The notes under the pieces: generated by a model | What the model was told of the DNA's origin: nothing | The model's input: only the letters and a program-made list of their open reading frames with translations | Database searches by the model: none | Part shown: piece by piece, positions 1 through 64,000 of the stretch | Numbering within the stretch: the first letter of the stretch is position 1 | Layout: each line of letters begins with the position of its first letter | Translations under genes and position numbers: made by a program | Source: Microbacterium sp. zg-B96 | GTDB lineage: Bacteria; Actinomycetota; Actinomycetes; Actinomycetales; Microbacteriaceae | Length of the DNA: 64,000 nt | Assembly: GCF_030246865.1 (NCBI RefSeq) | Contig: NZ_CP126738.1 | Coordinates: 558,001-622,000 of the forward strand | Reading direction: 5' to 3'

Positions 1-928
1 CGAACTGCTGACAGCCGGCGTCGCACACGTCGACGTGCTCGACAACCTCGTGCGCGGGCGGCTGGCGAACCTGGACGACGCCCTCGCCACCGGTCGGGTG
101 AGCCTCATCGAGGGGGACATCCGCGACGCACGTCTGGTCGACGACCTCACCGCAGACAAGGACGTCGTCTTCCACCAGGCGGCGATCCGCATCACGCAGT
201 GCGCAGAGGAACCCCGCCTGGCGCTGGAAGTGCTCGTCGACGGCACGTTCAACGTCGTCGAATCGGCGGCACGGCACCGCGTGAAGAAGCTCATCGCGGC
301 ATCCAGCGCCTCGGTGTACGGGATGGCGGAGACGTTCCCGACCGACGAACGTCACCATCACGAGAACAACGACACCCTCTACGGGGCGGCGAAGACGTTC
401 AACGAGGGACTCGTCCGCAGCTTCCGGGCGATGCAGGGGCTGGACTACGTGCTGCTGCGTTACTTCAACGTGTACGGCCCGCGCATGGATGTCCACGGCC
501 TGTACACCGAGGTGCTCGTGCGCTGGATGGAGCGCATCGCCGACGGCCGGCCGCCGCTCATCTTCGGCGACGGGGCGCAGACGATGGACTTCGTGTGCGT
601 GCCCGACATCGCGCGGGCGAACGTGCTGGCCGCGCAGAGCGACATCGTCGAAGGCACCTACAACATCGCCAGCGGCACCGAGACGAGCCTGATCGGCCTC
701 GCCCAGGCCCTGCTGCGGGTGATGGGAGCCGAGGGACTGGGCATCGAGCACGGGCCGGAGCGCGCCGTCAACGGCGTCGTCCGGCGTCTCGCGGACACCA
801 CCGCCGCCCGGCGCGACCTCGGCTTCGAAGCGCGCATCGACATCGAGGAAGGGCTGCGGCTGCTCGTGGACTGGTGGGCGCCGTTGCGCGAGGAAATCTC
901 CGTTGGACGGAAGGTCACGGCCCGATGA
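1..928 (+). CDS. NAD-dependent sugar epimerase/dehydratase (5' partial)
   Basis: Extended short-chain dehydrogenase of the UDP-glucose 4-epimerase type, expected to epimerise or dehydrate a nucleotide-linked sugar in the cytoplasm for polysaccharide synthesis. The reading frame is open from base 2, so the gene starts before the window and the N-terminal GxxGxxG NAD-binding motif is missing. Visible family marks are the Ser of SSASVYG, the catalytic Tyr and Lys of YGAAK, and YFNVYGPRMD. The stop overlaps the next start (ATGA at 925-928), so it is translationally coupled to an aminotransferase. That suggests a pathway towards an amino sugar. Substrate cannot be read from sequence; family confidence is high. 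Confidence 0.9.
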   Translation, partial: ELLTAGVAHVDVLDNLVRGRLANLDDALATGRVSLIEGDIRDARLVDDLTADKDVVFHQAAIRITQCAEEPRLALEVLVDGTFNVVESAARHRVKKLIAASSASVYGMAETFPTDERHHHENNDTLYGAAKTFNEGLVRSFRAMQGLDYVLLRYFNVYGPRMDVHGLYTEVLVRWMERIADGRPPLIFGDGAQTMDFVCVPDIARANVLAAQSDIVEGTYNIASGTETSLIGLAQALLRVMGAEGLGIEHGPERAVNGVVRRLADTTAARRDLGFEARIDIEEGLRLLVDWWAPLREEISVGRKVTAR

Positions 929-2070
929 GCGAGCGCATCAATGTCATGGTGCCGTGGCTCGGCCAGGAAGAGGCCGACGCGGTCGCCGAAGTGATCGCCA
1001 GCGGCTGGGTGGCGCAGGGCCCCCGGGTGGCGCAGTTCGAGAAGGAATTCGCCGAAGCCGTGGGCGTGCCCTACGCGGTGGCGACGACCAGCTGCACTAC
1101 CGCGCTGCATCTCGCCCTGATCGTCGCCGGCATCGGACCCGGTGACGATGTCGTGCTTCCGTCGTTCTCGTTCATCGCGACGACGAACGCCGTGCGGTAC
1201 GTGGGCGCCAATCCCATTTTCGCGGACGTCGATCCGATCACCGGAAACGTCAGTGGTGAGACGGTTCGGCTGGCGATCACGTCGGCGACCAAAGCGGTCA
1301 TCGTTGTGGACCAGGGTGGAGTCCCCGTCGATCTCGACGACGTGCGGGAGGCGACCGACCCGCTCGGGATCATCGTGATCGAGGATGCCGCTTGTGCTGC
1401 CGGTTCCACCTATAAAGGGCGTCCCGTGGGCGCCGGCGCCGAGATCGCGGCGTGGTCGTTCCACCCGCGCAAGCTCCTGACCACCGGCGAGGGGGGCATG
1501 ATCACCACGACCCGCGGGGACTGGGCCAAGCGTGCCCGGCGGCTGCGCGAGCACGCGATGAGCGTCTCGGCAGCAGACCGTCACGACTCGGTGCTGCCGC
1601 CGGCGGAGGAGTACACCGAGGTCGGCTACAACTTCCGCATGACCGACATGCAGGCGGCAGTCGGGCTCGTGCAGCTGCGGCGATTGCCGCACATCGTCCG
1701 TCGACGTCGTGAGCTGGCGACGCACTACCGCACCGCGCTGCGCGAGATCCCGGGCCTGCGTGCCGTCGCCGATCCGGAGTACGGCACGGGCAACGTGCAA
1801 TCCTTCTGGGTCGAGGTGCTCGACGAGTATCCGACGGACCGGGACGGCCTGCTCGTCGCGCTCGCCGAAGCCGATATCTCCGCTCGGCGCGGCATCATGG
1901 CCGCACATCGCCAGGTCCCGTACCGCAATCTGGTTCCGCCCGGCGGCCTCCCGGTGACCGAACGCCTCACCGACCGCACGCTGATCCTGCCGCTGTTTCA
2001 CACCCTGAGCGCCGCGGATCAGGAACGCGTGATCTCGGTGCTGCGCGCGCCCGTCGGGATCGCCGCATGA
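925..2070 (+). CDS. DegT/DnrJ/EryC1/StrS family sugar aminotransferase
   Basis: PLP-dependent aminotransferase of 381 aa that would transfer an amino group to a keto-sugar nucleotide. Family marks: a conserved ATTSCTTALHLAL cofactor region near residue 52, the IIVIEDAA segment carrying the PLP-binding Asp, and the Schiff-base lysine in SFHPRKLLTTGEGGMI. The ATG at 925 overlaps the upstream stop and gives the canonical N-terminus (MSERINVMVPWLGQEE). It ends in an ATGA overlap with a PglD-like acetyltransferase. Aminotransferase followed by acetyltransferase is the usual order for making an N-acetylated amino sugar such as those used in bacillosamine-like or perosamine-like glycans. The exact sugar is not determinable. 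Confidence 0.9.
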   Translation: MSERINVMVPWLGQEEADAVAEVIASGWVAQGPRVAQFEKEFAEAVGVPYAVATTSCTTALHLALIVAGIGPGDDVVLPSFSFIATTNAVRYVGANPIFADVDPITGNVSGETVRLAITSATKAVIVVDQGGVPVDLDDVREATDPLGIIVIEDAACAAGSTYKGRPVGAGAEIAAWSFHPRKLLTTGEGGMITTTRGDWAKRARRLREHAMSVSAADRHDSVLPPAEEYTEVGYNFRMTDMQAAVGLVQLRRLPHIVRRRRELATHYRTALREIPGLRAVADPEYGTGNVQSFWVEVLDEYPTDRDGLLVALAEADISARRGIMAAHRQVPYRNLVPPGGLPVTERLTDRTLILPLFHTLSAADQERVISVLRAPVGIAA

Positions 2071-2693
2071 CCGCGGGGGTGCTGCTGGTGGGTGCGAGCG
2101 GCCTTGCCCGCGAGGTGATCGCCGCCGGTGCCGAGGGCATCGTCGGGATCCTTGACGACGACATGGCGCTTTGGGGCAGCTCCGTGGGCGGTGTGCCGGT
2201 GATCGGCCCGGTCTCCTCCGCCGCCCGTCGGGACGGCCTCGTGCTCGTCTGTGTCGGGCCGAGTGCGAGCCGGCGCTCGGTCGTCAGTCGGCTGCGTTCC
2301 GAAGGGGTCGGCGACGACCGCTTCGCCACGTTCGTCGCGGCGTCCGCGCGCATCGGCAGGACGAGCCGCATCGCCCCCGGCGCCATCGTGCTCGACGGTG
2401 CGGCGGTGACAGCGGATGCCACCGTCGGCCGCCACGTCGTCGTCATGCCCAACTGCGTCATCACGCATGACGACGTCTTGGAGGACTTCGTCACCCTCGC
2501 CGCCGGCGTCGCGCTCGGTGGCGGCGTGCGCATCGGCGAGGGCGCGTACATCGGGATGAACGCGTCGATCCACCCCGGCGTCGTCGTGGGCAGCCACGCC
2601 ACGGTCGGGATGGGCGCCGCGGTGCTCAACGACGTCCCGCCGAACCAGACATGGGCCGGGGTGCCCGCACGACCTCTGGGGGTCTTCGCATGA
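2067..2693 (+). CDS. PglD/NeuD-like sugar acetyltransferase
   Basis: Left-handed beta-helix acyltransferase of 208 aa, expected to acetylate an amino or hydroxyl group of a sugar nucleotide using acetyl-CoA. The N-terminus (MTAGVLLVGASGLAREVI) is the small Rossmann-like UDP-sugar binding domain typical of PglD/NeuD. Residues about 90-200 show hexapeptide repeats (IGRTSRIAPGAIVLDGAAV, and later IGEGAYIGMNASI and VVVGSHATVGMGAAV). The VVMPNCVITHDD segment carries the His expected to be the catalytic base. The gene overlaps both neighbours, consistent with acting directly after the upstream aminotransferase. N- versus O-acetylation is not resolved. Confidence 0.86.
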   Translation: MTAGVLLVGASGLAREVIAAGAEGIVGILDDDMALWGSSVGGVPVIGPVSSAARRDGLVLVCVGPSASRRSVVSRLRSEGVGDDRFATFVAASARIGRTSRIAPGAIVLDGAAVTADATVGRHVVVMPNCVITHDDVLEDFVTLAAGVALGGGVRIGEGAYIGMNASIHPGVVVGSHATVGMGAAVLNDVPPNQTWAGVPARPLGVFA

Positions 2694-3829
2694 CGGTCAC
2701 GGTCACCGCAGTCGTGCCGTTCCTTGACCTGGCAGCGCAGCAGGCCGAGGTCGCCGCCGAGGTGCTGCCCGTGTGGCAGGCCCAGCTCGAATCGGCATCC
2801 TTCGTCGGCGGACCCGAGGTTGCGGCGTTCGAGCAGGAGTACGCCGACTACATCGGCGTGCGACACGTCGTCGGTGTGTCCAACGGCACCGATGCGCTGG
2901 AGCTGGCGTATCGCGCCGTCGGGATCGAGCCGGGCGATGAGATCATCATGCCCGCCAACACGTTCATCGCCACCGCCGAGGCGGCCTCGCGCATCGGCGC
3001 GGTGCCGGTGTTCGTCGACGTGGATGACGAGTATCTGCTGATCGACCCGGATGCCGTGGAGTCGGCGATCACGCCGCGCACGCGCGCCATCGCTCCGGTG
3101 CACCTGTTCGGGCAGACGGCCCCGATGGGACTGATCACCGCCCTGGCGCGGCGGCACGGCCTGGCCGTGATCGAGGATGCCGCGCAGTCTCAGGGCGCGT
3201 CGGGGCCGTCCGGACGGGCGGGTGCGCTCGGTCACGTCGCGGCGACGAGCTTCTACCCCGGCAAGAACCTGGGTGCGGCCGGTGACGCCGGCGCGGTGAT
3301 GACCGACGATGACGGCATCGCCGCCCTCGTACGCAACCTCGGTGCCCACGGCAGCTCGGTCAAATACGTGCACGACCACATCGGGGTCAACGCCCGGCTG
3401 GATGCCGTGCAGGCCGCCGTGCTGCGGGCGAAGCTGCGTCGGCTCGAGGACTGGAACGCCGCCCGGCGCGCGGCCGCCGAACGGTACGCCGGCCTGCTGG
3501 CCGGGCTCGACGGGATCCGCCTCCCCGAGGTGCGGCCGGGAAACACCGACATCTGGCACCTGTACGTCGTGCGGGTCGACGACCGCGACCGTGTCATGGC
3601 GGAGCTGGGCGCTGCGGGGATCGGCGCCGGCATCCACTATCCGACACCGGTGCACCTGACCGAGGCGTACGCGCACCTGGGCGGCCGCCGCGGACAGTTC
3701 CCCGTCGCCGAGGCCGCGGCCGGCCGCATCCTCTCGTTGCCGATGTTCCCTCATCTGACTGCGCAGCAGCAGGAGCGGGTGGCGCAGGGCCTCGCGGACG
3801 CGCTGCTGAGGAGTGAGGTGCGCCGGTGA
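2690..3829 (+). CDS. DegT/DnrJ/EryC1/StrS family sugar aminotransferase (second copy)
   Basis: A second PLP-dependent sugar aminotransferase, 379 aa. The Schiff-base lysine lies in SFYPGKNLGAAGDAGA and the cofactor Asp in VIEDAAQSQGA. GVSNGTDALELAYRAVGI is the N-terminal substrate/cofactor loop. The sequence is closest in style to the QdtB/FdtB/WecE group that aminates dTDP-keto-hexoses, but this is an impression. ATG 2690 was chosen because it overlaps the upstream stop and the protein then begins just before the conserved VPFLDLAAQQ. It differs clearly from the 925-2070 enzyme, so two distinct keto sugars or two positions are probably aminated. Confidence 0.9.
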   Translation: MTVTVTAVVPFLDLAAQQAEVAAEVLPVWQAQLESASFVGGPEVAAFEQEYADYIGVRHVVGVSNGTDALELAYRAVGIEPGDEIIMPANTFIATAEAASRIGAVPVFVDVDDEYLLIDPDAVESAITPRTRAIAPVHLFGQTAPMGLITALARRHGLAVIEDAAQSQGASGPSGRAGALGHVAATSFYPGKNLGAAGDAGAVMTDDDGIAALVRNLGAHGSSVKYVHDHIGVNARLDAVQAAVLRAKLRRLEDWNAARRAAAERYAGLLAGLDGIRLPEVRPGNTDIWHLYVVRVDDRDRVMAELGAAGIGAGIHYPTPVHLTEAYAHLGGRRGQFPVAEAAAGRILSLPMFPHLTAQQQERVAQGLADALLRSEVRR

Positions 3830-5118
3830 CGGGACAGAGGAGCGTGACCGGCCGCCGTCGAGTGCTGGTCGAGCTGGACAATCTGGAGTTGGGTGGCGCT
3901 CAGATCAACGCTGTGCAGTTGTCTGCCGGACTGACGGCAGCCGGCTACGACAGCTTGTTGGTCGGTCCTCGGCAGACGCTGCCCCCGGTAGGGCCCTCGG
4001 TGGTCGACATCGCAGCGGAGTACGGCCTGCCCATCCGGGCGTATCAGCGCGCCGAGAGCATGTCGGGACGTGCCCGTCAGATTGCCCGCTTCGCTCGCGA
4101 ATGGGACGCGGACGTCGTCCACGCGTTCAGCTCATCGGAGCGGGCGGCCTACTGGGGAGCGGCGGTGCTCGGGCGGCGGGGCATCGTCCGAACCGTCTAC
4201 GAAATGTCATTTGATCCTCGTAGCCACCGGCACTCCCCGCTCATCGTGGGGACAGGCTACCTGCGAGATGCACTCGAGGGTTGGCCTGGCGGTGTCCATC
4301 TCATCAGCCCACCGGTCGACACCGTGCGAGATGCTCCCGGGGTTTCGGATGCGAACACGCTGCGCCGGAGTGCAGGTGTGGCCCCTGATGCGATTGTGCT
4401 CGCGATTGTCTCTCGATTGAGCAGTGAGATGAAGGCGGTCGGCATCGAATGCACGATGCGTGCGGTAGCGCGCATCCAGGACCCTCGTGTCGTTCTCCTC
4501 GTCGCCGGTACCGGGGACGCCCAGGAGCGGCTGCGCTCGCTGGGCGAACGCATCAACGACCTGCTGGGACGCGTCGCAGTCCGATTCATGGGGCCTCTGT
4601 CGGATCCGCGTCCGGTCTATGAAGCAGCGGACATCGTGCTCGGAATGGGTGGCTCCGCGGCGCGCGGGCTCGCCTTCGGCAAGCCCGTGGTGGTCTTGGG
4701 CGAGCGGGGCTGGAGCGATGTGTTCACGCCGGAGACTGCGGGGGAGATCTTCCGCAGCAGTTTCTGGAGCCCGCTGGAGTGCACGGACGGCGAAGAGCAG
4801 CTGATTCGCCACCTCCGCGATCTCACGACGCGACCTGAACACCGTGCGCGTCTGGGGGCCTTCGGCCGGTCGTTCGCGCAAGAGCATTTCGGCTTACCCG
4901 CAATGGCGGGTCGTCTCGCCGTCGTCTATGAAGAGGCAATCCGCCGCGCCTCGCCGTGGTCGTGGGTGCGCGATCTCAATATCGAAGCCCGAATCCTCCT
5001 CGGTCGCGGCCAGCGTTCTGCCATGCGGTTGACCGGCGGCGCCTTCCGAGGGGTGCCATCGCTACGCATGGAGTGGGCGATCCCTGAGGCAACCGTGTCC
5101 GCCGGGCGGCGGCCATGA
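3826..5118 (+). CDS. Glycosyltransferase, GT-B fold (GT4-like)
   Basis: Predicted cytoplasmic GT-B glycosyltransferase of 430 aa adding a sugar to the growing polysaccharide repeat unit. The N-terminal domain opens with RVLVELDNLELGGAQINAVQ, the glycine-rich acceptor-side loop of GT4 enzymes. The C-terminal domain has the nucleotide-sugar region VYEAADIVLGMGGSAARGLAFGKPVVVLGE. The usual EX7E signature is poorly preserved here (GGSAARGLAFGKPV), so donor specificity cannot be guessed. The GTG start overlaps the upstream stop (GTGA) and the end overlaps the flippase start (ATGA). Confidence 0.8.
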   Translation: MTGQRSVTGRRRVLVELDNLELGGAQINAVQLSAGLTAAGYDSLLVGPRQTLPPVGPSVVDIAAEYGLPIRAYQRAESMSGRARQIARFAREWDADVVHAFSSSERAAYWGAAVLGRRGIVRTVYEMSFDPRSHRHSPLIVGTGYLRDALEGWPGGVHLISPPVDTVRDAPGVSDANTLRRSAGVAPDAIVLAIVSRLSSEMKAVGIECTMRAVARIQDPRVVLLVAGTGDAQERLRSLGERINDLLGRVAVRFMGPLSDPRPVYEAADIVLGMGGSAARGLAFGKPVVVLGERGWSDVFTPETAGEIFRSSFWSPLECTDGEEQLIRHLRDLTTRPEHRARLGAFGRSFAQEHFGLPAMAGRLAVVYEEAIRRASPWSWVRDLNIEARILLGRGQRSAMRLTGGAFRGVPSLRMEWAIPEATVSAGRRP

Positions 5119-6641
5119 GCGTGTCGCACGACAGTGAATCAGACGTGGATGCGGGCGCTCCGGTCGGTGACCGTGCGGTGGCAGGGGTGCTGTGGCTGAC
5201 CGCGCAGAAGTGGGCGATTCGTATCGCCGGCGTCGTGACGCTCGCGATTCTCACCCGCTTTCTGAGCCCCGAGGAATTCGGCCTTGTAGCCGCTGCCGCG
5301 ACGTTGCTGCCCTTCTTCTACTTGCTCAGCGACCTGGGATTCGCCACCTACATCGTGCAAGCCGAGCGTGCCGACCCGCGCACGCTGAGCACCGCGTTCT
5401 GGTTCTCGCTGACCGCGGGCGTCGCGCTCGCGGGCTTGCTCTTCGTCGCCGCGCCGCTGTTCGCGGTCATGTTCGGCTCCCCGAGTGTCGCGCCCGTCAT
5501 CAGGGCGCTGTCGATCGTCGTCGTGCTGACGGCGCTGTCCTCCGTGCCGATGGCGCTGCTGCGTCGTCGCATGCAGTTCCGCGCGCTGGCCGGCCAGGGC
5601 GTCGCCGCATCCCTGGTCGGACAAGCGGTCGCCGTCGGCGCTGCCCTGGGCGGTCTCGGGGTGTGGGCTCTGGTCCTGCAGACGATCAGCGCCCAACTCG
5701 TGATGACAGCCCTGGCCTGCGTGGCGGCGCGCTGGTGGCCCGCCTTTCTCTTCTCATTGCGTGAATTCCGCACCATGGCCGCCTTCGGCGGCAAGGTGCT
5801 CGGGGTCGAAGTCGTCGCGATGGTGCGGGCGACCGGCGAAGCGGCCATCGTGTCGAATGTGCTCGGGCTGACCGCCTACGGGTACCTTTCCATCGCTCAG
5901 AAGCTCGTCCAGATCGTGCAGGACTTGGCCGGGGCGGCGCTGCTTCCGGTTACGACCGTCGCCTTCGCGAAGATCCGCGACTCGTCAGAACGTCTCACTG
6001 CGGCATACGTCAAGGCACTGCGGGCGACGTACGCACTCATGTCCCCTCCGCTGGTGGTGCTCGCCGTGGGCGCATCGGCGATCGTGCCCCTTGTGTTCGG
6101 GCAGGGATGGGAGGCCAGTGTGCCAGTCGTGCAGTTCCTCGCCCTCGCGGGCACCGTCGTCGTCGGCGCCACCCTCGACCACGGTCTGTTCTACGGACTG
6201 GGCAAGCCCGGCCGATGGTTTCTCTACGCGATCCTCGTCGACGCCCTGACCATCGGCGTCACGGCGGTCGCCGTGAGCGCAGGACTCGTTGCGGTCGCCG
6301 TCGGCTTCCTGATGGTGGCCGTCGTGGCCACCGCCGCCCGCTGGTTCATCGTCGCACGAGTTCTGGGGGCGTCGCCGCTGACGCTGATCGGCTCCTTCGC
6401 CTTCCTCGCCACCTCCGTCTTGCTCTCCGGGGGCGCCGGGTGGGCGGCGATGTCGCTCAGCGCCTCGCTGCCGCCGATCGCGCAGGTGGCGCTTGCGGCC
6501 TGCGCTGTGCTCGCCGTGCACGCGGGGGTGGCCTGGCTGATGGCTCGCGCCGTGTTCGCCGATCTGCGCACCTATCTTCACCGATTCGGCTTAAGGCGCC
6601 GCGTGAGCGCAATCGCGGAACAAAGGAGTCACCATGGTTGA
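5115..6641 (+). CDS. Polysaccharide flippase, MOP superfamily (Wzx-like)
   Basis: Integral membrane protein of 508 aa with about 12-14 hydrophobic segments, matching the Polysacc_synt family that flips undecaprenyl-linked repeat units across the membrane. The N-terminus GVLWLTAQKWAIRIAGVVTLAILTRFLSPEEFGLVAAAATLLPF is a typical first helix pair followed by the RFLSPEEFG loop shared by WzxC/SpsK-type flippases. The start overlaps the upstream glycosyltransferase stop by four bases and the 3' end overlaps the next gene by eight. Its place among transferases and later a Wzy-like polymerase supports a Wzx/Wzy-dependent assembly route. Confidence 0.88.
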   Translation: MSVSHDSESDVDAGAPVGDRAVAGVLWLTAQKWAIRIAGVVTLAILTRFLSPEEFGLVAAAATLLPFFYLLSDLGFATYIVQAERADPRTLSTAFWFSLTAGVALAGLLFVAAPLFAVMFGSPSVAPVIRALSIVVVLTALSSVPMALLRRRMQFRALAGQGVAASLVGQAVAVGAALGGLGVWALVLQTISAQLVMTALACVAARWWPAFLFSLREFRTMAAFGGKVLGVEVVAMVRATGEAAIVSNVLGLTAYGYLSIAQKLVQIVQDLAGAALLPVTTVAFAKIRDSSERLTAAYVKALRATYALMSPPLVVLAVGASAIVPLVFGQGWEASVPVVQFLALAGTVVVGATLDHGLFYGLGKPGRWFLYAILVDALTIGVTAVAVSAGLVAVAVGFLMVAVVATAARWFIVARVLGASPLTLIGSFAFLATSVLLSGGAGWAAMSLSASLPPIAQVALAACAVLAVHAGVAWLMARAVFADLRTYLHRFGLRRRVSAIAEQRSHHG

Positions 6642-7860
6642 CCTCCACATTCGTGCCGGAAAGGCTGCGCGAGTGCTGCGCACCGGCGGAGCGCACGCGC
6701 TGATCCAACGCGCCGCGCGCGCCGCCTACCGACACGTCGGTGCCGCGCATCTGGACGAGGACCTCCTCCCCGGCGACATCGCGGACTCGCTCGACCTCTC
6801 GCTCGCGGTGCCGACCGTTCGTCCGCGGCGGGGCGAGCCGCTCACGATCGGCTGGGTCACCGCTCCCCCCGCAGCAGGGTCGGGCGGGCACACGACCTTG
6901 CTTCGCATGGTGGAGGCGGTGGAGCAGGCGGGGCATCGGTGTGTGTTGTTCGTCTACGACCGCTATGGCGGTGACCTCGCGGCGCACGAACGGGTGCTGC
7001 GGGAGTGGTGGCCCAACGTCAAGGCGTCCGTCAGAGACGGCGCCGCCGAGATCACCGGTGTTGACGCCGCCGTGGCATCCTCGTGGGACACCGCGCACGT
7101 GCTGGCACGCCGGGGCGGAGCGCCGATGCGCCGTCTGTACTTTGTGCAGGACTTCGAGCCCTACTTCTACGGGCGGGGATCCTGGTACTCCCTCGCCGAG
7201 GACACGTACCGCTTCGGCTTCCGCACGATCGCCCTCGGCCACATGGTCGCCACCGCGCTGCGCGAGGAGATCGGCATCGACCCGGATGTCACCGAGTTCG
7301 GATGCGACACCTCGGTGTACCGCCCGCTGCCGGATATGCGGCGCACGGGCGTCGTGCTCTACGCGCGCCCCGATGTGGCCCGCCGCGGATTCTGGCTGGC
7401 CCGGCTAGCACTGGAGGAGTTCCACCGGACACACCCCGATGTCGAGATCCACCTCTACGGATCCGAAGCGAAGGGGCTGAGCTTCCCGGCCACGCAGCAT
7501 GGAAAGCTGAGCCCGGTCGCTCTGAACGAGCTCTACAACCGCTGCGTGGCCGGGCTTGCGATGTCCTTCACGAACATCTCTCTCGTCGCCGAGGAGATGC
7601 TCGCCGCCGGAACGATCCCGGTCGTCAACGACTCGCGCAACTCCCGAGCCGACCTGCCCAACGATCAGGTGGCGTGGGCGGCACCGACACCGCTGGCGAT
7701 CGCCCGCGCGCTGGGCGATGCGGTATCCCGTGCCGACAGGGACGCGCGCGCCGCGGCAGCCGCGGCATCGGTGCGGCGGTTCGGCTGGACGAAGGCGCAG
7801 ACAGACGTCGCGCGCATCATCGAAGACGAGGTCTATGGACCGTTGGGAGAGACGTCATGA
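6634..7860 (+). CDS. Glycosyltransferase, WsaF-like
   Basis: Glycosyltransferase of 408 aa. RRLYFVQDFEPYFYGRGSWYSLAEDTYRFGF and the following IALGHMVATALREEIG resemble the rhamnosyltransferase WsaF family (GT4 clan). The C-terminal part has AGLAMSFTNISLVAEEMLAAGTIPVVND, equivalent to the donor-binding EX7E region. A clear ribosome site (AAAGGAG) precedes ATG 6634, although the gene still overlaps the flippase. WsaF transfers rhamnose from dTDP-rhamnose in S-layer glycan synthesis; rhamnose as donor here is only a family-based guess. ATGA overlap couples it to the next transferase. Confidence 0.78.
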   Translation: MVDLHIRAGKAARVLRTGGAHALIQRAARAAYRHVGAAHLDEDLLPGDIADSLDLSLAVPTVRPRRGEPLTIGWVTAPPAAGSGGHTTLLRMVEAVEQAGHRCVLFVYDRYGGDLAAHERVLREWWPNVKASVRDGAAEITGVDAAVASSWDTAHVLARRGGAPMRRLYFVQDFEPYFYGRGSWYSLAEDTYRFGFRTIALGHMVATALREEIGIDPDVTEFGCDTSVYRPLPDMRRTGVVLYARPDVARRGFWLARLALEEFHRTHPDVEIHLYGSEAKGLSFPATQHGKLSPVALNELYNRCVAGLAMSFTNISLVAEEMLAAGTIPVVNDSRNSRADLPNDQVAWAAPTPLAIARALGDAVSRADRDARAAAAAASVRRFGWTKAQTDVARIIEDEVYGPLGETS

Positions 7861-9305
7861 CTCGGAACGCGGTTACCACCCCGCACGTGCTCATCATCGT
7901 GCAGAACCTGCCTGTGCCGCTGGATCGGCGAGTCTGGCTGGAATGCCAGGCGCTCGTCGCGCGCGGGTATGGTGTCAGCGTCATCTGTCCGCAGGGCCCC
8001 GGGGACCCGCTGCGACAGCGGATCGACGGCGTCGACATCTACAAGTACCGTCCCGCTCCCGAAGCGCGTGGACTCTTCGGCTACATCCGGGAGTTCGCCG
8101 TCAGTTGGACGCGAACGGCGCGCCTGTCCCTCGCTGTGCGCCGTCATGCGCGCTTCGAGATCATGCAGGCCTGCAACCCGCCCGACACCTACTGGCTCCT
8201 CGCGCTGCTGTGGCGGCCGTTCGGGGTGCGGTTCGTCTTTGATCACCACGATCTCAACCCGGAGCTGTTCCTCTCCCGTTTCGGTGACCCCACGAGCCTG
8301 CTCAAACGGTTGGAGTATGCCGGGCTGCGGTGGCTCGAGCGGCGTTCGTTCCACACCGCTGACCGCATCATCTCCACCAACGAGTCGTACAAGTCCGTCG
8401 CCATCAGCCGTGGCGGGCGGCGAGCAGGGCACGCTACGGTGGTGCGCAGCGGCCCGGACACGCAGAAAATGCGCCCGATCTACCCTGCCAAGCCCTTCCC
8501 CGCGGGGACCATCAATCTTGTCTACCTGGGGATCATGGGCCCGCAGGACGGGGTCGACCAGATTCTGGAGGTCATGTCCGAACTCGTCCACGCCCGCGGG
8601 CGCACCGACATCACCGCCACCCTCCTCGGGTTCGGCGACTGCCTCGAGGCGCTACGCGCTCAGAGCACGCGCCTGGGACTCGACGACCGGGTGACCTTCA
8701 CCGGTCGGGTCGATCGCGTCGCGATCGCTGAGCATCTCAGCGCCGCCGACATCGGCCTGAGCCCCGACCTGAAGACGCCACTGAACGACGTCTCCACCAT
8801 GAACAAGACCATGGAGTACATGGCATACGCCTTGCCCGCGGTCTCCTTCGATCTCGCGGAGACCCGCGTCTCCGGTGGGACGAGCGTCGTCTACGTGCCC
8901 TCCGGTGACATCACCGCCTTCGCCGACGCGATCGAGGCGCTCGCCGATGACCCCGACGCACGCGCGGCGCTGGGCGCTCGCGCCCGTGCTCGTGTGTCCG
9001 CCGAGTTGGATTGGCGGCCGCAAGCAGCGGCGTACGTCGCCGTCTTCGACGAGGTGTCGGGTTTCTCACAGCCCGGACCCGCGGTGCCGCTGAGTACCGA
9101 CCTGCCGGGGGTGGACGAGCAGGGTCGTGCGTATGTCCCGCTCGATGACGCGGCGGAGTTGCACCGCTACCTGAGGCTGCGGTGCGCGCCACCGGCGGCG
9201 GACCAGGCAGATGCGAGCACGACGGCGGCTCGTGGGGACCGCCCCGTGGTGCTCGCCGCAGCTGAGCCGTTCGAGCGGCGCCCGCGGCAGTGGAGCACCC
9301 CGTGA
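7857..9305 (+). CDS. Glycosyltransferase family 4
   Basis: GT-B glycosyltransferase of 482 aa. The N-terminal LIIVQNLPVPLDRRVWLECQAL is characteristic of GT4 enzymes of actinobacterial exopolysaccharide clusters. The donor-binding domain shows YLGIMGPQDGVDQILEVM, then STMNKTMEYMAYALPAVSFDLAE with the EX7E-like Glu/Lys set. The last about 90 residues are low-complexity and may be a flexible tail. ATG 7857 sits in an ATGA overlap with the preceding gene, and the 3' end overlaps the acyl ligase start by GTGA. Confidence 0.85.
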   Translation: MTRNAVTTPHVLIIVQNLPVPLDRRVWLECQALVARGYGVSVICPQGPGDPLRQRIDGVDIYKYRPAPEARGLFGYIREFAVSWTRTARLSLAVRRHARFEIMQACNPPDTYWLLALLWRPFGVRFVFDHHDLNPELFLSRFGDPTSLLKRLEYAGLRWLERRSFHTADRIISTNESYKSVAISRGGRRAGHATVVRSGPDTQKMRPIYPAKPFPAGTINLVYLGIMGPQDGVDQILEVMSELVHARGRTDITATLLGFGDCLEALRAQSTRLGLDDRVTFTGRVDRVAIAEHLSAADIGLSPDLKTPLNDVSTMNKTMEYMAYALPAVSFDLAETRVSGGTSVVYVPSGDITAFADAIEALADDPDARAALGARARARVSAELDWRPQAAAYVAVFDEVSGFSQPGPAVPLSTDLPGVDEQGRAYVPLDDAAELHRYLRLRCAPPAADQADASTTAARGDRPVVLAAAEPFERRPRQWSTP

Positions 9306-10861
9306 TCCGTGCGCGACTGCATCATCTGCTTGAGACGCAGGCGCACCTCACCCCGGACGCGCGGGCGGTGTCGTCCCATTCGGTGACGTGGACGTATCGG
9401 CGGACCTGGGCGGAGGCCGCCGCCGCCGCAGGCCTGCTGCTTCGCATCGGCCTGCGGCGGGGGGACCGTGTCGCGATCTACCTCGAGAAGCGGCTCGAGA
9501 CGGTGGCGGCGATCTTCGCCACGTCTGCGGCGGACGGCGTGTTCGTCCCGGTGAACCACGTCCTCAAACCCGCGCAGGTCGAGCACATCCTCACCGACAG
9601 CGGCGCACGTGTCCTCGTCACCTCCGCCGCGCGGCTGGCGCAATTGGCCCAGGTGCTCGCTGGGACGACGATCGAGACGGTCGTCATCGTCGGCGAACAG
9701 CCAGCGCACGCTGCAGGAGACATCGGCGTGCATGCGTGGACCGATGCGGGCTCGTCGGCACCTGACCTGCCGACGACCTCGATCGACATCGATCCTGCCG
9801 CCATCCTCTACACCTCCGGCAGCACCGGCAGGCCGAAGGGGGTCGTGCTGAGTCACCGCAACCTGCTGGTGGGCGCGGCGAGCGTCAGCGCCTACCTCGG
9901 CAACAGCGCAGACGATGTCATCCTCAGCATCCTTCCGCTCAGCTTCGACGCCGGGTTGAGTCAGGTGACCACCGCGTTCGCTGTCGGAGCACACTGCGTG
10001 TTGATGAACTACCTGCTACCTCAGGACGTGCCGAAGCTGTGCGCCGAATACGGCGTGACGGGGGTGACTTGCGTCCCGCCGCTGTGGATCCAGCTGGTGG
10101 ACGTGGCATGGCCGCAGCCTGTCGCCCGTCGCATCCGCTACTGGGCGAACACCGGCGGACGGATGCCGCAGACCACCCTGAACCGGCTGCGCGCCACGTT
10201 CAGCGACGCGGACCCCTATCTCATGTACGGACTGACCGAGGCGTTCCGATCGACCTACCTCGAACCTTCCGAGGTCGATCGCCGGCCGGATTCGATCGGC
10301 AAGGCGATCCCGGCCGCCGAGATCCTGGTGCTGCGGCCCGACGGTTCGTCTTGCGAGCCGGGCGAGCCGGGGGAGCTGGTACATCGGGGCGCGCTGGTGG
10401 CGCTCGGCTACTGGAACGACACCGAGCGCACCGCGGAGCGGTTCCGCCTCTTCGCGCATCCCGATCAGGACTGGCGTGCGCCCGAACGTGCGGTGTGGTC
10501 GGGCGACACCGTCGTCGCCGATGACGACGGGTATCTCTACTTCGTCGGAAGGGTTGACGACATGATCAAGACCTCGGGATACCGTGTGAGTCCGACCGAG
10601 TTGGAGGAAGCCGCCTACAGTACCGGGCTGGTGCGCGACGTCGTCGCGATCGGTGTCGCGGACGAAGCCCTCGGTCAGCGCATCGTCTTGGTGGTCACGC
10701 CCGCGGGTGACGCGCTGGCCGGCGACGGGCTCACGGGAGCGCTGCGCAGCAGGGTGCCGGCCTACATGATGCCCTCCAGAGTCGTCGTGCAGGATGACCT
10801 GCCGCGCTCTCCCAACGGCAAGTTTGACCGCGCCTTCATAAAGGCGGAGGTCTCGCGATGA
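9302..10861 (+). CDS. AMP-forming acyl/aminoacyl ligase, exosortase-A-cluster type
   Basis: ANL-superfamily ligase of 519 aa that activates a carboxylate with ATP and probably loads it on the acyl carrier protein encoded two genes downstream. Core motifs are present: the P-loop YTSGSTGRPKGVVLSHRN, the hinge GRVDDMIKTSGYRVSPTELEE, and the catalytic C-terminal lysine in LPRSPNGKFDRAF. GTG 9302 overlaps the upstream stop (GTGA); a GTG twelve bases earlier is an alternative. Ligase, PLP decarboxylase and ACP adjacent to each other is the arrangement described next to exosortase A loci in Gram-negative bacteria. No exosortase or PEP-CTERM gene is visible here. Substrate unknown. Confidence 0.84.
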   Translation: MIRARLHHLLETQAHLTPDARAVSSHSVTWTYRRTWAEAAAAAGLLLRIGLRRGDRVAIYLEKRLETVAAIFATSAADGVFVPVNHVLKPAQVEHILTDSGARVLVTSAARLAQLAQVLAGTTIETVVIVGEQPAHAAGDIGVHAWTDAGSSAPDLPTTSIDIDPAAILYTSGSTGRPKGVVLSHRNLLVGAASVSAYLGNSADDVILSILPLSFDAGLSQVTTAFAVGAHCVLMNYLLPQDVPKLCAEYGVTGVTCVPPLWIQLVDVAWPQPVARRIRYWANTGGRMPQTTLNRLRATFSDADPYLMYGLTEAFRSTYLEPSEVDRRPDSIGKAIPAAEILVLRPDGSSCEPGEPGELVHRGALVALGYWNDTERTAERFRLFAHPDQDWRAPERAVWSGDTVVADDDGYLYFVGRVDDMIKTSGYRVSPTELEEAAYSTGLVRDVVAIGVADEALGQRIVLVVTPAGDALAGDGLTGALRSRVPAYMMPSRVVVQDDLPRSPNGKFDRAFIKAEVSR

Positions 10862-12081
10862 CTCCGCACGAGCACGTCGCCGCGTTCGGCACCGTCGCGG
10901 GTGAGCTGCGCGTCGGTGGCATGCCGCTCAGCCGCCTCGCAGCGCGCGTCGGAGCGACACCGTTCTTCGCCTACGATCGACGGCTGCTGGACGAGAGGGT
11001 GGCAGAACTGCGCGGTGCGCTGGGGGAGGGCATCGAGGTCAGTTACGCCATGAAGGCAAACCCCATGCCCGCGGTGGTCCACCATCTGAGCACCAGGGTG
11101 GACCGCATCGACGTGGCATCGGCGGGCGAGATGCACGTTGCGTTAGATACCGGCATCCCCGCTTCGCGGGTGAGCTTCGCGGGGCCGGGCAAGACGGCCG
11201 CGGAGATCGCACAGGCCGTTGCCGCCGGTGTGATCGTCGAAGTGGAGTCGACCACGGAGATATCCCGTGTCATCGCGGCGGGCGAGTCCCTCGGTCTCAC
11301 GCCTACGGTGGCCATCCGGGTGAATCCGGATTTCGCCGTCAAGGGGTCCGGAATGCGCATGGGTGGGGGGTCGCAGCAGTTCGGCATCGACGCCGAGGTG
11401 GTCCCCGACGTCCTCAGTGAGTTCGCCGGTGCACTCGACGTCGCCGGGTTCCACATCTTCGCGGGATCGCAGAACCTCCACGCCGAGATCATTGCGGAGG
11501 CACAGACACGCACCGTGGAGCTGGCCAGCACCCTCGCGGACGCGCTGCCCGGGCAGCTGCGCTACCTGAATCTCGGCGGCGGCTTCGGTATCCCCTATAC
11601 CGAGAAGGATCGCCCGCTGGATCTGCTGGCGGTGGCGGGGCATCTGCAGAGCCTGACACGGGGACCGATCGCTGCGCGGTTCCCGGGTCTGCGACCAGTC
11701 ATCGAGCTGGGCCGGTTCATCGTCGGCGAGTGCGGCGTGTACGTCACCCGGGTCGTCGACCGCAAGGTGTCGCGCGGCAAGACATATCTCGTCGTCGACG
11801 GCGGCATGCACCATCAGCTCGCGGCGTCCGGCAACTTCGGGCAGGCGATCCGACGCAATTATCCGCTAGCGGTGGGTAATCGTGTGGCGGGGGCTGCGAC
11901 GGACCCGGTGAGCGTTGTCGGTTGCCTCTGCACGCCGCTGGATCTGCTCGGCGACGCGGTGCGGCTCCCGCCCGCGCAGATCGACGACATGATCGTGATT
12001 TTCCAGGCAGGCGCGTACGGCCTGACCGCAAGTCCCACGGCGTTCCTGGGGCATCCTGCCCCCGCCGAAGTCCTCGTCTGA
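10858..12081 (+). CDS. PLP-dependent decarboxylase, alanine-racemase fold (exosortase-cluster type)
   Basis: Group IV decarboxylase of 407 aa related to diaminopimelate and ornithine decarboxylases. The PLP lysine lies in VSYAMKANPMP near residue 64. The TIM-barrel strands follow (VDRIDVASAGEMH, AGFHIFAGSQNL, YLNLGGGFGIPY), and the C-terminal beta domain has the active-site Cys in VVGCLCTPLDLLGD and the conserved Tyr in FQAGAYGLTASP. ATGA overlap couples it to the ligase. Family knowledge suggests it acts on an amino acid, perhaps while tethered to the neighbouring ACP, giving an amine-bearing group for decorating the glycan. That role is inference. Confidence 0.85.
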   Translation: MTPHEHVAAFGTVAGELRVGGMPLSRLAARVGATPFFAYDRRLLDERVAELRGALGEGIEVSYAMKANPMPAVVHHLSTRVDRIDVASAGEMHVALDTGIPASRVSFAGPGKTAAEIAQAVAAGVIVEVESTTEISRVIAAGESLGLTPTVAIRVNPDFAVKGSGMRMGGGSQQFGIDAEVVPDVLSEFAGALDVAGFHIFAGSQNLHAEIIAEAQTRTVELASTLADALPGQLRYLNLGGGFGIPYTEKDRPLDLLAVAGHLQSLTRGPIAARFPGLRPVIELGRFIVGECGVYVTRVVDRKVSRGKTYLVVDGGMHHQLAASGNFGQAIRRNYPLAVGNRVAGAATDPVSVVGCLCTPLDLLGDAVRLPPAQIDDMIVIFQAGAYGLTASPTAFLGHPAPAEVLV

Positions 12082-12093
12082 AAGGGAGGCATC

Positions 12094-12363
12094 ATGCCTA
12101 ACACCATCGACTCTGTCCGCGAAGTACTCATCGACGCGCTCGAGCTTCAGCAGTCGCCAGCCGACCTTGCCGTGCACACGGAACTGTTCGGTTCGCTGCC
12201 GGAGCTGGACTCGTTCGGCGTGGTGGCGCTCGTCGGGGCGCTGGAGGAACGCTTCGACATCACGATCGAGGACGACGAGTTCGGCGCCGAGCTGTTCGAG
12301 ACGCTGGGATCGTTGAGCGCGTTCATCGAGGGGAAGCTGGGCGGATCCGTCCTCACCAGTTGA
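12094..12363 (+). CDS. Stand-alone acyl carrier protein
   Basis: Small acidic protein of 89 aa with the phosphopantetheine attachment context LFGSLPELDSFGVVALVGALEERF; the Ser of LDSF is the expected 4'-phosphopantetheine site. Helices and charge pattern match ACP/PCP domains. A strong ribosome site (AAAGGGAGG) precedes ATG 12094, only 12 bp after the decarboxylase stop. It is the likely carrier for the substrate activated by the ligase at 9302. AcpS at 31148 is a candidate to modify it. The 3' end overlaps a convergent gene by 11 bp. Confidence 0.87.
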   Translation: MPNTIDSVREVLIDALELQQSPADLAVHTELFGSLPELDSFGVVALVGALEERFDITIEDDEFGAELFETLGSLSAFIEGKLGGSVLTS

Positions 12364-13237
12364 GCAGCGCGAGCTCGCTGTACAGGTAGTCGACGCTCTC
12401 AGGAGGGAATCCGTCGCCGCGAACCATCTTCGGACGAGGCTCGGCCAGTTCCTTCCCCCAGCCGCGCGCGAAGGGCAGCATCCGCCGCTCGGCGAGGAGG
12501 AAGGGCAAGCCATACCGCAGCAGCAGATGCGAGCGAATGGCGTCGAAGCCGGCTTCCAGGGTCGCAGGGTCGCCGCCGATGTAGAGGGGTGATGCGAACA
12601 GCGGGAGTCGCTTGCGTCGGTCCACCCGGAACACCAGGTACGCATACTCACCGCCGCGCCGGACGAGCAGATGCCGCGCCGCTGCGGTCTGCTTGTGGTC
12701 TCGGTAGATCGCTACGTCGGGTCCGCGTAGTGTCCGCTTGAGGTCCGCGGAGTCGTCGGAGATGATAATCCCCAACGGAGTGGGCCGCGGGACATTCACC
12801 ACTAGCCGCGTCGAGGTGTCCAGCCGTCGGAACCCCAGTCGCTCGTTCATCGCGACGACGTTGCCGCTGGGGGACAGGTCGGTGAAGACGAAGGAGCGCT
12901 GTGATAGGAGGGATCGCAGCAGGCGCAAGGCGTGCGTGCGGTGCGGCTCCAGGACGCAGAACGCGGCCAGGTTGCACAGCGCCACCTCAGTTCCGCCGAC
13001 CTCCCGCTTCGAGTAGACCGCGGCGTAGACGCCCACCAGGCGCCCATCGACCAACAGCATCCTTCCGTGATCCGGCCCGGCCGATCGCCAGGGCGGCTGC
13101 AGCATCGCCAGCCACGCATCGCGGGGCACACGGGCGTTCAGGTTCTCGTGCAGGAACTGGGCGACATCCCCGGCGTCCTCGTCCTGGATCGGTCGCACCA
13201 CCACGGTCGCGAACCGCCCTGCGTCAGGTGCTGTCAC
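12353..13237 (-). CDS. GNAT-like acyltransferase
   Basis: Protein of 294 aa with a GNAT fold in its N-terminal half: VVVRPIQDEDAGDVAQFLHENL opens the domain, and LCNLAAFCVLEPHRTHALRLLRSLLSQ corresponds to the acetyl-CoA-binding turn. FVFTDLSPSGNVVAMNERLGFRRL is the usual C-terminal helix/strand. The C-terminal half is not recognisable. GTG 13237 is chosen because it overlaps the end of the upstream Wzz-like gene; an in-frame start further upstream would overlap that gene more. Its position against the ligase/decarboxylase/ACP trio makes a role in moving the ACP-bound group to a sugar attractive, but this is inference. Confidence 0.65.
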   Translation of the reverse strand: MTAPDAGRFATVVVRPIQDEDAGDVAQFLHENLNARVPRDAWLAMLQPPWRSAGPDHGRMLLVDGRLVGVYAAVYSKREVGGTEVALCNLAAFCVLEPHRTHALRLLRSLLSQRSFVFTDLSPSGNVVAMNERLGFRRLDTSTRLVVNVPRPTPLGIIISDDSADLKRTLRGPDVAIYRDHKQTAAARHLLVRRGGEYAYLVFRVDRRKRLPLFASPLYIGGDPATLEAGFDAIRSHLLLRYGLPFLLAERRMLPFARGWGKELAEPRPKMVRGDGFPPESVDYLYSELALLNW

Positions 13238-13901
13238 GCCGCGTTCCCTGATCGTCGGGAAGCCGAATCCGTCTGGAGCGCTGCTCCAGCGCGACGATCG
13301 CAGCCAGGGTCGCTCCAAGCCCCACCGCCGCGGTCATGCCCAGTGAGCGGATGCGGCTACCGGTGACATGGAAGACCGGGGGCGTCTCGGGCGCAACCTT
13401 GAGCGTGATGTCGTTGACCGGGTCCACGTTCTGTTCTCGCTGCATAAGGTCGAGTTCCTCGCGGGCGCGGTCGATCACGGCCAGCTGCTTTGCCCTCACC
13501 TCATCCGCCGAGTCGCCCATCACGTCCAGCAGGAGGAACTGGTCGGCGAAGCTGGGCGCCCACTGCCCGCCGGAGTCCGGCAGGCGGAGCCAGACTCCGT
13601 CCGTGGTGCCCGGGATGCCCACCAACGTGGTTTCTGTCGAGGCGAACTTCTGAACTTTGTCGGGGCCGTTCACGCGTTTGGCCACCAGACCGGCCGTGAT
13701 GATGAGGTCTTCGGAACGCGTCTGCAGGGAGTTGGGAAACAGCTCGCTCGACGGCGCGAGGAACACCAGCGACGTCCGGGACCAATACGCGCCTTCGGCT
13801 CCGAGGACCCCCAGCATCGCGCCCGCGGTGCAGAGCGCACCGATGACCACGGCCGGCCACCGGCTCAGGAACACACGGAACAGCTGCGCCAGCGCCATCA
13901 T
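13224..13901 (-). CDS. Wzz-like chain-length/transport protein without kinase domain
   Basis: Membrane protein of 225 aa with helices near residues 17-37 (VVIGALCTAGAMLGVLGA) and about 182-204 (SLGMTAAVGLGATLAAIVAL), enclosing an extracytoplasmic domain. This is the two-helix topology of polysaccharide co-polymerases (Wzz/CapA). The PPVFHVTGSRIRSLG segment before the second helix resembles the proline-rich Wzz motif. No Walker motifs follow, so no BY-kinase domain is fused. Two ATG codons (13901 and 13898) follow a run of six G. It is divergent from another Wzz-like gene at 14058, which suggests paired chain-length control. Confidence 0.65.
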   Translation of the reverse strand: MMALAQLFRVFLSRWPAVVIGALCTAGAMLGVLGAEGAYWSRTSLVFLAPSSELFPNSLQTRSEDLIITAGLVAKRVNGPDKVQKFASTETTLVGIPGTTDGVWLRLPDSGGQWAPSFADQFLLLDVMGDSADEVRAKQLAVIDRAREELDLMQREQNVDPVNDITLKVAPETPPVFHVTGSRIRSLGMTAAVGLGATLAAIVALEQRSRRIRLPDDQGTRRDST

Positions 13902-13931
13902 CCCCCCGACGATCGCAGAACCCCTCGTCCA

Positions 13932-13960
13932 ACCCTAACGGCCGACGCTGAGCAGTGGAA
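13932..13960 (-). promoter_or_regulatory. Candidate promoter for the minus-strand Wzz-like gene
   Basis: On the minus strand TTCCAC (13960-13955) and TAGGGT (13937-13932) are separated by 17 nt, a sigma-70-like layout, 31 nt before the ATG. The same 156-bp divergent gap holds TATGGT at 14020-14025, a possible -10 for the + strand gene at 14058. Motif-level evidence only. Confidence 0.4.
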
Positions 13961-14057
13961 GGAAAATGCTCTCGACCGGGGAGTTGCCGGGTTCTCTAGG
14001 TCTGTGAGCATCGGCATTGTATGGTGATGGCGGGGACAGGATCGGCGGGGGGGCTGA

Positions 14058-14852
14058 ATGGTGTTCTCTGGGATTATTGGCGCGCTCCGGCGCCGTTGGT
14101 ATGTTGCGCTGCTCGGTCTTATCGTCACCGCAGGCATGGCAGCGGGTGCCATGGTGCTGTTCCCGCCGACCTATACGGCGCGGGGGCTGGTGCTACTGAT
14201 TCCGCCGGTCGACGAAGAGGTCGCCGGCGGCAGTAATCCGTTCCTGGCGCTGGGTGGACTGGACCTGCCGGCGCGGGTCCTCGTGGCTTCGTACTCGAGT
14301 AATGCCGCCCAGGAAGAGATCGCTCAACGCGCGCCCGGTGCGGTTGTCACCGTCTCGATAGAAGAGTCGACACGCGGCCCGGTGATCGCCATCGATGTGA
14401 TCGACGCGAGTGCCGAGGGGGCGCTGGACACGCTGGCCTACGTCGCCGGGTCAATTCCGGCCACGTTGACTCGGCTGCAGCAGGAAGTGGGCGCTCCCGC
14501 GGACGCCACGGCGACGTCGATTCCGCTCGCCATGGACACCGAAGCCGAAACCGATCGCGCCGACTCCATCAGAATCGTCATCCTGGCGGCCGGTGCGGGA
14601 CTGGCGCTCACTGTGCTGCTGGTCTTGCTGACCGACCGGGGGCGTGTGTCTTCGAAGCGACGTCGTCGCCGGTCGGGGAGGGATGCCGACTCACCGGATC
14701 CGACCGCCACGGATGCGCCGATCCTGAGCGGATCGAGCGCGCCATTGCCGGACACGGATGAGTCGGACGTGGTGAAATCCGTCCCCGCCGACCCCCGGCC
14801 CGCTGTACTGGCACGGTCAAGCCGCTGGGACGAGGGAGACGGCGGTGGCTGA
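14058..14852 (+). CDS. Wzz-like membrane protein with disordered tail
   Basis: Protein of 264 aa with an N-terminal helix (WYVALLGLIVTAGMAAGAMVLF, residues about 13-34), PPTYTARGLVLLIPP directly after it as in Wzz proteins, and a second helix (IVILAAGAGLALTVLLVLL, about 173-191). A basic stretch (KRRRRR) and a Ser/Pro/Asp-rich cytoplasmic tail follow. Topology fits a polysaccharide co-polymerase setting chain length or linking polymerase to export. The start has a GGGGGGG ribosome site. It is followed 27 bp later by the Wzy-like gene. The assignment rests on topology and context, not on a diagnostic motif. Confidence 0.6.
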   Translation: MVFSGIIGALRRRWYVALLGLIVTAGMAAGAMVLFPPTYTARGLVLLIPPVDEEVAGGSNPFLALGGLDLPARVLVASYSSNAAQEEIAQRAPGAVVTVSIEESTRGPVIAIDVIDASAEGALDTLAYVAGSIPATLTRLQQEVGAPADATATSIPLAMDTEAETDRADSIRIVILAAGAGLALTVLLVLLTDRGRVSSKRRRRRSGRDADSPDPTATDAPILSGSSAPLPDTDESDVVKSVPADPRPAVLARSSRWDEGDGGG

Positions 14853-14879
14853 GCGGTCCCACGGATCGCCCTGTCGCTC

Positions 14880-16235
14880 ATGACGACGGCGAGGGGCGCG
14901 CGCGGCGATGTCGTCGCGGTGCCGCAGGACCTTCGAGCGACCCGGGGCGATGGAACCGGCGTGAGCCGCCACGAGACCGGTGACGCCGTCACCTGGCTGA
15001 CGCTGTACCTGCTCGTGCTTTACGCGGTGCCGTCCCGTCTGGTCGTCGGCCCGCTGGGAAGCGCAGGAGCGCCGTCCATGCTGCTCGGAATCCTCAGTCT
15101 GGGGCTGTGGGTTTCGATGCTGGTCACGACCGCACGCCCCGGAACCTTTGCCGTGGCCTCCCCGACGAAGTGGGCCGTCGCGGTGTTCGTAGCCTGCGTA
15201 GGCGTCTCGTACGCGCTGACCATGTCGCAGCCGGTGAGCGCAGACGAGGTCAGCCCGGCGGATGTCGCCCTGCTCGCCCTGGCGTCCTGGGTGGGCACGA
15301 TGCTGCTCACCTGCGATGGCGTGCGGTCTCGTCGGCGCCTGGACGCACTGGTGTGGCGGTTCGCCGTCGCTGGCGGCCTCCTCGCCCTCGTCGGGCTTGC
15401 CCAGTTCTTGTCGGGACGGGCGCTGGTCGACCTCATCTCGGTTCCGGGGCTCACGTCCGTCGCAGACGCAGCGCTTTTCAGCCGGAACGGGCTAGTGCGC
15501 CCCTCCGGTACCGCGATCCATCCGATCGAGTACGGCGCGCTCCTGACGGTGATCCTGCCCCTGGCGCTACATGTGGCGCTGCGTCGTACCGACCTGAACA
15601 GGTGGGTGCGGTGGGCCCCGGCGCTTGCGATCCTTGCCGCGGTCGCCGTCTCGTCGTCCCGTTCCGCCTACCTCGGAGCGATTATCGGCGTGGTGATCTC
15701 AGCAGTGGCATGGGGTCCGAAGGCACGGAAGGTGGCGGCCATCGTGCTCGGCGCGGGGCTCCTGCTCGTCGCGATCGCCATCCCGCGGCTGTTGAACTCG
15801 ATCGTCGGCCTGTTCGCGGGCGCGGATGAGGATCCGAGCATCGCATCACGTACCGACAGCTTCGGCTTCGCCTGGCACTTCATCGTCGACAGTCCCGTGT
15901 TCGGGCGGGGGTTGGGGACCTTCCTACCCAAGTACCGAATCTTCGATAACCAGTATCTGGGGATGCTCGTCACTCTCGGCATCGCCGGCACGGCGGCCTT
16001 CGTCGCGATCGGCGTCGTGGCGATCTCACAACTATTGCGCGTGCGACGGACTGCGAGGGACGCGGACACCGCGCCACTCGCGGTGTCGCTGGTCGGGGCG
16101 GTCGCAGCCGGCTTCGCCAGCCTGGCGTTCTTCGACGCCTTCGCCTTCCCGATGACGATGGGAACGATCTTCCTCGTCCTGGGTATGGCCGGGGCGCTGG
16201 CACGACTGACAGCAACGGCGGAAAGGAAGTGGTGA
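14880..16235 (+). CDS. O-antigen ligase/polymerase-like membrane protein (Wzy/WaaL family)
   Basis: Polytopic protein of 451 aa with about ten to eleven membrane segments. The large loop contains FSRNGLVRPSGTAIHPIEYGALL, and the region SRTDSFGFAWHFIVDSPVFGRGLGTFLPKYR is the conserved periplasmic-side stretch of the Wzy_C/O-antigen ligase family. SSRSAYLGAIIGVVI is the typical helix start before it. It would polymerise flipped repeat units on the outer face of the membrane. It overlaps the following glycosyltransferase, whose start lies at the stop codon. Confidence 0.84.
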   Translation: MTTARGARGDVVAVPQDLRATRGDGTGVSRHETGDAVTWLTLYLLVLYAVPSRLVVGPLGSAGAPSMLLGILSLGLWVSMLVTTARPGTFAVASPTKWAVAVFVACVGVSYALTMSQPVSADEVSPADVALLALASWVGTMLLTCDGVRSRRRLDALVWRFAVAGGLLALVGLAQFLSGRALVDLISVPGLTSVADAALFSRNGLVRPSGTAIHPIEYGALLTVILPLALHVALRRTDLNRWVRWAPALAILAAVAVSSSRSAYLGAIIGVVISAVAWGPKARKVAAIVLGAGLLLVAIAIPRLLNSIVGLFAGADEDPSIASRTDSFGFAWHFIVDSPVFGRGLGTFLPKYRIFDNQYLGMLVTLGIAGTAAFVAIGVVAISQLLRVRRTARDADTAPLAVSLVGAVAAGFASLAFFDAFAFPMTMGTIFLVLGMAGALARLTATAERKW

Positions 16236-17182
16236 CGGTGACGCAGCAGAGCCACGGCCGCGGAGCGGGTGTGCGAGAACCCGTCTCGGTCGATGTCGCG
16301 GCGGTCGTGGTCACGTACAACAGCGCCGGGCACGTCCTGGAACTGCTCGACAGCATCCCCGCCGCGATGGCGGACCTCAGCTATTCGGTGGTGGTCGTCG
16401 ACAACGGCTCCACGGATAAGACGCTCGCCCTCCTCTCCGACCGGGTGGATTGCACAGTCGTGCGATCCACGAACACCGGCTATGCGGCGGGTATGAATCT
16501 AGCCGTGCGGGAGTCGCCTGACGCCGATGCCGTGCTAATCCTCAACCCCGATGCGGCCCTCGACCCGGACTCGGTGCCGCGCATGAAAGACGTGCTGGCG
16601 CGACCGGAGGTCGCGGTCGTTGCTCCTCGCGTCCGCGAGGCGGACGGTTCGCTGTCTCCGACGCTGCGGCGCCGGCCCAGCTTTCTTCGCGTCGGCGGGC
16701 TGAGCTTCACCGGCCTGCCCGCATTCACCGAGCGCATTGAGGACCCTCGGATGTACGAGCACGAGCATGACGTGGACTGGGCGGTCGGTGCCATCCTGCT
16801 GGTGGACCGTGAGCGCTATCTCGCGCTCGGCGGGATGGACGAGTCGTACTTCCTGTACTCCGAGGAGACGGACCTCAGTCTGCGGGCCAGGGACGCCGGC
16901 TGGAGCACGGTCTACACGCCCGCGGCCGGCGCGATGCACGTGGGCGGAGGGTCAGGGGAGAGTTCGACCACGCACACGATGAAGATCTTGAATCGGGTGC
17001 GCCTGTACCGTCGCCGATCCGGGCCGGTGCGTGCGCACCTCTACTTCTTCGCCACCGTCCTGATCGAGGTGCGTCGTGCCGTTCTCGGGCACGAGAAGTC
17101 GTGGGCGACGATCAAGGCGCTCGTGCGGCCGTCCGCGCGGCCCCCCATGCTCGGTGCCTCCGCCAGCCTGGTCCCGCGGTAA
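16229..17182 (+). CDS. Glycosyltransferase family 2 (rhamnosyltransferase-like)
   Basis: GT-A inverting glycosyltransferase of 317 aa. VDVAAVVVTYNSAGHVLELLDSI is the nucleotide-binding start and VVVDNGSTDKTLALL follows. ADAVLILNPDAALDPDSV holds the metal-binding acidic motif, and ILLVDRERYLALGGMDESYFLYSEETDLSLRARDAGW is the acceptor/catalytic region typical of WbbL/RfbN-type enzymes. Start could be GTG 16229 or GTG 16232; the latter forms a GTGA overlap with the polymerase stop. GGAAAGGAAG just upstream is the ribosome site. Family dTDP-rhamnose use is common but not shown. Confidence 0.87.
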   Translation: MVTVTQQSHGRGAGVREPVSVDVAAVVVTYNSAGHVLELLDSIPAAMADLSYSVVVVDNGSTDKTLALLSDRVDCTVVRSTNTGYAAGMNLAVRESPDADAVLILNPDAALDPDSVPRMKDVLARPEVAVVAPRVREADGSLSPTLRRRPSFLRVGGLSFTGLPAFTERIEDPRMYEHEHDVDWAVGAILLVDRERYLALGGMDESYFLYSEETDLSLRARDAGWSTVYTPAAGAMHVGGGSGESSTTHTMKILNRVRLYRRRSGPVRAHLYFFATVLIEVRRAVLGHEKSWATIKALVRPSARPPMLGASASLVPR

Positions 17183-17204
17183 CCGGCGACGTCGAGGGGT
17201 GACG

Positions 17205-18393
17205 ATGATACGAGTGCTGCTGATCGCACCCGCCTGCGATGGTGAGGATGTCGGCGAGTCCTGGCTGGCGTTCCAATGGGCTAGGGAGCTCGCCGAACGC
17301 TCAGATGTGACGGTGCTCACGAGCTACAAGGCAGGGCACACGCCGGTGTCGGTCCAGTTGCCCGGGGTGCGGGTCATCGAGTGGGCGGAGCCCCCGTTCG
17401 TCGGCCGCTTCGAACGACTCAACAGCCTGATGCAGCCGGGATACGTGCCCTTCTACGCCCGCGCCCGGCGCTGGATTCGCGCCATGCTCGCAGCGGGTGA
17501 GCACTTCGATGTCGCGCACCAGGTCGTTCCGGTGGCGATGAGATACCCATCGCCCGCTGCGGGACTGGGCATTCCGATGATCATCGGACCGGTCGGGGGG
17601 AGTCTGGGGTCGCCGGCCTCGTTCGCACCCGAAGAGGGAGCCACCCCCTGGTATCAACGGCTGCGGGGCCTCGACGGCCTGCGTATGCGCCACGATCCAC
17701 TGCTGCGACGGACGTACGAGTCTGCCGATCTTGTGATCGCCATCGCACCCTACGTGGCGGATTTCCTCGATCGCCTCGCGATCAAGCGACTGGCGTTTAT
17801 GAGCGAAACGGCTGTCCACGACGTTCAGGCGCCAATTGACCGGGTCGGGCGCCCCGGACCGGTGCGGCTTCTGCACGTCGGACGCACGGTGCGCACGAAA
17901 GGGCTCAGGGACGTGATCCGCGCGATGGGCTTGCTCGGCGATCTGGACGTGGTGCTGGACGTAGTCGGCGATGGGAACGACAGGGCGGCCTGTGAGGCCC
18001 TGGCCGGCGAACTTGGGCTGGGCGAGCGCGTCGCCTTCCACGGGGCGCTCCCTCGCGCGGCGGTCGACGCCTTCTATGAGCGCGCGGACATCTTCGTGTT
18101 CCCGAGCTACCGGGAACCTGGGGGGAACGTCGCGCTCGAGGCGATGGCGTTCTCACTCCCCGTGATCGTGTGCGACCGTGGCGGACCTGCCGCCAACGTG
18201 AACGACACGTGTGCCGTCGTGCTCCCTGCCGCGTCGCCACAGCAACTGGCGGTCGACGTCGCCGGCGCGGTGCGTGCTCTCGTGACGGATCCCGACCGAC
18301 GGCACCGTATGGGCGCCGCCGCTCGGGATCATGTCGTGGCCACCCACGTCTGGCCGCGACGATTCGACCGCATGCTCGGGTTCTACGGAGAAG

Positions 18394-18422
<29 letters not shown>
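17205..18422 (+). CDS. Glycosyltransferase family 4
   Basis: GT-B glycosyltransferase of 405 aa. It begins [35 protein letters not shown] and contains [14 protein letters not shown], a substrate-side loop common in this group. The donor-binding motif is [33 protein letters not shown], with the EX7E spacing intact (EP...E). [21 protein letters not shown] is the usual start of the second Rossmann domain. ATG 17205 with GAGGGG five bases before it is preferred over GTG 17199. Its 3' end overlaps the convergent beta-helix gene by 29 bp. Confidence 0.86.
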
Positions 18423-20016
<1,594 letters not shown>

Positions 20017-20028
20017 TCCGGGATCGAT

Positions 20029-20067
20029 GAGTACTCGGTACTTGGAGTATCACCCCGGGAGTACCCC
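20029..20067. promoter_or_regulatory. Cluster of TAC/GTA half-sites upstream of the beta-helix gene
   Basis: Between the divergent 20016 and 20170 starts lie GAGTACTC (a perfect palindrome, 20029-20036), GGTACTTGGAGTATC (20037-20051) and GGGAGTACCCC (20057-20067). Four GAGTAT/GAGTAC-like half-sites within 40 bp look like an operator just upstream of the minus-strand ATG. No known regulator is recognised. Confidence 0.35.
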
Positions 20068-20169
20068 GCTCTTATCGGAATGAGAGAAGACTCACATACT
20101 GGGTGGGGGTGGTTGCATCGCCCGATCGGGTGCCGCAGCCGAGCGATTCACGGGATCGATGGGGAGATC

Positions 20170-20622
20170 ATGACTGATGCTGAGGTCGTTGGTCGGCGCT
20201 GGGTACTGGGCGCACTCGCGCTCTATGCGGGGCTCGTCGGACTCGTCCTGCTCCTACCGGTTTCCTACGGCGCCGTCGTGAACGCACTCGCGGATGCCCT
20301 GAGGTCTTTGTTCGGGCTCGACGCGTTCGGTTCGGGGTGGATCGAGTTCACCGCGAACATCGTCATGTTCATTCCCCTGGGGTTCTTGTTCACCCTTCTT
20401 GTCCGCCGTCATTGGCTGGGTGTCGTCGTCGCCCTCGCCGCCTCGGTGGCTGCTGAGCTCGCGCAGCTTCTCATCCCCTCACGCGAGCCGAGTCTGCGTG
20501 ACGTCCTTGCGAACACTGTCGGCGCAGGGTTGGGGGCGGTGCTGGCGTGGATGCTGGTGCTGCGCCGCCGGCGCGCGTGCCGCAGGGCCGGATCGGTGAA
20601 CGGGTCTAGCGGAGTCGCTTGA
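20170..20622 (+). CDS. VanZ family membrane protein
   Basis: Small membrane protein of 150 aa with about four helices. FTANIVMFIPLGFLFTLLVRRHWLGVVVALAASVAAELAQLLIPSREPSLRDVLANTVGAGLGAVLA carries the VanZ signature: N-x3-F-x-PLGF, E-x-x-Q, and R-x-x-DVLANT-x-G. ATG 20170 preceded by GGGGAGA fits the conserved N-terminus. VanZ proteins occur in polysaccharide and glycopeptide-resistance clusters but their biochemical role is not established. The end overlaps the convergent deacetylase by 17 bp. Confidence 0.86.
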   Translation: MTDAEVVGRRWVLGALALYAGLVGLVLLLPVSYGAVVNALADALRSLFGLDAFGSGWIEFTANIVMFIPLGFLFTLLVRRHWLGVVVALAASVAAELAQLLIPSREPSLRDVLANTVGAGLGAVLAWMLVLRRRRACRRAGSVNGSSGVA

Positions 20623-21259
20623 CCCCGCTGGCAATCACGTTGCGCGCTTCCGGAAGTCCTGGCCGCCCGGCGGCGACGCTGAGCACGGACGCGGCGGTGT
20701 CTTCGGCCGTCACGCTGTAGCGCGCACGCAACCAGCCGTGTTCGCGGGCGGGAAACCGGTCGCTCGTATAGACGGCGCGGTACCCGGCCGCCTTCAAGCG
20801 AACCAGGAGCGTGCGGTCATACCGTCCTAACGGCAGGGCCGCCTCGGTGATCACGGTGCCGCTGGCCTCTTCAAGTGCCAGGCGCGCGTCCACCAATTCC
20901 CGCTGCGCGTCCGTGGAGCTCAACCCTCGCCACGACACATGGTCCCAGCCATGGCTTCCGATCGTCATCCCCGCCCCGCGGAGTTCTCTCAGGTCGCTCG
21001 CCCTCAGACTCGCCGGCTCGTCGAGACGGCCGGCGAGTGCGAAGAAAGTGGCGGACAAGCCTCGTTCGTGTAGCGCGGGAAGTGCGATCTCAGCATCTGA
21101 GCGGTTGCCGTCATCGAAACTCAGCCCGACGGCCGGGTGTTCCACGAGTACGTCGAGAACCTCGAGGAACACCTTCTCCGTCATCCAGTACCGCGCCTCG
21201 CCGGGCTCACGTTCCCGGATGCACCGGCCGATGCCGTGAAAGCAGATGTGTGTCCTCAT
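20606..21259 (-). CDS. Polysaccharide deacetylase (NodB homology)
   Basis: Carbohydrate esterase 4-like protein of 217 aa. VGLSFDDGNRSD matches the first NodB motif (catalytic and metal Asp pair), and TIGSHGWDHVSWRGLS matches the second (metal His pair HxxxH). ALPLGRYDR fits motif 3. It would remove acetyl groups from N-acetylated sugars. No signal peptide is visible, so a cytoplasmic or non-classical location is likely. The start forms an ATGA overlap with the upstream GT2 gene; it is the last gene of a five-gene minus operon starting at 25123. Confidence 0.87.
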   Translation of the reverse strand: MRTHICFHGIGRCIREREPGEARYWMTEKVFLEVLDVLVEHPAVGLSFDDGNRSDAEIALPALHERGLSATFFALAGRLDEPASLRASDLRELRGAGMTIGSHGWDHVSWRGLSSTDAQRELVDARLALEEASGTVITEAALPLGRYDRTLLVRLKAAGYRAVYTSDRFPAREHGWLRARYSVTAEDTAASVLSVAAGRPGLPEARNVIASGVKRLR

Positions 21260-22128
21260 GTCGCCCCGGGGAGCGCGCCAGGATCAGGCACCCGGGTGCT
21301 GCGGTCCTGCGCCCAGCCGTCACCGCGCGGTGCGCGTCGGGCCATCAGCGAGGCCAGCAGTGTGATCGCGCAGTAGACGAGCCCGGCCGGGAACAGGCGC
21401 GGTTCTGCGGCGACCACGTCGCGCAGCCAGGACCACTTGTCTGATCGTCGTACGCCCGCATGAACGTCGCCTTCCACGGCCCCGGCAGCGCGCATCTGCG
21501 CGTTCCCACGGCGGACGCGGATGAGCCGCCGTACGAGGCTGCGAGTGTCCCGGGGGGCTTCGATCACGACCTCGACGTCGTGCGCCTCGACGCGTTCCTC
21601 GTCGGTGAACTGGGCATCGACGTACAAGTCGTCCGCGATCATCGCCGGGAACGCGCCGAAGCGGCCACGCCCTTCCTGTGACAGCAGGATGAGCCCCCGG
21701 CCGAACAGCCCCCTGCGGAACACCGGAAGCCGGCCGTTGATGGCGTAGTATGCCTTGACGAGCGGCCCGGACGCGGACGTGTTCACGCGGCGCCGGGGAA
21801 CGACGGCGAGTGGCTTTTGTGGCCCCCCGAGGTGACCCAGGAGGTGGGTCGCCGCCTCGGGCGGCAGCACGATGTCGGCGTCGAGATACATGCGGGCCGA
21901 CCCCGTCGCGATCGCATCGGCCGCATTCAGCGCGCCGGCCTTGCCCGGCTCGAGGCGGTCCACCACAACGACTCCCCGAGCAGCGGCGACGTCGGCGGTT
22001 CGGTCCGTGCAGCCGTTCGCGCTCACGATGACCTGTGCATCCCTCGTGCCCGGCTGGTCCAGGAGCGCATCGAGGGTTGGTCCGAGGACGCTCTCCTCGT
22101 TGTGTGCTGCGATGATGACGCTCAACAT
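21256..22128 (-). CDS. Glycosyltransferase family 2
   Basis: GT-A glycosyltransferase of 290 aa starting MLSVIIAAHNEESVLGPTLDALL. IVSANGCTDRTADVAA and GKAGALNAADAIATGSARMYLDADIVLPPEA give the nucleotide-binding and DxD regions. A C-terminal hydrophobic segment (FPAGLVYCAITLLASLMA) may anchor it to the membrane. ATG 22128 was chosen because in-frame codons upstream encode no family sequence. Paired with the downstream deacetylase by a four-base overlap, as in operons that make and then de-N-acetylate a glycan. Confidence 0.83.
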   Translation of the reverse strand: MLSVIIAAHNEESVLGPTLDALLDQPGTRDAQVIVSANGCTDRTADVAAARGVVVVDRLEPGKAGALNAADAIATGSARMYLDADIVLPPEAATHLLGHLGGPQKPLAVVPRRRVNTSASGPLVKAYYAINGRLPVFRRGLFGRGLILLSQEGRGRFGAFPAMIADDLYVDAQFTDEERVEAHDVEVVIEAPRDTRSLVRRLIRVRRGNAQMRAAGAVEGDVHAGVRRSDKWSWLRDVVAAEPRLFPAGLVYCAITLLASLMARRAPRGDGWAQDRSTRVPDPGALPGAT

Positions 22129-22165
22129 GCTGTGACGCACCTTTCTATCCGTGCCTGTGAAGCGG

Positions 22166-23188
22166 TCATGGTTCCCGCACCACCGACGGCGACCACGCAT
22201 GCTCGATGAACACGTCCGGGTCGGTTGATCCGTCCGCCGCGAGTGCCCACACATCGGTGTCGCCGGGAACACCTTCCCGCGGCATCCCGTACAGGATGGT
22301 CTGGTCGTCAAGCCATTCGATCTGATCGTCGATGCTGCGCGGCTCCGGCAGCAGTGAGATCGACCCCGAAGCGATGTCATAGACCGCCGGCGTCCAATGC
22401 GTGGTCGGACCTGACCCCGACGTCACCCGTTTGAAGGCGATGCGCGCTCCATCGGGGGAGAGTGAGGGACATTCCACGTTCTCGGCGAGCGCGGTGAGCG
22501 TGCGCGTAATCATGTCGCCGGAGACCAGGTATGTCGTTCCGGTGGCGGACATACCGACAGTCGCATAGAAGGTGGTGTCGTCGGCGAACGTGACGCCCCA
22601 GAAATTCCGGTCCACGGGTGCGGCAGGCACGCCGCCGACGACGAGCGTCCACTCCTCGAGGTTGCCCAGGCTCTCGCCGCCGACAGTGCGAATGACCGTC
22701 TCGGTGGAGAACCCGATCGTGGCGTACGAGTGGCCTGTGATGAACGACGTGGTGGCGATAAGAGAGCCGTCACCCGAGAGGCGAGTACGGCTCGGGATGC
22801 CGGGAAGAGGCCACTCCTTTCGCACGGCGCCGTCATTCGTGTGCACCGCGCCGGTATAGGTCGGTGCGATCCCTCGCACGGTGCGCAGACAAGCGAACTC
22901 CTCCGGCGTCGCATCCACCCGATCGCAGACGGTGTCGGTGACTGCCCGGGCACCCGACGGGTCGGCGAGGGGGACGCTGGCGACGTGGCCGTAGCCCTGA
23001 CCTGCCGCGGTGTTGCGGAAGACGATTCGGTTTTCTCGTGCCCAATCCGCCGTGGTGGTCTCCGCCGCGCTCGGTGCGCTTTGCCGAGCCTCGTACTGCG
23101 CCCAGGCAACGGCGCCGACGGCTGTTGTCGCGCCCAGCGCCACGATGGACACCCCGGCGATGATGCCCCATTTGATGCGGGCGTTCAT
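22166..23188 (-). CDS. Membrane-anchored beta-propeller-like protein
   Basis: Protein of 340 aa with one N-terminal helix (WGIIAGVSIVALGATTAVGAVAWA, about 7-30), so anchored outside the membrane by its N-terminus. The rest has TolB/WD40-like blades, for example CPSLSPDGARIAFKRV, PSRTRLSGDGSLIATTSF and SIDDQIEWLDDQTILYG. The D-G-x-x-I-A pattern repeats. No catalytic motif is evident; a binding or assembly role is likely. It overlaps the MFS gene upstream by four bases and lies in the same minus operon as the GT2 and deacetylase. Confidence 0.7.
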   Translation of the reverse strand: MNARIKWGIIAGVSIVALGATTAVGAVAWAQYEARQSAPSAAETTTADWARENRIVFRNTAAGQGYGHVASVPLADPSGARAVTDTVCDRVDATPEEFACLRTVRGIAPTYTGAVHTNDGAVRKEWPLPGIPSRTRLSGDGSLIATTSFITGHSYATIGFSTETVIRTVGGESLGNLEEWTLVVGGVPAAPVDRNFWGVTFADDTTFYATVGMSATGTTYLVSGDMITRTLTALAENVECPSLSPDGARIAFKRVTSGSGPTTHWTPAVYDIASGSISLLPEPRSIDDQIEWLDDQTILYGMPREGVPGDTDVWALAADGSTDPDVFIEHAWSPSVVREP

Positions 23189-24477
23189 GCGGATTCCCCG
23201 GCAGGCGTGGAGAGGAATGGCCAGAGCAGAACGGCCACCACTGCGATCGCCACGGCGAGCAGGGCGGCGACGACGAACATCGACTGCTCGCGGCCGATCG
23301 CATACCACAGCAGTCCGAAGGCGGCGGCGGAGGCGAAACGTGAAACGGCGACGACGGTCTGCGCGGCGGCGATGCCGGTGCCGCGCGTTTCGGGTGTGGT
23401 CAGTTGTGCGGCGAGCGCGGCGAGCACACCGTCGGTAGCGGCGTAGAAGAGGCCGAGGAACACCAGGCACAGCACCGTCGCGAGAATGTCCTCGACCGCG
23501 ATGGCGGCGACCACGTACGCGGCGAGCAGCCCGAGATGCCCGAACACGAACACGCGGGCGCGGCCGACTCGGTCGGCCAGGCGGCCGAGCGGGATCGCGA
23601 ACGCGAGGAACGCGACGTTCGTCCCTGCATAAAGGAGTGGGAACCACTGGGCGGCGAACTCGCTGCGCGCCTGCAGCACGAGGTAGACGAAGCCGTCACC
23701 GATCGTCATGAGACCGAGGATGCCAGCGGCGGCGAGAAGCCGACGCATCGGCCCCTGCCAGATCACGCCCCATTCGAAACGCTTCTTCGGGACTGCAGCC
23801 GTCGCGTCCTTCCCACTGCGTGGTCGCGTGCGCACATTCGGCACGACAAGGCCGAGCACAACGACGCCGATCACGGCAAACGCAAGCGACGCCACGAACA
23901 CGATGTGGAAGCCGTCGGGCACCACCAGCAGGATCAGGAAGGCGATGACCGGGCCGAGCGCTGCCCCGATGTTGTCGAGCATTCGATGCACACCGAACGA
24001 GTGGCCGAGGTGCTCGGGTTCGCTGGCAGCGGTGATGAGCGCGTCGCGAGGCGCGGTGCGGATCCCCTTGCCGATGCGGTCGGCCGTAACGACGGCGGTC
24101 AGTGCGGCGAACCCTGAGGCGAAGAGCAGGCCGACCCGGGCGAGCGCCGCGAGGGCATACCCGGTGAACGCGACCCATTTGGGCTGATCGAGGCGGTCGG
24201 ATGCGTGACCGCCGGCGATCCGGACGAACGCGCTGACGCCCTGATACATGCCGTCGAGCACCCCGAAGGCGATCATCGACAGTCCAAGGAACCCCGTTAT
24301 ATAGAGGGGGAGAATCGCCGAGACAGACTCGGATGAGATGTCCGTCAGGAGCGACACGATTCCGAGCGTGATCACCGTCGACGACACGGTGTGAACTCCC
24401 CTGCGTCGACTCCGCCCACCGGGGCGTGCATCGGTGCCCTTGTCGGCGACGGGTGCGTTGCTAAACGAGAGGTACAC
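23185..24477 (-). CDS. MFS transporter
   Basis: Major facilitator of 430 aa with about 12 membrane segments. Recognisable features are the helix-2/3 loop GGHASDRLDQPKW, the GIRTAPRDALITAASEPEHLGHSFGVHRMLDNIGAALGPVIAF stretch common in a large uncharacterised actinobacterial/proteobacterial MFS group, and the second-half loop PLGRLADRVGRAR. GTG 24477 has a GGAG ribosome site seven bases upstream and lies four bases after the upstream stop. Substrate is unknown; its place in a polysaccharide operon suggests export of a small metabolite or precursor. Confidence 0.8.
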   Translation of the reverse strand: MYLSFSNAPVADKGTDARPGGRSRRRGVHTVSSTVITLGIVSLLTDISSESVSAILPLYITGFLGLSMIAFGVLDGMYQGVSAFVRIAGGHASDRLDQPKWVAFTGYALAALARVGLLFASGFAALTAVVTADRIGKGIRTAPRDALITAASEPEHLGHSFGVHRMLDNIGAALGPVIAFLILLVVPDGFHIVFVASLAFAVIGVVVLGLVVPNVRTRPRSGKDATAAVPKKRFEWGVIWQGPMRRLLAAAGILGLMTIGDGFVYLVLQARSEFAAQWFPLLYAGTNVAFLAFAIPLGRLADRVGRARVFVFGHLGLLAAYVVAAIAVEDILATVLCLVFLGLFYAATDGVLAALAAQLTTPETRGTGIAAAQTVVAVSRFASAAAFGLLWYAIGREQSMFVVAALLAVAIAVVAVLLWPFLSTPAGESA

Positions 24478-24481
24478 GACT

Positions 24482-25123
24482 TCACTCCGTCCGCAGAACC
24501 GCGTAGACGGTGTAAACGGTTCCCGTCCCGGACGCCCCCGCAAAGGCGAGGGAGACGGACGAATACGCGTCGCTGAAGCCAGCGTCCCCACCGCCGCTCA
24601 CGCCCGGAGCGAGACCGAGACCGGACCACAGCACGCGGTAGTGCGTGAGGACGGCATCGGCTGGTGCGTTGGTGCGCGCCGTCAACGTGGTCTGCATGAC
24701 CGTCCCGTCCTGCGCCAGTGAGCTGTCGATGACATCGGTGTCCGGCGGGAGGCCGACAACCTCGACCGGAAAGCCCGCGACCAGCTCGTTGCGGGCGAAT
24801 CCGCTCGCCGGTAGCGGTGGTGAGATCAGGGGGACCGGTGGCGTGAGCTGTGGCAGCCGATCAGTCGGCGCCTGCCCGGAGTCGGGTGGGAGCACCTCGC
24901 TGCCGGCAGCGGGCGTCGCGTTCGCGACCGGGCCTGGTGTCGGTGCAGCGCTCACTTGCGGTGTCGGAGTCGTCGGCGGCGCGAGCGTTGCCGACAGCAG
25001 CCACCCGGCTGCACCGAGGCCGGAGGCAACCATCACCCCGACGGCCGCCAGCGTCCATCGCATCGTGGGCGTGAGAGCCCGGTGCCCTTCGTCCCGCGCA
25101 TAGGCGCGTGATCGTGTCCCCAT
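24482..25123 (-). CDS. Hypothetical single-pass membrane protein, Pro-rich
   Basis: Protein of 213 aa, not recognised. Residues about 24-46 form one helix (WTLAAVGVMVASGLGAAGWLL), followed by a Pro/Ala/Thr-rich stretch to about residue 105. A compact C-terminal domain ends in GTVYTVYAVLRTE and contains NAPADAVLTHYRVLWSGLGLAPGVSG. ATG 25123 has GGGGATA upstream; an ATG 42 bases earlier is possible. First gene of the minus operon that continues with MFS, propeller, GT2 and deacetylase, so a surface or assembly role in that pathway is likely. Confidence 0.65.
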   Translation of the reverse strand: MGTRSRAYARDEGHRALTPTMRWTLAAVGVMVASGLGAAGWLLSATLAPPTTPTPQVSAAPTPGPVANATPAAGSEVLPPDSGQAPTDRLPQLTPPVPLISPPLPASGFARNELVAGFPVEVVGLPPDTDVIDSSLAQDGTVMQTTLTARTNAPADAVLTHYRVLWSGLGLAPGVSGGGDAGFSDAYSSVSLAFAGASGTGTVYTVYAVLRTE

Positions 25124-25144
25124 GCACGTATCCCCAGATTCGCA

Positions 25145-25167
25145 GGATGCCGGCCTAACCGGCATCC
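25145..25167. terminator. GGATGCCGG hairpin upstream of the Pro-rich protein gene
   Basis: A 9-bp perfect stem GGATGCCGG/CCGGCATCC with loop CCTAA. No T-run follows on either side, so it may be a weak terminator or attenuator between the 25516 gene and the operon starting at 25123. Confidence 0.45.
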
Positions 25168-25262
25168 GCCCCCATGAACTGCCACACCTCCCAGGTGCGA
25201 CGGCTTCGCTGACTCCACTCGTCCCACCCGTCGACGGGCATAGGCCCGCCCCAGCGGCGAGT

Positions 25263-25305
25263 CGGCGTGCCCGTCCGGCCTCTGGGTAGCCGGGCGGGCA
25301 CGCCG
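25263..25305 (-). terminator. Nested hairpin after the phosphoglycosyltransferase gene
   Basis: Outer stem CGGCGTGCCCG/CGGGCACGCCG (11 bp) directly stacked on inner stem CCGGC/GCCGG with a 9-nt loop, 211 bp downstream of the stop at 25516. It is the strongest secondary structure in the 392-bp gap 25124-25515. I see no supported gene in that gap: the open frame there is Arg/Pro-rich and shows no family sequence. Confidence 0.55.
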
Positions 25306-25515
25306 GGGGAGTGACGGCTCATGCTCTCTGGGGGAGGAGTGCGGCGCCGTTGCCGTCGCGCGATTGAGCGAGCCCCTGCGCGATCCTGCGGTTGCAACCG
25401 ACTTGGCTCGAGCATGAGCCGCCACATCTTTCTGCGTCGCAACGGCGGTGCCGCTGCGACGCCGGACAGCCCGGTGGCCCGGGCGCCCGCAGTTTCGACA
25501 TCCAACGGCGCCATC

Positions 25516-27006
25516 TCAGTACGCCCCCTTCGGGCGGACCATCACGGCCGCGGTACGAAGGATGATCGCCAGGTCGGTCGCCAGCGACCAGTTCTCCACA
25601 TAGTGCAGGTCCAGACGCACGCTCTGCTCCCACGTCAGGTCGCTGCGTCCGCTCACCTGCCACAGGCCCGTGATCCCCGGCTGCACGTACAACCGGCGGA
25701 AGACGGTGCCGTCGTAACCCCGCACCTCTGTGGGCAGCGGCGGCCGGGGGCCGACGACGCTCATCTCGCCTTTGAGGACGTTCCAGAACTGCGGAAGCTC
25801 ATCGAGCGAGAAGCGGCGCAGGAACCCACCCACGCGAGTCACACGAGGGTCGTCCTTCATCTTGAACAGCGGGCCGGCGCCTTGGTTGAGTGCCTCCAAC
25901 TGCGCGCGCTCCGCCTCGGCCGTCACAGACATCGTGCGGAACTTCAGAATGTCGAATTCCCTGCCGTCGCGCCCGATCCGTCGCTGGTGGAAGAACACGC
26001 CCCCCGGAGTGTCCATCCTGATCAGCAGCGCGATGAGCGGCGTGATCACAGCGATCGGAACGAGCGCGACGAGTGCGACAACCACATCGAGGGCACGCTT
26101 GGCGCGCATGCTCGAGTGGTCGAATCGGGGCAGGCTGATGTGGGTGAGCGCGAGGCCGTTCGTGCGTTCGAACGCGATCCGCGAGCGGGACACATCCGTC
26201 AGTCGCGTCGCCAGGATCAGATCGGTCGCCGCTCCCTCCAGGCTCCAACTGAGCCGGCGCACGAAATCCGGGTTATCGGTTCCCGCAGCGACGATCACGG
26301 TGTCCGCGCACAGGTCACGTGCGATCCGCGCGGCCTGACCCGGTGCCCCCAGCACCGGGTACATCGTGTGATCGACGGTCAGCTCGGTGACACCCTCGTC
26401 CGCCAACGCCGTCCCCACAACGTTGTGACCGAGCCGACCGTCGAGTCGGAGAGAGCGGATCGTGTGCTCGATGCCGGCACGATCGCCCACGATGAGAGCG
26501 CGGGGAGCAAGGGCGATGCCCTGCCGCCCGTGCGTGCGCCACACCTCACGCAGCAGCCTCGCCGTCACGAGGGCGCCGATTCCTACCGGCAGCGTGACCA
26601 GGACATGCTCCGGCAGAAGCGGCCACCGCGCGACGCCCGCCGTGATCGCGAGCGCAGCGAAACCGATGGCGGCTGCGTGCAGCACCGGCAGCAGCTCCAG
26701 GCGTCGGCCGGCGCCGTGCCGGTGTGCCGTGGCCCGCAGTGCGAAGAGGGCTGCGATCCACACGGTCGCCAGCACGAAGCATCCAGCCAGGAGTTGCAGT
26801 CGTGCAGATCCCGCGCCGATCCCCGAAGTGGTCGCCCACTGGGTGGCAGCTGTGGCGGCCGATGCGGCCACGATGACAGCCGCATCCACCGAGCCCGTCC
26901 ACATGCGTCGACGACGCAGCCGACCCAGACGCTGCTCCAGCAGCGGCGGGACACGGGGCGCTCCGACGCTCGTCTCGCCATCGAGAGGCAGCGTCGCGCT
27001 GCTCAT
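25516..27006 (-). CDS. Initiating polyprenyl-phosphate sugar-1-phosphate transferase (WbaP/CpsE-like)
   Basis: Protein of 496 aa with the two-part layout of exopolysaccharide polyprenyl glycosylphosphotransferases. The N-terminal half has about five hydrophobic segments (residues about 40-165) and a Rossmann-like CoA-binding region (ALIVGDRAGIEHTIRSLR). The C-terminal catalytic domain (about 300-496) has KRALDVVVALVALVPIAVITPLIALLI, FFHQRRIGRDGREFDILKFRTM, LRRFSLDELPQFWNVLKGEMSVVGPRPP and QPGITGLWQVSGRSDLTWEQ. It transfers the first sugar phosphate to undecaprenyl phosphate and so commits the whole locus to glycan assembly. Transcribed away from the structured gap 27007-27997. Confidence 0.92.
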   Translation of the reverse strand: MSSATLPLDGETSVGAPRVPPLLEQRLGRLRRRRMWTGSVDAAVIVAASAATAATQWATTSGIGAGSARLQLLAGCFVLATVWIAALFALRATAHRHGAGRRLELLPVLHAAAIGFAALAITAGVARWPLLPEHVLVTLPVGIGALVTARLLREVWRTHGRQGIALAPRALIVGDRAGIEHTIRSLRLDGRLGHNVVGTALADEGVTELTVDHTMYPVLGAPGQAARIARDLCADTVIVAAGTDNPDFVRRLSWSLEGAATDLILATRLTDVSRSRIAFERTNGLALTHISLPRFDHSSMRAKRALDVVVALVALVPIAVITPLIALLIRMDTPGGVFFHQRRIGRDGREFDILKFRTMSVTAEAERAQLEALNQGAGPLFKMKDDPRVTRVGGFLRRFSLDELPQFWNVLKGEMSVVGPRPPLPTEVRGYDGTVFRRLYVQPGITGLWQVSGRSDLTWEQSVRLDLHYVENWSLATDLAIILRTAAVMVRPKGAY

Positions 27007-27111
27007 CGCGGTGCCCTGCGCTCGTGCCGTACCGGTTCAGATATCCCCAGTGCGCGACGGCGCGCGCTCGCGTAAAACCGTCTCCCCATGACCGTTTCCC
27101 CAGTGTCCCCA

Positions 27112-27127
27112 AGGCGGGTCGAAACCC
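27112..27127. other. GCGGGT-CGAA-ACCCGC hairpin
   Basis: Perfect 6-bp stem with a CGAA tetraloop, immediately after the TCCCCAA copy at 27104. Confidence 0.5.
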
Positions 27128-27187
27128 GCATCCCCAAGCACGAGCCGAAACCCGCACTTCCCCAAATAGGTGCCGTTCTGTCACGGA

Positions 27188-27202
27188 CCGATTCCCAATC
27201 GG
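27188..27202. other. CCGATT-CCC-AATCGG hairpin
   Basis: Perfect 6-bp stem with a 3-nt loop whose sequence (TTCCCAA across the stem top) is a degenerate version of the TCCCCAA motif. Confidence 0.4.
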
Positions 27203-27331
27203 ACCGAAGCGGGATGCCGACCCCTCGGCGTCCCGCGGCCCCCTCTCGGTGGCCGGCGTGGCATGAGTATGGCACACGCCACCGGGGATGGGAAGCGTCA
27301 GTTCGTCGCGCCCCGACGATGCCCGAAAACA

Positions 27332-27368
27332 CGTTGTGCCGTGCGCCTCTCAAGCGCACGGCACAACG
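27332..27368. other. 15-bp perfect hairpin
   Basis: CGTTGTGCCGTGCGC (27332-27346) pairs perfectly with GCGCACGGCACAACG (27354-27368) around the 7-nt loop CTCTCAA. It has no T-run, so it could be an operator-like inverted repeat, a bidirectional terminator core or a small-RNA stem. Confidence 0.7.
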
Positions 27369-27407
27369 CCCCCCACGGTGCACAGTGTCCCCAAATGCCC
27401 CCTGGAT

Positions 27408-27461
27408 CGACAGGCATTCATCGGCCTGGGACTCCCCAAATGCCTCAGGCCCTGCCTGTCG
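27408..27461. other. Nested stem-loop with TCCCCAAATG in the loop
   Basis: Outer stem CGACAGGCA/TGCCTGTCG (9 bp) encloses inner stem GGCCTG/CAGGCC; the apical loop contains TCCCCAAATG (27433-27442). This is the clearest RNA-like fold in the gap. Confidence 0.55.
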
Positions 27462-27508
27462 GCGGCCATATTACACAGGTGGAGGTGGTCCTCCAATAGG
27501 GGGACACC

Positions 27509-27536
27509 CCCCGCATCCGGGACCACGGATGCGGGG
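27509..27536. terminator. 11-bp hairpin CCCCGCATCCG/CGGATGCGGGG
   Basis: Perfect 11-bp stem with loop GGACCA. Terminator-like strength, but no T-run. Contains the GGATGC core frequent in this genome's terminators. Confidence 0.45.
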
Positions 27537-27742
27537 TTCGCGAGCGCCCGCGCGTGGCCCGCGCCGCGCAGGCGTGCGTAGCGCGCGCACGGTACACGTG
27601 CCAGACTCGCGCGCGCGATGGAGAATTCGCGGCCCCCGCATCGGCTAACATGGGCGCGCCTGCGCGTAAATCTCAGCTGCTCCCCAAGCGGCGTTCGGGC
27701 ATGCTCCGTCCCCAACGGATCGCTCGAGAGTGCGCGGGCAAA

Positions 27743-27793
27743 GGGACCCTCTCGAGTAAATCAGTCCCCAAATGGCTGACTCGAGAGGGTCCC
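27743..27793. other. 15-bp perfect inverted repeat around a TCCCCAAATG motif
   Basis: GGGACCCTCTCGAGT (27743-27757) and ACTCGAGAGGGTCCC (27779-27793) flank a 21-nt loop that holds the last TCCCCAAATG copy. Each arm contains CTCGAG. The arrangement (strong stem, conserved motif exposed in the loop) repeats the 27408-27461 structure. Confidence 0.65.
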
Positions 27794-27997
27794 GCTTTAA
27801 TTCCCCGCCGCGCCATTTACGGACACGCCGCATTTACCGCCATAATCAACTGTCATGGGGGTTAATATCGCGCTTTCGAGACCTGGGTGATGGCGCATGG
27901 GCGCGGCCGCTCGGCCGCCGCTTCGTCAGTGACCCACCTCGCCCCGTCGCAGACGTCGGCGAGCGGTCTCGTGTACCCCCAGGTGGAGGCCCCGCGG

Positions 27998-29227
27998 ATG
28001 CGCCATGCCGCAGGCACCAGGGCCCGAACCTGGGTTCGCCGTCTGACGGCTTCGAGATCCACGAGGATCGCGCTGGGCCTGGTGGCCGTGCTCGCCTACT
28101 CCAGCTCCGGCGTACCGCTGCCGTCGTTCGCTGCGGCCGAGGGGGATGGCCCCGCGGCGCTGACCGTGACGCAGGGGTACAACGGTCCCGTCGGCGGATC
28201 GCTGGTGAGCCTGTCGTCGCCCGAGCGGTCAGCGGATGCCGAGCACGCGGTGCTGTTCGTGCACGGCTGGCTGAGCACCTCGCTGCCCACCGCCGACGGC
28301 GCCCAGCCCAGCGTCGCTCAGTCGCCATTCGCCCGCCCGCTCGCCGGCGATGCCGAGGCCGAACCAGCGCTCGGTGAGACCGACGACGCCACCCGCTCGC
28401 TGCAGGGTCGCATCGAGGCGCTGCCCGGCACGACGCTGTACGCGTTCGACTACTCGCAGACCGCCGCGGAATGGGTCGGCGGCAGCGCCGTCGTGGAGGG
28501 TCTGGCCGCCGCGATCCGTCAACTGGCCATGGACACCAACGCCCCGGTCGACGTCATCGGCCACTCGATGGGCGGCCTCGCGCTGCGCTATGCCATCGCG
28601 GCTTACCCCGACCTGGTGGATCTGATAGGCCAGGTGGTGACGGTGGGCACTCCCACGCTCGGCTCCGACGCCGCGGCGCTGCTCGATGTGATCTCGCTCG
28701 CGACCGGAACCGCCATAGGCGCGGGATCCGCCGCGCGTGCGTTGATCGTTCCCACGCTGGTGGACCTGTGCAATCGCGACCTCGCGCGCGATGCGAAAGA
28801 CGGCTGCGGTCTGCCGACCTGGCTGCGCACCTCGATCGCGAACGCCGGCGACGCCGGACGCGCGCTGCATGCCGGCTCGGAGCAGCTGGCGAATCTACCC
28901 GACTGGCCCGACGCGCTGCGTGTGCACGCGATCGCCGGTGACGCGCGACTGCGGGTGGGGGACCGGGTGATGTCATTCGGCGACGGACTGGTCTCGCGCG
29001 AGTCAGCTGTTGCCGAAGCGGATTCGGTTTTCGTCGTGCGTTGCGAAGAGCGCGTCGCCGCCGGAGCGGCGGGCCTCGGGCAGGTGCTCGGCGGCCACGT
29101 GTCGATGCCGCTCGGTGGCGACGGGTGCGCGCACGACGAACTGTTCGGCAATCACGACGTTGTGGACAACGTTCTCGACGTGCTCGGCGGGGAGCCCCCG
29201 CCGCGCCGAAACCCGCGTTTCCCGTAG
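27998..29227 (+). CDS. Secreted alpha/beta-hydrolase (lipase/PGAP1-like)
   Basis: Exported hydrolase of 409 aa. A basic N-region (TRARTWVRRLTASRSTR) and hydrophobic ALGLVAVLAYSSSGVPLPSFA give a signal peptide (residues about 1-44). The catalytic core has LFVHGWLST (oxyanion side), VDVIGHSMGGLALRYAI with the nucleophilic Ser of GHSMGG, an acidic residue candidate in FGDGLVSRESA, and His in FGNHDVVDNVLDVLG near the C-terminus. Start ATG 27998 is preferred over a GTG at 27887: GGAGG lies eight bases upstream and it removes an implausible N-terminal extension. It would hydrolyse an ester bond outside the cell; substrate unknown. Confidence 0.82.
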   Translation: MRHAAGTRARTWVRRLTASRSTRIALGLVAVLAYSSSGVPLPSFAAAEGDGPAALTVTQGYNGPVGGSLVSLSSPERSADAEHAVLFVHGWLSTSLPTADGAQPSVAQSPFARPLAGDAEAEPALGETDDATRSLQGRIEALPGTTLYAFDYSQTAAEWVGGSAVVEGLAAAIRQLAMDTNAPVDVIGHSMGGLALRYAIAAYPDLVDLIGQVVTVGTPTLGSDAAALLDVISLATGTAIGAGSAARALIVPTLVDLCNRDLARDAKDGCGLPTWLRTSIANAGDAGRALHAGSEQLANLPDWPDALRVHAIAGDARLRVGDRVMSFGDGLVSRESAVAEADSVFVVRCEERVAAGAAGLGQVLGGHVSMPLGGDGCAHDELFGNHDVVDNVLDVLGGEPPPRRNPRFP

Positions 29228-29268
29228 CGGGGACCCGGGCGCCGCGCGGACTCCCAGTCGCCGAGATC

Positions 29269-29274
29269 TAGGAT
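29269..29274 (+). promoter_or_regulatory. TAGGAT -10 box of glmS (leaderless)
   Basis: TAGGAT ends six bases before the glmS ATG at 29281, so transcription should begin at or next to the start codon. No Shine-Dalgarno is present, consistent with a leaderless mRNA. Confidence 0.6.
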
Positions 29275-29280
29275 GGCGAT

Positions 29281-31134
29281 ATGTGCGGAATCATTGGTTA
29301 CGTCGGCCCCAGGCCGAGCCAGGACATCCTCCTTTCGGGTCTGGCACGCCTGGAATACCGCGGCTATGACTCTGCAGGCATCGCCGTCATCGACGGCGAT
29401 GGGGGTTTGGGTATGCGCAAGCGCGCGGGCAAGCTCAGCGTGCTGCGCGACGACCTCGTCACCGATCCGATGCCCGACGGCACCACCGGCATCGGCCACA
29501 CCCGGTGGGCGACCCACGGCGGCCCGACCGACGCCAACGCCCACCCTCACCTCGCCGATGACGACAAGCTCGCCGTCATCCACAACGGCATCATCGAGAA
29601 CTTCGCCGAGCTGAAGCACGAGCTCCTCGGCGAGGGTCACACCTTCCGCAGCGAGACCGACACCGAGGTCGCAGCGGTGCTGCTGGCCCGCGCGTACCGC
29701 GAGCAGGGCGGGGACCTCGTCGCCGCGTTCCGGTCCGTGGTGTCCCGGCTGGAGGGCGCGTTCACGCTGCTCGCGATGCACCAGGACAGCCCGGGCGTCG
29801 TCGTCGGCGCCCGCCGCAACTCGCCGCTGGTGATCGGCCTGGGCGACGGCGAGAACTTCCTCGGCTCCGATGTCGCCGCGTTCGTCGAGCACACCCGCAA
29901 CGCACTGGCCATCGGCCAGGACCAGATCGTCGCCATCACCCCCGACGCCGTGACCGTCACCGATTTCGACGGCAACGACGTCGAGGTGGAGCCCTTCGAG
30001 GTGGTGTGGGACGCATCGGCAGCAGAGAAGGGCGGCTGGTCCTCGTTCATGGCCAAGGAGGTCTCCGAGGAGCCCGAAGCCGTCGCCAACACCCTCCGCG
30101 GCCGCATCCACGACGGCGTCGTGAGCATCCCCGAGCTCGACGGGCTCGACGAGATGTTCACCGGCATCAACCGCATCGTCGTCATCGCCTGCGGGACCGC
30201 AGCATACGCCGCGATGGTCGGCAAGTACGCCCTGGAGCAGTGGACGCGCATCCCCGTCGACGTGGAACTGGCCCACGAGTTCCGCTATCGCGACCCGGTG
30301 ATCGGACCCGACACGCTGGTCGTGTCGATCAGTCAATCCGGCGAGACAATGGACACCCTCATGGCCGTGAAGTACGCCTCGGCGCACGGCGCGAAGACGC
30401 TGTCGATCTGCAACACGCAGGGTGCGACGATCCCCCGCGAGTCGGATGCCATCGTCTACACCCACGCCGGGCCCGAGGTCGCGGTCGCTTCGACGAAGGC
30501 GTTCGTCGCGCAGATCACCGCGCTGTACCTGCTCGCACTGCACGTCGGGCGCCTGCGCGGTTCGCTGACGGATGCCGAGATCGCCGCGAACGCTGACGAA
30601 CTCGAGGCGATCCCGGCGAAGATCGCCCGGATTCTCGCCGAGGAGCAGGGGCACATCGAGCAGTTCGCGCGCTGGATGGCCGACACCCGCTCGGTCCTGT
30701 TCCTGGGGCGCCACGTGGGCTACCCGATTGCCCTCGAGGGCGCGCTGAAGCTCAAGGAGATCACCTACATCCACGCCGAGGGCTTCGCCGCCGGTGAGCT
30801 CAAGCACGGACCGATCGCACTGATCGAGCCGGGACAGCCCGTGTTCGTGATCGTGCCGTCGCCGCGGGAATCGGCCGAGCTGCAGAAGAAGGTCGTCTCC
30901 AACATCCAGGAGATCCGCGCGCGCGGCGCCCGCATCATCGCCGTGGCCGAAGAGGGGGATGCCGCCGTGCTCCCTTACGCCGACGAGGTGCTGCGCATCC
31001 CGCTGGCCGGCGCGCTGTTCGAGCCGCTGCTGGCCGTCGTGCCGCTGCACATCTTCGCGATGGGACTGGCCACGGCCAAGGGCCTGGATGTGGACCAGCC
31101 CCGCAACCTCGCGAAGTCCGTCACCGTCGAGTAA
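29281..31134 (+). CDS. glmS: Glutamine-fructose-6-phosphate aminotransferase
   Basis: Full-length 617 aa enzyme that makes glucosamine-6-phosphate from fructose-6-phosphate and glutamine, the entry step to UDP-GlcNAc for peptidoglycan and surface glycans. The N-terminal glutaminase domain starts MCGIIGYVG with the nucleophile Cys2, and contains GHTRWATHG and HNGIIENF. Two SIS sugar-isomerase domains follow (about 290-600), with CGTAAYAAMVGKY, SISQSGETMDTLMA and EGALKLKEITYIHAEGFAAGELKHGPIALI. The C-terminus LAKSVTVE is canonical. First of a run glmS-acpS-alr-tsaE-tsaB-rimI-tsaD. Confidence 0.98.
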   Translation: MCGIIGYVGPRPSQDILLSGLARLEYRGYDSAGIAVIDGDGGLGMRKRAGKLSVLRDDLVTDPMPDGTTGIGHTRWATHGGPTDANAHPHLADDDKLAVIHNGIIENFAELKHELLGEGHTFRSETDTEVAAVLLARAYREQGGDLVAAFRSVVSRLEGAFTLLAMHQDSPGVVVGARRNSPLVIGLGDGENFLGSDVAAFVEHTRNALAIGQDQIVAITPDAVTVTDFDGNDVEVEPFEVVWDASAAEKGGWSSFMAKEVSEEPEAVANTLRGRIHDGVVSIPELDGLDEMFTGINRIVVIACGTAAYAAMVGKYALEQWTRIPVDVELAHEFRYRDPVIGPDTLVVSISQSGETMDTLMAVKYASAHGAKTLSICNTQGATIPRESDAIVYTHAGPEVAVASTKAFVAQITALYLLALHVGRLRGSLTDAEIAANADELEAIPAKIARILAEEQGHIEQFARWMADTRSVLFLGRHVGYPIALEGALKLKEITYIHAEGFAAGELKHGPIALIEPGQPVFVIVPSPRESAELQKKVVSNIQEIRARGARIIAVAEEGDAAVLPYADEVLRIPLAGALFEPLLAVVPLHIFAMGLATAKGLDVDQPRNLAKSVTVE

Positions 31135-31147
31135 CCGGGAGGTGACA

Positions 31148-31525
31148 GTGATCGTCGGAATCGGCATCGACCTGGTCGACATCCCGCGGTTCGAGCGGTC
31201 GCTGGAGCGCACCCCGCGTCTGGCCCAGCGCCTTTTCTCACCGGCCGAGCAGCTGTTGCCGCCGCGGTCGCTGGCCGCCCGCTACGCCGCCAAGGAAGCG
31301 CTCATCAAGGCGCTGGGCGGCTCGGACGGCGTGCACTGGACCGAGATCGAGATCACCCCGGAGTCCTCCGGCCGGCCCTGGTTCACCCTCACCGGCTCCA
31401 CCGCCGTCGTCGTCGCCGAGCGGGGGATCACGACGCTGCACCTGTCGATGTCCCACGATGCCGGGCTTGCGACGGCGTACGTCGTCGCCGAGGCGCTGGA
31501 CCCCCGCGCGGACGGCGAACGATGA
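31148..31525 (+). CDS. acpS: Holo-[acyl-carrier-protein] synthase
   Basis: Phosphopantetheinyl transferase of 125 aa that moves 4'-phosphopantetheine from CoA to a Ser of acyl carrier proteins. Diagnostic motifs: GIGIDLVDIPRFE at the N-terminus and ARYAAKEALIKALG with the catalytic acidic/basic pair; HLSMSHDAGLATAYVVAE closes the domain. GTG 31148 follows GGGAGG by five bases; a GTG at 31142 is less likely because it overlaps the ribosome site. ATGA overlap with alr. It is a candidate modifier of the ACP at 12094. Confidence 0.93.
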   Translation: MIVGIGIDLVDIPRFERSLERTPRLAQRLFSPAEQLLPPRSLAARYAAKEALIKALGGSDGVHWTEIEITPESSGRPWFTLTGSTAVVVAERGITTLHLSMSHDAGLATAYVVAEALDPRADGER

Positions 31526-32646
31526 GCCGGATGCCGGCGGGCGCCATGCGCGAAGCGGTGATCGACGTCGGAGCGATCGGTGCGAACATCCGTCACCTGC
31601 GCCGACTCACCGGTGTCGAGATCCTCGCGGTCGTGAAAGCCGACGGCTACGGCCACGGCGCGCTGCGCACCGCCCGCGCCGCCCTCGACGCCGGCGCCAC
31701 CCGGCTCGGCGTCGCCGATGTCACCGAGGCGCTGGCATTGCGCCGCGCCGGCGTCGATGCGCCGATCCTCGCCTGGCTGCACGCGCCGGGTGCGTCGTTC
31801 GCGGAGCCCGCCGCCCAGGACATCGAACTGGGCGTCTCCAGCTTCGACCAGCTGCTGGCCGCCGCCGCGGCGGCCACGGCCGACCGCCCGGTCGCGGTGC
31901 ATCTGAAGGTCGAGACCGGCCTCGGCCGCAACGGGCTCTCGCCCGCCGAGTGGGGCACCGTCTTCGCCGAGGCCGCACGGCTCGAGCGGATCGGCAGGGT
32001 CCGGGTCGCCGGCATCTTCAGTCACCTCTCCAACACCTCCGCCGCCGACGACCGCGCCGCACTGGCGGTGTTCCACGAGGCAATGGGCCTGGCGGCATCC
32101 GTGGGGCTCGCGCCGCACACCCGGCACATCGCTGCCACCAACGCGGCCATCGCACTGCCGGAGGCACGGCTGGACTGCGTGCGCATCGGCATCGGCATGT
32201 ACGGGCTGTCGCCGTTCGATGACCGCACTTCGGCCGACCTGGGCCTGCGCCCGGCGATGACGCTGCGCGCCGCCGTCGCGGCGGTGCGGCGGGTGCCGGC
32301 AGGGCAGGGCGTCTCGTACGGCTACCTGCACCGCACCGAGGGGGAGACGACGCTCGCGTTGGTGCCCCTCGGGTACGCCGACGGGGTGCCGCGGGCGGCG
32401 TCGAGCCTCGGACCGGTGATGATCGGCGGGCGCCGCTACACCGTGGCCGGCCGCATCGCGATGGACCAGTTCGTCGTCGACGTCGGCGACGCGCCAGTGG
32501 CCGTCGGCGACGAGGTCGTGCTGTTCGGCGACCCCACCCTCGGCGCGCCGGGGGCGGACGAGTGGGGCGTGGCATCCGGATCGATCAACTACGAGATCGT
32601 CACCCGGATCGGCCCGCGGGTGCCGCGCCGGCAGGTGTCCACGTGA
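31522..32646 (+). CDS. alr: Alanine racemase
   Basis: PLP enzyme of 374 aa interconverting L- and D-alanine for peptidoglycan. VVKADGYGHGA carries the PLP lysine (residue 39), and GVSYGYLHRT holds the catalytic Tyr from the second subunit. GIGMYGLSP and MDQFVVDVGD are conserved barrel and beta-domain stretches. Coupled by ATGA to acpS upstream and by GTGA to tsaE downstream, the common actinobacterial order alr-tsaE-tsaB-rimI-tsaD. Confidence 0.97.
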   Translation: MSRMPAGAMREAVIDVGAIGANIRHLRRLTGVEILAVVKADGYGHGALRTARAALDAGATRLGVADVTEALALRRAGVDAPILAWLHAPGASFAEPAAQDIELGVSSFDQLLAAAAAATADRPVAVHLKVETGLGRNGLSPAEWGTVFAEAARLERIGRVRVAGIFSHLSNTSAADDRAALAVFHEAMGLAASVGLAPHTRHIAATNAAIALPEARLDCVRIGIGMYGLSPFDDRTSADLGLRPAMTLRAAVAAVRRVPAGQGVSYGYLHRTEGETTLALVPLGYADGVPRAASSLGPVMIGGRRYTVAGRIAMDQFVVDVGDAPVAVGDEVVLFGDPTLGAPGADEWGVASGSINYEIVTRIGPRVPRRQVST

Positions 32647-33146
32647 GCGGGCTCGACGACTTCGTCGGGGAGCGCGAGATCGACTCGCCGGCCGAGATGG
32701 AGGCGCTCGGACGCGCGCTGGGCGAGAGCATGCGCGCCGGTGACCTGCTGGTGCTCACCGGGGCGCTGGGGGCCGGCAAGACCACCCTCACCCGCGGGAT
32801 CGCCGCCGGCGTCGGCGTGCGGGGGCCGGTGCAGAGCCCCACATTCGTGATCGCGCGCACGCACCCCTCACTTGTGGGCGGGCCGCCGCTGGTGCACGTG
32901 GACGCCTACCGGCTCGGCTCGGGGGCGGAGCTGGACGACCTCGACCTCGACCTCGACGGCTCGGTGGTCGTCGTCGAGTGGGGCCGCGACATGGTGCAGG
33001 GCCTGCGGGAGCGCTGGTGGGAAGTGGAACTCGACCGCGAGTGGCACGGCCGGGGCGTCGACACCGCCTGCGGCACCGTCTCGCGCGCGACCGAGGACCT
33101 CGACGCCGACACTCCGCGGCGCGTCGTGATCTCCCGACGCCCGTGA
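32643..33146 (+). CDS. tsaE: tRNA threonylcarbamoyladenosine biosynthesis ATPase
   Basis: P-loop ATPase of 167 aa acting with TsaB and TsaD to place t6A at position 37 of ANN-reading tRNAs. Walker A is GALGAGKTTL; SPTFVIARTH, HVDAYRLG and VVVEWGRDM are the family's switch and Walker B-like motifs. GTG 32643 overlaps the alr stop. The C-terminal extension after RWWEVELDRE is short and typical. Confidence 0.94.
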   Translation: MSGLDDFVGEREIDSPAEMEALGRALGESMRAGDLLVLTGALGAGKTTLTRGIAAGVGVRGPVQSPTFVIARTHPSLVGGPPLVHVDAYRLGSGAELDDLDLDLDGSVVVVEWGRDMVQGLRERWWEVELDREWHGRGVDTACGTVSRATEDLDADTPRRVVISRRP

Positions 33147-33199
33147 CGGCGCCCGTGGTGGCGCGGCCGCGGCACGAGGATGCCACCGGCGCGCGCGGG

Positions 33200-33205
33200 T
33201 AGCCT
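33200..33205 (+). promoter_or_regulatory. TAGCCT -10 box of tsaB (leaderless)
   Basis: TAGCCT ends six bases before GTG 33212, in a 65-bp gap inside an otherwise overlapping cluster. This suggests a second internal promoter giving a leaderless tsaB-rimI-tsaD mRNA. Confidence 0.55.
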
Positions 33206-33211
33206 GGAAGG

Positions 33212-33886
33212 GTGATCCTCGGCATCGACACTTCCCTCGGCACGGCGGTCGCCGTCGTCGAGGCCGACGGGGTCGTGCGCTCGACCGCATCCAGTCCCAA
33301 CCCGCTCGGGCACGCGGAGGTCATCGGCGAGCTGCTGCAGCACGTCCTCGCCGACGCGGAGTTCGGCCCGGTCGGCGCCACCACCGCCGCGGCACCGGTC
33401 ACCGTGACGCATGTCGCCGCTGGCATGGGTCCCGGTCCCTTCACCGGCCTTCGCGTCGGCATCGCCGCGGCGAAGGCGTTCGCGCTGGCCCGCGGCATCC
33501 CCGTAGTCCCCGTCGCGAGCCACGACGCGGTCGCGCTGGAAGTGCTGCTGGCCGACGCGATGTCGGGGGAGGACACCCCCCGCTTCGCCGTCGTCACCGA
33601 CGCCCGCCGCCGCGAGTTCGCCTGCAGCGTCTACGACGACCTGGACGACGACGGGCTGCCGGTGCGGGTCACCGGCCCGGTTCTCGTGCCGCGCGACGAC
33701 ATCGACGCGCGGCTTGCCGAGTGGGGTGCCCGTCGTCACGACGCCGCCGCGGTGCCGGCGCAGCTGCTGGCCCTCGTCGCCGCCCGCGCGATCGCCGCGG
33801 GCCGGCAGGTCGCGGCATCCGAACCGCTGTACCTGCGCGTGCCGGACGTCTCCGTCCCCGCCCCCCGCAAGAAGGTCGGCACGTGA
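33212..33886 (+). CDS. tsaB: tRNA threonylcarbamoyladenosine biosynthesis protein TsaB
   Basis: ASKHA-fold scaffold protein of 224 aa that binds TsaD in t6A synthesis. MILGIDTSLGTAVAVV is the phosphate-1 region; HVAAGMGPGPFTGLRVGIAAAKAFALARGIPVVPV is the TsaB signature. GTG start with a -10 box six bases upstream and no ribosome site. It ends in a GTGA overlap with rimI. Confidence 0.94.
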   Translation: MILGIDTSLGTAVAVVEADGVVRSTASSPNPLGHAEVIGELLQHVLADAEFGPVGATTAAAPVTVTHVAAGMGPGPFTGLRVGIAAAKAFALARGIPVVPVASHDAVALEVLLADAMSGEDTPRFAVVTDARRREFACSVYDDLDDDGLPVRVTGPVLVPRDDIDARLAEWGARRHDAAAVPAQLLALVAARAIAAGRQVAASEPLYLRVPDVSVPAPRKKVGT

Positions 33887-34458
33887 GCGTGCGCCCGGCC
33901 ACAGCCGACGACCTCGACGCCATCATGGCGCTGGAGCGCGCGTCGTTCCCGACGGATGCCTGGAGCGAGTCGCTCATGCGCGCCGAGCTCGCCTCGCCGC
34001 ACGGCCGGTACTTCGCACTGGAGCAGGCCGGACGCCTCGTCGGGTACGCGGGACTGCGGGCGCCCGCCGGGTCGAAAGAGGCCGACGTCCAGACCATCGC
34101 GGTCGCCGCCGAGGCCCGCGGGCTCGGGTACGGCCGCACGCTGCTGCGGACGCTGCTGGCCGAAGCGGTGCAGCGTCGCGCCGCGGAGGTGTTCCTCGAG
34201 GTGCGGGCAGACAACCCCGTCGCCCAGGCGCTGTACGCCTCGGAGGGCTTCACCGAGATCGGCCGTCGGCCCCGGTACTACCAGCCGGACGGGGTGGATG
34301 CCGTCGTGATGCGGCTCGACCTGCGGGGCTGGACCGCTGCCGCGCGGACCATAACTCAGGAAGAACCGCGGCCGGAGGCCGGGAACGCCGCGAAACCGGC
34401 CGATCTTCCTGAATTGCGACCCGATGAAGGCGCCGAACCGCAGAGGTGGTGCACATGA
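33883..34458 (+). CDS. rimI: Ribosomal-protein-alanine N-acetyltransferase-like GNAT
   Basis: GNAT acetyltransferase of 191 aa. [27 protein letters not shown] is the RimI N-terminus and [22 protein letters not shown] the acetyl-CoA loop (Q/R-x-x-G-x-G/A variant). [29 protein letters not shown] ends the fold. About 45 extra C-terminal residues are Pro/Glu-rich and probably disordered. Sits between tsaB and tsaD as usual in actinobacteria. Substrate of the actinobacterial enzyme may include the S18 N-terminus; that is family knowledge. Confidence 0.9.
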
Positions 34459-35540
34459 ACCGCGACAATCCGCTCGTGCTCGGCATCGAGACCAGCTGCG
34501 ACGAGACCGGCATCGGGATCGTGCGCGGCCGCCGGCTGCTGAGCAACACGATCGCCAGTTCCATGGACGAGCACGCCCGCTACGGCGGCGTGATCCCCGA
34601 GATCGCCGCGCGCGCCCACCTCGAAGCGCTGCAGCCGGCCATCGAGCAGGCGCTGGCCGAGGCATCCGCCACCGAGGGGCGGCCGCTCGCGCTGAGCGAC
34701 CTCGACGCGGTCGCCGTCACGAGCGGCCCGGGTCTCGCCGGTGCGCTCATGGTCGGCATCGGAGCGGCCAAGGCACTCGCGGTGGGCCTGGACAAGCCGC
34801 TGTACGCCGTCAATCACCTGGTCGGTCACATCGCCGCGGACCTCCTCACCGGCGACGCCGTCGAGTACCCCACCGTCGCGCTGCTGGTCAGCGGCGGGCA
34901 CACCTCGCTGCTGCTGGTGCGCGACCTCACCACCGACGTCGAACTGCTCGGCGAGACCGTCGACGATGCGGCGGGGGAGGCGTTCGACAAGGTCGCCCGC
35001 ATCCTCGGGCTGCCCTACCCCGGCGGCCCCGAGATCGACCGCGCGGCCGCCACGGGGGACCCCGCCGCGATCCGCTTCCCCCGTGGCCTGTCCCGCGCCT
35101 CCGACATGGACGCGCACCGCTACGACTTCTCGTTCTCCGGGCTCAAGACCGCCGTCGCCCGCTGGATGGAGCAGCGCGAGGCGGCGGGCGACCCCGTGCC
35201 GGTCGCCGACGTCGCGGCATCCTTCCGTGAAGCGGTGGTCGACGTGCTCGTCACGAAGGCCCTTGACGCGTGCGCGCGGCACGACGTGCCGCGACTGCTG
35301 CTGGGCGGCGGCGTCATCGCAAACCGGCGGCTGCGTGAGGTGGCCCTGGAGCGCGCCGCCGCAGCGGGCGTGACGGTGCGGATTCCACCCTTGAGCCTGT
35401 GCACCGACAACGGCGCGATGATCGCCGGGCTCGCGGCCGAGCTCATCGCCGCGGGCCGCCCGCCGTCGTCCCTGGTGTTCGGCGCTGATTCGACGCTTCC
35501 GGTCACCGAGATCCAGGTGGCCGAGGAGGTGCTCGCATGA
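34455..35540 (+). CDS. tsaD: tRNA N6-adenosine threonylcarbamoyltransferase
   Basis: ASKHA-fold enzyme of 361 aa transferring the threonylcarbamoyl group to A37 of t[19 protein letters not shown] starts the fold, the metal-binding HxxxH is in [20 protein letters not shown] and [22 protein letters not shown] follow, and [15 protein letters not shown] and [12 protein letters not shown] complete the active site. ATG 34455 overlaps the rimI stop; GTG 34446 is possible but would lengthen the overlap. Confidence 0.96.
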
Positions 35541-36007
35541 ACGATGAGCGCGAGGATGCCGCAACGCCCGGTGAGCCCGGGCTCCCCCCGGCGCCGCCCG
35601 CCACGCTGATCGGAACCCCGACGGCCGATGTCGCCCCCGCGGACGAGACGCTGCGCCTCCCCGGCGAGCACCGCGGCGGGTTCAGCCGCCTCCCCACCGC
35701 GCCCGTCCAGCTCACCCGCGCCGAAACCGCCTCGGTGCCCACCACCTGGATCGAGCCGCAACAGCCCACCGTTGGTCTTGCCGGCTGGGCACTGGGATTC
35801 TCGATCCTGGGCCTGGCGATCGCGTGCGTCGTGGGCTGGGGGTTCCCGATCGGCGTCGGCTCGGCGATCACCGCGATCGTGGCGCTGCGCCGACCGCTGG
35901 AGAACCGGGCGGTCGCCGTCTGGGCACTCGTCCTCGGCATCCTCTCGGTGCTCTACAGCGCCGGGTGGCTGTACTGGGCCGCGCAGCAGGCGAACATCTT
36001 CGCCTGA
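35537..36007 (+). CDS. Small DUF4190-like membrane protein
   Basis: Protein of 156 aa with a Pro-rich N-terminal half (about 1-75) and two membrane segments (about 80-110 and 125-147: [60 protein letters not shown]). The [16 protein letters not shown] hairpin matches DUF4190/DUF4352-type actinobacterial proteins. ATGA overlap with tsaD implies coupling, but no link to t6A synthesis is known. Function unknown. Confidence 0.75.
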
Positions 36008-36021
36008 AGCGGCGCGCGCCG

Positions 36022-37212
36022 TCAGCTCACCCGGTCGGCCAGCAGCGTCAGGCGCTTGCTGCCCACGCGGGTCATCAGCAGCGTGGCGGATGCCGCGCCC
36101 TTCAGTTTCAGCTTGGTGCGCAGCACCGCAGGGTCCACGTCCACGCCGCGCTTCTTGATCTCCAGCGTCCCGATGTCGCGTTCGCGCAGCGCCTTGGCGA
36201 GCGCCTTCACATCCGACGGCAGGCGTTCGCGCACCCGGAAGGTCGACACGAACGGGCTCGTCACGGCGGCGTCGCCGGTGAGGTAGGCGATGCCGGGGGC
36301 CAGCATGCCCGCCTCCAGCTGCCGGGCGGCGTCGCCGATGAGGCGTGCGCGGATCACCGCACCGTCGGGCTCGTGCACGAACGCGCCGAGCTCGCGCACA
36401 GGCTCGTCGGCGGCATCCGATGCCGCCGTCAGCTCGTGGGTGGTCTGTCCTCGGGTGACCAGGGCAGCACGGCGGATGCCGTCGCGGGCGAGGGCGCCGG
36501 TCCACACCACAAGCTCGATCGTGGCGCCGTCGACGCTGATCCACTGCGCTTCGGCGTGCTCGGGTAGTTCGGTGCGGTCAAAGGCCGGGCCCAGCTTGAT
36601 GCCGGCGGGCAGGCGCGTGGCGAGGTCGAAGACCCAGTCCAGCGGCGGTGACCACTCGCCGGCGCCGACCCGGGTGGTCTCGGTGTGCCCTGCCGTGCGC
36701 CGTGCGGGGTCGAGCCAGACCGCGTCGACCGTCGAGGTGTCGAACGCCTCGGCGGTGCCGTGGTGCACGTGCACCTGCTCACCGAACGGGGCCAGGTTGT
36801 AGGCGGCGATCGCGGCGGTGACCTCGTCGGCGTCCACGGCGTCGACCTCGATCCCCAGGGCCGCCAGCCCCAGGGCGTCGCCGCCGATCCCGCAGCCGAG
36901 ATCGGCGACCCGCGCGAAACCGGCATCGCGATACCGGCCAGCATGTCGCGCCGCCACAGACAGGCGGGTGGCCTGCTCCAGGCCCGCGCGGGTGAACAGC
37001 ATCCGGTCGGCGAAGTCACCGAACTTCGCCTGCGCCTTCACACGCAGCCGCGCCTGCCCGACCACCGCCGACACGAGGTCGGGGGAGTGACCGGCCGCGC
37101 GCAGCCGGGACACCGCAGCGGCGGCATCGGAGGTCGTGCGGATGCCGCCGGTCGCGTCCAGCAGCCGCAGCCCGTCGGGAGTGAGCAGCGCGGTCAGCTC
37201 GGCCAGATCCAT
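36022..37212 (-). CDS. SAM-dependent methyltransferase with THUMP-like domain
   Basis: Protein of 396 aa. The Rossmann methyltransferase core shows motif I VADLGCGIGGDALGLAALG and acidic VDAVDADEVTAAIAAYN; DAVWLDPARRTAG is the catalytic-loop equivalent. The C-terminal region (about 330-396, IGTLEIKKRGVDVDPAVLRTKLKLKG) is the THUMP-like extension common in actinobacterial members. N-terminal about 90 residues are helical. A nucleic-acid substrate is likely from the THUMP-like part, but no target is known. Confidence 0.82.
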   Translation of the reverse strand: MDLAELTALLTPDGLRLLDATGGIRTTSDAAAAVSRLRAAGHSPDLVSAVVGQARLRVKAQAKFGDFADRMLFTRAGLEQATRLSVAARHAGRYRDAGFARVADLGCGIGGDALGLAALGIEVDAVDADEVTAAIAAYNLAPFGEQVHVHHGTAEAFDTSTVDAVWLDPARRTAGHTETTRVGAGEWSPPLDWVFDLATRLPAGIKLGPAFDRTELPEHAEAQWISVDGATIELVVWTGALARDGIRRAALVTRGQTTHELTAASDAADEPVRELGAFVHEPDGAVIRARLIGDAARQLEAGMLAPGIAYLTGDAAVTSPFVSTFRVRERLPSDVKALAKALRERDIGTLEIKKRGVDVDPAVLRTKLKLKGAASATLLMTRVGSKRLTLLADRVS

Positions 37213-37345
37213 CCGTTCAGCCTACGTTCCCGCCCGAGCCCGGCAGCCCGCCCCCACCCCTCCCCCCTCCCCGACAGGGGGGACCCCGCAACCCCGGCCC
37301 GCAGAATCGGGAGTCATCCCCGATGTGCCGGTGGCGCCCCGCTCG

Positions 37346-37351
37346 TAGCGT
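37346..37351 (+). promoter_or_regulatory. Candidate -10 (TAGCGT) for the YNDNS-repeat genes
   Basis: TAGCGTT lies 50 bp before ATG 37402 in the 189-bp gap after the methyltransferase. The same heptamer occurs upstream of the related IniB-domain gene on the opposite strand (44166-44160). The gap is otherwise C/G-run rich (CCCCTCCCCGACAGGGGGG near 37258). Confidence 0.4.
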
Positions 37352-37401
37352 TCAGTCATCACCACACGTCGGGGATGCTCCCCGGGAAGAGGGAAACAGT
37401 C

Positions 37402-38307
37402 ATGGCATTCGACGACTACGACCTGAACGACGCGTTCAACACGCGCGTGCGGGATTCGTTCAACACCACCAACACGTCCACGACGACCGGTACCGCCGCG
37501 TTCGAGAACGTCGGCAACACCGACGCGTCGGTGGACGGCAGCGGCAACCTCGATCTCACCGTCACCGACTCGGGCAACACCGACTCCAACGACACCTGGA
37601 CCGACACCGACGTCGACGACTCGTACAACGACAACTCCGACAACTCCACCAACGACGACTCGGACAACTCCACGAACGACTCGTACAACGACGACTCGGA
37701 CAACTCGACGAACGACTCGTTCAACTCGTACACGGACAGCTCGACCAACGACAACTCGGTGCACGTCGGCGTGCGCAACTACAACACGTCGTTCGGGGAC
37801 GTGAGCATCACCGGCGGCGGCGGAGGCGGCACCGGCGGGGGCGACGTCTGGGTCAACAACTCGAGCACGATCGTCGACCAGTCGACCAACTCCGCAGGCG
37901 GTGGCTTCTCCGCGTTCGACGGCGACGACGGCGGTGGTGGCGGCGGGGGCAACAGCGCGGTGGTCGCCAGCGGCGCCGACTCCATCGCCGCGGGCGGCGA
38001 CGTGGACTACGACGTGGACATCGACAACTCCACGAACATCTACGCCGGAGGCGACGTCAACCTCGACAACACCACGACCGTCGACATGGTGTCGGATTCG
38101 TACAACACGTGGGAGTCCACCGCGACGTGGACCGACAACTCCACGTACACCGACGTCGACGACTCGTACAACGACAACTCGGAGAGCTACACGGCGACCG
38201 GTTCGTTCAACACCACGACCGATGAGTCGTTCGCTGCCGAGATCAACGTGGATGTCGACGCGATCGTCGACAGCTCCGACTCCTCGATCGGCGACGCCGC
38301 CGGCTGA
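37402..38307 (+). CDS. Asn/Asp/Ser/Thr-rich repeat protein (IniB-related), copy 1
   Basis: Extremely biased protein of 301 aa with no Lys and no Cys and only three Arg. It starts MAFDDYDLNDAFNTRVRDS, then repeats built on DSYNDNSDNSTND (residues about 72-118), the block SVHVGVRNYNTSFGDV, a glycine run, GGDVWVNNSSTIVDQS, a second glycine run, NSAVVASGADSIAAGGD and further DSYNDNSE repeats. The TIVDQS and AVVASG-SIAAGGD-N-STN blocks recur in the IniB-domain protein at 43398-44123. No signal peptide or membrane helix. It is expected to be elongated, acidic and disordered or beta-solenoid. Start is preceded by AGAGGGAAA. First gene of the dynamin-like cluster; function unknown. Confidence 0.8.
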   Translation: MAFDDYDLNDAFNTRVRDSFNTTNTSTTTGTAAFENVGNTDASVDGSGNLDLTVTDSGNTDSNDTWTDTDVDDSYNDNSDNSTNDDSDNSTNDSYNDDSDNSTNDSFNSYTDSSTNDNSVHVGVRNYNTSFGDVSITGGGGGGTGGGDVWVNNSSTIVDQSTNSAGGGFSAFDGDDGGGGGGGNSAVVASGADSIAAGGDVDYDVDIDNSTNIYAGGDVNLDNTTTVDMVSDSYNTWESTATWTDNSTYTDVDDSYNDNSESYTATGSFNTTTDESFAAEINVDVDAIVDSSDSSIGDAAG

Positions 38308-38314
38308 TGCCGTT

Positions 38315-38341
38315 CGGGCCGGCCGCCCCGCGGCCGGCCCG
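38315..38341 (+). terminator. Intercistronic hairpin between the two repeat-protein genes
   Basis: CGGGCCGGCCGC/GCGGCCGGCCCG, 12-bp perfect stem with a CCC loop, eight bases after the stop at 38307. No T-run; it may attenuate rather than end transcription, leaving more mRNA for copy 1 than for downstream genes. Confidence 0.55.
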
Positions 38342-38370
38342 GTCCCTAGCTTCGGAAAGGAAAGCCCATC

Positions 38371-39282
38371 ATGGCCTTCGACGACTACACCCTGGACGAC
38401 GCGTTCAACACACGCGTGCGCGACTCCGGGAACACCACCAACAACGCGACGAACACCCTCGGGGTGGACCTGAACAACGTCGCCAACACCGACGAGTCGG
38501 TCACCGACAGCGGCAACATCACCGCCGACGTCTCCGGATCGTTCAACCGCGACTCCAACGACACGGCCACGTTCACCGACGTTCGCGACTCGTACAACGA
38601 CAACTCCGACAACTCCGAGAACGACTGGTCGGACAACTCCACGAACGACTCGTTCAACGACAGCTCGGACAACTCCACGAACGGCTCGTACAACACCTAC
38701 ACCGACGAGTCGACCAACGACGACTCGGTGCACGTCGGGGTGCGCAACTACAACACCTCCTTCGGGGATGTCACCCTCGGCGGCGGTGGTGGCGGCGGCG
38801 ATGTCTGGGTCAACAACTCCAGCACGATCGTCGACCAGTCGTTCAACTCAGCGAGCTCCGGCGGTGGCGGTTTCGCCGCAGCATCCGACGACGGTGGCGG
38901 GGGTGGCGGCGGGTACGACAACAGCGCCGTGGTGGCCTCGGGCAGCGGATCGATCGCCGCCGGCGGCGACGCGAACGTGTCCCTGTCCGAGGACTCGTCG
39001 TTCAACGTCGACGCCGAGGGGGACGTCAACATCGGCAACGAGACGACCGTCAACAGTGTCATCGACTCGTACAACACCGCGACGGTGACCTCGACGGCGA
39101 CCGACAACTCCACCGACACGGACGTCTCCGACTCGTACAACGACAACTCCGAGACGTGGACGGCCGACAACTCGTTCACCGAGGAGCTGACCTCGAGTTC
39201 CGAGGAGACCTGGAATGTGGATGTCGACGTGATCTGGGACAGCACCTCGTCATCCATCGACGGTGGCGACGTCACCCTTTGA
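38371..39282 (+). CDS. Asn/Asp/Ser/Thr-rich repeat protein (IniB-related), copy 2
   Basis: Paralogue of the 37402-38307 product, 303 aa, again free of Lys and Cys. It shares MAFDDYxLxDAFNTRVRDS, DSYNDNSDNS repeats, SVHVGVRNYNTSFGDV, GGDVWVNNSSTIVDQS and NSAVVASGSGSIAAGGD, but differs in the spacers and in the last 80 residues, which are richer in Glu and Trp. GGAAAGGAAAG provides a strong ribosome site. The tandem duplication with conserved blocks and divergent spacers suggests selection on the blocks. Followed by a strong terminator-like hairpin before the GTPase pair. Confidence 0.8.
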   Translation: MAFDDYTLDDAFNTRVRDSGNTTNNATNTLGVDLNNVANTDESVTDSGNITADVSGSFNRDSNDTATFTDVRDSYNDNSDNSENDWSDNSTNDSFNDSSDNSTNGSYNTYTDESTNDDSVHVGVRNYNTSFGDVTLGGGGGGGDVWVNNSSTIVDQSFNSASSGGGGFAAASDDGGGGGGGYDNSAVVASGSGSIAAGGDANVSLSEDSSFNVDAEGDVNIGNETTVNSVIDSYNTATVTSTATDNSTDTDVSDSYNDNSETWTADNSFTEELTSSSEETWNVDVDVIWDSTSSSIDGGDVTL

Positions 39283-39331
39283 CCGGATGACCTTTCGCCG
39301 CCGGGCGGCGGCGCCGTGAGGCGCGAACCGT

Positions 39332-39373
39332 CGCCGAGAACCCGCCCCGCATCCGCGGAGCGGGTTCTCGGCG
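39332..39373 (+). terminator. 14-bp terminator-like hairpin
   Basis: CGCCGAGAACCCGC/GCGGGTTCTCGGCG with a 14-nt loop, 50 bp after the copy-2 stop and 47 bp before the first GTPase gene. It separates the highly biased repeat genes from the GTPase operon. Confidence 0.6.
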
Positions 39374-39419
39374 CGTTCCGCGGTTGGACCGGCGACCGTC
39401 ACCTGCGAAAGGCCCGTCG

Positions 39420-41318
39420 ATGACAATTCCCGCCACCGGACCGGCATTGCCCGCCACGCCGCCGCCGGATGCCCCCGACGACCTCGACGACGAGGCAGTC
39501 ACCGCTGTGATCCTGCCGCTCATCGACCGCGCCGCGAGCTATTCGCAGGCGCTCGGCCGGCCGGATCTGGTGACCAGGCTCGGGCAGACCAAGGACCGGA
39601 TGCTCGACCCGAACATCCGGGTGATCGTCGTCGGCCAGTTCAAGCAGGGAAAGAGCAAGCTCGTCAACGCGCTCGTCAACGCCCCCGCCTGCCCCGTCGA
39701 CGACGACGTGGCCACGAGCGTGCCGACCTCCGTCGGCTATGCCGAGGAGCCCTCGGCGGTCGTCCTGGTGCGCCGCGACGACGGCCCGGACCCGGCGATC
39801 GAACGGGTGCCGGTGCCGCTGGACGACCTCGCCGAATACGTCTCGGAGAACGGCAGCCCCGACATCGGGAAGGACATCGTCGGGGCGGAGGTGCTGCTGC
39901 CGCGCGAGATCCTCAAGGGCGGCCTGCGCGTCATCGACTCACCAGGCGTCGGCGGGCTGGAATCCACCCGGTCGCTGAGCACGCTCGCCGCGCTGTCGAC
40001 GGCGCACGCCGTGCTGCTGGTCTCGGATGCCTCGCAGGAGTACACCGAGCCCGAGATGCAGTTCCTGCGCCACGCGATGCGCATCTCTCCCAGCGTCGCG
40101 GCGGTGCTGTCCAAGACCGACATGTACCCGTCGTGGCGGCAGATCGAGGACATCGACCGCGGTCACCTCGGCGACGTCGGCACGGTGCCGCTGTTCGCCG
40201 TCTCCAGCGACCTGCGCATGCTCGCCGCGGACCAGCAGGACCGCTCGCTCAACGACGAATCCGGCTTCCCGGCGCTCGTGGCCCATCTGCGGCGCGACGT
40301 GCTGGGCCGGGCCGAGGCGCTGCGCCGCCGCGTGGCGATCCACGAGCTGCTGTCGGTGACCGAGCAACTGGCGATGGCGCTGCGCACCGAACTGTCGGCG
40401 CTGGAGCACCCCGAGGACACCCCGCGCATGATCGCGCGGCTCGAAGAGGCCAAGTCCCGCGCCGACGAGTTCCGCAGCCGGTCCTCCCGGTGGCAGGTGA
40501 CCCTCAGCGACGGCATCGGCGATCTCATGGCCGACACCGAACACGACCTGCGCGACCGCTTGCGCAAGGTCCAGCGCGATGCCGAGGCATCCATCGACGA
40601 GGGTGACCCCGGCCCCATCTGGGACCAGATCGCGCAGTGGCTGGACGTGCGGGTCAACGCCGCGGTGGCGGAGACGTTCGTGTGGACCGACGAGCGGTCG
40701 CAGTGGCTGGCCGGGCGGGTGGCGGATGCCTTCATCACGGGGGAGTCGTCGATCCCGCTCATTGACGTCGGGCGCACCGAAGGGGTGCTCGATCCGGTCG
40801 AGGACCTCGCGGACCTCGCCGAAGGGCGCCTGAGCGCGGCGGAGAAGATCTACATCGGCGTGCGGGGCTCCTACGGCGGTGTGCTGATGGTGGGGCTGGC
40901 CACGAGCCTCATCGGGCTGTCGCTGATCAACCCGCTGTCGCTGCTGGCCGGTGTCCTGGTGGGACGCCGGGCGTTCCGGGAGGACATGACCTCGCGCCTG
41001 ACCCGCCGGCAGATGGAGGCCAAGAGCCTGGTGCGCAAGCACATCGACGAGGTGGTGTTCCAGGTCGGCAAGCAGCTCAAGGACCGCCTCCGCCTGGTGC
41101 AGCGGGTCTCCCGCGACCACTTCGGCAGCATCGCCGACGAATTGCACCGGTCGCTGTCGGAGTCGGTGCTGGTGGCCAAGCAGGCCGCCGCCAGTTACAC
41201 CGCCGGCCGCGATGAGCGCATCGCCCAGTTGCGGCTGCGGCTGTCGCGGATCGAGCAGCTGCGCGCGCAGATCCGCGAGCTCCCGATGCCCGAGCACCCC
41301 GACCAGGTCGGCGCATGA
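39420..41318 (+). CDS. Dynamin-like GTPase, IniA-like
   Basis: Bacterial dynamin-family GTPase of 632 aa. G1 is VVGQFKQGKSKLVNAL (residues about 70-85), G3 is VIDSPGVGG (about 168-176) and G4 is LSKTD (about 229-233). A helical stalk follows, with a hydrophobic paddle (GGVLMVGLATSLIGLSLINPLSLLAGVLVG, about 483-512) that could insert into membrane. Mycobacterial IniA is a 640 aa dynamin-like protein with this layout, and the next gene is IniC-sized, so the pair matches iniA-iniC order. ATG 39420 is preceded by GAAAGG. Proposed role: membrane remodelling or repair under envelope stress. Confidence 0.87.
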   Translation: MTIPATGPALPATPPPDAPDDLDDEAVTAVILPLIDRAASYSQALGRPDLVTRLGQTKDRMLDPNIRVIVVGQFKQGKSKLVNALVNAPACPVDDDVATSVPTSVGYAEEPSAVVLVRRDDGPDPAIERVPVPLDDLAEYVSENGSPDIGKDIVGAEVLLPREILKGGLRVIDSPGVGGLESTRSLSTLAALSTAHAVLLVSDASQEYTEPEMQFLRHAMRISPSVAAVLSKTDMYPSWRQIEDIDRGHLGDVGTVPLFAVSSDLRMLAADQQDRSLNDESGFPALVAHLRRDVLGRAEALRRRVAIHELLSVTEQLAMALRTELSALEHPEDTPRMIARLEEAKSRADEFRSRSSRWQVTLSDGIGDLMADTEHDLRDRLRKVQRDAEASIDEGDPGPIWDQIAQWLDVRVNAAVAETFVWTDERSQWLAGRVADAFITGESSIPLIDVGRTEGVLDPVEDLADLAEGRLSAAEKIYIGVRGSYGGVLMVGLATSLIGLSLINPLSLLAGVLVGRRAFREDMTSRLTRRQMEAKSLVRKHIDEVVFQVGKQLKDRLRLVQRVSRDHFGSIADELHRSLSESVLVAKQAAASYTAGRDERIAQLRLRLSRIEQLRAQIRELPMPEHPDQVGA

Positions 41319-42826
41319 GGCGGGTGGGCATCGGCGAGATCGCCGGTGTGGTCTCGCAGGCGCGCGACCTGTACGCCGACGACCCCGCCGCGATCGAATT
41401 GCTCGACGCATACGATCGGCGGCTGAACGAGCCCCTGCGCCTCGCGGTCGCCGGCGTCGTCAAGGCGGGGAAATCCACCCTGCTCAACGCCCTCATCGGC
41501 GAGCAGGTGGCGCCGACGGATGCGGGGGAATGCACGAAGCTGGTGGTCTGGTACCGGTACTCCCTCACTCCGCGGGTGACGGTGCATCTGGCCGATGGGC
41601 GCACCGAGCGGCTGCCGGTGCGCCGCAGCGACGGCGCCCTGGAACTGGACCTGGGCTCGATCGACATCGACGAGGTCGGCTGGATCGACGTCGCCTGGCC
41701 GTCGGAGCACCTGCGCACCACGGTGCTGATCGACACCCCGGGCATCGCGTCACTGTCGGCGGCGACGTCGCTGCGCACGACCCGGTTCCTCACCCCCGAC
41801 CACCGGCCATCCGACGCCGACGCGATCATCTATCTGCTGCGCCACATCCACGCCTCCGACGTGGCGTTCCTGGAGTCCTTCCGCGACACCGTGGCCGGCT
41901 CGTCCCACACCGTGAACGCGGTGGGGCTGCTCTCCCGCGCCGACGAGATCGGATCGGGCCGCATCGACTCGCTCATCTCGGCAGCTCGTATCGCCGAGCG
42001 CTACCGCCGCGACGGGGAACTGCGTGCCCTGACCCTCGGGGTGATCCCGGTGGCGGGCCTGCTGGCCGAGGGAGCTCGGACACTGCGGGAGAGCGAGTTC
42101 ATCGCGTTCCGCGCGCTCGCCGCCCTCACCCGCGAGCAGCGGGAGCGATTGTTCGTATCCGTCGACCGCTTCACCCGCGCCTCCGCCGATACCGACCTGA
42201 GCGTGTCGGTGCGCCAGCGTCTGCTGGCCCGGTTCGGCTTGTTCGGGGTGCGCCTCGGGGTCGCTCTGGTGCGCGGCGGTGCGCACACCTCGTCGGAGCT
42301 GGCCGAGCGGATGATCGCGCAGAGCGGCCTGATCGACGTGCAGCGGTTCGTCGCCGACCAGTTCCGCTCCCGGGTCGCCGCTCTCAAGGCCCGCACCGTG
42401 CTGGACGGGGTCACGGACCTGCTGCGCGAGAAGCCGCGGGCCGGCGCCACCGGTGTGCGCATCGCGATCGAGCGGGTGTCGCTCACGGCACACGACCTGC
42501 GCGAACTCGCGCTGCTGGCCCAGCTGCGCACGTCGGTGTCGGCGCTGCAGCCGGAGGACGAAGCCGAGGCGGAGCGGATCGTGGGCGGGGCGGGGGACTC
42601 GGCCTCCGCACGCTTGGGGCTGTCCGACCTGGCGACGAAGGCCGACGTGCGGGAGGCGACAGCGCAGCGGCTGGCGCACTGGCGGATGCTGGAGCAGTCG
42701 CCGCTGAACGACCGCACGACGACGCAGACGTGCCGGGTGGTCGCGCGCAGCCTCGAGGCGATCGCTTCAGAGGTCGGCGCCGCTCACCCCGGGGGCAGCG
42801 GTTCGGACATCATGCCGTCGCGCTGA
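41315..42826 (+). CDS. Dynamin-like GTPase, IniC-like
   Basis: Second dynamin-like GTPase, 503 aa (mycobacterial IniC is of similar length). G1 is VAGVVKAGKSTLLNALIG (about 45-62), the G2 Thr is in TDAGECTKLV, G3 is LIDTPGIASL (about 137-146) and G4 is LLSRADE (about 204-210). It lacks the long hydrophobic paddle of its partner, so the two may form a heteromer with one membrane-inserting member. ATGA overlap gives tight coupling. The last 60 bp overlap the end of a convergent gene. Confidence 0.86.
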   Translation: MRRVGIGEIAGVVSQARDLYADDPAAIELLDAYDRRLNEPLRLAVAGVVKAGKSTLLNALIGEQVAPTDAGECTKLVVWYRYSLTPRVTVHLADGRTERLPVRRSDGALELDLGSIDIDEVGWIDVAWPSEHLRTTVLIDTPGIASLSAATSLRTTRFLTPDHRPSDADAIIYLLRHIHASDVAFLESFRDTVAGSSHTVNAVGLLSRADEIGSGRIDSLISAARIAERYRRDGELRALTLGVIPVAGLLAEGARTLRESEFIAFRALAALTREQRERLFVSVDRFTRASADTDLSVSVRQRLLARFGLFGVRLGVALVRGGAHTSSELAERMIAQSGLIDVQRFVADQFRSRVAALKARTVLDGVTDLLREKPRAGATGVRIAIERVSLTAHDLRELALLAQLRTSVSALQPEDEAEAERIVGGAGDSASARLGLSDLATKADVREATAQRLAHWRMLEQSPLNDRTTTQTCRVVARSLEAIASEVGAAHPGGSGSDIMPSR

Positions 42827-43369
42827 CCACTTCAGCGCCGGCGGCAGCACGCTGAACCCCAGCGCGAGCAGGGCCAGCGCCACCTGCAGAGCCAGGATGC
42901 GGGTCAGCGGCAGCCCGCGTTCGCCCACGGCGACGAGTTCGCGGATGCCGATCAGCGCGATCCCCAGCAGCACCACCGACCCGAACTGCCACCAGCGCGC
43001 CTTGGGGCGGCGGTTGTTGAACGAGACCAGCGACGTCACCTGCACCAGCAGCACGACGGCGAGGATGCCGAACGCGGTCCAGTAGATGATGTCGGCTGCC
43101 GTCGTGTAGGTCTCCTCTGCCCGGGTGGCATCCACCGCCTTGACAGCCTCGACCATCGCCGGCAGTTGCGTCTCGCGGATGATGAACAGGTACACCACCG
43201 CCACCGCCCCGGTCAGCATGCTCAGCACCCAGCCCAGCTGGGCCGCGCGGATGCTCACCGGCGGGGGGAGCTTGACGATGACGGGGGCGGCCTGCTTGCC
43301 CGCCAGGCTCGGCCGGGCGGGGGCCTGCGGCGCACCTTCGACCCTGGGGCGACGAGCTTCTGGCGCCAC
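42767..43369 (-). CDS. Four-helix membrane protein of the ini-like locus
   Basis: Unrecognised protein of 200 aa: a Pro/Ala-rich N-terminus (1-40), then four membrane segments (about 45-65 LGWVLSMLTGAVAVVYLFI, 92-113 IIYWTAFGILAVVLLVQVTSL, 128-145 FGSVVLLGIALIGIREL, 157-177 ILALQVALALLALGFSVLPP). GTG 43369 is the first plausible start, but the frame is open upstream into the IniB-domain gene and the ribosome site is weak, so the true start is uncertain. It follows that gene by 28 bp. Convergent 60-bp overlap with the IniC-like gene. Confidence 0.62.
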   Translation of the reverse strand: MAPEARRPRVEGAPQAPARPSLAGKQAAPVIVKLPPPVSIRAAQLGWVLSMLTGAVAVVYLFIIRETQLPAMVEAVKAVDATRAEETYTTAADIIYWTAFGILAVVLLVQVTSLVSFNNRRPKARWWQFGSVVLLGIALIGIRELVAVGERGLPLTRILALQVALALLALGFSVLPPALKWSARRHDVRTAAPGVSGADL

Positions 43370-43397
43370 CGGCGCCTGCGGACGAGCGCGTTCGACG

Positions 43398-44123
43398 TCA
43401 GAAATCGTCGCTCCCGGTCTCGTCGATGACGGTGTCGGTCGATTCGTATACGGTCGTGGACTCGGTGTCGACCGCGGTCTCCTGGTAGGTCGTGGCGGAG
43501 TCGTTGTACGAGCTTTCCGCCGTCGTGGTGGTCGACGAATCGTTGCCGGAGCCTGTCGTGGTCGTGGCGGTCGAGCTGTCGGTGGTCGTCGACGTGTCGG
43601 TCTGCTGGTTGTTCGACCCCGCGGTCACCGTCGTCGTGGTGTCGTTGCCCATGTTGACGTTCTCGCCGGCGTTGACGTTGGTCGAGTTGTCCTCGGTCTG
43701 GTCGATGTCCACATCGTCGCCCGCGGCGATCGATCCGTCTCCCGAACCCACGACGGCCTCGTTGTCGAAGGTCTGGGTCACATCCCCCGCGGCCCAGATG
43801 TTCTGGTTGACCGATTGGTCCACGATGGTGTCGCGGTCGTCGATGGTGAGGTTGTTGACGATGTTCTGGATCTCGCGCACCACCGGGTTCACCGACGGGC
43901 TCGGCGGGTCCGGGTTGGGGTCGGCGGCGACGACGACCGCCGGGCGTTCGGCGATGACGGGGGCCACGGCGCAGACATCTTCCGCCCGCACCTGCGACAG
44001 CCCGCGACTGCCCAGCGCCGCAGCCGGGTCGGCTTCGAACTCCTCGACGGCTTCCGGGTCGCGCAACAGGCTCAGGATGAATTCGATCAACGCGTCGGCG
44101 ACGGTGGCGACGGTGATGCTCAT
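43398..44123 (-). CDS. IniB N-terminal-domain protein with YND/STN repeats
   Basis: Protein of 241 aa. Residues about 10-60 (ALIEFILSLLRDPEAVEEFEADPAAALGSRGLSQV) match the IniB N-terminal domain of mycobacteria (pattern LIxFIxxLxRxxxAxxxFxxxPxxAL). The rest is Asn/Asp/Ser/Thr-rich, with TIVDQSVNQNIWAAGDV, NEAVVGSGDGSIAAGDD, STNVNAGENVNMGNDTTTTV and a C-terminal SSYNDSATTY. Those blocks are shared with the two proteins at 37402 and 38371, which links both halves of the locus. No signal peptide. GAGGAG lies before ATG 44123. Confidence 0.84.
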   Translation of the reverse strand: MSITVATVADALIEFILSLLRDPEAVEEFEADPAAALGSRGLSQVRAEDVCAVAPVIAERPAVVVAADPNPDPPSPSVNPVVREIQNIVNNLTIDDRDTIVDQSVNQNIWAAGDVTQTFDNEAVVGSGDGSIAAGDDVDIDQTEDNSTNVNAGENVNMGNDTTTTVTAGSNNQQTDTSTTTDSSTATTTTGSGNDSSTTTTAESSYNDSATTYQETAVDTESTTVYESTDTVIDETGSDDF

Positions 44124-44159
44124 GGTGTGCTCCTCTGCAACCGAGATGGATCCGATTTC

Positions 44160-44166
44160 AACGCTA
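44160..44166 (-). promoter_or_regulatory. Candidate -10 (TAGCGTT) of the IniB-domain gene
   Basis: TAGCGTT on the minus strand, 37 bp before the ATG at 44123, is identical to the heptamer 50 bp before the copy-1 repeat gene on the other strand. Both follow a GGCGCCC element. A shared promoter or activator site, for instance for the LuxR-type regulator next door, is possible. Confidence 0.4.
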
Positions 44167-44220
44167 GGTCTTCAGGTCGGGCGCCGCGTCGGGGCTGCGC
44201 CCCCCATTCCACCGCGCCCA

Positions 44221-46758
44221 CTAGGGGACCGCCCCCGGGGGCAGGGGGGATGGGCTGTCGCCGGGGGCTGCCAGCCCGCCGCGCAGCTTGTCGAGCAGGT
44301 CCGAGCGCGACGTGGCGCCCAGCCGTTGGCGGATGCGGGCGATGTGGTGCTCGGCGGTGCGGGGCGAGATGAAGATCGCCGCGCCGATCTCGGCGTAGGT
44401 CTTGCCCTGCAGCACGAGCTGGGCGACATCCTGCTCGCGCGCGCTCAGCGCCGGCCCGGTCGCGGCAGCGCCCTCGTCGGTCGTCGGCTCGGCGGCGGTG
44501 TCTTCGCGGGGGTGCAGCTGCCGCGCGCAGGCCAGCAGCCGGGCCGCCACCCGGCGGTCATCGGTGCGCCCCGCGCCGTGGCCGGCCAGGCGTGCCCCGT
44601 CCCAGGCGAGACCGATCGAGGCGAGCTGTGAGGCGGCAGACTCGACCGCGTCCGGATCGACGCGACCGGCCAGCACATCCGTCCACACCCGCCCGGCCTG
44701 TGCCATGGTCGCGGCCGTGCGGCTGCGCGCGGCCGCCGACAGCAGCCTGCGGGCATGGGGTTTGAGCGACTCGGGATCGTTGGAGAGGATGCCGCGCTGC
44801 ACGCCAGCCCAGTACAGGGCGGTGCTCCACAGGGCGGGGGATCCGAGATGGTCGGTCAGCGCCACCGCGCGGTCGAAATGATCCGCGATGCGGTCGCCCT
44901 CACCCAGTCGTGCGGCGGTGACGGTGAGCTCGGTCAGCGGCAGCAGGATGAACAGATCGAACCGGACGCGCAGCAGCGACTCGCGCGCGCCGCGCCATGC
45001 GGTGGCCAGTGCCGCGGCGTCGCCGAACCGCCGGGCCACCCCCACCGCCACGGCATCCGACACGATCCGGTCGCGGGTGGACAACTCCCGCACCGCTGCC
45101 CGCACCCGCGCGCGGGCGGCCTCCGCCTCGTGCGGGCGCTCCCGCTGCATCGCCACCCATGCGCTCCACAACTGCAGCCTGTCGTGGGCCCACGCCCCGC
45201 CGTGTCCGCCGCGGACGGCGTCGGCGAGCACCGTGGCAGCCACATCCGGTTCGCCGAGCTGGAGCGCCGCGGTGGCCGCGATCACCGCCGGCAACTCGGG
45301 TACGGCTTCGGCCGACCCCGACGCGGTGTGCATCTCGGCGGCGCGGACGAGATCGCCCAGCCCCGCGGAGCCGTCGCCGTCGAGGGTGGACTGCAGGCCC
45401 GCCACGAGCAGCTCGGATGCCACGTCGAGCGTGGAGGGGACCCGCTGCGGCGTCGGCATCGCGCTTTCGCGTGCGGCTTCACCGTCGCCGACGGCGAAGG
45501 CCACCGCGACCGATGCCGCGGCGGTGCGCGGCGCGGTGGGCGGGTGTGCGCGGTGGATGGCGTGGCTGCGCTCGGTGAGCCCGCGTGCCGACCACAGGGC
45601 TGCGGCGAGGTCGGTCGCCTCGGCGGGGGCCGGGGTGCCGGCCTGCGCCGCGCGATCCAGTTCGACGCCGACGGCGTCCAGGCTGCCCAGCGCCCACGCG
45701 GCGCGTGCCCGCCCGAGCGCGGCTGTCGCGGCATCCGCCCCGGCGTCGGCGGCCAGCGCGAACAGCGCCAGCGCGCGCTCGGGCTGCTCGTCGATGAGGG
45801 AGTCGGCCCGTCGCAGCAGCCGATCGGCCAGCCGAGGCTCCCGCACGCGTGCGGCGACCGTGTCGGCGACGGTGTGCTCAGGGGCGAGCGAGAGCAGATG
45901 CAGCAGCCGGTCCGGTGAGACCGTGGCCTGCACCGCTTCGCGCACAACCGGTGCCGGCGTCCCGTCCATCAGCAGCAGCCCCTCCGCGTGCGCGGCGGCC
46001 ACGACGGTGTCGGCCGGATCCTCCGGCCACCCGGTGGGCGCACCTTCCAGCAAGCAGATCAGCTCGACCCCATCGCGCACCTCGGGATCGATCGTGCGCA
46101 GCCGGTGGGCGATGATCGCCGACAGGGCGTCGGAGACCGCGCGCAGGCTCTCCTGCTCGTCGGCGAGGGCGACTTCGTCGTCAAGATGCAGGGCCTCGAC
46201 AACGAGCCACGGCACGCCGCCGCACAGCGTCAGCAGGGCCTCCACGCGCCCGGGCGGAAGGGCGCGCTGGTGGGCGGCGAGCCACGCGGCGACATCGTGC
46301 GCGGAGAGCCGGTCCAGCACGATCGTCGGCCGCTCCTGCTGCAGCCGGCGCACCAGGAGCTGCAGGGGAGCGCTGCGCGGCCACGGCCGGCAGGCGACGA
46401 CCACCTCGCAGGCGGGATCGTCCAGGCGGTGCAGCACTGCCTCGAGTGCCTCGGCATCGAGGCGGTGCGCGTCGTCGACGAGGAGCACGTCGTCCGGCTG
46501 CGCCGCGCTGAGATCAGCCGCATCGGTGACGCGGGTGATGGCGCGCCCCCGCGCCTGCAGGGCGCGGCGCACGTGGCGTAGCACGCTGGACTTTCCGGAG
46601 CCGGCGGCGCCAGTGACGACGGCCCGGGCCGGGGCGTCGTCCGTCGTCAGCGCCGCGATGTGACTGTGCGCGAGGCGGGACCACAGGGCCGGTCTTTCCG
46701 TGGCCGGCTCGGCACGGATCACCGAGAGCGGCGGGGACGAAATAGAAGCCAATGACAT
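44221..46758 (-). CDS. Large ATPase-LuxR transcriptional regulator, IniR-like
   Basis: STAND/LAL-type regulator of 845 aa. Walker A VVTGAAGSGKSSVL (about 47-60) and Walker B DDVLLVDDAHRLD (about 90-102) start the NTPase; DRLSAHDVAAWLAAHQ belongs to the helical winged part. A long TPR-like middle (about 300-760) follows. The C-terminal LuxR helix-turn-helix is LSAREQDVAQLVLQGKTYAEIGAAIFISPRTAEHHIARIRQRLGATSRSDLL. Mycobacterial IniR, regulator of iniBAC, has the same layout and similar length. ATG 46758 has GGAG four bases upstream; ATG 46794 overlaps the Hsp70-like stop region less plausibly. Probably activates the neighbouring promoters in response to a bound ligand or partner. Confidence 0.84.
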   Translation of the reverse strand: MSLASISSPPLSVIRAEPATERPALWSRLAHSHIAALTTDDAPARAVVTGAAGSGKSSVLRHVRRALQARGRAITRVTDAADLSAAQPDDVLLVDDAHRLDAEALEAVLHRLDDPACEVVVACRPWPRSAPLQLLVRRLQQERPTIVLDRLSAHDVAAWLAAHQRALPPGRVEALLTLCGGVPWLVVEALHLDDEVALADEQESLRAVSDALSAIIAHRLRTIDPEVRDGVELICLLEGAPTGWPEDPADTVVAAAHAEGLLLMDGTPAPVVREAVQATVSPDRLLHLLSLAPEHTVADTVAARVREPRLADRLLRRADSLIDEQPERALALFALAADAGADAATAALGRARAAWALGSLDAVGVELDRAAQAGTPAPAEATDLAAALWSARGLTERSHAIHRAHPPTAPRTAAASVAVAFAVGDGEAARESAMPTPQRVPSTLDVASELLVAGLQSTLDGDGSAGLGDLVRAAEMHTASGSAEAVPELPAVIAATAALQLGEPDVAATVLADAVRGGHGGAWAHDRLQLWSAWVAMQRERPHEAEAARARVRAAVRELSTRDRIVSDAVAVGVARRFGDAAALATAWRGARESLLRVRFDLFILLPLTELTVTAARLGEGDRIADHFDRAVALTDHLGSPALWSTALYWAGVQRGILSNDPESLKPHARRLLSAAARSRTAATMAQAGRVWTDVLAGRVDPDAVESAASQLASIGLAWDGARLAGHGAGRTDDRRVAARLLACARQLHPREDTAAEPTTDEGAAATGPALSAREQDVAQLVLQGKTYAEIGAAIFISPRTAEHHIARIRQRLGATSRSDLLDKLRGGLAAPGDSPSPLPPGAVP

Positions 46759-46798
46759 GGTTCTCCTGGACGGGCGCGCACCGGGGGCGGGCACCCGA

Positions 46799-48640
46799 TC
46801 AGACGGTGTACTCGGGCGGACTCGGCTCGGACAGCGGGCCGGGGTCCGCGGGGGTCGGTGATTCGGGTGTGGGGTCCGACGTCTCGGGGGCGGGGTCGGT
46901 GGGCTCCGGTTCCGGTTCCGGATCGGTCGTGGGCTCCGGTTCGGGCTCGGGGTCAGGCTCGGGCTCGGGGTCGGGCTCGGGCTCAGGTTCGGGATCCGGC
47001 TCCGTCGTCGGTTCCGGCTCGGGAGAGGGGTCGGGGGCGACGACAGGCGCCGCCGGGTTCGGCGCGGGGGTGGGCCTGCCCGGCTCGGCGGACGCGTCGG
47101 CCGAGCCGGGGCGCGCCGCGCTGCGCGGCGCAGCCGGGTTCGCGGTGGCAGGTTCGCGTGGTGTCGCCCTGCCGGGGGCGCGCCGCTCGGACGGACCAGG
47201 GGCGTCTTCGGTCGCGGGCGGCGCCGGAGCCGTCACCAGCGGGGCGGCCTCCGGATCGGAGGTCGGCAGGGCCTGCGGCTGCGCGCCGTCCCACGCCCAC
47301 GGCAGCATCGCCGAGGCGCGCTGAGCGTCGTCGTCGCCCAGTGCGGTGTCGACCGGCGCTCCGCCCAGCGCTGATGCGCTCAGGGTGATCATCGTCGCCG
47401 CGAGCGCGACCACGCCGGTGCCCGAGAGTGCTCCGGCACCGATGCGACGGAACCAGGATCGTGGCGGTGCTGCGGCAGCGGTGGCATCCGCGGCGTCGCC
47501 GGCGGCCCCGTCCGGCAGCGCGGGCGCATCGTCGAACTCGGCCACGGCGCGCGGTGCCGCCGCCAGACGCTGTGCGGCGAGAGCGCCGGCCGCGCCCAGG
47601 GCGATGATCGCCTTCGGGTCGGCATCCGTGGCGATGGGCAGGTCGAATCGCGCGGACAGCCGCTGCGCGATGCGCGGGATGCGGGAGGATCCGCCGGTGA
47701 GCAGGATCGCATCGACGCGATCGGCGGGAACAGCGGCCGATTCGAGCGCGTCGGCCAGCGTCTCCGCGGTGCGGTCGATCGCCTCTTCGATCATCGCCTC
47801 GAACTCGTCGCGGGTGAGGCGCACCGTGGTCTCGCGCTCTCCCAGCAGCACCGGGATAGACGCATCGCTGTCGAAGGACAGTGCCTCCTTGGCATCCACG
47901 CATTCGCGTCGCAGCACCGCCACGCCCATCCGCGCGCCGCGATCGACGGCGAGGGCTGCGGCGGAAAAGCCCGCCACACCGAGCGTGTGACGCAGCACCG
48001 CGTCATCGAAGTCGGCACCGCCGAGATCGCGGATGCCGGTGGGCTCCCCGGCCGGCACCAGGGTGTCGTCGGCGTCCTTACGGAGGATGACGGCATCGAA
48101 CGTGCCGCCGCCGAGGTCGTAGACGGCGAGGGCATGCCCCGGTTCCAGCGGGTTGATCATCTCGTAGCGGCGGGCCGCGGCCTCTGGCTCGCTGACGATG
48201 GCGACTTCCCCGAGTCCGGCTCGCGCCAGCGCCCCGGCAATCAGGTCGGTGCGGTAGCCGCCCCAGGTGACCGGCACCGTGACCGCGACGGCATCGGGGG
48301 AGTGGCCCTCGCGCTCGCGGATCGTGTCCACCACCCACGCCACCATCCGGGCGAACAGCTGCTCGGCGGTGAAGCTCTGGTCTCCCGCGACGATCGGCAC
48401 ATCATCGCCCACCCGACGCTTGAACTCCCGGATCAGACGGTCCGGCGCGGTGAGGCCCCGGCGCTCGGCGGCATCCCCCCACAGGAGCTCGCCCGAGAGT
48501 GCGAAGGCGGAACTCGGGACGCTGTCGGCGTGACGTCCGAGAGCGAACGGAGTCGTCGAGATCTCCCCATTCGATCCCACACGTGCAACGGCTGCAGCTG
48601 TCCTACTGGTTCCGACATCGACGGCGATGACGTACCCCAC
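46799..48640 (-). CDS. Hsp70-like ATPase with transmembrane helix and Pro-Glu tail
   Basis: Protein of 613 aa. Residues 1-370 form an Hsp70 actin-like ATPase: VGYVIAVDVGTSRTAAAVAR (phosphate 1), VTVPVTWGGYRTDLI, VSEPEAAARRYE, AVYDLGGGTFDAVIL (phosphate 2) and LTGGSSRIPRIAQRL (adenosine). The peptide-binding domain of DnaK is absent. A linker leads to one membrane helix (about 402-425, GTGVVALAATMITLSASALGG), then an extracytoplasmic Pro/Ala/Thr/Glu-rich segment ending in PEPEPDPEP repeats and PPEYTV. It is therefore a membrane ATPase, not a chaperone of usual form. GTG 48640 follows GGGAAGGGA. It precedes the LuxR-type gene by 40 bp, probably in one transcript. Confidence 0.84.
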   Translation of the reverse strand: MGYVIAVDVGTSRTAAAVARVGSNGEISTTPFALGRHADSVPSSAFALSGELLWGDAAERRGLTAPDRLIREFKRRVGDDVPIVAGDQSFTAEQLFARMVAWVVDTIREREGHSPDAVAVTVPVTWGGYRTDLIAGALARAGLGEVAIVSEPEAAARRYEMINPLEPGHALAVYDLGGGTFDAVILRKDADDTLVPAGEPTGIRDLGGADFDDAVLRHTLGVAGFSAAALAVDRGARMGVAVLRRECVDAKEALSFDSDASIPVLLGERETTVRLTRDEFEAMIEEAIDRTAETLADALESAAVPADRVDAILLTGGSSRIPRIAQRLSARFDLPIATDADPKAIIALGAAGALAAQRLAAAPRAVAEFDDAPALPDGAAGDAADATAAAAPPRSWFRRIGAGALSGTGVVALAATMITLSASALGGAPVDTALGDDDAQRASAMLPWAWDGAQPQALPTSDPEAAPLVTAPAPPATEDAPGPSERRAPGRATPREPATANPAAPRSAARPGSADASAEPGRPTPAPNPAAPVVAPDPSPEPEPTTEPDPEPEPEPDPEPEPDPEPEPEPTTDPEPEPEPTDPAPETSDPTPESPTPADPGPLSEPSPPEYTV

Positions 48641-48689
48641 TACGTGTCCCTTCCCCCCGGAATTCGGACAACGGCCTTGCGGTCGCGCT

Positions 48690-48696
48690 ATGTATA
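48690..48696 (-). promoter_or_regulatory. Candidate -10 (TATACAT) of the Hsp70-like gene
   Basis: TATACAT on the minus strand, 49 bp upstream of GTG 48640. Upstream of it (48712-48737) lie two overlapping hairpin-type inverted repeats, GCGCACC/GGTGCGC and GGGGTGC/GCACCCC, which could be operator sites. Confidence 0.45.
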
Positions 48697-48768
48697 TCAC
48701 CTGTCAGGAGGGCGCACCAGGGGTGCGCATGCACCCCCGAGCACGCGACCGTCATGCGGCGTCATGGG

Positions 48769-48795
48769 CTGGCACTCGCGTTGCGGGAGTGCCAG
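48769..48795 (+). promoter_or_regulatory. CIRCE operator 1 (HrcA)
   Basis: CTGGCACTC-N9-GAGTGCCAG is a perfect 9-bp inverted repeat with nine-base spacer, matching CIRCE (TTAGCACTC-N9-GAGTGCTAA) at the GCACTC/GAGTGC core. It surrounds the -35 element of the groES promoter. Confidence 0.85.
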
Positions 48796-48809
48796 CGTCC
48801 CCGTACACT
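48781..48809 (+). promoter_or_regulatory. groES promoter
   Basis: TTGCGG (48781-48786) and TACACT (48804-48809) with a 17-nt spacer. The -35 lies in the spacer of CIRCE 1 and CIRCE 2 begins five bases after the -10, so HrcA on either site would block RNA polymerase. Confidence 0.75.
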
Positions 48810-48813
48810 GGCG

Positions 48814-48840
48814 TTAGCACTCTCACTGGGTGTGTGCTAA
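48814..48840 (+). promoter_or_regulatory. CIRCE operator 2 (HrcA)
   Basis: TTAGCACTC-N9-GTGTGCTAA matches the CIRCE consensus in 17 of 18 arm positions. It lies across the expected transcription start. Confidence 0.88.
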
Positions 48841-48871
48841 CGAGTCTTCAGTTTCAAGAAAGAGGTAGACC

Positions 48872-49168
48872 GTGTCGGTTTCCATCAAGCCGCTCGAGGA
48901 CCGCATCGTCATCAAGCAGGTCGAGGCCGAGCAGACCACCGCCAGCGGGCTGGTCATTCCCGACACTGCGAAGGAGAAGCCCCAGGAGGGCGAGGTCGTC
49001 GCAGTGGGCCCCGGTCGCATCGACGACAACGGCAACCGCATCCCGCTGGATATCGCCGTGGGCGACCGCGTGATCTACAGCAAGTACGGCGGGACCGAGG
49101 TCAAGTTCGGTGGCGACGAGCTGCTGGTGCTCTCGGCGCGCGACGTGCTGGCGGTCGTCGTCCGCTGA
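48872..49168 (+). CDS. groES: Co-chaperonin GroES
   Basis: Full-length 98 aa co-chaperonin forming the heptameric lid of Gro[48 protein letters not shown] covers the mobile loop, and [28 protein letters not shown] the core strands. GTG start after AAGAAAGAGG. No groEL follows; a terminator comes 17 bp after the stop, so groEL must be elsewhere, as in several actinobacteria. Control by two CIRCE elements is visible upstream. Confidence 0.97.
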
Positions 49169-49184
49169 GCAGCGACGCTTTGTG

Positions 49185-49215
49185 AAGGACCCGGATGCAC
49201 TGCATCCGGGTCCTT
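49185..49215. terminator. groES terminator
   Basis: AAGGACCCGGATGCA/TGCATCCGGGTCCTT, a 15-bp perfect stem with a minimal loop. The A and T ends make it usable on both strands. Confidence 0.85.
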
Positions 49216-49234
49216 CGTCGTCGTTGGGGGCCCC

Positions 49235-49240
49235 TAGGCT
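49235..49240 (+). promoter_or_regulatory. TAGGCT -10 box of rarD (leaderless)
   Basis: TAGGCT ends six bases before GTG 49247, with no ribosome site between them. Confidence 0.55.
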
Positions 49241-49246
49241 GGATCG

Positions 49247-50185
49247 GTGATGACGGCTGCTGCTGCTGACCCCGCTCGCGAACGGATGCTCGGCGGCGTC
49301 TACGCGTTCATCGCGTATTTCCTGTGGGGCTTCATGCCTCTGTACTTCCTGCTGCTGGCCCCCACCGGGCCGTGGGAGGTCGTCTCGTGGCGGGTGCTGC
49401 TGTCGCTGGTGTTCTGCCTGCTGCTGCTGAGCGTGACGCGCTCCTGGCCGAAGATCCTGGCGATCATCCGCCGCCCGCGGCTGCTGCTGTGGACCGCGGT
49501 GGCCGGCGCCCTCATCTACGTCAACTGGCAGGTCTTCCTCATCGCCACGCTCACCGGCCACGTGCTGGAATCGAGCCTCGGCTACTTCATCAACCCGATC
49601 GTCACGGTGCTGCTGGGCGTGCTGGTGCTGCGCGAGCGGCTGCGCGTCACGCAGTGGGTGGCCATCGGCATCGCGGTGGCCGCAGTCCTCGTCATCGTCG
49701 TGGGCTACGGCACGTTCCCCTGGATCGCGCTCACGCTGGCCGCCTCGTTCGGTGTCTACGGCCTGGTGAAGAAGCAGCTCGGCCCTGCGGTGGATGCCAT
49801 CAGCGGACTGACGCTGGAGTCGTTCTGGCTGATGCCGGTCGCGATCGTGCAGCTGGCGGTCGTTGCGGCTACGACCGGGATCACGATGGGCTCGGCGGGG
49901 CCGGGGCACGCGGTGCTGCTGTGCCTGGCCGGCGTGATCACCGCCACGCCGCTGCTGTTCTTCGCCGCCGGCGCGCGCCGCGCGCAGCTGACCGTGATGG
50001 GGCTGCTGCAGTTCGTCGCGCCGGTGCTGCAGTTCGCGATCGGGGTGTGGCTGGGCGAGGACATGCCGCCGGAGCGCTGGGTCGGGTTCGCGCTGGTGTG
50101 GGTGGCGCTGATCCTGCTGACGGTTGATTCGCTCCGTCACGCCCGCCGCGTTCGCGGCGTCGACGACCTCAGTGCGATCACCTGA
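49247..50185 (+). CDS. rarD: EamA-family transporter RarD
   Basis: DMT-superfamily permease of 312 aa with ten membrane segments in two EamA repeats. GGVYAFIAYFLWGFMPLYFLLLAPTGPWEVVSWRVLLSLVFCLLLL is the RarD-specific N-terminus and SFGVYGLVKKQLG links the repeats; GAARRAQLTVMGLLQFVAPVLQFAIGV closes the second. RarD proteins were named for chloramphenicol sensitivity, but transport substrates are not established. GTG 49247 fits a leaderless message; ATG 49250 is the alternative. Confidence 0.88.
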   Translation: MMTAAAADPARERMLGGVYAFIAYFLWGFMPLYFLLLAPTGPWEVVSWRVLLSLVFCLLLLSVTRSWPKILAIIRRPRLLLWTAVAGALIYVNWQVFLIATLTGHVLESSLGYFINPIVTVLLGVLVLRERLRVTQWVAIGIAVAAVLVIVVGYGTFPWIALTLAASFGVYGLVKKQLGPAVDAISGLTLESFWLMPVAIVQLAVVAATTGITMGSAGPGHAVLLCLAGVITATPLLFFAAGARRAQLTVMGLLQFVAPVLQFAIGVWLGEDMPPERWVGFALVWVALILLTVDSLRHARRVRGVDDLSAIT

Positions 50186-50276
50186 GCGCAGCGGCATCCG
50201 CTGGTCGTTATCGATCCGAGACCCTTCTGTTTCAGACCGTTAACACATCGCAACACTGACGACGCGGACCCACGAT

Positions 50277-50282
50277 TAGGTT
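50277..50282 (+). promoter_or_regulatory. Candidate -10 (TAGGTT) of the substrate-binding protein gene
   Basis: TAGGTT lies 59 bp before ATG 50342. CTGACG about 15 bases upstream is a weak -35 candidate. The leader then carries TAGGGAGC as ribosome site. Confidence 0.45.
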
Positions 50283-50341
50283 GGACGCACCGGAGCGGCA
50301 CCCGACGAAGCCGCGCCTTCATGAATCAACTAGGGAGCACT

Positions 50342-51697
50342 ATGAGCGTCTTCACACGTTCGCGCGGCGCCAAGGTCCTCGGCGCAGTCGCCGTGGCCGG
50401 AGTCAGCGTGATCATCCTTGCCGGCTGTACCAGCGGCGGGGGCGAGCCTGAAGAGACAGCAGGCGGCGAAGCCGCAGGTTTCGAGTTTCCGATCGACTGC
50501 GATGCAGCGGCTCCAGCGGCGTACACGCCGGAGTACTCCTCGTCTTCGACCGGGCCCGGCACCGACCTGACGTACACGATCGGCACGGCCCTTCCCGTCA
50601 CCGGGAACCTGGCGTTCCTCGGCCCGCCGGAGATCTCGGCCACCGAGTACGCCGCCGCAGAGATCAACGCCGCCAACAAGGGTGTGCAGATCAACCTCGT
50701 GCAGGGCGACTCGGGCGACACCGACAACAAGGCATACGAGACGGAGATCCCGCGTCTGCTGGGTGAGGGCGCCACGGCCATCGTCGGCGCGGCATCCTCT
50801 GGCACGTCGCTGCAGTTCATCGACTCCGTCATCGCCGCCGACGCGATCCAGTTCTCGCCCGCGAACACCTCGGCTGCCTTCACCGGCTACGAGGACAACG
50901 GCCTGTACTGGCGCACCGCTCCCTCCGACGTCCTGCAGGGCGAGGTCCTGGGCAACCTGATCGCTGCCGACGGCAACGAGACGCTGGGCATGATCGTGCT
51001 CAACGACTCGTACGGCACCGGCCTGGCGTGCTTCACGAAGGAGTCGTTCGAGGCTGCCGGCGGTGAGGTCGTCGCGACCTCGCTGTACAACACCGGTGAC
51101 ACCACCTTCTCGACGCAGGTCGAGGACGTGCTGGCAGCCGGCGCCGACGCGATCGCGCTCATCACGTTCGAAGAGGTCACCACGATGATCCCCGAGTTGG
51201 TCGCGGACTTCCCGGCCGACAAGCTCTACTTCGTCGACGGCAACCTGTCGAACTTCGGTGATGAGTTCGAGGCGGGCACGCTGGCAGGCGCCAAGGGCAC
51301 CTACCCGGCGGTCGACCCGGCCGCGACGGACGAGTTCCGCACCGCCCTCGAGGCGTTCTGGGTCGAGCAGGGCAATGCCCCGCTGAAGGACTTCACCTAC
51401 GCGCCCGAGTCCTACGACGCAGTCGTGCTGCTGGCACTGGGTGCGCTGGAGGCCGGCTCGACGGCGGGCCCGGATGTGGCAGCCCACCTGCAGCAGGTGT
51501 CGGGTGGCACGGGTGAGGGCACGAAGTGCACGACGTTCGCCGAGTGCGCCGACATCATCGTCGCGGGTGAGGTCGCCGATTACGACGGCGTCTCCGGCCC
51601 GGTCACCTTCAACGAGGTGGGCGACCCGACCGAGGCGACCATCGGCGTCTTCCAGTTCGACGACGAGAACAACTACAGCTTCCTCAACATCGGCTGA
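50342..51697 (+). CDS. livK: Branched-chain amino acid ABC transporter substrate-binding lipoprotein
   Basis: Periplasmic-binding-protein type I lipoprotein of 451 aa. The signal peptide ends in the lipobox ILAGC (Cys near residue 30), so it is tethered to the outer face of the membrane. The mature part has LPVTGNLAFLGPPEISATEYAAAEINA, AIVGAASSGTSLQFI and MIVLNDSYGTGLACFTKESFEAAGG, typical of LivJ/LivK. ATG 50342 with GGGAG five bases upstream is preferred over ATG 50321. Convergent with the four livHMGF genes on the other strand. Ligand could be another small amino acid or amide. Confidence 0.9.
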   Translation: MSVFTRSRGAKVLGAVAVAGVSVIILAGCTSGGGEPEETAGGEAAGFEFPIDCDAAAPAAYTPEYSSSSTGPGTDLTYTIGTALPVTGNLAFLGPPEISATEYAAAEINAANKGVQINLVQGDSGDTDNKAYETEIPRLLGEGATAIVGAASSGTSLQFIDSVIAADAIQFSPANTSAAFTGYEDNGLYWRTAPSDVLQGEVLGNLIAADGNETLGMIVLNDSYGTGLACFTKESFEAAGGEVVATSLYNTGDTTFSTQVEDVLAAGADAIALITFEEVTTMIPELVADFPADKLYFVDGNLSNFGDEFEAGTLAGAKGTYPAVDPAATDEFRTALEAFWVEQGNAPLKDFTYAPESYDAVVLLALGALEAGSTAGPDVAAHLQQVSGGTGEGTKCTTFAECADIIVAGEVADYDGVSGPVTFNEVGDPTEATIGVFQFDDENNYSFLNIG

Positions 51698-51711
51698 TCA
51701 GCCTGAGGAAC

Positions 51712-51747
51712 AGCAGCGGCCCCGGTCTTCGGACCGGGGCCGCTGCT
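51712..51747. terminator. Bidirectional terminator between livK and livF
   Basis: 16-bp perfect stem AGCAGCGGCCCCGGTC/GACCGGGGCCGCTGCT with a TTCG tetraloop, 14 bp after the livK stop and 24 bp after the convergent livF stop. Confidence 0.9.
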
Positions 51748-51771
51748 GTGTGTTCGCGGGTGTGGCGCGCG

Positions 51772-52494
51772 TCAGGCGCCGAGGGTGCCCAGGTACAGGC
51801 CGATGACCTTCGGGTCGTTCAGCAGTTCGCGTCCGGTGCCGGTGTACGCGTCGCGGCCCTGGTCGAGCACGTAGCCGCGGTCGCAGATCTGCAGGCAGCG
51901 GCGCGCGTTCTGCTCGACCATGATCGTCGTCACGCCCGCCTTGTTGATCTCCGACACCCGGATGAACGCCTCGTCCTGCCGGGCGGGGGACAGCCCCGCC
52001 GACGGCTCGTCCAGCAGCAGCACGTGGGGGTCCATCATGAGCGCACGGCCCATCGCGACCATCTGCCGCTCGCCGCCGGAGAGCGATCCGGCGCGTTGAT
52101 TGAGGCGCTTGGCGAGGTCGGGGAAGATCGAGGTGACGAATCCGACCCGCTCGTCGAACGCCTTCGGACGCTGGTAGGCGCCCATCTGCAGGTTCTCGGC
52201 GATCGTGAGGCTGGGAAAGACGTTGCTGGTCTGCGGCACGAAGCCCACGCCCTTGGCGACGAGCTTGTTGGCGCGCAGACCGGTGATGTCCTCGCCGTTG
52301 AGCAGCACCGCGCCCTCGCGCACCTTCACCTGGCCGAAGATGGCCTTGAGCATGGTCGACTTGCCGGCACCGTTGGGCCCGATGATGCCGATCAGCTCGC
52401 CCTTGGCGGCGGTCAGGTTCGCGCCGTTGAGGATGTTCACTCCGGGCAGGTAGCCGGCGACGACGTTGTCGAGCTCGACGACGTTCACGCTCAC
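51772..52494 (-). CDS. livF: Branched-chain amino acid ABC transporter ATP-binding protein LivF
   Basis: ABC ATPase of 240 aa. Walker A is IGPNGAGKSTMLKAIFG, signature SLSGGERQMVAMGRALMMDP, Walker B HVLLLDEPSAGLSP, and switch region VEQNARRCLQICDRGYVLDQG is LivF-like. GTG 52494 overlaps the livG stop. Last gene of the minus-strand livHMGF operon. It energises amino acid uptake together with LivG. Confidence 0.94.
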   Translation of the reverse strand: MSVNVVELDNVVAGYLPGVNILNGANLTAAKGELIGIIGPNGAGKSTMLKAIFGQVKVREGAVLLNGEDITGLRANKLVAKGVGFVPQTSNVFPSLTIAENLQMGAYQRPKAFDERVGFVTSIFPDLAKRLNQRAGSLSGGERQMVAMGRALMMDPHVLLLDEPSAGLSPARQDEAFIRVSEINKAGVTTIMVEQNARRCLQICDRGYVLDQGRDAYTGTGRELLNDPKVIGLYLGTLGA

Positions 52495-53510
52495 TTGGCG
52501 TCCTCTTCTCGATCGGTCGGATGCTCGAGCTCGGCCTCGATGACCTCGCTCAGCTCGTGCGCGGTCTCCACGAGCGCGAGGGCCTCGGTCGTGAGCGTGC
52601 CTTCGTGGCGCCCCGTCACGACGCCCAGGTCCACATCCTGGTGCGCACCGAGGTAGGCGTCGATCACCGCAGGCTCCCGCATGACCACATCGGGCGGGCC
52701 CTCGGCGACGATCTTGCCCTCGGCCATCACGATCACCCAATCGGCGATGTGACGCACCATGTGCATGTCGTGCTCCACGAACAGCACGGTCATCCCGAGG
52801 TCCTTGAGATCGAGGATGTGCTCGAGGAGCGACTCGGTGAGGGCCGGATTGACCCCGGCCATCGGCTCGTCGAGCATGACCAGCGATGGGTCGCTCATGA
52901 GGGCACGCGCCATCTCGAGCAGTTTGCGCTGACCACCGGACAGCCCGGCGGCGTAGTCGTCCTCTTTCGTGTCGAGCTTGAACTGCTTGAGCAGCCCGCG
53001 CGCCTTCTCCTCGATGCGCGACTCCTGCTTGCGCCAGATGAAGGGGAGGAGCCCCGCCCACAGTCGCTCGCCGGTCTGCTGCGGGGCGCCCAGTTTCATG
53101 TTCTCGAGCACCGTGAGCAGGGCCAGGGCCTTGGTCAGCTGGAATGTGCGCACCTGACCCATCCGCGCCGCTTTGAACGCGGGGATGCCGGCAAGCGCGG
53201 TGCCGTCGAACGACCAGGTTCCCTCGTTGGGCTTGTCGAAGCCGGTGAGCAGGTTGAACAGCGTGGTCTTGCCGGCACCGTTCGGGCCGATCAGCGCCGT
53301 GATCGCGTTGCGGGGGATCTCCACGTGCTCGACATCCACTGCTGTGAGCCCGCCGAACACGCGCCGGACGTTGTCGGCGATGAGGATCGGGTCCTTCTTC
53401 GCCACTCCCGGCTTCATCTCGCCCACGTGCAGACCCGTGGTCTTGGGGCGCTGCACCAGTGGTGTCACCTCACCGGGCAGTGCATCGTCGTGCTGCGTGT
53501 CACCGGACAA
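52491..53510 (-). CDS. livG: Branched-chain amino acid ABC transporter ATP-binding protein LivG
   Basis: ABC ATPase of 339 aa, longer than usual LivG (about 255) because of about 35 N-terminal and 50 C-terminal extra residues. Walker A LIGPNGAGKTTLFNLLTG, FQLTKALALLTVLENMKLG, signature GLSGGQRKLLEMARALMSDP, Walker B LVMLDEPMAGVNP, and EHDMHMVRHIADWVIVM. The start is a TTG at 53510 supported by AAGGAG seven bases upstream; it overlaps the livM stop by 11 bp. Confidence 0.9.
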   Translation of the reverse strand: MSGDTQHDDALPGEVTPLVQRPKTTGLHVGEMKPGVAKKDPILIADNVRRVFGGLTAVDVEHVEIPRNAITALIGPNGAGKTTLFNLLTGFDKPNEGTWSFDGTALAGIPAFKAARMGQVRTFQLTKALALLTVLENMKLGAPQQTGERLWAGLLPFIWRKQESRIEEKARGLLKQFKLDTKEDDYAAGLSGGQRKLLEMARALMSDPSLVMLDEPMAGVNPALTESLLEHILDLKDLGMTVLFVEHDMHMVRHIADWVIVMAEGKIVAEGPPDVVMREPAVIDAYLGAHQDVDLGVVTGRHEGTLTTEALALVETAHELSEVIEAELEHPTDREEDAK

Positions 53511-54483
53511 AGGTCAACTCCTTCTTGTTTCCGAGGAGCCCCTGCGGTCGGAAGATCACCAGGAGCATCAGCACGACGCCCACCAGGACGAAGACCAGCA
53601 TCTGCGACTGCTCGCCCGACAGGAACGGCAGCCAGCCGATCTCCACGAGTGCGGGCAGGAGGTTCGACAGGAAGGCTCGGACCATCCAGAACAGCACGGC
53701 GCCCAGGACGGGGCCGAACACCGTGGCCGCGCCACCGAGCAGCAGCGCCGTCCAGATGTAGAACGTCTGCGATGTCACATACACGTTCGGGTTCACGTTG
53801 GAACCCATCGCCGTGATGATGCCGCCGGCTGCGATGATGATGCCGCCGATGATGAGGGCCTGCATCTTGAACGAGAAGACGTTCTTGCCCAGCGCGCGCA
53901 CCGCATCCTCGTCCTCGCGGATGCCCTTGATCACGCGGCCCCAGGGGCTGCGCATCAGCAGCCAGACGGTGAGGACGGCGACGGCGACGGTGACCAGCCC
54001 GATGATGATGACCCACCACTGGTCGGAGGTGTACGTCCACGGGCCGAAGCCATAGGTACCAGGCGGCAGCGGGTTGTTGGCCCCCCGGAATCCGCGCTGA
54101 TAGTTGAACAGCCCGTCTGCGGACCCGGTGACGTTGCGCCAGGCGGAGGTGAGGAACAGCAGCCGCAGGACCTCGGCCGCGGCGATGGTCACGATGGCGA
54201 GGTAGTCGCCCCGCAGCCGCAGCGTCGGCACGCCCAGCACGACGGCGAACAGGGTCGCGGCGATCAGTCCGATCACGGCCGCCACACCCCAGGGCAGGCC
54301 GAACGTGAGGATCGAGATCGCGAAGCCGTACGCGCCGATGGCCATGAACCCGGCGACACCCATGTTGAGCAGTCCCGCGAATCCGAAGTGCACCGACAGT
54401 CCGATGGCCGCCAGGGCGTAGCCGAGCGTCGCGGGGGCGAGGACCTGCCCGAGCGTGTTGGAGAGAATCTGCATGAAGTCCAT
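53500..54483 (-). CDS. livM: Branched-chain amino acid ABC transporter permease LivM
   Basis: Permease of 327 aa with eight to nine membrane segments. AAIGLSVHFGFAGLLNMGVAGFMAIGAYGFAI is the LivM N-terminal signature, GVPTLRLRGDYLAIVTIAAAEVLRLLF is the cytoplasmic EAA-like contact region, and GRVIKGIREDEDAVRALGKNVFSFKM is typical. Six bases separate it from livH. Ends VIFRPQGLLGNKKE. Confidence 0.93.
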   Translation of the reverse strand: MDFMQILSNTLGQVLAPATLGYALAAIGLSVHFGFAGLLNMGVAGFMAIGAYGFAISILTFGLPWGVAAVIGLIAATLFAVVLGVPTLRLRGDYLAIVTIAAAEVLRLLFLTSAWRNVTGSADGLFNYQRGFRGANNPLPPGTYGFGPWTYTSDQWWVIIIGLVTVAVAVLTVWLLMRSPWGRVIKGIREDEDAVRALGKNVFSFKMQALIIGGIIIAAGGIITAMGSNVNPNVYVTSQTFYIWTALLLGGAATVFGPVLGAVLFWMVRAFLSNLLPALVEIGWLPFLSGEQSQMLVFVLVGVVLMLLVIFRPQGLLGNKKELTFVR

Positions 54484-54489
54484 GGCGCG

Positions 54490-55839
54490 CTACCCGATTC
54501 GCTCTCGACGCCCGAGGATCCCCTGCGGGCGGAACAGCAGGATGACGATCAGCACCACGAGGGCACCGACGTACTTGAGGTCGGAGGGGATCCACAGGGT
54601 CGACACCTCCACGAGAAGGCCCACGATGATCGCTCCGATCAACGCGCCCCACGCCGTGCCGAGTCCGCCGAGGGTGACCGCGGCGAAGATCAGCAGCAGG
54701 ATGGACGTTCCCATGTCCCATTTGATGCCGGGGCGGAAGTACGCCCACAGGATGCCGGAGAGGCCGGCGAGCCCGGCGGCGACCACCCAGACCACGCGCA
54801 CCACGGCATCCACGTCGATACCGCTCGCGGCCGCCAGTGACGGGTTGTCGGAGACGGCGCGGGTGGCGCGGCCGATGCGCGTACGCATCAGCCACCAGCC
54901 GAACGCGGCGATCACGACGATCGAGATGGCCATGCTGATGACATCGGTCCAGGTCAGTCGGATCGGGCCGAGCCCGGGGATGGTGCCTGTTGAGCCGCCT
55001 GGCAGCTGCTGCGTCCCGCCGCCGATGATCATCTGGTAGATGTACCGCAGCGCCAGTGACAGTCCGATCGAGACGATCATCAGCTGCACAGTTCCCACGC
55101 CTTTTCGGCGCAGTGGTCGCCAGAGGCCGGCATCCATCCCCAGTCCGAAGAGGGCGGAGACGACGATCGCCACCGGGATCGCCAGCCAGATCGACCATCC
55201 GAAGCTCGCCGAGAACAGCAGCGCCGCCAGGGCGCCGAAGGTGACCATCTCGCCGTGGGCGAAGTTCGACAGGCCCGTCGTGCCGAACACGAGCGAGAGC
55301 CCGATCGCGGCCAGCGCCAGCATGAGACCGAAGTTCAGGCCGTTGACGGTGCGCGAGATCAGCTGATCGAGGAAGCTCGTGGTGGTTCGTTCGGCTGCAC
55401 CCAGCGTGAAGTTCGCGGTGACGCTGCTGCCACCGCCGAACTGCACCTCGCGGGTGAACTCGAACCCCTCCGGCGCCTCGACGGCGTCAGGGAGGCTGCT
55501 CTCGACGAGCTCGACCTCCCAGGTGCCTTCCTTCGTGGGGATGCCGATGCGGACGTTGCCGTTCTCACCGGTTTCCCCCTCGGTTTCGAAGCCTTCGCCG
55601 CTGACCAGGACCGTCGCCCCTGCTACCGCGTCGCCGGTGGTCTTGACGTTGACGATCACCGTGAACGGCAGGTCCTGCGGTTCCTCGTCGGAGCCGGGGG
55701 AAGCGGAAGGCGTGGGGTCGGGGGTGGAGGCCGATGCCGCCGGGACGACGCTGAAGATCATCAGCGTCGCCATCAGTGCACCCAGCGCGAGCACGAGCCA
55801 CCCGAGTGGTCGTTTCGCGGGAGAAGTGGTGGAACTCAC
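54490..55839 (-). CDS. livH: LivH-type permease with added extracytoplasmic domain
   Basis: Protein of 449 aa. Residues about 150-449 are a normal LivH permease (NGLNFGLMLALAAIGLSLVFGTTGLSNFAHGEMVTFGALAALL, TRAVSDNPSLAAASGIDVDAVVRVVWVVAAGLAGL). Before it stands a signal-peptide-like helix (LGWLVLALGALMATLMIFSVVPAASA, about 12-37), a Pro/Ser linker and a beta-sandwich resembling carboxypeptidase-regulatory/Ig-like domains (VIVNVKTTGDAVAGATVLVSGEGFETEGETGENGNVRIGIPTKEGTWEVEL). That domain would face outside, near the substrate-binding lipoprotein. GTG 55839 has GGAGG upstream. Confidence 0.87.
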   Translation of the reverse strand: MSSTTSPAKRPLGWLVLALGALMATLMIFSVVPAASASTPDPTPSASPGSDEEPQDLPFTVIVNVKTTGDAVAGATVLVSGEGFETEGETGENGNVRIGIPTKEGTWEVELVESSLPDAVEAPEGFEFTREVQFGGGSSVTANFTLGAAERTTTSFLDQLISRTVNGLNFGLMLALAAIGLSLVFGTTGLSNFAHGEMVTFGALAALLFSASFGWSIWLAIPVAIVVSALFGLGMDAGLWRPLRRKGVGTVQLMIVSIGLSLALRYIYQMIIGGGTQQLPGGSTGTIPGLGPIRLTWTDVISMAISIVVIAAFGWWLMRTRIGRATRAVSDNPSLAAASGIDVDAVVRVVWVVAAGLAGLSGILWAYFRPGIKWDMGTSILLLIFAAVTLGGLGTAWGALIGAIIVGLLVEVSTLWIPSDLKYVGALVVLIVILLFRPQGILGRRERIG

Positions 55840-56046
55840 AGAACCTCCAGTTCGGCACCTGCGCCGATGAACGGGTCGCATCGGCAGCGATTGCGACTTT
55901 ACGAGCGTAATATGTCGCCGATGTTTCACGGAGCCGCGATCTGTCAGCCGTGATGCGACCGTGACCGACGGGCGAGCGGCGCCACCCGCATGCCCGCGTA
56001 GGTCCGCGTGTCCGCGCGTGGGAATGAACCACACAGGTGGGGCGCT

Positions 56047-56052
56047 TAGGAT
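56047..56052 (+). promoter_or_regulatory. guaB -10 box (TAGGAT)
   Basis: TAGGAT with TGAACC-like -35 about 17 bases upstream, 39 bp before ATG 56092. The leader contains GTAGGAG. The 252-bp gap 55840-56091 otherwise holds only the divergent livH upstream region. Confidence 0.5.
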
Positions 56053-56076
56053 TCCAAGAGATCGTCCGTCGAGTAG

Positions 56077-57597
<1,521 letters not shown>

Positions 57598-57600
57598 CGC

Positions 57601-57680
57601 GCTCGCGAGTGAGTATTCGTGCTCGCGAGTGAGTATTCGCGGGCGTGAGTGAGTATTCGCGCTGTCGAGTGAGTATTCGC
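57601..57680 (+). repeat. Four tandem 20-bp repeats (GAGTGAGTATTCG core)
   Basis: Four units of exactly 20 bp start at 57601, 57621, 57641 and 57661; each holds GAGTGAGTATTCG at the same place. They begin three bases after the guaB stop. The same core occurs inverted, twice, with the same 20-bp period at 59281-59313. Confidence 0.9.
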
Positions 57681-57712
57681 GGGCGTGACCCCGCACGACC
57701 CTCGTGGGGCAC

Positions 57713-57877
57713 TCAGCCGAACAAGCCGAAGCCGTGCCTGGCGGCGAGTTCGTCGCGCTCGCGGCGCATCATCGCGAGCGGGTCCTCCCGGCGGACGTGC
57801 CCACGCGGTTCCTCGGCGTCGGCCCCGTCGATCGCGGTCGCGGACGGACGACGGCGTCTGGGTGATTTCTGGTACAT
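57713..57877 (-). CDS. Possible small basic protein
   Basis: Open frame of 54 aa from ATG 57877. It starts MYQKSPRRRRPSATAID and ends REDPLAMMRRERDELAARHGFGLFG, an ordinary-looking amphipathic helix followed by a short hydrophobic end, which is more protein-like than other frames here. No ribosome site is clear. It is divergent from the pseudogene at 57934. Not recognised as a family; could be spurious. Confidence 0.35.
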   Translation of the reverse strand: MYQKSPRRRRPSATAIDGADAEEPRGHVRREDPLAMMRRERDELAARHGFGLFG

Positions 57878-57933
57878 GCTGACAGCGTCGCGGGGACATC
57901 CGACACTCGCATCCATTCACGCCAGCCGACCTG

Positions 57934-58615
57934 TTGCGGGTCCGGTTCGTGGTGTCGCCGTGGTGGGAGACGGTCGCCGCGGTCGGCGCCCTGGCGCGGG
58001 AGACGCCCCTGCACCGTGCCTGGGCGCGGGACACCCGTCAGGCGATGCGTGCGGATGCGGCATCCGCTGCGCATTGGGACCGACTGCGCGCCTTCATCCT
58101 GCGATCGAGTTTCATCGCCGATGCGCTTACCCCGGCGGGGCAGCGAGACGACGGTGGCCGAGTCGCGCGCGGGTCGCGGCGCAGGACGTCGAGGTGTGGG
58201 CGGGGGACCTCGTCACTCTGCGCGAGCGGGCGGAGCGGCCCGTCTCGATCGGGATCCTGGACCGCTTCGAGGCTGATCCGATGACCGGTGTGCGACGGAT
58301 CCTCGACGCCCTGGAGTGGTTCTGGGAGACCGCGCTGCACGCGCACTGGGACCGCATTCAAGCCCTGCAGGTAGCCGACATCGAGCATCCGCTGGCCACG
58401 ACGCACGTGGCGGCCCACCTCGCGGTGGCGCCTGCGACGGCGAGCGAGCATCTCCGCATCCTGACCGGTTCGGGTCTGCTGCGCTCGTTCCGCCGCGGCG
58501 GGAGGTCTACTACCAGCGCACCGCACTGGGCGAGAATGTCGCAATGCCCACTCCCTCAGCCGGCGCTGAGCGGGCCTTACCGGGCGAGGAGCAGGCCGCT
58601 AGCCTGAGCGCGTGA
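57934..58615 (+). pseudogene. Frameshifted ArsR/DUF5937-type regulator
   Basis: Remains of a winged-helix regulator spread over three frames. From TTG 57934 to about 58140, RVRFVVSPWWETVAAVGAL and HRAWARDTRQ give the DUF5937 N-terminus. From about 58150 to 58505 another frame carries LRERAERPVSIGILDRFEADP, LEWFWETALHAHWDRIQALQVADIE and the ArsR helix-turn-helix HPLATTHVAAHLAVAPATASEHLRIL. From about 58505 to 58615 a third frame gives VYYQRTALGENVAM and a stop. The helix-turn-helix follows DIE almost directly, while the family normally has a long segment there, so an internal deletion is likely too. Raw-read error at both shifts is the alternative. Confidence 0.75.
58600..58605 (+). promoter_or_regulatory. 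TAGCCT -10 box (leaderless TMEM175-like gene)
   Basis: TAGCCT ends six bases before GTG 58612, inside the tail of the pseudogene. Confidence 0.55.
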
Positions 58616-59283
58616 TCCGGACGCGGCGCTCCACCAGCTTGTCCACGCGGCGGCTCGAGGCATTCACCGACGGGGTATTCGCGATCGCCGCGACGCTGCT
58701 CGTGCTCGACCTCACCGACCACTCGCTCGGCACCGTCGACTCCGACGCACAGATGTGGGCGGCGCTGGGCGACATGTCGCTGCTGTTCTTCAACTTCGGG
58801 CTCAGTTTCGTGCTGCTCTGCCTGCTCTGGCGCGTGCACGTGCAGCAGTTCGAGTACGTCGAACGGGTGGATGCCGTCGCGATCTGGCTCAACAACGCGC
58901 GGCTGCTGTTCATCGCCTTCGTGCCGTTCGCGACCAACCTCACCACCGAGTACTCCGACTTCGTCGCCGGTCGCATGGCCATGCCGGTGAGTTTCTTCCT
59001 CGCGATCCTGTGCAGCTGGATCCAGTGGCAGTGGATGGCCCGGCACGCCGAGGTGATGCTGCCGAAGCTGACGCCGACGGATGCCGCAGCCTTCGGCGGT
59101 GGCTCCCTCAGCGCCCTGCTCATCAGTGCAGCGGTGGTCGTGCTGTCGCCATGGACCGGATCGTGGGCGTTTCTGCTCTTCCTCCTCGACGGTGTGCTCA
59201 GCCGCGTGCTGCGCGGCAGCGGTGGTCGGAATGCGGATGCCGGGTCTCGCGACGGCGCGGACCGGGGGCGTTCGACCGGGTGA
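58612..59283 (+). CDS. TMEM175/DUF1211-family potassium channel-like protein
   Basis: Membrane protein of 223 aa with six helices. RLEAFTDGVFAIAATLLVLDL is the pore-helix signature of the TMEM175 family, which normally reads FSDGVFAIA; here Ser is Thr. WRVHVQQFEYVERVDAVAIWLNNARLLFIAFVPFATNL is the second conserved part. Bacterial members form tetrameric potassium channels; this is family knowledge. The C-terminal 25 residues are polar and Gly/Arg-rich. The stop overlaps the downstream inverted repeats. Confidence 0.84.
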   Translation: MIRTRRSTSLSTRRLEAFTDGVFAIAATLLVLDLTDHSLGTVDSDAQMWAALGDMSLLFFNFGLSFVLLCLLWRVHVQQFEYVERVDAVAIWLNNARLLFIAFVPFATNLTTEYSDFVAGRMAMPVSFFLAILCSWIQWQWMARHAEVMLPKLTPTDAAAFGGGSLSALLISAAVVVLSPWTGSWAFLLFLLDGVLSRVLRGSGGRNADAGSRDGADRGRSTG

Positions 59284-59313
59284 ATACTCACTCGAGCCCG
59301 CGAATACTCACTC
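59281..59313 (-). repeat. Two inverted copies of the 20-bp-period repeat
   Basis: GAATACTCACTC occurs at 59282-59293 and 59302-59313, exactly 20 bp apart, the reverse complement of the core at 57601-57680. The 18 bases 59296-59313 are perfectly complementary to the second upstream unit. Confidence 0.88.
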
Positions 59314-59352
59314 GGGGGCTGGACGGCGTGGGCGGGGAGGGAAGCCCGCGGG

Positions 59353-59358
59353 TAGGCT
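59353..59358 (+). promoter_or_regulatory. TAGGCT -10 box of guaB3 (leaderless)
   Basis: TAGGCT ends six bases before GTG 59365. Confidence 0.55.
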
Positions 59359-59364
59359 GGGCTG

Positions 59365-60489
59365 GTGAGCATGGAGATCGAGATCGGCCGCGCCAAGCGC
59401 GCTCGCCGCGCCTACGCGTTCGACGACATCGCGGTCGTGCCCTCGCGGCGCACCCGCAACCCTGAGGACGTTTCGACGGCCTGGGCGATCGACGCATTCC
59501 AGTTCGACATCCCGGTGCTCGCCGCACCCATGGACTCGGTCGTCAGCCCGCAGACGGCCATCACGCTGGGCAAGCTCGGCGGCCTGGGCGTGCTGGACCT
59601 CGAGGGCCTGTGGACCCGCTACGACGACCCCGACCCGCTGCTGGCCGAGATCGCCACGCTCCCCGACGCCGAGGCGACCCGCCGCATGCAGGAGCTGTAC
59701 TCCGAGCCGATCAAGCCCGAGCTGGTGCGTGAGCGCCTCGCCGAGATCCGCGCCGCCGGTGTCACCGTCGCCGGCGCCCTGACCCCGCAGCGCACCCAGC
59801 AGCTGTACGAGACCGTCGTGGCCGCGGGCGTTGACCTCTTCGTCATCCGCGGCACCACCGTCTCGGCCGAGCACGTCTCCAGCGTCGAGGCCCCGCTGAA
59901 CCTCAAGAAGTTCATCTACGACCTCGACGTCCCCGTCATCGTCGGCGGAGCATCCACCTACACCGCGTCGCTGCACCTCATGCGCACCGGCGCCGCCGGC
60001 GTGCTGGTCGGCTTCGGTGGGGGAGCGGCCTCCACTACGCGCGGCACCCTCGGCATCCACGCCCCCATGGCCACCGCCGTCGCCGACGTCGCCGGCGCAC
60101 GCCGCGACTACCTCGACGAATCGGGCGGGCGCTATGTGCACGTCATCGCCGACGGGGGCGTCGGCACCTCGGGCGACATCGTCAAGGCACTCGCGATGGG
60201 AGCGGATGCCGTGATGCTGGGCGTCGCCCTCGCCCGTGCCACCGATGCGCCCGGCCGTGGCTACCACTGGGGCCCGGAGGCCCACCACCCCAAGCTTCCC
60301 CGGGGCAGCCGTATCCACGTCGAGCAGAAGATCAACCTCGAATCCGTGCTCTACGGTCCGGCTCCCGTCGCCGACGGCACCGCCAACCTCATCGGCGCAC
60401 TGAAGAAGTCCATGGCGACCACCGGCTACTCGGACCTCAAGGAGTTCCAGCGCGTCGAGGTCGTCGTCGCGCCGTACTCCGCCGGATGA
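59365..60489 (+). CDS. GuaB3 family IMP dehydrogenase-related protein
   Basis: TIM-barrel protein of 374 aa without CBS domains, the actinobacterial GuaB3 type. MEIEIGRAKRARRAYAFDDIAVVPSRRTRNPEDV is the family N-terminus and IDAFQFDIPVLAAPMDSVVSP the conserved first barrel part. At the place of the IMPDH catalytic loop it reads GFGGGAASTTRGTLGIHAPM, with Ser where Cys is expected. HVIADGGVGTSGDIVKALAMGADAVMLG is the phosphate site. Some GuaB3 proteins have been reported to have GMP reductase activity; whether that holds without the Cys is open. Overlaps the SURF1 gene by ATGA. Confidence 0.92.
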   Translation: MSMEIEIGRAKRARRAYAFDDIAVVPSRRTRNPEDVSTAWAIDAFQFDIPVLAAPMDSVVSPQTAITLGKLGGLGVLDLEGLWTRYDDPDPLLAEIATLPDAEATRRMQELYSEPIKPELVRERLAEIRAAGVTVAGALTPQRTQQLYETVVAAGVDLFVIRGTTVSAEHVSSVEAPLNLKKFIYDLDVPVIVGGASTYTASLHLMRTGAAGVLVGFGGGAASTTRGTLGIHAPMATAVADVAGARRDYLDESGGRYVHVIADGGVGTSGDIVKALAMGADAVMLGVALARATDAPGRGYHWGPEAHHPKLPRGSRIHVEQKINLESVLYGPAPVADGTANLIGALKKSMATTGYSDLKEFQRVEVVVAPYSAG

Positions 60490-61358
60490 CCGAGAACGCC
60501 CCACAGGCGGCGGGGGACGTGGCATCGGCCGCCGCCCCCGAGGTCTTCCCGCCCACCCTGCGCGAGGTGCTGCTGCGCCCGTGGTGGCTCGGCATGCTCG
60601 GCGTCGCACTGGTGATCGCCGGGGTGTTCGCGTGGCTCGGGCAGTGGCAGCTGGGCAGCGCGATCGACACCGACCCGCCGCCGGCCGGCATGAACGAGCA
60701 GGTGCGCCCGCTGGCCGAGGTCACGGAGCCGGGTCAGTACCTGCCGGAGCCTCTGGTCGGTCAGATGGTCGAGGCGTCCGGCCGCTGGATCGCCGGGGAC
60801 TTCATCCCGGTGGCATCCCGCTTCAACGAAGGCGTCGAGGGGTACTGGGTCACCGGTCAGCTGCGGCTGGACGCGGACACGACCGGGTCCGAGCAACCCA
60901 CATCGCTGGCGGTGGCCGTTGGCTGGGCGCCGACGCGCGAAGCCGCGGACGCCGCGATCGAGGCGCTCGAGGCCGAGGTCGCGCAGGACCCGGATGCCAC
61001 GGTGCACGTCACCGGCCGGCTGATCTCCGACGAGGGCCCCGGCGTGCCGCCCGCGGGCGCCGACCCGCAGACCATGACGCGCATGTCCCCGGCTGCGCTG
61101 CTCTCGCACTGGCACGACATCGAGGGGCTGGACGTGCACCGCGCCTACCTCACCTCGAGCGAGCCGTTCGGCGGGCTGACCGGCATCCACTCGCCTGCCC
61201 CGGAAGAGGGCTCGACGGTCAACTGGCTCAACATCTTCTACGCGGCCGAGTGGGTCGTCTTCGCCGGGTTCGCGTTCTACATGTGGTACCGCCTGGCTCG
61301 CGACGCCTGGGAGAAAGAGGTCGAGTCTCTCGAGGAGTCCGCCCCTCCCGCACCGTGA
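60486..61358 (+). CDS. SURF1 family cytochrome oxidase assembly protein
   Basis: Membrane protein of 290 aa with the SURF1 layout: one helix near the N-terminus (WWLGMLGVALVIAGVFAWLGQWQL, about 35-58), a large outer domain and a C-terminal helix (NIFYAAEWVVFAGFAFYMWYRLA, about 245-268). VTEPGQYLPEPLVGQMVEASGRWIAGDFIPV and VGWAPTREAADAAIEALEAE are typical. It assists assembly of aa3-type cytochrome c oxidase. ATG 60486 overlaps the guaB3 stop. A strong hairpin follows. Confidence 0.9.
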   Translation: MTENAPQAAGDVASAAAPEVFPPTLREVLLRPWWLGMLGVALVIAGVFAWLGQWQLGSAIDTDPPPAGMNEQVRPLAEVTEPGQYLPEPLVGQMVEASGRWIAGDFIPVASRFNEGVEGYWVTGQLRLDADTTGSEQPTSLAVAVGWAPTREAADAAIEALEAEVAQDPDATVHVTGRLISDEGPGVPPAGADPQTMTRMSPAALLSHWHDIEGLDVHRAYLTSSEPFGGLTGIHSPAPEEGSTVNWLNIFYAAEWVVFAGFAFYMWYRLARDAWEKEVESLEESAPPAP

Positions 61359-61366
61359 AACGACAG

Positions 61367-61411
61367 CTGGTCGCCGAGACGATGGGAACTTCCCAGGGTC
61401 TCGGCGACCAG
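61367..61411 (+). terminator. Terminator after SURF1
   Basis: CTGGTCGCCGAGAC/GTCTCGGCGACCAG, 14-bp perfect stem, with an inner GGGA/TCCC pairing in the loop, eight bases after the stop. Confidence 0.8.
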
Positions 61412-61468
61412 GTGTGGTCTCAGCGTCTGGCGGGTCGCGGCACGCGGCGGGCACTCAAGCCGCGCCGG

Positions 61469-61474
61469 TAGGAT
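61469..61474 (+). promoter_or_regulatory. TAGGAT -10 box (leaderless DUF3817 gene)
   Basis: TAGGAT ends seven bases before ATG 61482. The in-frame ATG at 61473 lies inside the box and so would not be transcribed; this decides the start. Confidence 0.6.
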
Positions 61475-61481
61475 GGAGGCC

Positions 61482-61964
61482 ATGCCGGCACCCAAACTCG
61501 CCTCTTTCCCGGCGATCCGTGGGGCCCTGCGGTTCTACCAGATCGCCTCGGTCATCACCGGCGTCGGCCTGCTGCTGCTGTGCGCCGAGATGATCCTCAA
61601 GTACACGCCGCTGGCGGTCGAGGTGTTCCTGGGTGGATCCGGTGGCCTGCTGTGGCTCGCGCCCGTCGTTCCCGGTCCCGAAGGGGAGCTGCTGTCCACC
61701 GGCGACGGCGTGAACCTGTCGCTGGGGATCCTCATCGTCCACGGCTGGTTCTACGTCGTGTACCTGTTCGCGTGCTTCCGCATCTGGAGCCTCATGCGGT
61801 GGCCGTTCTGGCGCTTCCTGCTGCTGGCATGCGGCGGCATCGTGCCGCTGCTGTCCTTCTTCATGGAGACCCGCGTCGCCCGCGATGTGCGGGCCTACCT
61901 CGCCCAGCGCGAGGCCGACGCTGCGGCATCCGACCCCATCCCCGCCACGGAAGGCACCCGTTGA
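61482..61964 (+). CDS. DUF3817 integral membrane protein
   Basis: Membrane protein of 160 aa with three to four helices. [25 protein letters not shown] is the DUF3817 N-terminal helix, then [54 protein letters not shown], the most conserved part of the family. ATG 61482 is supported by the position of the -10 box. The stop overlaps the guaA TTG start. Function unknown; it commonly neighbours guaA in actinobacteria. Confidence 0.85.
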
Positions 61965-63544
61965 CCTCGCAGACCGACTCGTCCCAGCGTCCCGTCCTGG
62001 TCGTCGACTTCGGCGCGCAGTATGCGCAGCTGATCGCGCGCCGCGTGCGCGAAGCAGGCGTCTACAGCGAGATCGTCCCTCATACCGCGACCGCGGCGGA
62101 GATCGCCGCGAAGGAGCCGGTGGGGATCATCCTGTCCGGCGGCCCGTCGTCGGTGTACGACCCGGGCGCCCCCTCGCTGGATCCCGAGGTGTTCGATCTC
62201 GGGGTGCCGACCCTCGGCATCTGCTACGGCTTCCAGGTGATGGCACAGACGCTCGGCGGCGAGGTCGCCAACACCGGACTGCGCGAGTACGGCGCGACGG
62301 ATGCCACGCTCACCGGTGACGGCGGCGTGCTGCTGGGCGGCCAGCCGGCCGCGCAGAACGTGTGGATGAGCCACGGCGACCAGGTCGCCGCCGCGCCCGC
62401 CGGTTTCGACGTGCTCGCCTCGACCGCGGCGACCCCCGTTGCCGCCTTCGGCAGCGACGAGCGACGCCTGTACGGCGTGCAGTGGCATCCGGAGGTCAAG
62501 CACACCGACCACGGCCAGAACGTGCTGGAGAACTTCCTGCACAAGGCCGCCGGCCTTGCCGCCGACTGGAACAGCGGCAACGTCATCGCCGAGCAGGTGG
62601 CGAAGATCCGGGCCCAGGTCGGCACCTCGCGTGTCATCTGCGGGCTGTCCGGCGGTGTCGACTCCGCCGTGGCTGCCGCCCTCGTGCACGAAGCCGTCGG
62701 CGACCAGCTGGTGTGCATCTTCGTGGACCACGGTCTGCTGCGGAAGGGCGAGCGGGAGCAGGTCGAGCAGGACTACGTCGCCTCGACCGGCGTGCGCCTG
62801 GTCACCGTCGACGCGCGCGAGCAGTTCCTGACGGCGCTTTCGGGAGTGAGCGACCCGGAGCAGAAGCGCAAGATCATCGGGCGCGAGTTCATCCGCTCGT
62901 TCGAGCAGGCCGAAGCTGCGCTGGTCGCAGAGGCCGAGGCCGACGGCGAGCCCATCCGGTTCCTGGTGCAGGGGACGCTGTACCCCGACGTCGTCGAATC
63001 CGGCGGGGGCTCGGGCACCGCGAACATCAAGAGCCACCACAACGTGGGTGGTCTTCCCGAGGACCTGCAGTTCGAGCTCGTCGAGCCGCTGCGGACCCTC
63101 TTCAAGGACGAGGTGCGCGCGATCGGCCGGGAGCTCGGTCTTCCCGAGGTCATCGTCGGTCGCCAGCCGTTTCCGGGCCCCGGCCTCGGCATCCGGATCG
63201 TGGGTGAGGTCACCGCTGACCGCCTCGAGATTCTGCGTGATGCCGACGCCATCGCTCGCGAAGAGCTGACGAAGGCGGGGCTGGACGACGAGATCTGGCA
63301 GTGCCCCGTGGTGCTGCTGGCCGACGTCCGCTCGGTGGGCGTGCAGGGCGACGGCCGCACCTACGGTCACCCCATCGTGCTGCGCCCGGTCTCTTCGGAG
63401 GACGCGATGACGGCCGATTGGACGCGTCTGCCCTACGACGTGCTGTCGAAGATCTCCAATCGCATCACCAACGAGGTGCGCGAGGTCAACCGCGTGGTGC
63501 TCGACGTGACGAGCAAGCCCCCGGGGACCATCGAGTGGGAGTGA
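61961..63544 (+). CDS. guaA: GMP synthase (glutamine-hydrolysing)
   Basis: Full-length 527 aa GMP synthase converting XMP to GMP. The class I glutamine amidotransferase domain has LGICYGFQ with the nucleophile Cys (residue 88) and GVQWHPEV with His and Glu (about 176 and 178). The ATP-pyrophosphatase P-loop is [14 protein letters not shown] (about 228-241). The C-terminal dimerisation domain has [13 protein letters not shown] and ends KPPGTIEWE. The start is TTG 61961, overlapping the upstream stop (TTGA) with GGAAGG six bases before it. Confidence 0.97.
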
Positions 63545-63551
63545 ATCGGTG

Positions 63552-63585
63552 ACGGATGCCGCGGCCTGAGGGTCGCGGCATCCGT
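63552..63585 (+). terminator. guaA terminator
   Basis: ACGGATGCCGCG/CGCGGCATCCGT, 12-bp stem with 10-nt loop, followed by CGTTT, eight bases after the guaA stop. Confidence 0.85.
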
Positions 63586-63601
63586 CGTTTCCGGGCGGGG
63601 T

Positions 63602-63678
63602 GCGTCGGAATTCAGGCTGTGCGGCATCCGCGCGGCGGGTTCGGGGCTATCCGGTGCTCTCAGCCTGAATTCCGACGC
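63602..63678. repeat. 18-bp perfect inverted repeat with 41-bp spacer
   Basis: GCGTCGGAATTCAGGCTG (63602-63619) and CAGCCTGAATTCCGACGC (63661-63678) are perfect reverse complements, each with an EcoRI-type GAATTC core. They follow the guaA terminator and precede a leaderless-looking gene. Confidence 0.9.
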
Positions 63679-63720
63679 GGCCTCGGGGGAGACCCAGCGC
63701 CGTGGGGGAGGATGGAGGGA

Positions 63721-64000
63721 TGAGTGAACCCGCGCTGCCCGACGCCGAGTACTTCGTCCTGGCGAGCCGGCTGATCCCCGACCGCGACGGCGGGTTCACC
63801 ATCTCGGTGCTGCGCCGCGCGCTGGACATGGCTGCCGCCGGCGCCCGGGTGCGGCTGCTGACAGTGGACCCCGGCGACCAGGCCGACCACGACCGGGACC
63901 GCGCCGAATGGGTGCGCCGGGGGTTGCTCGGCGCCCCCGAAGACCTGCGCAACCTCTTCGACGACGCACGGACGGATGCCGGCTGGCTGCGGGCCGCCGC
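63721..64000 (+). CDS. Probable glycosyltransferase, N-terminal part (3' partial)
   Basis: The 93 readable residues start MSEPALPDAEYFVLASRLIPDRDGGFTISVLRRALDMAAAGARVRLLTVDPG. The glycine-rich GGFTISVLRRA followed by a strand ending in VDPGD resembles N-termini of poly(glycerol-phosphate) glucosyltransferase-like GT4 proteins. The donor domain lies beyond the window, so the call is tentative. GAGGAT seven bases upstream may be a -10 box for another leaderless start. Confidence 0.5.

Follow-up and report, generated by a model that had tools for sequence, protein, structure and literature searches.

An iniBAC-like locus of Microbacterium sp. zg-B96 in which a membrane Hsp70-like ATPase is encoded beside an IniR homologue

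The closest described systems are those of the mycobacteria, in which, according to PMC5760070, the iniBAC promoter responds more strongly and specifically than any other to ethambutol and isoniazid. The same paper describes IniR as an activator of iniBAC that acts from a site upstream of these genes and is in part similar to MalT, and its RNA data point to IniB being in excess. The mycobacterial GTPase IniA binds acidic lipid and cuts membrane (PMC6715688).

Analysis of a 64,000-nucleotide stretch of the Microbacterium sp. zg-B96 genome, referred to as the window, confirmed between positions 37402 and 48640 all eight genes named in a first-pass annotation, at the sizes given there. The features are as follows.

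37309..37351, + strand: promoter region of rep1 (rep1-rep2-iniA-iniC unit), with a CCCCGATG box at 37318-37325 and a −10-like TAGCGT at 37346-37351, 20 bases between them
37402..38307, + strand: rep1, acidic repeat protein of 301 aa, an IniB body without IniB_N by sequence comparison
38371..39282, + strand: rep2, repeat protein of 303 aa, a paralogue of rep1 (67% identical)
39420..41318, + strand: IniA-type dynamin-like GTPase of 632 aa (PDB 6j72 match; tree)
41315..42826, + strand: IniC-type dynamin-like GTPase of 503 aa (Dynamin_N; 23-row IniC clade)
42767..43369, − strand: TM4, four-helix membrane protein of at most 200 aa, with four hydrophobic segments, directly 3′ of iniB
43398..44123, − strand: IniB-type protein of 241 aa (IniB_NTERM NF038175, 64.3 bits, cut-off 40)
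44161..44203, − strand: iniB promoter, with a CCCCGACGC box at 44186-44194 and a −10-like TAGCGT at 44161-44166
44221..46758, − strand: IniR-like STAND ATPase/LuxR regulator of 845 aa (AAA and GerE matches; IniR profile NF038181)
46799..48640, − strand: membrane Hsp70-like ATPase of 613 aa (Hsp70 profile; one TM; Pro/Glu-rich tail)

The start of iniC overlaps the stop of iniA by 4 bases, and the 3′ ends of TM4 and iniC overlap on opposite strands. The earlier proposal that the locus is iniBAC-like and includes a regulator of the IniR type was borne out by matches to IniA, IniC, IniB_N and IniR, and the IniB_NTERM, Dynamin_N and Hsp70 profiles each matched the expected protein. As in the mycobacterial iniR-iniB*-iniBAC locus, IniA, IniC and IniB_N proteins and an IniR-type regulator are encoded in one place, and a dnaK-like gene adjoins iniR in M. 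smegmatis too, although PMC5760070 places it downstream of iniR whereas hsp70 lies upstream in the window. An Hsp70-type gene is found on each side of iniR in three loci of family f7 (L020, L023 and L024). In contrast to the mycobacterial arrangement, iniB of the window lies on the strand opposite to iniA and its usual slot upstream of iniA is taken by rep1-rep2, the order iniB-iniA-iniC on one strand thus being absent from the window; moreover, a four-helix protein is added, and the regulator falls below the IniR equivalog cut-off.

The IniA-type GTPase aligned with M. smegmatis IniA (PDB 6j72/6j73) over residues 29-614, with an E-value of 9.6e-131 against 6j72, and the alignment offset puts its hydrophobic stretch at residues 497-515 near the membrane segment predicted for IniA in PMC6715688. 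It shares 39-42% identity with the five IniA proteins from family f7 in the alignment, and its activity is a prediction. In a tree of the GTPase region, built with a quick method and leaving out four rows without a P-loop by the pattern used, the IniC-type GTPase fell within a 23-row IniC clade (SH-aLRT 99), and the rows nearest to the window IniA were Micrococcales IniA proteins, with those of f7 in the wider group. The IniA rows were not resolved as a single clade separate from the nine ‘other’ rows, which include ini gene copies from overlapping loci, and some long branches drew a warning; use of the tree was therefore confined to the IniC clade and to the rows closest to those of the window. 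The tree did not group the two GTPases with unrelated dynamin families, in agreement with their proposed kinship to IniA and IniC. One further Dynamin_N match is located elsewhere in the zg-B96 genome.

The regulator scored 367.6 bits against NF038181 over profile positions 5-825 of 827, below the equivalog cut-off of 750 bits; it is accordingly called an IniR homologue and not an equivalog, and a trehalose response should not be presumed for it. It resembles MalT and other STAND regulators in having an ATPase-type N-terminal part, a long middle and a LuxR-type DNA-binding end, and the window promoters carry a box of the CCCC/GGGG type, as is the MalT box.

The promoters of iniB and of the rep genes share this CCCCGATG box, which makes it probable that both units belong to one regulon. 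The box had been spotted by eye in these upstream regions before counting. In 22 of the 25 regions upstream of the first rep gene, a sequence within 1 mismatch of CCCCGATGYSG was found, where shuffles gave an expectation of 1.3; nine loci with less than 150 bases upstream had been dropped, and the YSG end of the pattern was chosen after viewing the sequences. A first count that included second copies and doubtful starts had given 17/28 (4.35 expected). With thirteen iniB genes dropped for which no start could be set, 27 of 30 Microbacterium-type iniB upstreams were within 1 mismatch of CCCCGATGC (3.1 expected), and a second count gave 34/43 (3.4 expected), while the box was near or below chance upstream of hsp70, iniR, iniA, iniC and TM4. 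The box is likely to be an operator and, as such, offers a handle on iniBAC regulation. A looser pattern, GGGN6CCCCGAYG, matched 35 times in the zg-B96 genome versus 12 times in the reversed control and was rejected as a definition of the regulon, being too unspecific alone; within the window it matched at 37309-37325, 37367-37383 and 44187-44203 and once inside the hsp70 gene. Neither the operator box nor a linkage of Hsp70 to iniR outside mycobacteria was found mentioned in the open-licence PMC literature, which does not cover preprints and does not establish absence from print.

The Hsp70-like ATPase matched the Hsp70 profile at positions 104-369 of 599, the substrate-binding part being without a match. 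It shares with DnaK (Hsp70) the ATPase domain, in which the phosphate motifs are visible by inspection. NCBIfam DnaK models scored 123.6 and 120.8 bits against cut-offs of 648 and 822.55; with the ATPase part alone matching, the protein is not a member of DnaK as defined by ATPase plus substrate-binding domain. Instead of the latter it has one transmembrane segment at about residue 410 followed by a Pro/Glu-rich tail of ∼180 residues, and this layout recurs in the loci of the best 80 of 484 confirmed IniA matches, except L055 and L098, where the frames are in pieces.

Those best 80 of 484 matches, a selection that is not random and consists mostly of Micrococcales, yielded 56 complete loci. 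In every one of these iniC, iniR and hsp70 are present, hsp70 directly precedes iniR in the same orientation, and the ORF ends lie no more than 1.3 kb apart; in the window 4 or 40 bases separate the two genes, according to which start is chosen. Weak iniR labels (28-62 bits; L034, L035, L040 and L041) were counted as absent. The neighbourhood comparison across Microbacteriaceae and other actinobacteria thus revealed co-conservation, and the membrane Hsp70, regarded in the first-pass annotation as an addition, proved to be a constant neighbour of iniR in this sample. Its position directly upstream of iniR in 56/56 complete relatives (best 80 of 484) provides a second handle on iniBAC. Outside this sample, 14 loci had a strong iniR, and hsp70 was directly upstream of it in seven, two from the genus and five from f7, but not in the other seven; in the five loci of family f16, hsp70 is found at the opposite extreme of the gene set.

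We tentatively read the locus as a cassette that encodes an envelope-stress module of the iniBAC kind, in which the membrane Hsp70 would gate the IniR homologue and the latter would switch on the IniB-type proteins and the dynamin pair, and give this reading, module and gate together, a probability of roughly 0.45. The Hsp70-like protein would cross the membrane so that its Pro/Glu tail faces outward, sense the condition of the wall or the membrane and, on the cytoplasmic side, hold back or free the IniR homologue in the way that MalY acts on the STAND regulator MalT. MalK likewise inhibits MalT; the inhibitor proposed here differs from both in being a membrane Hsp70. Once freed, the regulator would bind the CCCCGATG boxes and turn on both units, and the acidic IniB and rep proteins would be made in quantity. 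IniB could then dock via its helical N-domain, the acidic bodies crowding or scaffolding the inner membrane surface, where IniA and IniC may assemble and reshape or seal the membrane. A wider formulation, which we consider unlikely, would have actinobacteria sense envelope damage through a membrane-spanning Hsp70-like ATPase that gates a STAND (NLR-like) transcription factor, in the manner of chaperone-gated NLR proteins. As output, the inner membrane would be coated by disordered acidic members of the IniB family and would carry the two dynamins, and M. tuberculosis iniBAC would be a reduced version.

It is quite possible, in the alternative, and in line with the control of assembly suggested in the first-pass annotation, that the Hsp70-like ATPase acts not on the IniR homologue but on the effectors, loading, unloading or disassembling IniA/IniC or IniB assemblies at the membrane, somewhat like Hsc70 when it strips coats in eukaryotes. 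Its gene would then precede iniR merely because of how the operon is laid out. As hsp70 is also tied to iniA/iniC in genomes without IniR, its first partner may be the GTPases: it lies within 10 kb of iniA in seven of nine such genomes examined, the f17 set consists of iniA-iniC-hsp70 without IniR or IniB_N, f16 has hsp70 at the iniB end, away from iniR, and G012 carries three Hsp70-like genes together with three IniB_N matches (one below cut-off) within ∼23 kb. However, in 6/13 loci from IniR-less genomes no gene was labelled hsp70, some of these loci lying close to the end of a contig, the constant placement of hsp70 directly before iniR in all complete loci (56 of 56, best 80 of 484) is not what action on effectors would suggest, and neither is the lack of a match for the substrate-binding part.

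The co-occurrence of the genes goes beyond chance and speaks for the stress module. A genome search detected IniA in 33 of 196 genomes of the class, IniR in 18 and IniB_N above the cut-off in 17, all of the 18 and all of the 17 being among the 33; at E ≤0.001 the count for IniB_N rises to 20 through weak matches in G056, G095 and G133, which lie outside the 33. Three of the six genomes sampled from the genus, zg-B96 included, carry the locus, and its flanks are two genes that adjoin each other in 6/6 IniA-less relatives. Such patchiness, an insertion between genes that are neighbours elsewhere, and PADLOC matches to LeoBC (50.2 bits) and LeoA (38.2 bits) on IniA would suit a variable phage-defence cassette in which the STAND ATPase and the dynamin pair act on infected membranes, but the PADLOC matches span the proteins incompletely and fall far short of the IniA match, the gene set is nearly constant in the 56 complete loci (best 80 of 484), and the common promoter box and the IniR kinship point to a regulated stress operon, making defence highly improbable. 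No full Leo-type or other defence set was found among the four of eight proteins scanned, which gave partial LeoBC/LeoA matches for the GTPases and weak matches for the regulator.

IniB consists of a helical N-domain and an acidic low-complexity body, and rep1 and rep2 share this body and lack the IniB domain; rep1 matched nothing in Pfam or NCBIfam. In the AF2 model of IniB, ten-residue blocks reached 93-95 for residues 11-60 and stayed below 50 for residues 123-241, the mean pLDDT of rep2 was 41.7, and Lys plus Arg averaged 1.0% in IniB and 1.4% in rep. The bodies are acidic, lysine/arginine-poor and probably disordered, the disorder being read from low AF2 confidence with shallow alignments; a conserved core inside the body hints at some fold. 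A β-solenoid, as expected from the AGGDVN-type repeats, is not claimed given that confidence, and Foldseek of the IniB model against PDB returned a single match (E 5.9). Among the complete loci from the best 80 of 484 IniA matches, rep genes occur in 17/17 with reversed iniB and 0/38 of the others, and iniB lies on the iniA strand in 38/56. The duplicated repeat proteins were thus correctly seen earlier as an addition, specific to the reversed-iniB lineage; by sequence they are kin of the IniB body and the only lineage addition among the eight genes. Because the body is shared, profile labels of rep and IniB may swap in the truncated loci L055, L079, L092 and L109, none of which is among the 56. 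The recognizable IniB body, seen both joined to the IniB domain and apart from it, provides a further handle on iniBAC biology. That IniB and rep are exported wall or surface polymers, as an older comparison with a glycine-rich plant wall protein would have it, with the rest serving export or anchoring, is likewise highly improbable. Low-complexity bodies after IniB_N in other genomes, in open frames of up to 1593 aa, would suit a matrix polymer, but no signal peptide is evident by inspection at the IniB/rep N-termini and no secretion gene was recognized among the eight.

The four-helix protein had likewise been taken for an addition, but TM4 is carried by 51/56 complete loci (best 80 of 484) and, judged by these counts, is in the usual set of the mostly Micrococcales relatives and rare outside it (3/32 loci). 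Finally, two CIRCE-type palindromes (48769 and 48814) between hsp70 and groES were considered for control of hsp70 and rejected; they were assigned to groES because CIRCE elements were not found in L073-L123 except in the Microbacterium loci L086 and L101, and two elements, some variant, are kept in 6/6 relatives without the locus (L162-L167).

The entire module lies between a methyltransferase gene and groES in a single-contig genome of 3.41 Mb, of which the window covers positions 558001-622000:

36022-37212, methyltransferase (THUMP-like), flanking the module
37402-48640, module, with genes on both strands
48769-48840, pair of CIRCE-type palindromes with a spacing of 45 bases, preceding groES
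48872-49168, groES, flanking the module

The bounds of the locus in the first-pass annotation proved exact, 37402 being the start of rep1 and 48640 one start of the Hsp70-like protein. The genes rep1, rep2, iniA and iniC are located on the plus strand of the window, and hsp70, iniR, iniB and TM4, the gene of a four-helix membrane protein, follow one another in this transcriptional order on the minus strand. The methyltransferase gene directly adjoins groES in each of the six IniA-less Microbacteriaceae genomes compared, of which three belong to the same genus and three elsewhere in the family; in two of the compared loci (L054 and L064) the module is found on the other side of groES. The methyltransferase-groES junction is an insertion or loss site of the module. 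Double CIRCE-type elements also occurred in six relatives that lack the locus; the heat-shock palindromes next to hsp70 are assigned to groES. Domain and system scans were performed with Pfam, NCBIfam and PADLOC.

Comparison with the PDB matched the 632-aa protein to IniA over residues 29-614 (E 9.6e-131), followed by the bacterial dynamin-like protein 2j68 (E 5.7e-11), and the match of the 503-aa protein to both structures was confined to the GTPase region. A quick tree built from 53 GTPase regions placed the 503-aa protein inside a clade of 23 IniC rows with a support of 99, and the rows nearest to the window IniA were IniA of Microbacterium, Phycicoccus, Agromyces and Arthrobacter. The proposed grouping of the two GTPases with IniA and IniC was thus borne out by PDB match and tree, and no grouping with unrelated dynamins was seen. 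The IniC clade of this quick tree also takes in the gene accompanying iniA in five genomes of family f7, three of which (G043, G003 and G070) have IniR above the NCBI cut-off.

An even draw of 196 genomes of the class was searched with thresholds of E<=1e-20 for IniA and E<=1e-15 for IniR, and with its own cut-off for IniB_N. IniA was found in 33 genomes, and all 18 genomes with IniR as well as all 17 with IniB_N were among them; IniB_N was present in 17 of the 18 IniR genomes, the exception being G007. From these class genomes 32 regions around IniA matches were taken, a second, named set consisted of the best 80 of 484 confirmed IniA loci, and locus genes were labelled by profiles grown from the window proteins. 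The 32 class-genome regions yielded 29 iniC, 23 hsp70, 18 iniR (four of them weak, 28-62 bits), 15 iniB and 3 TM4 labels. Co-conservation of the neighbourhood held up across relatives: in the 56 complete loci among the best 80 of 484, i.e. those with at least 8.5 kb either side of iniA, iniC, iniR and hsp70 each occurred in 56/56, IniB in 55 and TM4 in 51, and in all 56 hsp70 preceded iniR in the same orientation, with ORF ends at most 1.3 kb apart. Within the same best 80 of 484, the usual order in Arthrobacter and its kin, Agromyces and Georgenia is hsp70-iniR-iniB-iniA-iniC with TM4 facing iniC; iniB shares the strand of iniA in 38 of the 56 complete loci, and the window order with inverted iniB was found in 17 (14 Microbacterium, the metagenome bins L056 and L066, and Phycicoccus L107).

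Rep1 and Rep2 share 67% identity, and Pfam and NCBIfam scans found no IniB domain in either. An alignment of 151 columns (99.96% probability, E 8.4e-39) links their second half to the IniB body, and mean Lys+Arg content is 1.0% in IniB bodies (n=36) and 1.4% in rep proteins (n=38). Among the 90 Rep2 matches, those with a listed organism were from Microbacterium or an unclassified actinobacterium, and IniB matches with the organism given were mostly from Microbacterium; PF27122, which marks listed IniB proteins, was also present on four of the 90. In the AF2 models, IniB has an N-domain predicted with confidence as helical, its helices falling within residues 5-58, followed by a low-confidence body, and Rep2 is of low confidence along its whole length. 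In other genomes IniB_N precedes different low-complexity bodies, in open frames of up to 1593 residues. We read IniB and rep as one family, in which a small helical head is joined to a body that varies and is probably disordered, and Microbacterium has a headless form in addition. Separately from the iniA-adjacent iniB, IniB_N starts Gly/Leu/Asn-rich frames of 1000-1600 residues in three compared loci (L124:3154-7932, L125:3504-8171 and L127:5618-8602).

Upstream of iniB, CCCCGATGC with at most one mismatch was detected in 27/30 Microbacterium-type loci (3.1 expected from shuffles), 34/43 other named loci (3.4 expected) and 7/17 distant loci (1.3 expected), often forming a dyad with GGGG on the left. 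Upstream of rep genes, CCCCGATGYSG with at most one mismatch was present in 22/25, against 1.3 expected and a maximum of 3 in 50 shuffles, and in the window TAGCGT follows 20 bases past the end of both CCCCGAYG boxes. Control upstream regions showed no such excess over shuffle means (hsp70 9/87 vs 9.1; iniR 8/78 vs 13.5; iniA 0/71 vs 8.0; iniC 12/74 vs 8.8; TM4 6/65 vs 8.3). As the best evidence, this box common to rep and iniB promoters suggests that the rep genes are probably part of the iniB regulon. The IniR homologue is a putative binder of the box, by analogy with the role of IniR in mycobacteria in the available text of PMC5760070.

According to its profile match, the Hsp70-like protein retains only the ATPase part of Hsp70, followed by a single hydrophobic segment at about residue 410 and then a Glu-rich tail with 30% proline. 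This layout is repeated in the named loci (best 80 of 484); the exceptions are L055 and L098, where the hsp70 frame is fragmented. Beyond the observed parts, linkage, shared box and protein layouts, a mechanism may be proposed in which the Hsp70-like protein would gate the IniR-type regulator, acidic IniB/rep proteins would crowd the membrane and IniA/IniC would remodel it; we hold the gating tentatively, at a probability of about 0.45. MalK sequesters the regulator MalT. MalY likewise sequesters MalT, as stated in the accessible part of PMC10427625; in the available parts of the respective papers, iniBAC is activated by IniR, part of which resembles MalT (PMC5760070), and IniA binds acidic lipids and mediates membrane fission (PMC6715688). 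Searches of open-licence PMC papers yielded no description of the promoter box, of the kinship between rep and the IniB body or of an hsp70-iniR pairing outside mycobacteria; a dnaK-like gene adjoining iniR in M. smegmatis is mentioned in one sentence, the sole occurrence of 'dnaK' in the available text of Boot et al. (PMC5760070). The locus is a variant of an already known iniBAC-like kind.

The position of hsp70 beside iniR is not general. A strong iniR was labelled in 14 of the 32 class-genome loci. In seven of these (L012, L013 and five f7 loci) hsp70 immediately precedes iniR, in the other seven it does not, and in five loci of family f16 (L014-L017 and L019) it lies at the opposite end of the set, adjoining iniB (from which it points away) and far from iniR. 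Because of these seven deviating loci the claim is restricted: hsp70 is a member of the set, and only for the named sample and part of f7 is its place beside iniR a rule. The f16 loci represent an alternative arrangement of the same gene set; in L020, L023 and L024 (f7) iniR is flanked on both sides by Hsp70-like genes, and in G043 a full-length match to DnaK lies no more than ~10 kb from iniC.

Gating of the regulator has a rival that we consider possible at less than even odds, namely that the Hsp70-like protein acts on the assembly of the effectors. The link of hsp70 to iniA/iniC extends beyond IniR-bearing genomes: an hsp70 label was assigned in seven of 13 regions compared from IniR-less genomes and in none of the other six, and a direct Pfam count, which took nine of the 15 IniR-less IniA genomes, detected Hsp70 no more than 10 kb from iniA in seven, with only 3-12 Hsp70 matches per genome (13 genomes counted). 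A stretch of ~23 kb in genome G012 contains three Hsp70-like genes along with three matches to IniB_N, one of them under the cut-off. In two IniR-less iniA-iniC-hsp70 loci (L030:7602-13813 and L032), low-complexity frames lie beside hsp70 and downstream, and are perhaps stand-ins for IniB.
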